Below the pieces are notes generated by a model, which saw only the letters and a list, made by a program, of their open reading frames with translations, searched no databases and was not told the origin of the DNA. A DNA stretch of 33,676 nucleotides, from the NCBI GenBank assembly GCA_021161865.1, contig JAGGZU010000118.1, positions 1 to 33,676 of the forward strand, read 5' to 3'. The position numbers and the translations under genes are program-made. This document shows, piece by piece, positions 1 through 33,676 of this stretch; positions within the stretch are counted from its first letter, which is position 1; each line of letters begins with the position of its first letter. The DNA is from Thermoplasmata archaeon. Lineage in GTDB: Archaea; Thermoplasmatota; E2; DHVEG-1; B18-G2.

Positions 1-225
1 CCATAATGCTGAGATACCGTAGACAAATCCTCTGCCAGGTAATCCAAGAACCAGCCAGCCGCTCATGTCTGAGGCTTCGGCACTTATTGCTACAGGCCAA
101 ACCCCAAGTCTTCTACCTGCTATAAGGAAGTCATCAAGTGTTTTGTTGAACTTGCTGGACCATATACCTACTACAATAAGGACTATAAGGTAGAGAAGAA
201 ACGCTATGATGAGTGTGTCTACCAT
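1..225 (-). CDS. Sodium/solute symporter (SSS family, PutP-like), N-terminal fragment truncated by window edge
   Basis: Reverse-strand translation from ATG at 225: MVDTLIIAFLLYLIVLIVVGIWSSKFNKTLDDFLIAGRRLGVWPVAISAEASDMSGWLVLGLPGRGFVYGISALW. 'DDFLIAGRRLG' and 'ASDMSGWLxLGLPG' are typical of SSS/PutP N-termini. Not in the ORF track because it is open at the edge. Confidence 0.85.
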   Translation of the reverse strand, partial: MVDTLIIAFLLYLIVLIVVGIWSSKFNKTLDDFLIAGRRLGVWPVAISAEASDMSGWLVLGLPGRGFVYGISALW

Positions 226-227
226 AC

Positions 228-2963
228 CTACTTCCTTGTTTTATATAGGTATAATGCCAGTATGAGGAGTATAATTATGATTGGAAAAACTATGAACAAC
301 CATAGTTCCACTGAAAGTGGTTGCCCTGCAGCTTTGCTCTCTGAGGGTGGTTTTTCTATGGTGTGTGCATCAAGCGTGTATATGTGACCAGCCGCACCAA
401 CATATACTATGCCATCGTATGCTGCTGCAGAGGATGTGAGTGGTGTGGTAACATAATTGTAAACATCGTTGTTTATCATGTATTTTGGTGCAAAAGACCA
501 TTGGCAGGTACCGTTTGTTTTATCCAGGGCATAGAATCTGCCATCGTCTGACCCGATGAAAACGTAATCTCCATATACAAGTGGGGAGTCATGCACGGCT
601 GCTTTTGTTGAGAAATGCCAGAGCTCATTACCGCTCTCTGCATCTACCGCGTAAAGGTTGTTGTCCAAAGAACTTAGGTAGATCACTCCATCCTTTTCCA
701 CAGGAGTTGAGTCTATTCCCCATCCTGTTTCAAAACTCCATTGTTCATCACCGTTTTTGACAGAAATGGCGTGGAGACAGGTATCCCAGCCACCCACATA
801 TAATGTGTCGCTGTTTAGTAAAGGCTGTGTTGTTAATGGTGCATCAAAGGACATACTCCATGAGAGAGTCCCCTCTTCGCCTTTGAAAAGCATACATTTT
901 TCTCCACTGCATACAATTATGTTTCCATCATCAACCAGAACATAGGCTGGGTAACCATTTGACACCTGTTTATGCCATATTTCGTTTCCAGAGAGTTTCT
1001 CAAACAGGTAGAGGTTACCGGTGTATGTCCCAGCAGCAAGAAGTTTTCCACCCATTGATACCGATACCACTCTTTCATCCTGTATATTGTCCCACATTGT
1101 TTCGCCATCCGACGTGAACACATGCACTCCTGTGTCCGATCCAACAGCGATAACATCATTGTCAATCACAGGTTTTGTAACTTGTTCACCAAATGTTTTT
1201 TGCCATTGGAAGGCACCTGTTGATGCATCAAGCACCTGTATGGTTCCAGAGAGTGCTGTGTAAAGGTTGTTTTTGTAAACTATTAAGTTTGGCGATACAT
1301 CATTGGTTTCGTTACCAACTGGTATGCTCCATTCTACCTGTACGTTTAAGAGGGGGTCTCTGTAATTTTCTTTGGGTTTAGGTATTTTGTAGTCACGGTT
1401 AACGGGTAAACCAAACAGTCTCACCCAACCAGCTGGCTCAACCCTGTCCGCTATGTCTGGATAAACATTTTTGAGTCCTCTCTCCTCGGCATCCCATATT
1501 TTTCCACCAGGGTTTCCCCAGAACACCCAGAGTCCATTTCTTTTTATAAGATAGGAGTCTGTTATCTTGCAGTCAGATGACATATCAACGATTGGAGGGG
1601 TTGACATTATTTTTTTGACAACCTCTGTGTCGATTCTGCCATAGTATTCTTTGCCGAGTTCCTCAAATTTTATGTCTCTGTTAGATGGACGGTATTCTCT
1701 GGTGTAGTACTGGTATCCCTCTGTTTTTAGGAGTAAGTGAAGGAGTTGGTATACTCTACCTTTGTAGATTGATTCTAATCTTAGCTCCTCAGATCTAACC
1801 CGTATGTCCATCGGGTTGTTTGCTGACCAGTAGAAACCATTGAATGTTCGTTGCACCGAGTAAACATATAATCCTGCTTCAAGTCTTGCTATCTCACCTG
1901 TTTTTGCATCCCCTATTAGCCATACTGCGTTCATTATCCCATCACTGTTGTGTGTTAGGTAGTAAATAACATCATCTACGCTGTCTCCATACTGTGCAGC
2001 ATTTCTTGCTCTAACCGCTAATGGTAATCCTTTGTCCCTCCATACTCCTTGTGGACAGGTTGTTTCTATGAACGCTATTCCTTTTTCGTTTTGGTAGAAA
2101 TCCTCGTCGCTCCATATGTAACCTGGTGATGTACCTATTATGAACCTGTTTCCATTGTCTGGAACGACATCCAGTATAACATTCCACCTTTGAGCGATAT
2201 AGTATGAGAACCACCAGTTGCCGAACCATACTGAGTCGCTTATAACCATTTGACCATGTGTAGTTGCATTCCCTGTCGCCACGAATCCACTACAGTGATG
2301 GGCCGGTGGCTGCACGACCATTGTGGAGATGAATGTTGTCTCCTCTTTATCTGGGAGATTTGGAACGAAGCTTTTTATGGAGTAAAACAGGGATCTGAAG
2401 GGGTGTATGCTTTTGTGCGGAGCAAGTAGTCTTGACATGAACTCATACATTTCATTTAACGTGAGGATGTCCTCGTATGTTACCTTTCTTTCGAATATGG
2501 TTTCGTCTTTTGCGTTTACACCATCGGCTATGCCTTTTATCTCCTGCTGGTACTCTGGAGGATAGTCGTTCCAGTATATTTTCATGGCTCTTGTCTTACA
2601 GAACTCCCACCATTTTTCAGATGTTTTGTAGTATTTTGCTGAGCCTGGTGTTCCTGTGAATGATCCTATTACAGGCATGTTGTGTATGATGTTGCTCCAT
2701 CTTGTTATCATGTCTATGATCTCGCCTGATAGGAGGTAACCGTGTTGAAATCCTCTCTCGTATGGTGCCCCTTCTATGTGAACGTATATGAGCCCTTGGA
2801 TGTTGTATCTGCTTCCTTTGCCTATTGTTAAGGCGTTTTCGGTTTTTAGTGTTGTTTTGTCTTGTTGTTCGTGTGTTAGGGTTGCTGTAGTTACTGGGGC
2901 TGTTATTAAAACTACTAGCAATATACTGATTATTATTTTTGTATTTATCATAACTACCACCAA
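228..2963 (-). CDS. Secreted/anchored fusion protein: N-terminal Ntn-hydrolase-like (peptidase C45 / phospholipase B-like) domain, PQQ-type beta-propeller repeats, C-terminal TM helix
   Basis: Signal peptide-like N-terminus (IIISILLVVLITAPVTTA); 'EGAPYERGFQHGYLL' motif typical of C45/PLB-like proteins; candidate nucleophile Cys224 in 'HHCSGFVATGNATTHGQ'; about 8 propeller-like repeats (e.g. 'LYVGGWDTCLHAISVKNGDEQWSFETG', 'IYLSSLDNNLYAVDAESGNELWHFSTK', 'VFIGSDDGRFYALDKTNGTCQWSF'); C-terminal TM 'LWLFIVFPIIIILLILALYLYKTRK'. Confidence 0.8.
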   Translation of the reverse strand: MVVVMINTKIIISILLVVLITAPVTTATLTHEQQDKTTLKTENALTIGKGSRYNIQGLIYVHIEGAPYERGFQHGYLLSGEIIDMITRWSNIIHNMPVIGSFTGTPGSAKYYKTSEKWWEFCKTRAMKIYWNDYPPEYQQEIKGIADGVNAKDETIFERKVTYEDILTLNEMYEFMSRLLAPHKSIHPFRSLFYSIKSFVPNLPDKEETTFISTMVVQPPAHHCSGFVATGNATTHGQMVISDSVWFGNWWFSYYIAQRWNVILDVVPDNGNRFIIGTSPGYIWSDEDFYQNEKGIAFIETTCPQGVWRDKGLPLAVRARNAAQYGDSVDDVIYYLTHNSDGIMNAVWLIGDAKTGEIARLEAGLYVYSVQRTFNGFYWSANNPMDIRVRSEELRLESIYKGRVYQLLHLLLKTEGYQYYTREYRPSNRDIKFEELGKEYYGRIDTEVVKKIMSTPPIVDMSSDCKITDSYLIKRNGLWVFWGNPGGKIWDAEERGLKNVYPDIADRVEPAGWVRLFGLPVNRDYKIPKPKENYRDPLLNVQVEWSIPVGNETNDVSPNLIVYKNNLYTALSGTIQVLDASTGAFQWQKTFGEQVTKPVIDNDVIAVGSDTGVHVFTSDGETMWDNIQDERVVSVSMGGKLLAAGTYTGNLYLFEKLSGNEIWHKQVSNGYPAYVLVDDGNIIVCSGEKCMLFKGEEGTLSWSMSFDAPLTTQPLLNSDTLYVGGWDTCLHAISVKNGDEQWSFETGWGIDSTPVEKDGVIYLSSLDNNLYAVDAESGNELWHFSTKAAVHDSPLVYGDYVFIGSDDGRFYALDKTNGTCQWSFAPKYMINNDVYNYVTTPLTSSAAAYDGIVYVGAAGHIYTLDAHTIEKPPSESKAAGQPLSVELWLFIVFPIIIILLILALYLYKTRK

Positions 2964-3001
2964 ATATATAGATTTATTTAAATAAAAGTTTTACTGTAAA
3001 T

Positions 3002-3394
3002 TTATGTTTTTAGATGAAAAACATATCTCGTTGGTATCCTTTTCTTCTTCCCAGTCCAGTATCCACACACTGGACATCTAAACTCAATCGTAACCTCCCC
3101 ACCCCATATAGTAAGGTTCTTAACTCTCTTTAAAACACTACCGCAAACCGGGCATTTAGTCAAGACCCTTTCAGGGTCACCATCCCTTGAGTGTATCTCA
3201 AGTTTAATAAAACCGCTCCTAACCGCTATGTTTCTAAGCCTCTGCTCGCTCACTAAACGAACAGTTTTCTTTGTCTTAAGATAACTGTCAACAAGCATCT
3301 TAAGTTTATGCTGAGACGGCACAACCTTCTGTTTCTTAAAAATGTTTTTAAGCGCTTTAACAACCTGCGTCTCGGTTGCCAAGGATTTCTTCAT
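3002..3394 (-). CDS. Conserved archaeal zinc-ribbon protein (unknown function)
   Basis: C-terminal CPVCG...CPVCG pair (CPVCGSVLKRVKN...EFRCPVCGYWTGKKKR), basic N-terminal helical region. Confidence 0.65.
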   Translation of the reverse strand: MKKSLATETQVVKALKNIFKKQKVVPSQHKLKMLVDSYLKTKKTVRLVSEQRLRNIAVRSGFIKLEIHSRDGDPERVLTKCPVCGSVLKRVKNLTIWGGEVTIEFRCPVCGYWTGKKKRIPTRYVFHLKT

Positions 3395-3426
3395 CAGAAG
3401 CGTATATATGTGTTGGTTTAAACCTT

Positions 3427-4200
3427 TTACCTAAGCGTCCTTATTAAATCGGTTCTTGTAACTATACCTAAGAGTTTACCATCAACAATAGGTAAAGCCC
3501 CTATGTTTTGCCTCAACATAACATCCGCTGCTTTTTCTATGGACGCTTTTGGAGATATGGTGACAACCTGCGGGTTCATGGCATCCTGCACAAGCATCTC
3601 ATCTACCTGATGTTTTTGACGGGCTCTGCTGAACGATTTTTTCAACCTAGCAAAAGCCATTGCAATGTCCATCTCAGCTATTATACCAAGAACCTCACCG
3701 TTTTTGACTACAGGAATTCTTGCAATGTTGTTGTCTATCATAACTCTACGAGCATGTATAACCCTATCATCCGGTTCAACCGTTATAATCCTCCTTGTCA
3801 TTATACTGCTCACAGGCTCCGTGCTTTTAACCAGAGGTAAAAGATCAGCCTTGGTTACCACACCAACAAGCCTCTCGTTTTCCACTACAGGAAGCATCGT
3901 TGGTCCAGGTAAACCAACCGTTTTGATGATGTCCTCCACAGGTGTATCTGGTGTAACCGTATCATAGTCCTTAAGCATAACAGAGGAGGCGTACATGTGT
4001 GCGGTTGTAACATCCTTCTTCCTTATCGACCCGAGTTTATATGCAATCTCACCATCAGTAATTATCCCAATGAGTTTATCATCCTCAACCACAGGAACCT
4101 TTGTTATGTTGTTTTTCTCCATAACATGCAGTATATGCTCAAGGTCCTCGTTTTTACTAACTGAGATAACATCCTTTGTCATAACATCCTTAACCTTCAT
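3427..4200 (-). CDS. Protein with four CBS domains
   Basis: Four 'VKDVMTKDVISV / VVENERLVGVVTKADLL / SIMTRRIITVEPDD / VQDAMNPQVVTI...GIVTRTDLI' CBS repeats. Confidence 0.9.
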   Translation of the reverse strand: MKVKDVMTKDVISVSKNEDLEHILHVMEKNNITKVPVVEDDKLIGIITDGEIAYKLGSIRKKDVTTAHMYASSVMLKDYDTVTPDTPVEDIIKTVGLPGPTMLPVVENERLVGVVTKADLLPLVKSTEPVSSIMTRRIITVEPDDRVIHARRVMIDNNIARIPVVKNGEVLGIIAEMDIAMAFARLKKSFSRARQKHQVDEMLVQDAMNPQVVTISPKASIEKAADVMLRQNIGALPIVDGKLLGIVTRTDLIRTLR

Positions 4201-4224
4201 GTTTTTTTCCCACCACCCTAAAAT

Positions 4225-4767
4225 CTATTGTTCTCTACAGTCCTCACATAGAAAACGGCCATCCACCTCCATGAGATCAGAAGAGAGTTTACCGCATTCC
4301 TCGCATTTACCAGAGATTGTGGCACCGAGCGCTTTTGAGGCATTAACGCCCTCTATAACACTCCACTCCCTAGATATCTCCAACAGGGTTGGCGACATCC
4401 TGAATATATCCTTTTCAGTGATTATACCCTGCAATCTACCTTTTTCTATAACAGGCAGCCGTCTTATGTTATGTTTGTTCATTATCTTCATAGCCTGCTC
4501 TATGGTAACATAGGGGTCAACGTTGACAAGTGGCGTAGTCATAACTTCCTGCACCTTAACTTTCCTGCTGTCTCTGCCTTCAGCCACAACCTTTTTCAGT
4601 ATATCACTCTCTGTTATTATACCAATTGGTTTACCTTCGCTGACCACTATGCTACTACCAACCCTTTTCTCCCGCATCATCTCAGCAACCCTTTTGATTG
4701 TTATCGATGGTTTGCATGTCAGCGGTTTTGCTCTCATCGCCTCTTTAACCAGAACATCCGTTTTCAT
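4225..4767 (-). CDS. CBS-pair protein with C-terminal zinc ribbon
   Basis: Two CBS motifs (VKEAMRAKPLTCKPSITI...GIITESDIL; VQEVMTTPLVNVDPYVTI...GIITEKDIF) then CEECG...CEDC. Confidence 0.88.
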   Translation of the reverse strand: MKTDVLVKEAMRAKPLTCKPSITIKRVAEMMREKRVGSSIVVSEGKPIGIITESDILKKVVAEGRDSRKVKVQEVMTTPLVNVDPYVTIEQAMKIMNKHNIRRLPVIEKGRLQGIITEKDIFRMSPTLLEISREWSVIEGVNASKALGATISGKCEECGKLSSDLMEVDGRFLCEDCREQ

Positions 4768-4835
4768 AACCCTATCAATTACCCCTTATACCCAAAACCA
4801 TTAAAATAGTTTGTTTCATTATAGATGGAATCAGG

Positions 4836-5348
4836 ATGGGTGGAAGCAACTACGAGAGGGAGCTGAAGGGCATACTTCAGGGAGATGAGTCAACCCTTTT
4901 TTCTGTTACAAAGAGTTGTTCACCTGTGGAGAAAGAAAAGTACATGATGATTCTAGATAAACCTTTTATTGTTGTGAGAGCGGCAGGCTCCTACGGTGTT
5001 GATCTTGTGGCTGTAAGAGGAGATATCTCTTTTTTGGCTGAGATTAAATCCAGCACCTCGGATACCCTGCATTTCAGTAGTATAGGTGGCAAACTTCAGA
5101 AGCAGGCGATGTCTATGAAAGCGGAGTGTGAGAAAACCAAAACCCTGCCTATTTATGCCTTCCGTCTTAAAAACCATAGAGGTGACGCATGGAGGATTTT
5201 CACCTTGGAGATGAATGGTTTAGAGGGACGTTTAAGGGTGCTGCATAAGCGTTTACCTAAACTGGAGTTAAGCAAAGGAAACAACCTTATTATGCGTTGG
5301 AGAGATGGAATGCCTCTTTCCGATTTCATAAACTATCTTTCACGTTGA
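4836..5348 (+). CDS. hjc: Archaeal Holliday junction resolvase (Hjc-type), longer than typical
   Basis: Nuclease motifs E (NYERELK), D (GSYGVDLVA) and ExK (FLAEIKSS) in Hjc order; an insertion separates the first motif from VVRAAGSYG, and there is a C-terminal extension. Confidence 0.75.
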   Translation: MGGSNYERELKGILQGDESTLFSVTKSCSPVEKEKYMMILDKPFIVVRAAGSYGVDLVAVRGDISFLAEIKSSTSDTLHFSSIGGKLQKQAMSMKAECEKTKTLPIYAFRLKNHRGDAWRIFTLEMNGLEGRLRVLHKRLPKLELSKGNNLIMRWRDGMPLSDFINYLSR

Positions 5349-5396
5349 AACAACAAAATGTTTTTAGATGGTTATAGTATTCTGGTAGCGATTGGT

Positions 5397-5834
5397 ATGA
5401 AAGTGTTGATCGCCTATGATGGATCGGAGTCTGCTAAAAAAGCTGTTGAGATAACACTTAAGTTTGCAAAAAAGGAGGATGATGTTATACTGTTAACAGT
5501 TATCCCAGGTGAGTTGCTTTCCTCTTCCTTCACAAAGATGCTTCTTCCAACCATAAACCTTGACCAAATCGTTAAAGGAGGGACTTTTAAGGAGAGAGCC
5601 GAGGAAACCCTTAAGGAGGTTGCGCAGAAACTGGAGGGAAAGGTAGCGAGTGTAGAAACCGTTGTAGAAACTGGTGACCCTGCTGATGAGATTCTTTTAA
5701 CCGCTAAGAAAAACCTCTGTAACCTCATCGTTCTCGGTTACAAAGGGTTTGGTAAAGAGGGACGTTTCCTAATCGGTAGCGTCACTGATAAGGTTGTTCG
5801 TCATGCTTCAACATCTGTTATGGTTGTGAGATAA
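5397..5834 (+). CDS. Universal stress protein (UspA family)
   Basis: MKVLIAYDGSESAKKAVEIT...VETGDPADEILLTAKKNLCNLIVLGYKGFGKEGRFLIGSVTDKVVRHASTSVMVVR. The internal ATG at 5397 gives the canonical N-terminus; the ORF track starts at 5358. Confidence 0.92.
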   Translation: MKVLIAYDGSESAKKAVEITLKFAKKEDDVILLTVIPGELLSSSFTKMLLPTINLDQIVKGGTFKERAEETLKEVAQKLEGKVASVETVVETGDPADEILLTAKKNLCNLIVLGYKGFGKEGRFLIGSVTDKVVRHASTSVMVVR

Positions 5835-5839
5835 AAACC

Positions 5840-7054
5840 ATGCATCCTGTTGAGGAAATAAGAGGAGAAAAAAGCAGTAAACTCAATGGTAAATGCATTC
5901 TCTTGTGTGTGACCGGTAGTGTAGCAGCAGTTGAGTCCTTTTATCTCTGCAGAGACCTTGTACGGCATGGCGCCGATGTTGTGCCTGTGATGTCTGAGGC
6001 TGCCACCAGGATTATTCATCCCGATGCTTTGGAGTTTGCCTCAGGTCATAAACCTATTTTATCGTTAACCGGTGGCGTTGAACACGTCTCTTTTTGTGGT
6101 GAATCAAATGATAAGGTGGATATGGTGCTTGTTTCACCCTGCACAACAAACACTTTATCTAAGATAACGCTTGGAATATGTGATAACGCTGTCACAGCAT
6201 GTGTTGTCACTGCACTGGGCTCTGGGATACCTGTTGTTGTTGTTCCAGCCATGCATCTCGCCATGTATAAGAACCCTGTAACGATGAAGAACCTTGGGTT
6301 AGCAGAGGAGCTGAATATACATGTAGTTAAACCTGAGCTAACGGAAACTAAAGCGAGGATAGCTGATAGAGATGAGATCGTTGCTAACGTTATTCGTCTC
6401 CTTGGGTTGAAGGATTTTGCTGGCAAAAAGGTTCTTGTGATAGCTGGCGCAAGCGCTGAACCCCTGGATGACATACGTGTATTGACGAACCGTAGCTCCG
6501 GTAGAATGGGTGTTGCTCTTGCAGAAAACGTTTTTGAAAGAGACGGGGATGTTGAGCTTTGGCTTGGGTGGAGTAGGGAGAAGCCACCTGAGTATCTTAG
6601 GGTTAAAAGGTTTGAATCTGTGATGGATATCCATAGAATGGTGGAGGAGGGTAAAGCAGAGGGTTTTGATGTCATTGTTTTATGTGCTGCTCTTGCAAAC
6701 TATCTACCTGAGAAACACAGGGGCAAGATTGGTTCAGGTAAAAAAGAGCTGAAAATAGGGTTCCATGAGGCGCCCTCCATAGTTGATGAGATAAGACGTA
6801 AACATAGAAATGTCTTTGTAGTAGCTTTTAAGGCTGAGGAAAGTAAAGTGGGTTTGGAGGAGAAGGCTAAAGCCTTCCTTAAAGAGAAAGGTGTTGATTT
6901 GGTTGTTGCAAACACCCTCTCTTCCTTCGGTGCTAATGAAAGTGAGGTCTTAATTGTTGACAGTAAAAACGAGGTTTACAATGCTAAGGGGAGTAAGGAT
7001 GTGTTGGCTGAAGTGATTCTTTCAAAGATTAAGAAAGGGGTGATGTTTTTTTGA
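5840..7054 (+). CDS. coaBC: Bifunctional phosphopantothenoylcysteine decarboxylase / phosphopantothenate-cysteine ligase
   Basis: CoaC flavoprotein half (CVTGSVAAVESFYLCRDLVRHGADV...VPAMHLAMYKNPVTMKNL) and CoaB half (KKVLVIAGASAEPLDDIRVLTNRSSGRMGVALAE...VVANTLSSFGANESEVLIV). Confidence 0.93.
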   Translation: MHPVEEIRGEKSSKLNGKCILLCVTGSVAAVESFYLCRDLVRHGADVVPVMSEAATRIIHPDALEFASGHKPILSLTGGVEHVSFCGESNDKVDMVLVSPCTTNTLSKITLGICDNAVTACVVTALGSGIPVVVVPAMHLAMYKNPVTMKNLGLAEELNIHVVKPELTETKARIADRDEIVANVIRLLGLKDFAGKKVLVIAGASAEPLDDIRVLTNRSSGRMGVALAENVFERDGDVELWLGWSREKPPEYLRVKRFESVMDIHRMVEEGKAEGFDVIVLCAALANYLPEKHRGKIGSGKKELKIGFHEAPSIVDEIRRKHRNVFVVAFKAEESKVGLEEKAKAFLKEKGVDLVVANTLSSFGANESEVLIVDSKNEVYNAKGSKDVLAEVILSKIKKGVMFF

Positions 7055-7920
7055 GGGAAACCGCAGTTGCTTTTTCACCAGGTCACATAAGCGGTTTTTT
7101 TGACCCCTATTATGATAGGGACCCAAAGAAATCTGGTTCCACCGGTGCAGGTATCTCAATATCTCTGGGTGTGACCGCAAGGGTTAAGGTTCTTCCCTCA
7201 TCAAAGCAGGAGGTGAACGTTTTTATCAACAATAAGCCAAGCGGGGCTTCAACCACCAAGCTTACAGTTATGCAGTTGATAGGAGATGAACCTTTTAAGG
7301 TGGATGTTAAACTCAATCAGTCTCTACCTGTTTCTCAGGGTTTTGGTATGAGTGGTGCCGGTGCTTTGAGTGCTGCTCTTGCAACCGCTAAACTGGTTGG
7401 TTTGAGTAAGATGGATGCCATTGAGGCTGCGCATTCCGCTGAGGTTGCCTATAGAACAGGTCTTGGGGATGTTGTGGCTGAGAGTTTTGGTGGTATAGAG
7501 ATTAGAAGATCGCCAGGTTTGCCTCCATGGGGTGTTGTGGAGCATATACCTGGTAATTACAGGATTGTGTTGTGCGTTGTGGGAGATAAACTCTCAACCT
7601 CCAAGGTTCTGAGTGATGAGACTGTTTTGCGTAGGGTTAGGGATGTTTCGAAGGCTTGTCTTGTTGAACTTCTTGATAATCCCTCCATTGAAAATCTATT
7701 TAAGTTATCCTACAGGTTCGCGAAGGAGACCAATCTTTTAACTGAAAGGTTGGACAAGGCTATCAAAGCAGCGAGCAATTATGGTATGGCAAGCATGTGT
7801 ATGCTTGGAAACGCGGTCTTTGCGGTTGGTAAAACAAAGAGGTTGTTGGAAGTTCTTAAACCGTTTGGTTCAACATATGAGTGTGTGATTGATACCACTG
7901 GTGCAACTGTTTTACGTTAA
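7051..7920 (+). CDS. Archaeal pantoate kinase (GHMP kinase family), TTG start
   Basis: AVAFSPGHISGFFDPYYDRDPKKSGSTGAGISISLG; GHMP loop 'PVSQGFGMSGAGALSAALA'; 4-nt overlap with coaBC stop; C-terminal 'GNAVFAVG'. Location beside coaBC is consistent with archaeal CoA synthesis. Confidence 0.85.
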   Translation: MRETAVAFSPGHISGFFDPYYDRDPKKSGSTGAGISISLGVTARVKVLPSSKQEVNVFINNKPSGASTTKLTVMQLIGDEPFKVDVKLNQSLPVSQGFGMSGAGALSAALATAKLVGLSKMDAIEAAHSAEVAYRTGLGDVVAESFGGIEIRRSPGLPPWGVVEHIPGNYRIVLCVVGDKLSTSKVLSDETVLRRVRDVSKACLVELLDNPSIENLFKLSYRFAKETNLLTERLDKAIKAASNYGMASMCMLGNAVFAVGKTKRLLEVLKPFGSTYECVIDTTGATVLR

Positions 7921-8498
7921 AGCTCACTTGTTTCCCCTGACGCAAGATCTATGAGGTGCTGTTCCCCATCCGCTGGACCGCGTGCAAACAGTACATCACT
8001 GGCTAGTATTTTGGTGTTTTTGCTTGGCCCATACTTCCATCTGTTCTCCCGTCTTATGGCGATAACCATCATACCTGTTTCACTTGCAAGTCTTAGCTCA
8101 CCCAGTGTTTTGTTGCATAGTATTGATTGAGGGGAAACCTCTACCCTTGTGAAGACTGTGTCTGATTCCCTGATGCTTTCTTTTATAACCGGATGTAGTT
8201 CCACATCTCTTAGCTCTACATCAGCTATCTCCCTCGCAGCATCAGCTATTAGTTCACCACTATCTGCAAGTCGTATCATGACAAGGGCGTTGTCCACGTC
8301 TATATTTTTTTTCTGTACATCCTCCAGGGTTTTTCTGTGAAAGGTTTGATGCAGGGTGTCAACGTAGTTTTCTAGATCATAAACCTCCTCCGCTATTCTT
8401 CTGTTGTCGTATATCAGGGAGGAGTAGGCAAGGTCAACCATGAGCTCGGAGGTGTCCTTTATCTCCAGAAGTATGTCCTCAATGGTTTTTTCACTCAT
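7917..8498 (-). CDS. PhoU domain / TrkA-C domain protein
   Basis: PhoU-like helical N-terminus (EDILLEIKDTSELMVDLAYSSLIYDNRRIAEEVYDLE) and TrkA_C/RCK_C end (CNKTLGELRLASETGMMVIAIRRENRWKYGPSKNTKILASDVLFARG). Confidence 0.85.
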   Translation of the reverse strand: MSEKTIEDILLEIKDTSELMVDLAYSSLIYDNRRIAEEVYDLENYVDTLHQTFHRKTLEDVQKKNIDVDNALVMIRLADSGELIADAAREIADVELRDVELHPVIKESIRESDTVFTRVEVSPQSILCNKTLGELRLASETGMMVIAIRRENRWKYGPSKNTKILASDVLFARGPADGEQHLIDLASGETSEL

Positions 8499-9154
8499 TC
8501 CAGCGTCCCCCTTTTCCCGGTTAGAAAGAGTTTTAGTTCATCAAACCCATCCTCGGTCCCCCTCACTATAAGTGTGTCTTCTGCTTTAAGCATGGTCTCT
8601 GCACCAGGGTCATATATCCAGAATTCACCTCGTCTGATCGCTATAATGTGCATCCCTGTCTCTGACTCCACCGCTAGGTCACCTATCAGTTTGTTGCAGG
8701 CAGAGGATTTAGGTGAAATCTTTATTCTGAATATCTTTTCATCTGCCCTCTTTAACACCTTTGGAAGGATATCTGCCTTACCTTTTCCAATATCCACAAG
8801 GTTCACTATGTCCCCTGCTGCGTTTGATATTGTCTCTGCAGCCTCAGCTATTTGAAGTATACCTGTTAGCTGCTCTGCATCCTCTCTTGTTCTGGCAGCA
8901 AGCATCGCCATCATCCTTATCTCGTAGTTGAGATAATCCATCCTTGTCTCTAGGTATTTGACTTCCTCTGCAATCTCCTCATCCTTGAAGATTATCACAG
9001 AATAGGCTAGATCTATTATCAGCTCTGATATATTCTTCATCTCAGTTAGTATCTCCTTGACGGTGTGTGCCTTGTACTCTATTTCGTCAAACTCCACTTT
9101 TTTCCATTTAGGTGTTTTTTGCAATCTTCCGAGTATGCCCAGTCCCTTCCTCAT
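8495..9154 (-). CDS. PhoU domain / TrkA-C domain protein (paralogue of neighbouring gene)
   Basis: KEILTEMKNISELIIDLAYSVIIFKDEEIAEEVKYLE...CNKLIGDLAVESETGMHIIAIRRGEFWIYDPGAETMLKAEDTLIVRGTEDG; 4-nt overlap with downstream paralogue. Confidence 0.85.
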   Translation of the reverse strand: MRKGLGILGRLQKTPKWKKVEFDEIEYKAHTVKEILTEMKNISELIIDLAYSVIIFKDEEIAEEVKYLETRMDYLNYEIRMMAMLAARTREDAEQLTGILQIAEAAETISNAAGDIVNLVDIGKGKADILPKVLKRADEKIFRIKISPKSSACNKLIGDLAVESETGMHIIAIRRGEFWIYDPGAETMLKAEDTLIVRGTEDGFDELKLFLTGKRGTLE

Positions 9155-9216
9155 TTACCTACAGCCTCTTTTTTCTACATTTCAACTCTATTTTTATTAC
9201 TTTTCCCATACTTAAC

Positions 9217-10533
9217 TTATATCACATCCACCGCAACCAGTACAGCTATGAAACACATTACTCCAAGTAAATCCACGACACTGGTGATTATTGGTATTGT
9301 CACGTTATCTGGGTCTATACCCTTTTTGAATGAAAGAATGGAAGCATAATACGTGAGAAGATTTATAATCGCTATGAGGACCTCCCCTGCAACTATTGTT
9401 GTGAAAAGCATTAATGGAAACGCTATGGTTTGTATATGCATAACCTGTGCTACGGTGTATGCAAATACTCCCACTAAAGTGAACACCGGTACTCCAAGTA
9501 TGTGTACCATGAGAAACATTTGAAGTATCTTTTTTGATGGTTTTATACTGTAGTCGGTTAAACCAAGGTGAAGCATGGATGATAAACGTGCCGCCAGTAT
9601 GCCACCCATTGCGCCTCCATCCTCAAGAAAGGGTGGTATGAGTATCAGTAAACCAGGTATAGTTATGAGTGACTCTATTTTTGTCCCAAGGAATGTACCG
9701 GATAGTATCCCAAGGATTCCACATACCATTAGTATCGGCAGACTTTCCTTCATTATTTTACTGTAGTACTCCTTTGGTTTCTTTGAAAGAGAGTATTTCA
9801 GGATGGGTAGTGTTGTTACTAGGATAAGCACTATTAACAAAACCTCCCTTATGCGTGTCTCAAATCCTGTTATCAGGGAGAGTGAGAGAAAGATGAGGGG
9901 TAGAGTCAACATATCACCAACGAGTGTTATCAGTGGCGCAGTTAGGTTGTCTGGGTCCCAACCATGTTTGTAACTGAGGAATGCTATGAGTATTGCAAAA
10001 AGCAGCATTAAAAACGCGGATAGTATACCGGCTATTATGGATATGAGCAGCATGTCTGTGAAGGTTGTTTTTAACCCTATGGCGTTTGCCACGACAACAG
10101 CAAGTATGCCAAGGAATATGCTCATGATAAACGCTGATGCCGTTGATGATGTTATGCTTTGGTTGAGTGGTTCAGCGGATTTGAATTTAGGGTTGATTTG
10201 ACCTGTGTGTAGGTATGTGCCTAGTCTGGAGCCAAAAGATGCAAAGATGTTGCCTCTCATATCTATGGCTGCGGGGATGAGAACGATAAGCGCGGGTAGC
10301 ATAGCAAGACTACCTGTAAAAACACCCATGAACATACCTGTTATTAAATCACCTACTGTGCAGAGGAAAAGTGAGATAAAGGATTCTTTAAAGTCTTTGA
10401 AAAACGGTTTATCCTGTGTAGCATACGCTATGGGCAGAGGTATGGCTGTTAGTGTAAACTTCCCAGTCTCCATAGCGTCCACATCCTGGCTTAAGCTCCT
10501 TGAATCGTTTTGCTCTATTGGGGGGTTTTTCAC
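9217..10533 (-). CDS. MgtE/SLC41-like divalent cation transporter with two tandem MgtE membrane domains and no N/CBS domain
   Basis: Internal duplication: 'PALIVLIPAAIDMRGNIFASFGSRLGTYLHTG' vs 'PGLLILIPPFLEDGGAMGGILAARLSSMLHLG', and 'LSYKHGWDPDNLTAPLITLVGDM' vs 'LSFKKGIDPDNVTIPIITSVVDL'. Confidence 0.85.
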   Translation of the reverse strand: MKNPPIEQNDSRSLSQDVDAMETGKFTLTAIPLPIAYATQDKPFFKDFKESFISLFLCTVGDLITGMFMGVFTGSLAMLPALIVLIPAAIDMRGNIFASFGSRLGTYLHTGQINPKFKSAEPLNQSITSSTASAFIMSIFLGILAVVVANAIGLKTTFTDMLLISIIAGILSAFLMLLFAILIAFLSYKHGWDPDNLTAPLITLVGDMLTLPLIFLSLSLITGFETRIREVLLIVLILVTTLPILKYSLSKKPKEYYSKIMKESLPILMVCGILGILSGTFLGTKIESLITIPGLLILIPPFLEDGGAMGGILAARLSSMLHLGLTDYSIKPSKKILQMFLMVHILGVPVFTLVGVFAYTVAQVMHIQTIAFPLMLFTTIVAGEVLIAIINLLTYYASILSFKKGIDPDNVTIPIITSVVDLLGVMCFIAVLVAVDVI

Positions 10534-10633
10534 TTTGTTGTTTCATGGTCTCTATTTCTTGTTTTTTTGTCTGATAATAACCCTTTTGTTTTATATACGT
10601 TTTCAAAAAAAGAGGATATGATTTTTTGTGTGT

Positions 10634-11245
10634 TTAACTATCCGGTTTGAATGAGATACCCACTAGATATACCTCGGAACTGGTTTTTCTTGATGCCTTT
10701 GGTATAACGTTTTCGACCTTGTGGAAACGTTTTTTTATCTTCGCCCTTAGGTTGTTGAAGTCCTCACCCTCAAAGACCTTACATACAAGGTTGCCTTTTT
10801 CTTTCAAAAAGTTCTCAGCATAATTAAGGGCGTGTTCGCATAACCATACGCTCCTCGCTTGATCAAGGGAGTAGTTGCCTGATATGTTTGGCGACATGTC
10901 TGAGATTACAACATCAATCTTTTTTTTCCCAATGAGCTCCTTTATTTTTTCCATGGTCTCTGTGTCTGTGATGTCCCCTTCAATGAAATGGATATTTTTT
11001 ATCGGTTTTATTGGTAGCAGGTCAACACCTATGACTTTACCTTCTTCACCAACTATCTCCTTTGCAACCTGACTCCATCCACCCGGTGCTGCTCCAAGGT
11101 CCAGTATTGTGTCTCCTCTTTTGAGTATGTTGTATCTTTGCTGTATCTGCAGTAGTTTGTAGGCCGATCTTGCCCTGTAACCCTGTTTTTTAGCCTGTTT
11201 GTAGTAGAACTCTTTTTTTCTATCTCTGTACCATCTCTTAGCCAT
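10634..11245 (-). CDS. rlmE: FtsJ/RrmJ-type rRNA 2'-O-methyltransferase
   Basis: RSRSAYKLLQIQQRY-type N-terminus (RARSAYKLLQIQQRYNILKRGDTILDLGAAPGGWSQVAKE), VISDMSPNISGNYSLDQARS. Confidence 0.92.
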   Translation of the reverse strand: MAKRWYRDRKKEFYYKQAKKQGYRARSAYKLLQIQQRYNILKRGDTILDLGAAPGGWSQVAKEIVGEEGKVIGVDLLPIKPIKNIHFIEGDITDTETMEKIKELIGKKKIDVVISDMSPNISGNYSLDQARSVWLCEHALNYAENFLKEKGNLVCKVFEGEDFNNLRAKIKKRFHKVENVIPKASRKTSSEVYLVGISFKPDS

Positions 11246-11249
11246 TTTT

Positions 11250-12197
11250 TTACAGTATAATGTCTATGTCAAGACGTTCGGCAAGCTCCTTGTATCTGTT
11301 TCTTATTGTAACCTCGGTAACCCCTGCTACATCGGCAACCTCGCGTTGTGTTCTCCTTTCTCCGCATAGTATTGACGCTATGTAGATGGCTGCAGCAGCG
11401 ACACCTGTTGGCCCTCTACCTGATGTGAGTTCTTTGTCAGCCGCTTCTTTTAGTATTTCTATTGCCTTTGCTTGTACATCACCGCTGAGTTTCAGTTCAC
11501 TGCAGAACCTTGAGATGTAATCTTGTGGTGAGGTTGGCATAAGTTTAAGGCCAAGTTCTCTTGCAATAAAACGGTATGTTCTCCCTATTTCCTTTCTTGA
11601 AACTCTTGACGCATCTGCAATCTCATCCAGTGTTCTTGGGACACCACACTGTCTGCATGCTGCATAGAGTGCTGCAGCTGCTACTCCCTCTATGCTTCTT
11701 CCACGTATGAGGTTTTTGATAACCGCTTTCCTGTAGACCATGGCAGCGGTTTCTCTAACGTTTCTTGGTAAGCCCATGGCTGATGCCATTCTGTCAAGTT
11801 CAGATAACGCAACGGCAAGGTTTCTTTCTGTAGCGTTTGATACTCTTATCCTTCGTTGCCATTTCCTTAGTCTGTAGAGCTGTGCACGGCTTCTGGTCGG
11901 TATGGATTTTCCATAGGAATCCTTGTTTTTCCAGCCTATAACTGTGCTTAAACCCTTGTCATGTATGGTGTATGTAAGTGGCGCTCCAACCCTTGCACGC
12001 TTCTCTTTTTGTTCGCTGTCAAAGGCTCTCCATTCCGGTCCTTGGTCTATGAAGTTTTCATCAATAACAAGCCCGCAATCCTCACAAACGAGTTCACCAC
12101 GTGAGTAATCTCTTGTAAGATGGGTGCTGCCGCATTCTGGGCAGCGGGTAATCTCTTCTATTGTAGGCTTCTTCCGTCTATTCTTCTTATCTTCCAT
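11250..12197 (-). CDS. tfb: Transcription initiation factor IIB (TFB)
   Basis: N-terminal zinc ribbon ([42 protein letters not shown]) and two cyclin-like repeats; ATG at 12197 preceded by a GGGGTGAC Shine-Dalgarno-like stretch. Confidence 0.96.
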
Positions 12198-12269
12198 CAA
12201 AAGTCACCCCATGGATTTTTAAACTTTTCGATACGCTTTTAAAGGTAATGAAAGAACTTATATAAATAA

Positions 12270-12815
12270 TTTTCTCTCAAGTTATGGGAGTGTATTATCC
12301 CGAAATTACTTCCTCCTGGAAAGATTGGTAGAGGATTCAGCGTTGATAGTAGACAGATTATTAACATTGTCACAGATGGTGTGCCAAACTGCCGTTGGAC
12401 TACAGACACCTACACAGGAACTTGGATGGGTCCAGGGGATGACCAGTACGTTTATGGTAAAGAAAGCGCTGAGGCAGCAAAAGAGTACCTGCTTGACACA
12501 CTTGGATTGACTGAGGATAAAGATGGTTTCAACTCTCTGGCGGTTCTACGTGGATCTGAACCTCCAGATATCGACTGGTTAAACGGTACCATGGTCTGGC
12601 CTCAGCCAGGGTACATAGCACCGCCCTTTGACAATGGGTCAGGATGGGTTAGTAAAATCACCAGCTGGCAGGAGTTTGAGAATGCGGTCAATAAAATGTT
12701 TAGGTTTATATTTAACAGCATAACCTGCACGGTTGAAATCGTTAAACTAAAACCATTTGATCCAAACGATGTAAATAACAAGGTAACTGTGGTAATAACA
12801 CCTCAACCACGATAG
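12270..12815 (+). pseudogene. 5'-truncated remnant of a von Willebrand factor A (VWA) domain protein
   Basis: Open frame from after TAA at 12267-12269: FSLKLWECIIPKLLPPGKIGRGFSVDSRQIINIVTDGVPNCRW...ITSWQEFENAVNKMFRFIFNSITCTVEIVKLKPFDPNDVNNKVTVVITPQPR*. 'RQIINIVTDGVPN' resembles the second half of a VWA domain. No upstream DxSxS MIDAS motif, and no in-frame start before the TDG motif. Confidence 0.5.
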
Positions 12816-12923
12816 GGGATAAGGTACTATATCTCCGAGTTTGGTCAGATGTGAACACTCTCTCTTCAGATTGTATTGCCTCCAAAAGGTTCAAAACCTA
12901 TGTGATCATCTTTTAGTTCAACC

Positions 12924-14639
12924 ATGGTTTCAGTGTGCATTATTGATGGTTACGTTGATGAACCGACTTGTTTGGGTGTTCCACCATATATCAGCCCTTA
13001 CCCAAGGTACATAGCTGGAAGTATTTGGAGTGCCAAGAGAGATGTTGATGTCTATTACATTACAATAGATGAGATCAGGAAGGGTGTTGAGAAAACAAGG
13101 TTGCTGTCTAAATCTGATGTGGTTGTGGTTGTAGCTGGGATGGTTGTACCTGGACGTTATCTTGCTGGTTTTCCAGCGAGTCCAAGAGAGTTGATGTCTT
13201 TTCTAGGTGATTTCGAGAGACCTCTAAGGATTCTCTGTGGTCCAGCTGCAAAACACGGGTTTGGTTTGTCTGGTGGAAAAAAAACCTTTAGTGAGGGTTT
13301 AAAGGATTTTTTTGACCTTGTTGTTACTGGTGACCCAGAGGTTGTTTTGAAACAGCTTGTTTTAGAGAGGTTTGATGCCTCTGCTGTTGACCCCACGGAA
13401 GTTAGAGGTTCCGCACATGAGATAAGAGAGTTTGCTATAAGAGGAGCAAGTGTTGTTGAACAGCATCCAAACTTCCCAGATTATATTATCGCCGAGATTG
13501 AAACCTATCGTGGCTGCCCTAGAGCAGTGGTCGGTGGTTGTTCATTCTGCAGCGAACCTTTGAAGGGGTTACCTGATTTTAGACCGATTGAGGATATTGT
13601 TGATGAGGTTGCATCTTTGTATAAGGCTGGTGTCAGGCATTTTCGCCTTGGTAATCAACCTTGCGTCTTCTCATATATGAGTGAAGGTGTTGGGGAGCTG
13701 GAGTTTCCCAAACCAAATCCTGATGCTTTGGAGAAATTATTCAGTGGAATAAGGGCTGTAACTCCAGGTATAAAAACACTGCATATAGATAATGCAAACC
13801 CTGGTGTTATAACAAGATATCCTGAGGAGTGTAGAAGTATTGCAAAGAGTATAATAAGGTATCATACACCTGGCGATGTTGCAGCTTTTGGTATCGAAAG
13901 CATTGATCCCGAGGTTATTAAAAGGAATAATCTAAAAGTGGGTTTTGATGATGCTGTTGAGGCTGTGAGGTTGATCAACGAGGTTGGAAGAGGTAGAGGA
14001 TACAATGGTCTCCCAGAGCTTCTCCCTGGTTTAAACCTTGTTTTTGGTTTAAAGGGTGAGAGTAAGAAAACCTTTGAGTATGATTATGATTTCCTTAAAC
14101 GGTTGTTTGATGAGGATTTACTTGTTAGGAGGATTAACCTGCGTCAGGTTATGCCTTTACCTGGAACAAGGATGTATGAGGTCGGTGAGAGACTTGTCAA
14201 GAAACATAAGGTTTTTTTTAAAAGATTTAAAAGGTTGGTCAGGGAGAACATTGATAGGCCGATGCTTAGAAGGGTTGTTCCGGTTGGCACGGTTCTGAGA
14301 GATGTATACACCGAACTTTATAGGGGTAACACAACCTTTGCGCGGCAGATTGGTAGTTATCCTCTTCTTGTTGGTGTACCGGGCAGGTTTAGTCTTGGAA
14401 GGTTTATGGATGTTAAGGTTGTGGACCATGGTTACAGGTCTTTAACAGCCGTTCCATATCCTCTGCCCGTTAACTCCGTTCCTAGGGAAACACTTGAGGC
14501 GTTACCAGGTGTTGGTAAAAAAAGGGCTTTGAGGATTCTTCAGGGCAGACCTTTTTCGAGTGAGCAGGAGGTTCTGAGTGTGCTGGATGATCCTTTGTTG
14601 GGTGAAAAGCTTCTTGAGTTTGGTGTTTCTTTAGATTAA
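12924..14639 (+). CDS. Radical SAM protein with N-terminal B12-binding-like region and C-terminal helix-hairpin-helix (COG1031-like)
   Basis: Cluster motif 'ETYRGCPRAVVGGCSFCSEPLKGLPDFRPIEDIVDEV', 'FGIESIDPEVIKRNNLKVG', 'INLRQVMPLPGTRMYEVG', C-terminal HhH 'TLEALPGVGKKRALRILQG'. Confidence 0.88.
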   Translation: MVSVCIIDGYVDEPTCLGVPPYISPYPRYIAGSIWSAKRDVDVYYITIDEIRKGVEKTRLLSKSDVVVVVAGMVVPGRYLAGFPASPRELMSFLGDFERPLRILCGPAAKHGFGLSGGKKTFSEGLKDFFDLVVTGDPEVVLKQLVLERFDASAVDPTEVRGSAHEIREFAIRGASVVEQHPNFPDYIIAEIETYRGCPRAVVGGCSFCSEPLKGLPDFRPIEDIVDEVASLYKAGVRHFRLGNQPCVFSYMSEGVGELEFPKPNPDALEKLFSGIRAVTPGIKTLHIDNANPGVITRYPEECRSIAKSIIRYHTPGDVAAFGIESIDPEVIKRNNLKVGFDDAVEAVRLINEVGRGRGYNGLPELLPGLNLVFGLKGESKKTFEYDYDFLKRLFDEDLLVRRINLRQVMPLPGTRMYEVGERLVKKHKVFFKRFKRLVRENIDRPMLRRVVPVGTVLRDVYTELYRGNTTFARQIGSYPLLVGVPGRFSLGRFMDVKVVDHGYRSLTAVPYPLPVNSVPRETLEALPGVGKKRALRILQGRPFSSEQEVLSVLDDPLLGEKLLEFGVSLD

Positions 14640-15179
14640 TCCTGTTTTTGTTATCTCTTTAATTATTGATGGCAGTTTCTCCAGATTTCTGGTAAACCTG
14701 TGGTCATCATGTAAAAAGAGTGTGGCTGCCTCCTGGGCAATAGCAAAGTCGATTACCCATTTTTTTGGTATTACCTCATCGTCTGTTGCCATTAGTATGG
14801 TAACCTTTGCTGGTATCTTTTCCTCGTAGAGTTTTTTGTCTCTCATTTCCTCAGCAATCCTTGGCGGTAAACCAATTTGGTCCACTGGTGTATCGGGTGG
14901 GAATACTGCGGGGTTAAGTAGGATTATATGTTCTACAGTTGGTAGCTCATAGGCTGTTTCTGCTGCTAAGTAGCCGCCGAGTGACGACCCTATTAAAGTA
15001 ATGTTTTTGTCGTTTTCCACTATTTTTTTGATTCTATCCAAACAATCGTTTATCACCAGATCCTCTGGTTTACAGTCCCTGTACTTTATTGGCACTACAC
15101 CAAGTTTTTCTTTGAACAGTATGCCTTTTCTACTGTTTGGGTTTGACTGGTAACCATGTATGTAGTATAACATAATCAT
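14631..15179 (-). CDS. YqiA/YcfP-type alpha/beta-fold esterase
   Basis: MLYYIHGYQSNPNSRKG; nucleophile elbow GSSLGGYLA; 'ATDDEVIP' and 'DDHRF' as triad Asp/His regions. Confidence 0.82.
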   Translation of the reverse strand: MIMLYYIHGYQSNPNSRKGILFKEKLGVVPIKYRDCKPEDLVINDCLDRIKKIVENDKNITLIGSSLGGYLAAETAYELPTVEHIILLNPAVFPPDTPVDQIGLPPRIAEEMRDKKLYEEKIPAKVTILMATDDEVIPKKWVIDFAIAQEAATLFLHDDHRFTRNLEKLPSIIKEITKTGLI

Positions 15180-15580
15180 AGCCCTCGAGTTGGTATAATC
15201 TCAACATACACTTTCCTTGTTCTTGGTCCGTCTCCTTCGTAGAAGAATATACTTTGCCATGTTCCAAGCAGTAGTCTCCCCTCTTTGATCAGTATGTTGA
15301 CACTGGCTCCAAGCAGGCTTGCTTTGATGTGTGCATCACTGTTGCCTTCGATGTGGCTGTAGTTGTTATCTTTTGGGATAAGCCTGCCTAGTGTTTTTTC
15401 GATGTCTTTTTGTACGTTTGGGTCTGCGCCCTCGTTTATCGTTACAGCGGCTGTTGTGTGTGGAACGTAGAGTATGAGTAAACCGTTTTCTGTCCTTGAT
15501 TCATCCACTATCTTTTGTACCTCGTAGGTTATGTCTATGAGCTGGGTTCTTTCTTTAGAGGTTACCTTCATTGTCCTCAT
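15176..15580 (-). CDS. YjbQ / UPF0047 family protein
   Basis: LLILYVPHTTAAVTINEGADPNVQKDIEKTL...HIEGNSDAHIKASLLGASVNILIKEGRLLLGTWQSIFFYEGDGPRTRKV. Confidence 0.92.
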   Translation of the reverse strand: MRTMKVTSKERTQLIDITYEVQKIVDESRTENGLLILYVPHTTAAVTINEGADPNVQKDIEKTLGRLIPKDNNYSHIEGNSDAHIKASLLGASVNILIKEGRLLLGTWQSIFFYEGDGPRTRKVYVEIIPTRGL

Positions 15581-15656
15581 GGTCTCGTGTTTTTATAGTA
15601 GTGTGGTTTAAAAGGTTTTATAGTTCTTTTTCACTACATGTCTTGGGTGATGATTT

Positions 15657-16232
15657 ATGAGTAAGGCAGCTGTGTTGCTGGCAGAAGGTTTTGAGGAGGT
15701 TGAGGCTTTAACCATTGTGGATGTTTTGAGGAGATGTGATGTGGCGGTTGATGTTGTTGGCGTTGACGGTAAACCTGTGGTTGGTGCCCATGGTGTAAAT
15801 GTGATACCAGACGTGGAGATAGATGATGTTGTGGTTGATGACTATGATGCGGTTGTTTTACCAGGCGGATCTCCTGGTTATGTGAATCTGCGTAATGATC
15901 CAAGGGTTTTGGAGTTGGTTAGAAAGGCCTTTGAGATAGGTAGGTTTGTTGCTGCTGTCTGTGCAGCTCCTGCTGTGCTTGCTGATGCTGGTGTACTTAG
16001 GGGTAAAAAAGCTACGATATATCCTGGTATGGAGGATGAGTTGAGGAACGCAGGAGCATTGTTTGAAGAGGGTTTGGTGGTTCAGGATGGTAAAATCATA
16101 ACAAGTAGGGGTCCTGCAACTGCTCTGCTGTTTGCTTTGAGGCTTGCATCCTTGTTGAGTGGTAACAAGAAGGCTGATGAGGTTAGTAAAAGAATGCTTG
16201 TGAATCTCGTGGTTGCTCCAGGTTTATTTTGA
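15657..16232 (+). CDS. DJ-1/PfpI family protein
   Basis: AVLLAEGFEEVEALTIVDVLRRCDVAVDVVG...YDAVVLPGGSPGYVNLRNDPRV...AAVCAAPAVLADAGVLRGKKATIYPGMEDEL. Confidence 0.92.
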   Translation: MSKAAVLLAEGFEEVEALTIVDVLRRCDVAVDVVGVDGKPVVGAHGVNVIPDVEIDDVVVDDYDAVVLPGGSPGYVNLRNDPRVLELVRKAFEIGRFVAAVCAAPAVLADAGVLRGKKATIYPGMEDELRNAGALFEEGLVVQDGKIITSRGPATALLFALRLASLLSGNKKADEVSKRMLVNLVVAPGLF

Positions 16233-16466
16233 TTTTTCTTCTTTGTACTGCCAGTTTATCTCCTCTATTATTTCACGGTACAGTTTTGCTCCTCGTTCAA
16301 GCATCTTTCTTTCCATTAGAACACTGATTGCTTCTTCTCCAAAAGCCTTCAGTATCTCTCGGATAAGTGGCCTGTTTGTTTTTAACGCTTCTCCAAGTAT
16401 TTTCGTCAGTTCGGTCGCTATTTCTGACAGATTTTCTCCTTCTATGCTTATGTCTATTTTTACCAT
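16224..16466 (-). CDS. Small helical hypothetical protein
   Basis: 80-aa ORF, MVKIDISIEGENLSEIATELTKILGEAL...; colinear with the next ORF and ends overlapping the convergent DJ-1 gene. Confidence 0.5.
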   Translation of the reverse strand: MVKIDISIEGENLSEIATELTKILGEALKTNRPLIREILKAFGEEAISVLMERKMLERGAKLYREIIEEINWQYKEEKSK

Positions 16467-16476
16467 GTTAATCAGC

Positions 16477-16806
16477 TCATTTGTTTAGGTTTTCAAGTTT
16501 CTGCAAAACCCTGCTCCAAGGTTGGATGAACAGCTTGTTCTCCTCGAAGGTGTCCACAAGCGTTACCTCTACGGTTTTCTCCTCACCTTCTTTTTGTACA
16601 GCTAAGGTTAAGTCCTTTGGGACAACACTCCATCCTCTTTCTTCTGCAAATGCCTTAATGGTTTTGAAGTATTCGCTTTCTGTCATTTTTGTTTTTATTT
16701 CATCGGTGTTTAGCTTGCTTTCTCCAGCGTTTATCTCTGTTACGTCCTCCCAAAAGTCGTTTCTGAATTTACGGAATCTTTTTTCAATATCATCTATCTC
16801 AACCAT
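16477..16806 (-). CDS. Hypothetical protein
   Basis: 109-aa ORF, MVEIDDIEKRFRKFRNDFWEDVTEINAGES...; coding-like composition, tightly spaced with the 80-aa ORF. Confidence 0.55.
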   Translation of the reverse strand: MVEIDDIEKRFRKFRNDFWEDVTEINAGESKLNTDEIKTKMTESEYFKTIKAFAEERGWSVVPKDLTLAVQKEGEEKTVEVTLVDTFEENKLFIQPWSRVLQKLENLNK

Positions 16807-16849
16807 GTGCTCTCCTCTGTGTTTAGTATAATGTGCAGTGTATTAAAAT

Positions 16850-17584
16850 TTAATGTATGTATAGGCCACCGTTGATGTTGATGGTTTCACCTGTTATGTA
16901 GCTTGAGAGGTTGGATGCAAGGAATAGAACCGCGTTTGCAACATCCTGGGATGTTCCCAGTCTTTTTAGCGGTATTTCCTCTGCTCTTTTCTTTCTCATC
17001 TCCTTAGTATATGAGGCGATGATGTCTGTGTCTATTGTTCCTGGCGCTACAGCATTTACCCTTATATTTGGTGCAAGTTCTAAAGCCAAGCTTCTCATTA
17101 AACCAAGTACACCTGCCTTTGAGGCTGCGTAATCTGCACCATGGTCGGTTCCGCGGAAGGCTAGCTGTGAGGATATGAATATGATGCTCCCTCCTTTGTT
17201 TATGTGTGGTAGTGCTGTTTTGCATACGTTGTAGCAACCTGTTAGGTTGACATCTATTGTTTTGTCCCATTCCTCTCTGTTTAGCTGTATGAATTTGTTT
17301 CTTTTGTATATGCCTGCGTTTAAAACGAGGATATCTATGTTTCTTTTTTGTTTTAAAAAAAGGTCTATCATGTTTTTTACATCGTCTGATGATGACACGT
17401 CTCCTTTGAGTAAAACTCCTTCTCCCCCTTTGTTTTGTATCTCTTTGAGTGTCTCTTCAGCTGCTTTTTTGTTTTTGTTGTAGTTTATTCCTACGAATGC
17501 GCCGTTTTTTGCTAAGGTTTTAGCTGTTACTTTTCCTATCCCTCTGGATGCACCTGTTACTATGGCGTTTTTTCCTTTGAGCAT
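16850..17584 (-). CDS. Short-chain dehydrogenase/reductase (FabG-like)
   Basis: Cofactor motif TGASRGIGKVTAK, NAG (LVLNAGIYK), YAASKAG catalytic motif, 'RVNAVAPGTIDTDI', 'YITGETININGG'. Confidence 0.92.
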   Translation of the reverse strand: MLKGKNAIVTGASRGIGKVTAKTLAKNGAFVGINYNKNKKAAEETLKEIQNKGGEGVLLKGDVSSSDDVKNMIDLFLKQKRNIDILVLNAGIYKRNKFIQLNREEWDKTIDVNLTGCYNVCKTALPHINKGGSIIFISSQLAFRGTDHGADYAASKAGVLGLMRSLALELAPNIRVNAVAPGTIDTDIIASYTKEMRKKRAEEIPLKRLGTSQDVANAVLFLASNLSSYITGETININGGLYIH

Positions 17585-17621
17585 GTACTTGTAATATGGG
17601 CGGTTGTTGAAAAACGTTGCA

Positions 17622-18050
17622 TTAGTTGAGTTTGGATATGGTGAACAATGCTACACCTGAGATAATGCCGCCATCTATGTCGAAAACCGGTGTCAGTGTG
17701 TTCCAACCTATGAAGCCGAACATGTGTAACCTGATGTTGTTTGTGCACGTATGTTGTATTGTTGTCCCGTTTAGGCACACCATTGTCACCTCAGCCACTA
17801 CACCGTTGGTCCCAGGGTCTCTTGATGATGCGAATATGTATGGGTATACTCCTGGTATTTCAAGCCAAAGATCGGTTGTTTTTCCATAGAACTCTACTTT
17901 GATGTAGCATAGTTTCATCGTCTCGTTTGTTTCGTTGATGGTTTTGGTTTTTTTTACTGTGTTTTCTGCGTTTGCTGGCAGAAGCATTGTCGAAATTAGG
18001 AGAATTAGGATTAAAGCTGCAGCTGTTTTGGCTATTCTCCCCTTGATCAT
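17622..18050 (-). CDS. Small secreted protein of unknown function
   Basis: Signal peptide MIKGRIAKTAAALILILLISTMLLPANAEN; ATG at 18050 preceded by AGAGGTG. Confidence 0.6.
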   Translation of the reverse strand: MIKGRIAKTAAALILILLISTMLLPANAENTVKKTKTINETNETMKLCYIKVEFYGKTTDLWLEIPGVYPYIFASSRDPGTNGVVAEVTMVCLNGTTIQHTCTNNIRLHMFGFIGWNTLTPVFDIDGGIISGVALFTISKLN

Positions 18051-18089
18051 ATACACCTCTAAGTAGATTAAATGTTTTGTTAGCTAAAA

Positions 18090-18180
18090 AATGTTACCAA
18101 AGACAAAAATAGATATAGATAGATATATTAAATAAAATTTATATATTAGTATCCCCAACGTAATTATATAAAAAAGAGGT
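18090..18180. promoter_or_regulatory. A/T-rich divergent promoter region with TATA-like elements
   Basis: 'atagatatagatagatatattaaataaaatttatatatta' and 'taattatataaaaaagaggtg' between two divergently oriented ORFs; typical archaeal TATA composition. Confidence 0.4.
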
Positions 18181-18186
18181 GTAAAC

Positions 18187-18423
18187 ATGAACGTGTTAAC
18201 ATTAACCCTCGGCACAATAATAGTATCGCTCGGCACCCTATATGCCTTCTACACCATGCGCTTGGTAGAAAACGGTAAAATACCAGCTGGGTTCTTCTTT
18301 CAATACATCTCAAGTAAAAAGGATGCAATGAATTTCTGGTTCCTTGCACTGATTAATGGCTTCATCGCATTGACGGTTCTCATCTTCGGCATCTGTCTAT
18401 CAATGCTTTCACTCTCCTTTTAA
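18187..18423 (+). CDS. Small membrane protein of unknown function
   Basis: Two hydrophobic segments (LTLTLGTIIVSLGTLYAFYTM and FWFLALINGFIALTVLIFGICLSMLSLSF); preceded by AGAGGTG. Confidence 0.55.
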   Translation: MNVLTLTLGTIIVSLGTLYAFYTMRLVENGKIPAGFFFQYISSKKDAMNFWFLALINGFIALTVLIFGICLSMLSLSF

Positions 18424-18512
18424 CTGAAAACACAGAGGCAAAAAATCGCTTAGAGTCTTCTTCAGAAAATATCACAATTAAGATATACTCGTTTAAAAAT
18501 AGCCTGTTTGTC

Positions 18513-19529
18513 ATGGAAGAAAAAACCATGGAATCAAGGAACATAAAATTGCTTATTATTTCTCTACTGTTTTCCCTCATTGTAATAGTTGTAGTATTGT
18601 TCTTCACTGTAAACAAAAACACCATATACTACCTTATGCGGGTGCAACCACAGTTTTTTTTACTTGCCATCCTCTTTCAAATACTTGCATGGCTGATCTG
18701 GGGAACACGTATATCCGTTATGGCGAGAATGGTAGAACCTAAAAAGAGGATTAGTGTAAGAGAAGGCTTTAGTATCGTAATAGCAAATCTTTTCCTCGCA
18801 GCAGTTACACCGTCAATGGCTGGAGGTGAACCGGTGAGGATTCATTTACTTGCAAAAAAAGGACTCAGCACAGGATGTGCAACCGCCGTTGTTTTAGGTG
18901 AAAGAGTTTTCGATGCAATATTCATACTTGCAACGGTTCCCTTCGCCCTTACAGTATTCCAGTACCTAATTGACGTAAAAGAGGTGAAGACAGGGTTGAT
19001 AATTGGTATAATCCTTTTTGTGGCAGGTGTATCCTTCTTCCTTTACGCGGTTGCTAGACCAGAGAAATCCAAAAAGATGTTGTCGAGATTGTTTGGAAAA
19101 ATAAAGAAAAAAAAGGTTGGATGGATTGAAAGAATAGAAGAGTTTGTTGACGAATTCCACCGTGGAGGGACGCTGATTTTCAAAAAAAGAAACGTAAAAG
19201 GAATGTTGACAGTTTTTTTGTTAACCGCCACCTCATGGTTTGTGGGTTTCCTTGTCCCCTCGTGCATACTACTTGGTTTAGGACATAAACCTGTTGTCAT
19301 TCAGTCGATAGCTGCCCAGGTGCTGCTGCAGATAATAGTGATGATACCGACAACGCCTGGAAGCAGCGGTGTCGCAGAGCTGGGAGCTTCAGCCTTATTC
19401 AGCAGTTTCGTAAATGTATCCATACTTGGAGTGTTCATAGTCCTGTGGCGGTTTATAACCTACTACCTCAACATAATCATAAGCGGTGTATTCCAGTACA
19501 AGGTGTTGAAATCCGTTGTAAAAAAATAA
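18513..19529 (+). CDS. Lysylphosphatidylglycerol synthase TM / UPF0104 flippase-like integral membrane protein
   Basis: Multi-TM; 'VTPSMAGGEPVRIHLLAKKGLSTGCATAVVLGERVFDAIF' and 'IPTTPGSSGVAELGASALFSSFV', both characteristic of the family. Confidence 0.85.
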   Translation: MEEKTMESRNIKLLIISLLFSLIVIVVVLFFTVNKNTIYYLMRVQPQFFLLAILFQILAWLIWGTRISVMARMVEPKKRISVREGFSIVIANLFLAAVTPSMAGGEPVRIHLLAKKGLSTGCATAVVLGERVFDAIFILATVPFALTVFQYLIDVKEVKTGLIIGIILFVAGVSFFLYAVARPEKSKKMLSRLFGKIKKKKVGWIERIEEFVDEFHRGGTLIFKKRNVKGMLTVFLLTATSWFVGFLVPSCILLGLGHKPVVIQSIAAQVLLQIIVMIPTTPGSSGVAELGASALFSSFVNVSILGVFIVLWRFITYYLNIIISGVFQYKVLKSVVKK

Positions 19530-19531
19530 AT

Positions 19532-19936
19532 CTACTCCACGATAAGCTCCTTAGAGAATCGGTCAGTAGTTGCAAGTAAAAACTCATTGCTCATACTTAA
19601 AGCATTGACTGGACATATCTCGTTACATTGAGCACAAAATGTGCATCTGTTAACATATATCCTTATCTTCTTCTTCTCAGGTATAAACTCAATTGCATTG
19701 GTGGGACAGACCTTTATACAGAGTTGACAGCCTATGCATTTATCCCTATCATAGGTTATCTTTCCACGGAAACCCGGTGGAGTCTCAACGGGCGGATTTA
19801 TCCTCACCTCACCCTTTTTAACAGCCTCCATAAACTTGTTTGGTGACGAGGGGGCATACTTCGCAGGGAAAAGGTTTGTAAAAGGTCTCTTGAAGAGCTG
19901 TTTAAGTAGCTCAGGTATCATCGAAAATCTCATCAT
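19532..19936 (-). CDS. mbhN: Membrane-bound hydrogenase ferredoxin subunit (NuoI-like, 2x[4Fe-4S])
   Basis: CIGCQLCIKVCP and CTFCAQCNEICP; last gene of the mbh operon. Confidence 0.9.
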   Translation of the reverse strand: MMRFSMIPELLKQLFKRPFTNLFPAKYAPSSPNKFMEAVKKGEVRINPPVETPPGFRGKITYDRDKCIGCQLCIKVCPTNAIEFIPEKKKIRIYVNRCTFCAQCNEICPVNALSMSNEFLLATTDRFSKELIVE

Positions 19937-20968
19937 TTACCACCCCAGAGAGATGTGAAACAAAGAGGTTGAGTCAAACATTATCAGCAGCAGCCCAATC
20001 AAACTCATCAACGTGAGTGGTATCCAGTATGTGTAAACTATCTGGTCTATCTTCAACCTTGCCACCGCAACACGTACAAGGCTTACAGCAAATAATATCA
20101 CCAGTAGAAGTTTGATGAAGTAAAACACAACATCCACTACAGGCGCCATAATTCCACCAATACCAAGGATAGTTGAGAGGTTGTAAGGAAAGAATATCGC
20201 CACAATGAGAGAACCCATCACCACGGTTTTAACAGCATCAGCTAGGTAAAACAAACCAAGGTTTCTCCCAGAGTATTCAACAAGTAAACCACCAGCTATC
20301 TCAGTCTCAGCCTCAGGTGCATCAAAGGGCATCTTCGAAATCTCACCAGGGGTAACAAGTAAAAGCACAAGCAACAAAAGTATGAAACCAAGTAAACCAA
20401 CGATACCAACTGTACCCCAGACAGGTTGAGAGAATATGGTCGCTAAAGAAAATGGGTGATCGGCAAAGGTGTTTTTAAGTTGCCAGGCTATGGTTATAAT
20501 GGTTATTGCAAGCGGAAACTCGTAGGACATCATCAACACCATTTCACGTTGTGCACCCACTGTAGCATATGGTGAACCTGATGCGAAACCCCCGATTACC
20601 ATGGCTAAAGAGGGTATTATCAGCAGATAAAGCACCAGTATCAGATCGCCTTCACCAGACAGTATGGGTTGAAAGCCACCTATTGGCAGGTAAAGCAATG
20701 TAGCTATTGACGCTGCAAGAGCTATAATGGGTGCCAAGTTGAATAACCATGGTGTAGCATGCTCTGGAACCACAGTCTCCTTGACAAAAAGTTTAACCAT
20801 ATCCCAGAACGGCTGCCTTATAGGTGGACCGTACCTGGCTTGCATATGCGCAACAAGTTTTCTATCTATACCCTTGTACAGCAAACCAACAAATATACCA
20901 AACACGGCTACACCAATGGTTCCAAGGATCGCCCATAAAACAATCTCCATCGTTTCAACCAAACTCAT
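19937..20968 (-). CDS. mbhM: Membrane-bound hydrogenase subunit M (NuoH-like)
   Basis: Multi-TM; RKLVAHMQARYGPPIRQPFWDMVKLFVKE; 'EISKMPFDAPEAETEIAGGLLVEYSG'. Confidence 0.93.
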   Translation of the reverse strand: MSLVETMEIVLWAILGTIGVAVFGIFVGLLYKGIDRKLVAHMQARYGPPIRQPFWDMVKLFVKETVVPEHATPWLFNLAPIIALAASIATLLYLPIGGFQPILSGEGDLILVLYLLIIPSLAMVIGGFASGSPYATVGAQREMVLMMSYEFPLAITIITIAWQLKNTFADHPFSLATIFSQPVWGTVGIVGLLGFILLLLVLLLVTPGEISKMPFDAPEAETEIAGGLLVEYSGRNLGLFYLADAVKTVVMGSLIVAIFFPYNLSTILGIGGIMAPVVDVVFYFIKLLLVILFAVSLVRVAVARLKIDQIVYTYWIPLTLMSLIGLLLIMFDSTSLFHISLGW

Positions 20969-22182
20969 TGCATCAACCTCCTTGTTTTTTCAACACTGAG
21001 TTTATGTAGATGCTCATGGTCGAGTATATCTACTCTACCTTTTTTAACAACCGTAACCCTGTTGGTGCATGACATACACGGGTCTGTAGATGCTGCAACA
21101 ATCGGTATATCTGCAATCTGTTCACCCATCAGCATCGGTATCCAGGGCATAAGATTATTATACGTTGGCGCTCTGACCTTCCACGTGTAGGGATGCTCTT
21201 CGCCTGTTAGTTTAACGTAATGTATCACCTCTCCCCTTGGTGCCTCAGCACGTCCAACACCTTCACCAACAGCTTTTCTAAGCAAAGCAAGTAGTTTAGC
21301 AGGTTTTGGTTCAGTGACAAGATCGCCAGAGGGCATGTTGTCGATGCATTGCTCTATAATATCAACAGATTGAGCAACCTCAAGCAACCTCACAATGATC
21401 CTATCATACACATCGCCTTTAGCCTCACCTGTTACAGCATCTGGTGTAACCGTTTTTATGTCTAGATCACCGTAGGCAGCATAGGCATGGTCCACTCTAA
21501 CATCCTTTTTAACGCCACTTGCTCTCGCTGTTGGACCGACAGCGCAAAGCTCTAAAGCCTCTTTTTTTGTCAGCACGCCACAGTTTCTGCTTCTCATCCT
21601 AACAGTTTTGTCATCCAGAAAAACGTGTTTAAGTTTGTTAAACATCTCCTTATAGTAGTTAAGCGCCTCTCTTATCTTAGGATACTGCTCCTCGGTTATA
21701 TCCCTTCTAACCCCACCAACTGTAAACATCGCCTTTGTTATCCTGTTGCCTGTGAGGTACTCTATGAGGTCAAGAACCTTTTCTCTGACACGCCATGTAA
21801 GGTAGAGAACGGAATCAAAGCCTATCTCATGTGCCGCAACACCAGCCCACAGCATGTGGGAGTGAATCCTCTCCAGCTCAGCCGTTATCGTTCTAATGTA
21901 CTGCGCTCTCTCAGGAACCTCTATGCCTGCAGCCTCTTCAGTAGCCATGCAAAACGCTATTGGATGACTGATGTTGCAGATACCGCATATCCTCTCAGCT
22001 ATTGGCAGTATCTGCAGAGGATTCTTCTGGGTACCAATCCACTCTATTCCCCTGTGCACATGACCAACCTTGAAATCCACACCTACAATCCTTTCTCCCT
22101 CTATCTCAAACTCAAACATAACAGGTTCCTTGAGTGCGGGATGTATGGGACCTATGGGTATTGAATAGCTCATTTTGCTCAT
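20965..22182 (-). CDS. mbhL: Membrane-bound [NiFe]-hydrogenase large subunit (NuoD-like)
   Basis: N-terminal Ni ligand motif RICGICNISH and C-terminal DPCMSC; 'IPIGPIHPALKEP'. Confidence 0.94.
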   Translation of the reverse strand: MSKMSYSIPIGPIHPALKEPVMFEFEIEGERIVGVDFKVGHVHRGIEWIGTQKNPLQILPIAERICGICNISHPIAFCMATEEAAGIEVPERAQYIRTITAELERIHSHMLWAGVAAHEIGFDSVLYLTWRVREKVLDLIEYLTGNRITKAMFTVGGVRRDITEEQYPKIREALNYYKEMFNKLKHVFLDDKTVRMRSRNCGVLTKKEALELCAVGPTARASGVKKDVRVDHAYAAYGDLDIKTVTPDAVTGEAKGDVYDRIIVRLLEVAQSVDIIEQCIDNMPSGDLVTEPKPAKLLALLRKAVGEGVGRAEAPRGEVIHYVKLTGEEHPYTWKVRAPTYNNLMPWIPMLMGEQIADIPIVAASTDPCMSCTNRVTVVKKGRVDILDHEHLHKLSVEKTRRLMQ

Positions 22183-22712
22183 TTTTTCACCTCATAGAGG
22201 TCTCTCACCATCTTCTGCGGACCCTTTTCATCCTTTCTCCATGGGTATACATCCTCTGGGAAATCATCTGGTAAGAATATCCTTCTACCATCTGGTATAC
22301 CCTCTATCTTTACACCCAACATCTCCTGTTTTTCTCTCTCAGTCACAAGCGCTCCAGGTATAATATCTGTTATCGTGGGAATAACAGGCTTTTCTTTGGG
22401 AAGCTCAACCGATATGTTTATCAGTATTTCTTGTAGGGGGTTGCCGTAGTAGACCGTGAAGTGGTAGATAAGTTCAATGGTTTTACCGAGGTCATTACCT
22501 GATACAACAGCAAGGTGAGGATAATCATAGTTTTTGAGGTGTTTAACGATGTCATGTAAACTCTCCTTATCAGCCTTTAACCACAAGGCTGTTCTTTCCT
22601 TTTTCTTCACCCCCACAGCCCTTCGCTCTATCTTTGCATCCTTGATTTTTGATTTAAAAGCCTGTTTTAAATCCTTCACTAGTTCTTCAGGGGTCAACAG
22701 TTTTTTACTCAT
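22179..22712 (-). CDS. mbhK: Membrane-bound hydrogenase subunit K (NuoC-like, 30 kDa)
   Basis: ELIYHFTVYYGNPLQEILINISVELPKEKPVIPTITDIIPGALVTEREKQEMLGVKIEGIPDGRRIFLPDDFPEDVYPWRKDEKG. Confidence 0.92.
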   Translation of the reverse strand: MSKKLLTPEELVKDLKQAFKSKIKDAKIERRAVGVKKKERTALWLKADKESLHDIVKHLKNYDYPHLAVVSGNDLGKTIELIYHFTVYYGNPLQEILINISVELPKEKPVIPTITDIIPGALVTEREKQEMLGVKIEGIPDGRRIFLPDDFPEDVYPWRKDEKGPQKMVRDLYEVKK

Positions 22713-23140
22713 CTTTTAGCCTCCAGTGTTTCAAGTTTAAGCCATGCCTTCACCACCCCATCTATAATCGCCTCTGGTCTTGGTGGACAACCTGGAACAT
22801 AGACATCTACCGGTATGATAGTATCAACGGGTCCAACCAGGTTGTAGGATGTGTGGAAGGTGTGCCCTGTGCTGCCACAGTTGCCAACGACTATAACAGC
22901 CTTTGGCTCAGGCATCTGTTGATATGCTGTTTTCACTTTTTCAACCATTTGTCTGGTAACTGGACCTGTTATAAGCAATACATCCGCGTGTCTTGGTGAA
23001 CCGACCAGTTTTATGCCAAACCTTTCAACATCATACCTTGGTGTTAAAGCGGCTATGATCTCTATGTCGCAGCCATTGCATGAACCAGTGTTTATGTGGA
23101 AGACCCATAGTGAACGTTTAAAGGATTTTGGAAGAACCAT
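22709..23140 (-). CDS. mbhJ: Membrane-bound [NiFe]-hydrogenase small subunit (NuoB-like)
   Basis: GSCNGCDIEIIAALTPRYD...GPVTRQM...VGNCGSTG...VPGCPPRPEAI proximal cluster ligands. Confidence 0.93.
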   Translation of the reverse strand: MVLPKSFKRSLWVFHINTGSCNGCDIEIIAALTPRYDVERFGIKLVGSPRHADVLLITGPVTRQMVEKVKTAYQQMPEPKAVIVVGNCGSTGHTFHTSYNLVGPVDTIIPVDVYVPGCPPRPEAIIDGVVKAWLKLETLEAKR

Positions 23141-23143
23141 CTC

Positions 23144-23500
23144 TTACATCACCCCCAGAACAACAGCAAAGAAGACAACCATCATAACCAGAAACCAGAG
23201 AACGTAGTCTCTTGTATCGCCTGTGTGCATACTTTTTATTTTATTATAATATCCCTTGAATGCTTCAGTGAAACCCCAGTAAACGTTTCCTCCTTTAACA
23301 TGTAGCTGTTCATCATTTTCAACAACGTTACCAGATAAGAAGGGTTTTGTTTGCCCAGTGTTTTTCTTGTAATCACCTCTACCTAAGCCCCTTATGACGT
23401 AAACGATTAAGAGGGCTATGATGAAAACTATCACCCATATGAGTGGGTTCCAGAAACCACTTCCCGTATCTATTGGAACAAAGGGGTTCATCCTATGCAC
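23144..23500 (-). CDS. mbhI: Membrane-bound hydrogenase subunit I (small membrane protein)
   Basis: 118-aa ORF with two TM segments at the mbhI position between the MnhD-like and NuoB-like subunits. Confidence 0.8.
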   Translation of the reverse strand: MHRMNPFVPIDTGSGFWNPLIWVIVFIIALLIVYVIRGLGRGDYKKNTGQTKPFLSGNVVENDEQLHVKGGNVYWGFTEAFKGYYNKIKSMHTGDTRDYVLWFLVMMVVFFAVVLGVM

Positions 23501-25049
23501 CTCCTAAAATTGCGTTTATATAGTTGGTTGGGTTGCTGAGCGCTGCAACCGCTGGATCGACGATTGTTTGAAGCACGTAACCTGGGAATAAGCCAAAGAT
23601 TATGATGAGTGTGGCGAGTATGGCCATGGCTACAAGCATCCCCTTAGGTACCTCCTTAACATCTCTGAGATGCGGAAGCTCGGGTCCAAGGAAAAGTGAG
23701 TAGAATATTTTGACAAATATCGCCAACAACAGTATGCTTGACAGAATCGCTATTATGGATATAATTGGGTTTAGCTGATAGGTTGACTCGTAAATCAAGA
23801 TTTTTGATGCAAAACCGTTCAGTGGTGGCATACCTGCTACAGCCAGCAACCCTATTAGGAAGAACACCGTTGTGTACTTCATCCTTTTTGCAAGCCCTCC
23901 AAGATTGTTCAAATCCCTCTCCTTAGTAGCGTATATTATGGCTCCAGCTACTAGGAAGAGAAGCCCTATATCAAGGACATCGTTGAATATGTGAAACACT
24001 CCTCCTTTTAAAGCGACGGTTGCAAAGTTTTGTGCACCAGCTGCAAGTGCAGTACCTGCTCCTATAACCATGTAACCTATCTCTCCAACAGCGGCAAAGG
24101 CTATGGTTCTGGTCAAACTTCTTTGAACAAGAGCCATTGTGACACCTATGAATATGGTTAGAAGTCCCAGTCCAACCAGTGTCCACCCAACGGCGGCCAT
24201 GTTGAGCCTAAGCCCTTTGCCATATAACGTGAAACACACCCTTAACACACCATACAGGCTTGCCTGGGTGGCTGCAACAACAGCTATGGTCACAGATGGT
24301 GGCGCCTCACCATAAGCATCTGGTAACCACATGTGCATCGGTGCTATACCAGCCTTCATTGTGAGTGCTGCAAGAAGCAGTACAAGCGCTACCTTGTCTA
24401 TGAAGGTAAACTGTATACTGTTTGCAAGAGCTGCAATATTTAACGCATCATACTGCCCGTATAGGAAACCGATTGCCATGAGTACAAAAAGTGCACCTAT
24501 GGAGCTTATCACAATATACTTAAACGCGGCTTCAAGGGATTCTCCTCTGTCTACCCAAAACGCTATAAGTGCACAGCTTGCAATCGAGGTTATCTCCAGG
24601 AAAACGAAGAAGTTGAAAAGATCGCCGGTGAGCTCCATTCCAACCATTCCAACGGTTACAAGGAGTAGAAGAGTGTAGTATCTATCCAGCCCATCCTCTT
24701 TTTTGAAGAACGATGATGAGTAGACTGTTGCAACAAAGGCTATTGTTAAACTAATCAAAACCATGAAGATACTTAACCCATCTATCTCGAATATTATCCT
24801 CACTGGTATAGACATGGTGCCTGGGTGCGTGAGAGAGGGTAGAGTTGCACCAAACACATATTTCCTTATACCATTGGCATATATGTCCTGTGCCAACAGT
24901 AAAGCAAGAAGTTCTGTTGCTGCAAGGACTATTAAAACAAAGCCGTCTCTTGCACGGCGATGGATTCTGCTTAGCAACGGTGTTATGAACGCAGCAAACA
25001 ATGGGATAGCAATAAGGAGGGCTGGAGAGTGTGTAATTATGCTGTTCAT
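23493..25049 (-). CDS. mbhH: Membrane-bound hydrogenase subunit H (MnhD/NuoN-like antiporter subunit)
   Basis: 518-aa multi-TM; 'MELTGDLFNFFVFLEITSIASCALIAF', 'MKAGIAPMHMWLPDAYGEAPPSVT', 'FHIFNDVLDIGLLFL', 'AGMPPLNGFASK'. Confidence 0.94.
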   Translation of the reverse strand: MNSIITHSPALLIAIPLFAAFITPLLSRIHRRARDGFVLIVLAATELLALLLAQDIYANGIRKYVFGATLPSLTHPGTMSIPVRIIFEIDGLSIFMVLISLTIAFVATVYSSSFFKKEDGLDRYYTLLLLVTVGMVGMELTGDLFNFFVFLEITSIASCALIAFWVDRGESLEAAFKYIVISSIGALFVLMAIGFLYGQYDALNIAALANSIQFTFIDKVALVLLLAALTMKAGIAPMHMWLPDAYGEAPPSVTIAVVAATQASLYGVLRVCFTLYGKGLRLNMAAVGWTLVGLGLLTIFIGVTMALVQRSLTRTIAFAAVGEIGYMVIGAGTALAAGAQNFATVALKGGVFHIFNDVLDIGLLFLVAGAIIYATKERDLNNLGGLAKRMKYTTVFFLIGLLAVAGMPPLNGFASKILIYESTYQLNPIISIIAILSSILLLAIFVKIFYSLFLGPELPHLRDVKEVPKGMLVAMAILATLIIIFGLFPGYVLQTIVDPAVAALSNPTNYINAILGGA

Positions 25050-25405
25050 TCCTTCAACCTCCTTATCTTTGTAACATCAAGTGTTTTATACTGCCTATAA
25101 ATCTGAATAGCCAGGGCAAGCATAAGAGCAAGAACCGCAACACCTATAACGATGCTTGTCAGGGTGAGTGCTTGAGGAATAGGAAGCACAAGCTGACCTG
25201 GTATCTGTCTCTCCTCTGGAAGATTCGTGAATATGGGAGCGACACCTCCAGCCCTGTAACCAAGGGTTACCAGGAAAAGGTTTACTCCGCTTTCAATTAT
25301 CGTTATACCCATAACCATTTTTATGATGTTTCTTTTGAAGACAACAGCATATAAACCAACCATGATTAGAATTATCACCGCGATGTAGGGTATGTTGTAT
25401 ATCAT
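25046..25405 (-). CDS. mbhG: Membrane-bound hydrogenase subunit G (MnhC/NuoK-like)
   Basis: GLYAVVFKRNIIKMVMGITIIESGVNLFLVTLGYR...DPxP-region-like 'LVLPIPQALTLTSIVIGVAVLALMLALAIQIYRQY'. Confidence 0.92.
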   Translation of the reverse strand: MIYNIPYIAVIILIMVGLYAVVFKRNIIKMVMGITIIESGVNLFLVTLGYRAGGVAPIFTNLPEERQIPGQLVLPIPQALTLTSIVIGVAVLALMLALAIQIYRQYKTLDVTKIRRLKE

Positions 25406-25881
25406 TTGCTTCTACCTCCTTTTTTCCTGGTTGCAATTGCAAGGATTAAAACTATCGCAAATAAACCAGCTATAACCTTTGTACCGACGGCGAGGTTCAT
25501 AAGAGGTAATAACCCACCACTGCTGAGGTAGCCAGGGTTTGAACCATAGGGAGGTATCCTTCCAAACAAAAATTTGGTTCCAGCAAGACTGTTGTAGAAG
25601 AAGGTGGTTGCTATACCAACAAACGCTAGTGAGATAAAACCGAGTGCACCTATGCTTTCAAGCAGTGAAAGCTGACTTTCTTTAACCCTTTTGGCTATAG
25701 CATCTGAGCCGAAGGCTACAACAAGTAGTGCACATCCTGATGCAACTATAGCTCCTCCTTGGAAGCCTCCACCAGGGGTTAGATGACCGTGGAGTATAAC
25801 GTATAAACCGTAGATTGTTACAAATGGAAACATGACCGATGAAACCGTTTTTATGATTTTTGATGTCTCATCCATGAGCAT
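25402..25881 (-). CDS. mbhF: Membrane-bound hydrogenase subunit F (MnhB-like)
   Basis: PFVTIYGLYVILHGHLTPGGGFQGGAIVASGCALLVVAFG, typical of MnhB. Confidence 0.93.
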   Translation of the reverse strand: MLMDETSKIIKTVSSVMFPFVTIYGLYVILHGHLTPGGGFQGGAIVASGCALLVVAFGSDAIAKRVKESQLSLLESIGALGFISLAFVGIATTFFYNSLAGTKFLFGRIPPYGSNPGYLSSGGLLPLMNLAVGTKVIAGLFAIVLILAIATRKKGGRSK

Positions 25882-26155
25882 ACCTCCTTAAGATCAGTAT
25901 TACACCTGCAACCGCAGTAAACAGCACGGTTGCCTCTCCAAGGGTATCGAATCCTCTGTAGTCAAACACCACACTTGTTACAGCGTTGTTTGCACCTGTT
26001 TCATTCTGGGCGTGGGTTATGATGTAGTCATCCATCTCAGGGTTAACTGGTTCACCGAAGGGCCTAATCATGTTCGCCAGCGGTAGAACGCTCATTATCA
26101 TGAATGAACCCAGCAGCACCAACGCGATTAAAGCAACAGCGTCTCGACTCCTCAT
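25868..26155 (-). CDS. mbhE: Membrane-bound hydrogenase subunit E
   Basis: 95-aa ORF; 'VVFDYRGFDTLGEATVLFTAVAGVILILRR', typical of the MbhE/MnhA C-terminal-like subunit. Confidence 0.9.
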   Translation of the reverse strand: MRSRDAVALIALVLLGSFMIMSVLPLANMIRPFGEPVNPEMDDYIITHAQNETGANNAVTSVVFDYRGFDTLGEATVLFTAVAGVILILRRYAHG

Positions 26156-26403
26156 TTTTCATCCTCCATACGTTTTGTTGCTTTAATAGAAAAGATTAGT
26201 ATAGCTGTTGTTAAACAAGCACCTACTCCTGCCTCCGCTATCGCCACGTCAGGTGCCTGCAGAATGTAAAACTCCATTGAGAGAAGCAGGCTCATCGCAG
26301 CAAGAGCTATTGTCGCTGAAAGTAAATCACGGAAGTAAACAGCGACTATTGCTGCGGCAACCGTTAGAATTGGAACCACGATTTGAAGAACCTCAAACAT
26401 CAT
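26152..26403 (-). CDS. mbhD: Membrane-bound hydrogenase subunit D
   Basis: 'RDLLSATIALAAMSLLLSMEFYILQAPDVAIAEAGVGACLTTAILIFSIKATKR', DUF4040/MnhA C-terminal-like. Confidence 0.9.
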   Translation of the reverse strand: MMFEVLQIVVPILTVAAAIVAVYFRDLLSATIALAAMSLLLSMEFYILQAPDVAIAEAGVGACLTTAILIFSIKATKRMEDEK

Positions 26404-26795
26404 TTTTTCGCCTCCTTTGCCTTCTTTGTTTTTTCTTTGGTTGTATCTTCTTTGAGGTCATCGACAACCGCATTAACCGGTAGAACACCGCTTTTGTGCG
26501 CCGCTCTAGCTATAGCATGTGCACCTGTTGGGTTTGTCACAAGTATTGCTATTAACGCGATGAAAACGTGTAACGGCATTATAGAGGAGCCTGCCACTGG
26601 ATGAAGGTACCATTCTTTTAAACCGTATACTATGACTGCACCGGTTAGAAACATGGATCCAAAGGTTGTACATTTTGTTCCAGCATGTAAACGTGTGTAC
26701 ACATCTGGGAAACGTAGTAAACCTATCGAACCAAGGAGGTTAAAGAAGATACCTATCGCAAGCATTGTGTAGATGATTATTGTCACTACCATCAC
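26400..26795 (-). CDS. mbhC: Membrane-bound hydrogenase subunit C (MnhG-like)
   Basis: 'GIFFNLLGSIGLLRFPDVYTRLHAGTKCTTFGSMFLTGAVIVYG', typical of MnhG, with a charged C-terminal tail. Confidence 0.92.
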   Translation of the reverse strand: MMVVTIIIYTMLAIGIFFNLLGSIGLLRFPDVYTRLHAGTKCTTFGSMFLTGAVIVYGLKEWYLHPVAGSSIMPLHVFIALIAILVTNPTGAHAIARAAHKSGVLPVNAVVDDLKEDTTKEKTKKAKEAKK

Positions 26796-27052
26796 ATCCT
26801 CCCTCCCTCAAGGTATTTTGCAACCAGCATGGTGGTGACAAAGGAGAGTAACGCGTAGACTATGGCTACATCAATGTATATGCTTTCTTTGAAGGCTGCA
26901 CCGAACAGTATCATACCAACGATAACCAGGGTGTTTATGGTATCGAGCCCAACGATTCTATCAGGTATTGTTGGTCCAATTATCAGCCTTATAAAGGCGA
27001 GCGCTATGGAGATCAGAATAACAGCAGCCGATATGATAAAAACCTCTATCAT
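26792..27052 (-). CDS. mbhB: Membrane-bound hydrogenase subunit B (MnhF-like)
   Basis: MIEVFIISAAVILISIALAFIRLIIGPTIPDRIVGLDTINTLVIVGMILFG; internal ATG at 27052 gives a 4-nt ATGA overlap with mbhA (the ORF track starts at 27091). Confidence 0.9.
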   Translation of the reverse strand: MIEVFIISAAVILISIALAFIRLIIGPTIPDRIVGLDTINTLVIVGMILFGAAFKESIYIDVAIVYALLSFVTTMLVAKYLEGGRM

Positions 27053-27573
27053 TCTGCAATCCTCCTTATCCATTTCGGAAAACCGTTGCATACGTATGAT
27101 GGGTCCCTTGGCTTCTTTTTGAGTGCCTCATCCTTCACGTTTATCCAGTGTATATACAGGTCGTTGGTTTCGTTGTTTATGTCAACACTGAGTGTTCCAG
27201 GTGTTAATGTTATCGAGTTTGCTAACATTGTTATGCCAAGGTCTGTTTTTAAACCAGGTGATATTTTTACGATACCTGGACGTATTTTTCCAGTTATCAC
27301 CCGGTAAGCAACGTCTAGGTTTGCCTTCGCCATAGCTATAAAAAATGGTCCTATTAAGTATACAAGACCTCTAAACCAACGAATCGGGTTGAGCATCCTG
27401 TAACTGTTTTTTATGAAGATTTTCCTTGCGATGAAACCGACTATTAGCGCCAGTATTATACCAAAAATTATCTCCGATGCGCTCCACATCCATAGGTCTC
27501 CGCTTCCTGTTGTAAGCAGGAGGTAGGTGACAAAACTCACTACTGACGTGACTGCAAATGCCTTCATAACCAT
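27049..27573 (-). CDS. mbhA: Membrane-bound hydrogenase subunit A (MnhE-like)
   Basis: 'RWFRGLVYLIGPFFIAMAKANLDVAYRVITGKIRPGIVKISPGLKTDLGITMLANSITLTPGTLSVDI', typical of MnhE. Confidence 0.93.
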   Translation of the reverse strand: MVMKAFAVTSVVSFVTYLLLTTGSGDLWMWSASEIIFGIILALIVGFIARKIFIKNSYRMLNPIRWFRGLVYLIGPFFIAMAKANLDVAYRVITGKIRPGIVKISPGLKTDLGITMLANSITLTPGTLSVDINNETNDLYIHWINVKDEALKKKPRDPSYVCNGFPKWIRRIAE

Positions 27574-27603
27574 TCACACTCCCACGTAAGGTTGTAATCC
27601 CAA

Positions 27604-27635
27604 ATCTTTTTAAAAGGTTACGGTTTTTAAAAGCG
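27604..27635 (-). promoter_or_regulatory. Candidate promoter of the mbh operon (TATA-like boxes)
   Basis: On the minus strand: CGCTTTTAAAAACCG (27621-27635) and AACCTTTTAAAAAGAT (27604-27619), 30-60 nt upstream of mbhA. Confidence 0.4.
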
Positions 27636-27741
27636 ATTGGTGAATAAGCCTGCGTTGATTAAGGAGATGAGACATCTGCCTTTGAAGGGATTATTGTAAA
27701 GACTGTTTGTTGGGTTCCGTTTTTTCTTTACACTTTGCAGC

Positions 27742-29505
27742 ATGAAAAAACCATATCCTATAAAAAGAGGACAGTTATTTACGTATTGGAAAGCGATGGT
27801 TGAGGATGCTGGTGGTGAGGAAAAGGTCCGTACAGTAAGTGTTTTACCGTACAATCCTAAGGTTGCCTATTTTTCAATGGAAATCGGTATAGACCCGGAT
27901 ATTCCAACATACAGTGGTGGCCTTGGTGTGCTTGCTGGTGACACCATTAAATCATGCGCTGACCTTAATGTTCCGCTTGTTGGAATAACTCTTCTGTTTA
28001 AAGATGGTTATTTTGATCAAAGGGTTGATGAGAATGGTAATCAGGTGGAGATGCCTGTAAAGTTTTCTCCTGCATCGCATTTAACGTTGATAGCTAGGGA
28101 GACCAGTGTTGCTATAGAAGGTAAACCTGTTAAGATTAGACCATGGTATTACCTCGTTGAGGGTGTTTCAGGCTACCGGTTACCTGTTATTTTTCTTGAC
28201 ACTGATTTCCCTGAGAATGGAGAATGGGAGAGGAGTTTAACCAGGTTTTTGTATGGCGGAGACAACAGGTATAGGCTTGCTCAGGAGATTGTTCTTGGTA
28301 TCGGTGGCTTCAGGATTCTTAAGGAGCTTGGTTTCACCGGGGTTTACAGGTTTCATATGAATGAGGGGCATGCCAGTCTTTTAACCCTTGAGCTCTATAA
28401 TAAAACAAGGAATGTTGATTATGTTAGGAAACAGTGTGTGTTCACAACGCATACCCCTGTTCCTGCCGGCCATGATCAGTTTGATTTAACGTTGGCCCGT
28501 TCCCTCCTTGGCAGTATGCTGCCTGAGGAGATAATACCTAATATAACCTTTGAAAACAGGCTTAATATGACCAAGCTTGGTTTGTTTTTCAGCCATTACA
28601 TCAATGGTGTTGCGAAGAAACATGGTGAGGTTTCTAGGGAGATGTTCCCTGGTTATTCTATTGACTCTATCACCAATGGAGTTCATTCTTTAACATGGGT
28701 TTCTGAGCCTTTTAAAAAGCTTTTTGATAGGTATATGCCTGGTTGGAGGTTCGATCCATATATTTTGAGGTCTGCATTCAGTATTCCTAAGAAGGAGATC
28801 TGGCAGGCTCATATGGAGGCTAAGAAACGTCTTATAGATTTTGTTAATGAGAAAACAAATGTGGGTATGGTTTATGATGCCTTCACCATAGGTTTTGCGA
28901 GACGACAGACAGCTTATAAGAGACCTGATCTTTTGATTTCTGATCCCAATAGACTTGTGGGTATTGCAAGGGAGAAGGGTTCTTTGCAGATTATTTATGC
29001 TGGTAAAGCACATCCTAAGGACACGATTGGTAAAGAGATTATACGTAAAATCGTTGAAACGCAACGTGAGTTGAATAATGATTTTGTTAAGATGGTGTTT
29101 TTGGAGAACTACGATATCAGAATGGCTCAGTTGCTGGTAGCTGGTGTTGACTTGTGGCTTAACACTCCTCGTCGTCCTATGGAGGCTTCTGGAACATCTG
29201 GTATGAAAGCGGCGCATAATGGTGTGCCTCAGTTCAGTACCCTTGATGGATGGTGGATTGAGGGGCATATTGAGAATATCACGGGGTGGTCTATTGGTGC
29301 TAAGCATAAGGAGGATAGTGAGTCTGATGATGATGCTGACAGAGAGGATCTTTACAGTAAACTTGAGAATAAGATTTTACCCAAGTTTTATGGGGACAGA
29401 GATAATTGGATAAGGACGATGCGTAGTTGTATAGCTATTAACGCATCCTTTTTTAATACTCAACGTATGGTTGAGCAGTATGTGCTTAACGCGTACTTCA
29501 TGTGA
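27742..29505 (+). CDS. Alpha-glucan (glycogen/maltodextrin) phosphorylase, short archaeal/bacterial type
   Basis: VAYFSMEIGIDPDIPTYSGGLGVLAGDTIKSCADLNVPLVG; 'IIYAGKAHPKD'; PLP-site region 'EASGTSGMKAAHNGVPQFSTLDGWWIEG'. Confidence 0.93.
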   Translation: MKKPYPIKRGQLFTYWKAMVEDAGGEEKVRTVSVLPYNPKVAYFSMEIGIDPDIPTYSGGLGVLAGDTIKSCADLNVPLVGITLLFKDGYFDQRVDENGNQVEMPVKFSPASHLTLIARETSVAIEGKPVKIRPWYYLVEGVSGYRLPVIFLDTDFPENGEWERSLTRFLYGGDNRYRLAQEIVLGIGGFRILKELGFTGVYRFHMNEGHASLLTLELYNKTRNVDYVRKQCVFTTHTPVPAGHDQFDLTLARSLLGSMLPEEIIPNITFENRLNMTKLGLFFSHYINGVAKKHGEVSREMFPGYSIDSITNGVHSLTWVSEPFKKLFDRYMPGWRFDPYILRSAFSIPKKEIWQAHMEAKKRLIDFVNEKTNVGMVYDAFTIGFARRQTAYKRPDLLISDPNRLVGIAREKGSLQIIYAGKAHPKDTIGKEIIRKIVETQRELNNDFVKMVFLENYDIRMAQLLVAGVDLWLNTPRRPMEASGTSGMKAAHNGVPQFSTLDGWWIEGHIENITGWSIGAKHKEDSESDDDADREDLYSKLENKILPKFYGDRDNWIRTMRSCIAINASFFNTQRMVEQYVLNAYFM

Positions 29506-29516
29506 GGAGTGAATTC

Positions 29517-29861
29517 ATGTGTGCATCCGGTGCTGTGGGAAGGTATGAGTGGTACAGGCATCATGCATGGGCTGGTCTTGGTTTTCTTTCTATACTCATA
29601 GCGTTGAGGTATGTTTTTTTTCTACCAAACTGGTTTTTTGTTCCTGTTTTGCTTCTACTGGTTGTTTATGTTGCTGTTGCTTTAGTTGGAACGTACAGGT
29701 ATAGTGGTGAGTTTCTGAAACAAGATAAAGGGAGAGAGAAAGTAGCTGTATCAGCTAATGGTAAAGCTGATTTTAAGACAGAGAAGACTCGTTTGAAGTT
29801 GGAGAAGAAAAGGTTGAAAGCTGCCTATAAGATTGAGAAGAAGGCGGGAAAGAAAAAGTAA
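29517..29861 (+). CDS. Small membrane protein with charged Lys-rich C-terminus, coupled to the phosphorylase
   Basis: ATG at 29517 preceded by GAGGAGTG, which overlaps the phosphorylase stop; two TM segments (AWAGLGFLSILIALRYVFFLPNWFFVPVLLLLVVYVAVALVGTY) then a basic helical tail. Confidence 0.6.
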   Translation: MCASGAVGRYEWYRHHAWAGLGFLSILIALRYVFFLPNWFFVPVLLLLVVYVAVALVGTYRYSGEFLKQDKGREKVAVSANGKADFKTEKTRLKLEKKRLKAAYKIEKKAGKKK

Positions 29862-30016
29862 CTTTGGTGTTATATACCTTTCAAACTGTAAATTCAAGTT
29901 GTCTAATGCCACTATAAAACCGATTATTGAGATCGGTGAGATTTTGTTTCAAAAAGCTGAGGAAATCGATGTTTAACCTATATTGCACTGTTTTTTGTTG
30001 AAGTGACACTTGTTAC

Positions 30017-30051
30017 CACTGGTTTTTTAAACAAAAACTTTAAAACCAGTG
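30017..30051. repeat. Perfect 10-bp inverted repeat (potential hairpin) in an intergenic region
   Basis: CACTGGTTTT (30017-30026) ... AAAACCAGTG (30042-30051); an inner AAA/TTT pairing with a 2-nt bulge can extend the stem. Confidence 0.6.
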
Positions 30052-30135
30052 TTTGCATCTATTCTCTGCAAAAATATTTATAGTACGGATTAAAAATTAG
30101 ATGATTAGCCCTTCCGCACTTATGGGGGAGTCAAT

Positions 30136-31083
30136 ATGCGACAAATAGAAGATAGCATCGAAAGCTTTTTTGAGCAGTGTAAGTTAGACACGGAGAAGGC
30201 TATTAAAAGGATGATTAAGAATGAGAAGATTCTTGAGCAACTGGAGGGAGGTAAAAGGCTTCGTCCTATGAGTCTCCTTCTTTCTTTTAAAGCATGCACT
30301 GGTGGTGCAGACACTGAGGAAGAGTATCAGAGAGCTGTTGAGGGAACGGTTAGTATTGAGCTTGCTCACACCTCATCGCTTATACATGATGATATTATAG
30401 ATAGGGACACTGAACGTAGAGGTAAACCCGCGCTTTATGTGAGGGAGGGTGTGGGTACTGCTTTGCTTGTTGGTCATAAGATGCTTGCTTTGGGTTGTGA
30501 TATAGCGCTTGATCATGGACCAGAGTTTGTTAAACTTTATGTGGATACTTGGAATCAGGCTCTTTCTGGTGAACTTTTAGAACTTCAGTTTAACAGGAAG
30601 AAAAAAAGTTTGTCGAAGGATTTTTTTTCTATTTATCTTTCTATTATTGACATGAAAACCGCTTCTCTTTTTGCTTCTGCATGTCGAGCTGGTGCGTTGG
30701 AAGCACATGCTGATAGCGAAATCGTTGATGTGCTTACAGAGTATGGTAGAGAGGTTGGTAGGGCTTATCAGCTTGCTGATGATCTTGTTGATTTTGAGAA
30801 CGGTGAGATGCTTGACAGTGTTGTTCTTCCTTTGTTGAACAGGGTTGAGAAAAAGGGTGACGGTTTTAGTAAAATGGAGAAACGTTTGATTCAGAAAAAA
30901 CTTTTGAAACATGAGAGGGAGATAAAGGAGTTTTATGTAAATGAGATAAAGTATAGGCTGCAAAAAGCGGAAGATTTAATTAGAGATTCAACGATTCCTG
31001 ACTCTGTTTATAAGGAGATGCTTGCTCATGCGCCAAGACATCTCATAAACAAGATGCTTAAATCAATAAACATGGTGATATAG
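30136..31083 (+). CDS. Polyprenyl diphosphate synthase (trans-isoprenyl diphosphate synthase family)
   Basis: First Asp-rich motif SSLIHDDIIDRDTERRGKPAL, second motif YQLADDLVDFENGE, 'EQLEGGKRLRPM'. Confidence 0.9.
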   Translation: MRQIEDSIESFFEQCKLDTEKAIKRMIKNEKILEQLEGGKRLRPMSLLLSFKACTGGADTEEEYQRAVEGTVSIELAHTSSLIHDDIIDRDTERRGKPALYVREGVGTALLVGHKMLALGCDIALDHGPEFVKLYVDTWNQALSGELLELQFNRKKKSLSKDFFSIYLSIIDMKTASLFASACRAGALEAHADSEIVDVLTEYGREVGRAYQLADDLVDFENGEMLDSVVLPLLNRVEKKGDGFSKMEKRLIQKKLLKHEREIKEFYVNEIKYRLQKAEDLIRDSTIPDSVYKEMLAHAPRHLINKMLKSINMVI

Positions 31084-31085
31084 TC

Positions 31086-31736
31086 ATGTCTATTGGAAGT
31101 AAAGGTATGCTTTCACCTTTTACTGTTGTTACAAGTTTTATAACCGGTGGTCTTTTCCCGGTTCTTGGTTCGGTTATAGCGGTTGACACTGGAGCAGTGA
31201 GTTCTCTTAATCTTTTTAACATGCTGTTTGTTATGGTCGGTGGTTTCCTAGCGCATTGGGTTCTTGCTCACACTATTCATGATCTCTATCATTATGATAT
31301 TGAAAAAAGGGAGACTTTTTCTAAACCAGTGCTTAAGGTGTTGCTTGTTGTTTCAGTGGTTGTCCTTCTGGGTATAGCCTTTTATCTTGCTTTCACAGCG
31401 GGTTGGCTGGTTCTTCTGTTTTCAGCGATTGGTGCAGTAACTTGTTTGTACGCTGAAGGTTTGTTGCATTATGAGGCGCAGATGGCTGTAGCCGCTTTTT
31501 TCCTGGTTATAGGCGCTTTTTATGTGCAAACCGGCACGTTGATGCTTTCAACAAGGATTCTTCTCCGTTTGTTGTCCATGTCTTTGTTTGCCTTTTTTTC
31601 TCAGTATGGTTGGCTTCTGTTTTATCGTCTTGATGACTATGATTGGAGTCCAGCGGTTAGGAATAAGAGTATTATTTTAACAAAAATAGGTTTACCATTC
31701 CTTATTTTTTATTTCTTGTTGGGTTTACCTTTTTGA
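31086..31736 (+). CDS. Divergent UbiA-like prenyltransferase family membrane protein
   Basis: Multi-TM 216 aa; 'HTIHDLYHYDIEKRETFSKP' aligns by eye to the UbiA 'NDxxDxxIDxxxxxxRP' region; 2 nt downstream of the polyprenyl synthase. Confidence 0.55.
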   Translation: MSIGSKGMLSPFTVVTSFITGGLFPVLGSVIAVDTGAVSSLNLFNMLFVMVGGFLAHWVLAHTIHDLYHYDIEKRETFSKPVLKVLLVVSVVVLLGIAFYLAFTAGWLVLLFSAIGAVTCLYAEGLLHYEAQMAVAAFFLVIGAFYVQTGTLMLSTRILLRLLSMSLFAFFSQYGWLLFYRLDDYDWSPAVRNKSIILTKIGLPFLIFYFLLGLPF

Positions 31737-32410
31737 TTGTTAACGGCTATTTTATACAGTACGAAAACTATCACCATGATTATGATTATGGCTAATCCAA
31801 GGATGAAGTTTTTTATGAATATTGACTTCAGAATGTTAGCGAAGTATGCTATTAAAAGGCAGCCTGCTAATGCACCTGTTGTCACTGCAACCCATGTGAC
31901 CCAGGGTTTCATTCCTATGAGTCTACCCAGTATGGAACCAACGAGACCTCCTGATCCTTGGAATGGCACCATTACAAAGAGAACTATACCTGTGAACCTT
32001 AAGGGTCTCACCCAAGCGTACTCCTTGCTCCCTTTCCTGCCAAGCTCTTCAACCTTTTTTACAAACCTTCCCAGCAGGGGTATTTTCTTTACAAGATCAT
32101 AATTCCAGACCACGAAAAGGGAAACCACACTATCTATAAGAGCCACAGAAAAAGCCATTACATTGGGATTGATGGGTGGGATGTGAACTTGGGTATTTAT
32201 TATTGGGATGAATATATCACCGCCTGCGATACCTATAGGTATTACGGATTCCTTCCCAAGGGGAGGAAAGAAGTAAGCCATGCAGAGATACCAGTACTTC
32301 ATCCTCGTATCTGGATCTAGAGAGAAGCCTATGGCTAGAAGGGCAAATATCCCTATCGTAGGAGGTATAATTATTTTGGCTAGGGTTACCAAGAATTTCC
32401 TGATGTCCAT
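31709..32410 (-). CDS. Putative small multi-drug export family membrane protein (COG2426-like)
   Basis: 'VMAFSVALIDSVVSLFVVWNYDLVKKIPLLGRFVKKVEELGRKG...VPFQGSGGLVGSILGRLIGMKPWVTWVAVTTGALAGCLLIAYFA', typical of Sm_multidrug_ex. Confidence 0.8.
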   Translation of the reverse strand: MDIRKFLVTLAKIIIPPTIGIFALLAIGFSLDPDTRMKYWYLCMAYFFPPLGKESVIPIGIAGGDIFIPIINTQVHIPPINPNVMAFSVALIDSVVSLFVVWNYDLVKKIPLLGRFVKKVEELGRKGSKEYAWVRPLRFTGIVLFVMVPFQGSGGLVGSILGRLIGMKPWVTWVAVTTGALAGCLLIAYFANILKSIFIKNFILGLAIIIIMVIVFVLYKIAVNNQKGKPNKK

Positions 32411-32411
32411 A

Positions 32412-33071
32412 CTAACTCCTTCTAACGACTATACATGCGTGATCTTTGGCATAGGGATCCAGCTTTTTATAGTCTGTTATTTTGTAACTCTGCTGTTGAA
32501 GTTTTTGTTTTATTTCCTCATAAACCTTGTTTGGTTCCATGGTTACGTTGATACTTCTTGCTTTCACCATTATGATACCCTGACCGTTTTTTTTCAAATA
32601 GTTTTCAATGTTTTTTATGAAGATTTGTAGTTGGTTTCTCTGCGATATATCCTGGTAAACAATGTCAACCTCTGGCACTATGTGCCGGTATTTTTCTGGG
32701 TGAAAAGCATCTGCAAGTATCGGTAATATGTTTTTTCTTTTTTTACTCAACTCTATCAGTTTCTGCATTGCAAAGGGTGATACTTCTACAGCGTAAACGG
32801 TTCCTTGTATTAGTATGTCTGATAAGTGGCTTACGGTTGTTCCCGTTGCTGCGCCAAGATAAAGTATTTTGTTTTCCTTTGAACACAGTATGTTTGTTTT
32901 TTTGAGGATTGCTGCTGCGAGTTTGCTCCGATAGGGGTTCCAGGCTCTAAGAGTTTTGTTTTTTTTGTGGACTATTTTTTCACCATACACACTCTCAGAT
33001 TGCCCAACTGTAACTGTTGTGAATAAACGGTTTCCCTCCTTCATTACTCCCTCTATCCGTATGTCGCTCAT
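32412..33071 (-). CDS. flpA: Fibrillarin-like rRNA/tRNA 2'-O-methyltransferase
   Basis: RAWNPYRSKLAAAILKK...ILYLGAATGTTVSHLSDI...VYAVEVSPFAMQKLIELSKKRKNILPILADAFHPEKY...VDIVYQDISQRNQ. Confidence 0.95.
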   Translation of the reverse strand: MSDIRIEGVMKEGNRLFTTVTVGQSESVYGEKIVHKKNKTLRAWNPYRSKLAAAILKKTNILCSKENKILYLGAATGTTVSHLSDILIQGTVYAVEVSPFAMQKLIELSKKRKNILPILADAFHPEKYRHIVPEVDIVYQDISQRNQLQIFIKNIENYLKKNGQGIIMVKARSINVTMEPNKVYEEIKQKLQQQSYKITDYKKLDPYAKDHACIVVRRS

Positions 33072-33153
33072 CTTCAGTTGGAAAGAAACAACGGCAATTA
33101 AAACTTTGTAGAAACTTTTAAGGTTGCTTTGTGGATACCTTTGCTCGATAATT

Positions 33154-33676
33154 ATGGGGATTAAATCACCGCTTCATGATATCCATGAGAAGCTGGGTGC
33201 AAAGTTTACGGAGTTTGCAGGGCATTACATGCCCCTATACTATACTTCAATAAAAAGCGAACATCTTGCAGTAAGGAGATCTGTTGGTCTTTTTGACGTT
33301 TCTCATATGAGTAACGTGTGGATAGAAGGAAAGGATGCTGAAAAACTGCTTACCTTAACTACAGTTGAGGACGCATCAAGGATCGGAGAATACAGAGGAC
33401 AATACACCGCCATACTAAGAGAGGATGGTACAATCATCGATGATACAATCTTTCTTCATCTTCCAGAAAAGTACATGCTGATTCCCAACGCAGGTATGAA
33501 TGAGACAGTAACTCAATGGTTAAATGAAAAAGCAGAAGAGTTTTCACTGGATGCAAAGGCAGAGGATGTATCAAGAGAGTTCGTAATTCTTGCAATACAG
33601 GGACCTAAATCCAGAGAAACCCTACAAAAACTCACAGATTTTGATCTTTCTTCTCTTAAACTATTTGGTTGTACAA
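33154..33676 (+). CDS. gcvT: Glycine cleavage system T protein (aminomethyltransferase), N-terminal part, truncated by window edge
   Basis: MGIKSPLHDIHEKLGAKFTEFAGHYMPLYYTSIKSEHLAVRRSVGLFDVSHMSNVWIEGKDAEKLLTLTTVEDASRIGEYRGQYTAILREDGTIIDDTIFLHL...; typical GcvT N-terminus. Confidence 0.92.
   Translation, partial: MGIKSPLHDIHEKLGAKFTEFAGHYMPLYYTSIKSEHLAVRRSVGLFDVSHMSNVWIEGKDAEKLLTLTTVEDASRIGEYRGQYTAILREDGTIIDDTIFLHLPEKYMLIPNAGMNETVTQWLNEKAEEFSLDAKAEDVSREFVILAIQGPKSRETLQKLTDFDLSSLKLFGCT

Follow-up and report, generated by a model that had tools for sequence, protein, structure and literature searches.

A conserved fusion of an Ntn-hydrolase-type domain with an eight-bladed propeller in Thermoplasmata archaea

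The gene and its neighborhood

The window analyzed here is a 33,676-nucleotide stretch of DNA from a Thermoplasmata archaeon. On its minus strand, the ORF listing contains a 911-codon open reading frame (ORF) at positions 228-2963, and the opposite (plus) strand across this region is rich in stops. The gene is complete, although the contig ends at the window edges. The first-pass annotation had described a 911-aa ORF; the ORF itself was confirmed and lies on the minus strand, but translation probably begins at residue 5. Since the listed TTG start (2963) overlaps a ribosome-binding-like GGTGGT (2961-2956), translation more likely starts from ATG 2951 (residue 5, MINTKIIISILLVVLI...), giving a protein of 907 aa. 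The N terminus encoded from this ATG, MINTKIIISILLVV, is a normal signal-peptide start. Despite the probable start at residue 5, residue numbering follows the 911-aa count throughout. The features of the locus are collected in Table 1.

Table 1. Features of the locus, with coordinates in the window
Feature	Coordinates	Strand	Basis
Whole gene, probable ATG start	228..2951	-	ORF; GGTGGT few nt 5' of ATG; listed ORF starts with TTG at 2963
Signal peptide, about residues 5-28	2880..2951	-	Hydrophobic N terminus
Predicted alpha chain, residues ~29-223, with RGxQxG (70-75) and E137/E141	2295..2879	-	Conserved columns, model; cleavage predicted
Ntn-hydrolase domain, C45/C95 phospholipase-B-like, residues ~46-520	1404..2828	-	Pfam, NCBIfam, profile, model, Foldseek
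Cys224, predicted nucleophile and new N terminus; scissile bond His223-Cys224	2292..2294	-	Conserved in 75/75; beta-strand start in model
Thr302, counterpart of PLBD2 T330 (oxyanion-hole backbone NH)	2058..2060	-	Alignment to 3fgr_B, PMC2739207
Asn382, candidate oxyanion-hole Asn (PLBD2 N432)	1818..1820	-	Profile alignment to PLBD1 SYNIP
Eight-bladed PQQ/BamB-type beta-propeller, residues ~543-865	369..1337	-	Pfam, model, Foldseek; first strand 543-548 closes blade 8
C-terminal transmembrane helix, basic end KTRK, residues ~885-910	234..311	-	Model helix and homologue hydropathy
Zinc-ribbon gene, adjacent upstream, co-directional	3002..3394	-	Conserved neighbor in 25 homologous loci

Full-length homologues show 36-53% identity (up to 64-65% for the Ntn domain alone), indicating that gene and fusion are not due to chance. 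Many metagenomes together contain 42 complete fused homologues, which rules out a chance ORF or a chimeric assembly.

The upstream zinc-ribbon protein (130 aa) shows 41-84% identity across 25 loci, where its gene mostly lies directly upstream of the fused gene; no Pfam family matched it above the cut-off. The conserved neighbors, found in up to 25 loci, also include two CBS genes, Hjc, a small universal-stress-like protein, coaBC, and a GHMP kinase. This conserved neighborhood argues for vertical inheritance of the fused gene. The zinc-ribbon, CBS, Hjc, coaBC, and GHMP kinase genes give no clue to the substrate or function. Searches of the window for tRNAs and Rfam families yielded zero matches. 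Elsewhere in the window (19937-25049, minus strand), genes resembling subunits of complex I or membrane hydrogenase were observed (NADHdh, 49-kDa, and proton antiporter).

The N-terminal half is predicted to be an Ntn hydrolase

The C45/phospholipase-B-like Ntn domain proposed in the first-pass annotation was recovered by family searches and by modeling. Pfam Phospholip_B (PF04916, MEROPS C95) was matched with 33.6 bits (2.3e-8), passing the gathering cut-off of 27. The NCBIfam model C45_proenzyme (NF040521) gave 86.4 bits for the whole protein (2.2e-24) and 88.7 for the domain, so that membership in the C45 family narrowly passes the cut-off of 85. Both families matched all 75 relatives (E<=0.01 for Phospholip_B), and Pfam AAT matched 8 of the 75. 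When the 75-domain profile was compared with solved chains, as the earlier annotation had suggested, it reached PLBD1 (1.7e-12), PLBD2 (6e-11), and isopenicillin-N acyltransferase (IAT; 0.007).

An AlphaFold2 model of residues 30-545 (pLDDT 90.1, pTM 0.90) was then compared with solved structures by Foldseek. The three best matches were PLBD2 (3fgw, 1.4e-14), IAT (2x1d, TMt 0.70), and PLBD1 (4bwc), followed by cephalosporin acylases, AHL acylase, and bile-salt hydrolases; all of the matches listed were Ntn hydrolases. The TM-score versus PLBD2 was moderate (0.55) at 13% identity. The fold in the model is the alpha-beta-beta-alpha fold of the Ntn superfamily, and the earlier assignment withstood this structural check.

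PLBD1 and PLBD2 (C95, PF04916) are the best match both by sequence and by fold. They share with what is predicted for the archaeal protein the Ntn fold, an alpha chain of ~200 residues followed by a Cys nucleophile, and export. In contrast to it, they are soluble lysosomal proteins without propeller or transmembrane helix, and identity in the fold alignment is ~13%. IAT (acyl-CoA:6-APA acyltransferase, C45) has the RGxQxG region and the Ntn fold in common with our protein, which passes the C45_proenzyme cut-off, but is fungal, is ~357 aa long, has a shorter alpha chain, and lacks propeller and anchor.

Cys224 is invariant and is predicted to follow a retained alpha chain

The candidate nucleophile named earlier, Cys224 in HHCSGFVATG, is invariant in all 75 relatives (49 archaeal and 26 other, mostly bacterial), in line with the conserved Cys, Ser, or Thr nucleophile of the Ntn superfamily. 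In the model it opens a beta strand (model residue 195/196). The preceding residue is mostly His, Lys, or Arg in the relatives and Ser in PLBD2. Arg70/Gln73/Gly75 and Glu137/Glu141 are also invariant or nearly so, Arg318/320 are conserved, and Thr301 is invariant (75/75).

In PLBD2, T330 and N432 were proposed as oxyanion-hole residues (PMC2739207). At Thr302, Thr is found in 45 of 49 archaeal and 26 of 26 other rows. Asn382, tentatively equated with N432 by profile alignment, is Asn in 72 of 75 rows (46/49 archaeal, 26/26 other). PLBD-type active sites have a His (or Arg) close to the nucleophile, His266 in PLBD2. Position 243, which aligns with PLBD2 His266 in a region of uncertain alignment, is Asp in our protein and H, D, N, or Q in relatives, so the residue tuning the nucleophile does not appear to be fixed. 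Subgroups might differ in activity through this variation.

PLBD2 is cleaved before Cys249, with autocatalysis proposed, into fragments of 28 and 40 kDa (PMC2739207), and in PLBD2 orthologues both chains stay together (PMC2739207, PMC8053727). A PLBD2-like layout predicts chains of ~22 and ~75 kDa for the archaeal protein, the larger bearing propeller and anchor. The first-pass annotation predicted a propeptide of roughly 200 residues before Cys224. In the model, the ~195 residues N-terminal to Cys224 contribute numerous helices and strands to the domain. They make up much of the fold, like the alpha chain of PLBD2. It is therefore unlikely that they are discarded as a propeptide; a retained alpha chain is the better reading.

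The C-terminal half is an eight-bladed propeller followed by a membrane helix

Pfam PQQ_2 repeats were detected in the C-terminal half (2e-32). A model of residues 30-911 (pLDDT 89.4, pTM 0.89) contains eight four-stranded blades, the first strand completing the last blade, in agreement with the approximately eight repeats counted earlier. The propeller part matches the designed protein Cake8 (TMt 0.87, 25% identity) and BamB. The NCBIfam cut-offs for BamB (TIGR03300, 116.8 versus 285.2 bits) and for PQQ-dependent dehydrogenase (TIGR03075, 62.1 versus 480 bits) were not reached; with the dehydrogenases, the propeller shares the repeat alone. It is BamB-like and shows no indication of PQQ binding: the "PQQ type" of the first-pass annotation holds as a repeat name only. 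BamB and Cake8 share the eight-bladed PQQ-repeat fold but are stand-alone proteins, and BamB is a lipoprotein belonging to the machinery that assembles the bacterial outer membrane.

The pTM of 0.89 over 882 residues suggests that the Ntn domain and the propeller hold a defined mutual pose in the model. Conservation differs between the two, the Ntn half being better conserved than the propeller half as judged by invariant columns. One homologue, L074 (737-aa ORF), has a shorter propeller with a profile match only to residues 525-694, perhaps with fewer blades.

The signal peptide annotated earlier was found as a hydrophobic N terminus in every complete Thermoplasmata homologue (max KD15 1.9-3.3). 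The C-terminal anchor is likewise present in our protein, as a single 26-residue helix that ends the model (model residues 856-881, +29 = 885-910), but it is not universal. By hydropathy, the helix is found in 33 of 42 complete homologues, a count that leaves out the 167-aa fragment of L078. The other nine stop just past the propeller, and their products may be released or otherwise held.

The fusion is conserved in one archaeal class

Scanning GTDB with one genome for each species yielded 204 relatives, the best 80 of which were used. Among these, all 42 complete Thermoplasmatota ORFs carry both domains, and Thermoplasmatota relatives without a propeller are interrupted by contig ends. We also considered whether the two halves are separate genes in close relatives and rejected this: apart from G053 and a frame-broken copy in G010, which lies beside another intact copy, Ntn-only cases are due to contig ends. 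A strong match (E<=1e-40) was found in 52 of 80 genomes of the class, one of them, G053, unfused. The G053 protein is 483 aa long, without a propeller within 3.5 kb, and groups on a long branch with unfused relatives. Some match to the whole protein was present in 54 of 59 related genomes, many of these matches being propellers only; propeller proteins without an Ntn domain are abundant in the same genomes.

Outside the class, Thermoplasmatota relatives have open frames of 346-701 aa (190-311 bits); judged by length, nearly all are too short for both domains, and a fusion elsewhere in the phylum was rejected on this ground. The bacterial relatives and one from Methanothrix, mostly ~470-1140 aa, lack this propeller. 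In three of them (L084, L087, and L089, from Planctomycetota and Acidobacteriota), weak M1-peptidase matches below the cut-off follow the Ntn domain, perhaps representing a different fusion of the same domain.

In a quick tree of 76 Ntn domains, rooted by the unfused group, a branch with SH-aLRT 98 separates the fused sequences from the rest. Some genomes have two or three copies. By these sequence comparisons, the Ntn-propeller fusion is an old, conserved, monophyletic architecture of one archaeal class. Relatives elsewhere lack this propeller. The first-pass annotation had called the combination unusual; the fusion marks a conserved clade and is not peculiar to this genome. None of the three refuting conditions set out in that annotation (a different fold, a variable Cys224, separate genes in close relatives) was borne out, and apart from the corrections given here its reading was accurate. 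No earlier description was found in the literature searched, with most subscription journals outside it. As a separate observation, L078 (167-aa ORF) and L145 (G010:C19) are degenerate or frame-broken paralogues in genomes with intact copies, suggesting gene turnover or sequencing error.

Proposed function and alternative readings

We consider it likely that the protein is an exported type I membrane Ntn hydrolase, autocleaved at Cys224, which acts on an extracellular acyl bond and uses the propeller as a platform. An enzyme of the penicillin-V-acylase (C45-C95) branch would be exported and fold as an inactive precursor. From what is known of the family, the precursor would cut itself at His223|Cys224, and the alpha chain (~29-223) and beta chain (224-911) would stay associated. 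The free amino group of Cys224 would serve as base for its own thiol, and the thiol would attack the acyl bond, most likely an amide and less likely an ester, again by analogy with the family. Water or another acceptor would then release the acyl-enzyme. The propeller, in fixed pose, probably presents the catalytic domain above the membrane and binds a substrate or partner, and the C-terminal helix would tether the enzyme to the membrane. A guess at the substrates would be N-acyl amino acids, peptides, or lipids from sediment detritus. Counting against this reading are the moderate TM-score versus PLBD2 at low identity, the variable residue at position 243, the mostly basic residue before the Cys where PLBD2 has Ser, and a gene neighborhood that points to no substrate. 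Secretion of peptidases is known from sediment relatives (PMC6461988) and fits extracellular scavenging without being proof of it; C45 is not mentioned in the main text of that study.

It is rather unlikely that the protein is instead an IAT-like acyltransferase onto a surface acceptor, for example in modification of its own envelope. The place of IAT among the three best fold matches, where its TM by target length is the highest (0.70), and the 8 of 75 AAT matches point this way, and an order-wide gene with a conserved chromosomal place would fit a core envelope role. However, PLBD1/2 and not IAT are closest by sequence, and acyl-CoA or another donor is not expected outside the cell. An ester hydrolase of the phospholipase B type, acting on bacterial or eukaryotic phospholipids, seems improbable. 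The archaea's own lipids are ether-linked, which speaks against it. The Pfam name Phospholip_B favors it, as does the homology to PLBDs, which have been claimed to act as phospholipases (PMC8053727), but a 2022 review describes the substrates of PLBD1/2 as elusive and fatty-acid amide lipids as likely (PMC9140057). Propeller proteins without an Ntn domain are plentiful in the same genomes, as expected if the propeller did the work (adhesion or binding) and the Ntn domain were a non-enzymatic scaffold. Against this very improbable reading, the nucleophile and its surrounding motif are invariant in 75 archaeal and bacterial sequences, and the Ntn half is the more conserved one.

Under the hydrolase reading, what is new is the domain architecture within a known superfamily and not the kind of enzyme, and the chemistry should be that of ordinary Ntn hydrolases. 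A bolder version has a small chance of being correct: in a class-wide archaeal ectoenzyme, the propeller would gate or supply substrate to the autocleaved Ntn site, acting on a bond new for Ntn hydrolases, for example in remodeling of archaeal surface glycoproteins or lipids. If this were true, the substrate question of the PLBD/C95 family would become testable in a prokaryote.

The PLBD/C95 family, to which two lysosomal proteins of humans and an essential protein of trypanosomes belong, has no agreed substrate (PMC8053727, PMC9140057). Compared by description, p67 of Trypanosoma brucei resembles what is predicted for the archaeal protein in its two-piece cleaved PLB-like ectodomain and type I transmembrane helix, but no propeller is mentioned in that account (PMC8053727), and its alpha/beta junction may use Ser242. 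The conserved, tethered archaeal form, paired with a propeller in a widespread sediment lineage, provides PLBD/C95 with a prokaryotic model, and the pairing is a natural experiment on what the Ntn domain works with. The protein is also a further candidate extracellular enzyme of sediment Thermoplasmatota. The same genome encodes a second, distant C45-type Ntn protein without a propeller (L140, G000:C63, 460-aa ORF), and similar copies of 430-500 aa are widespread across the class.
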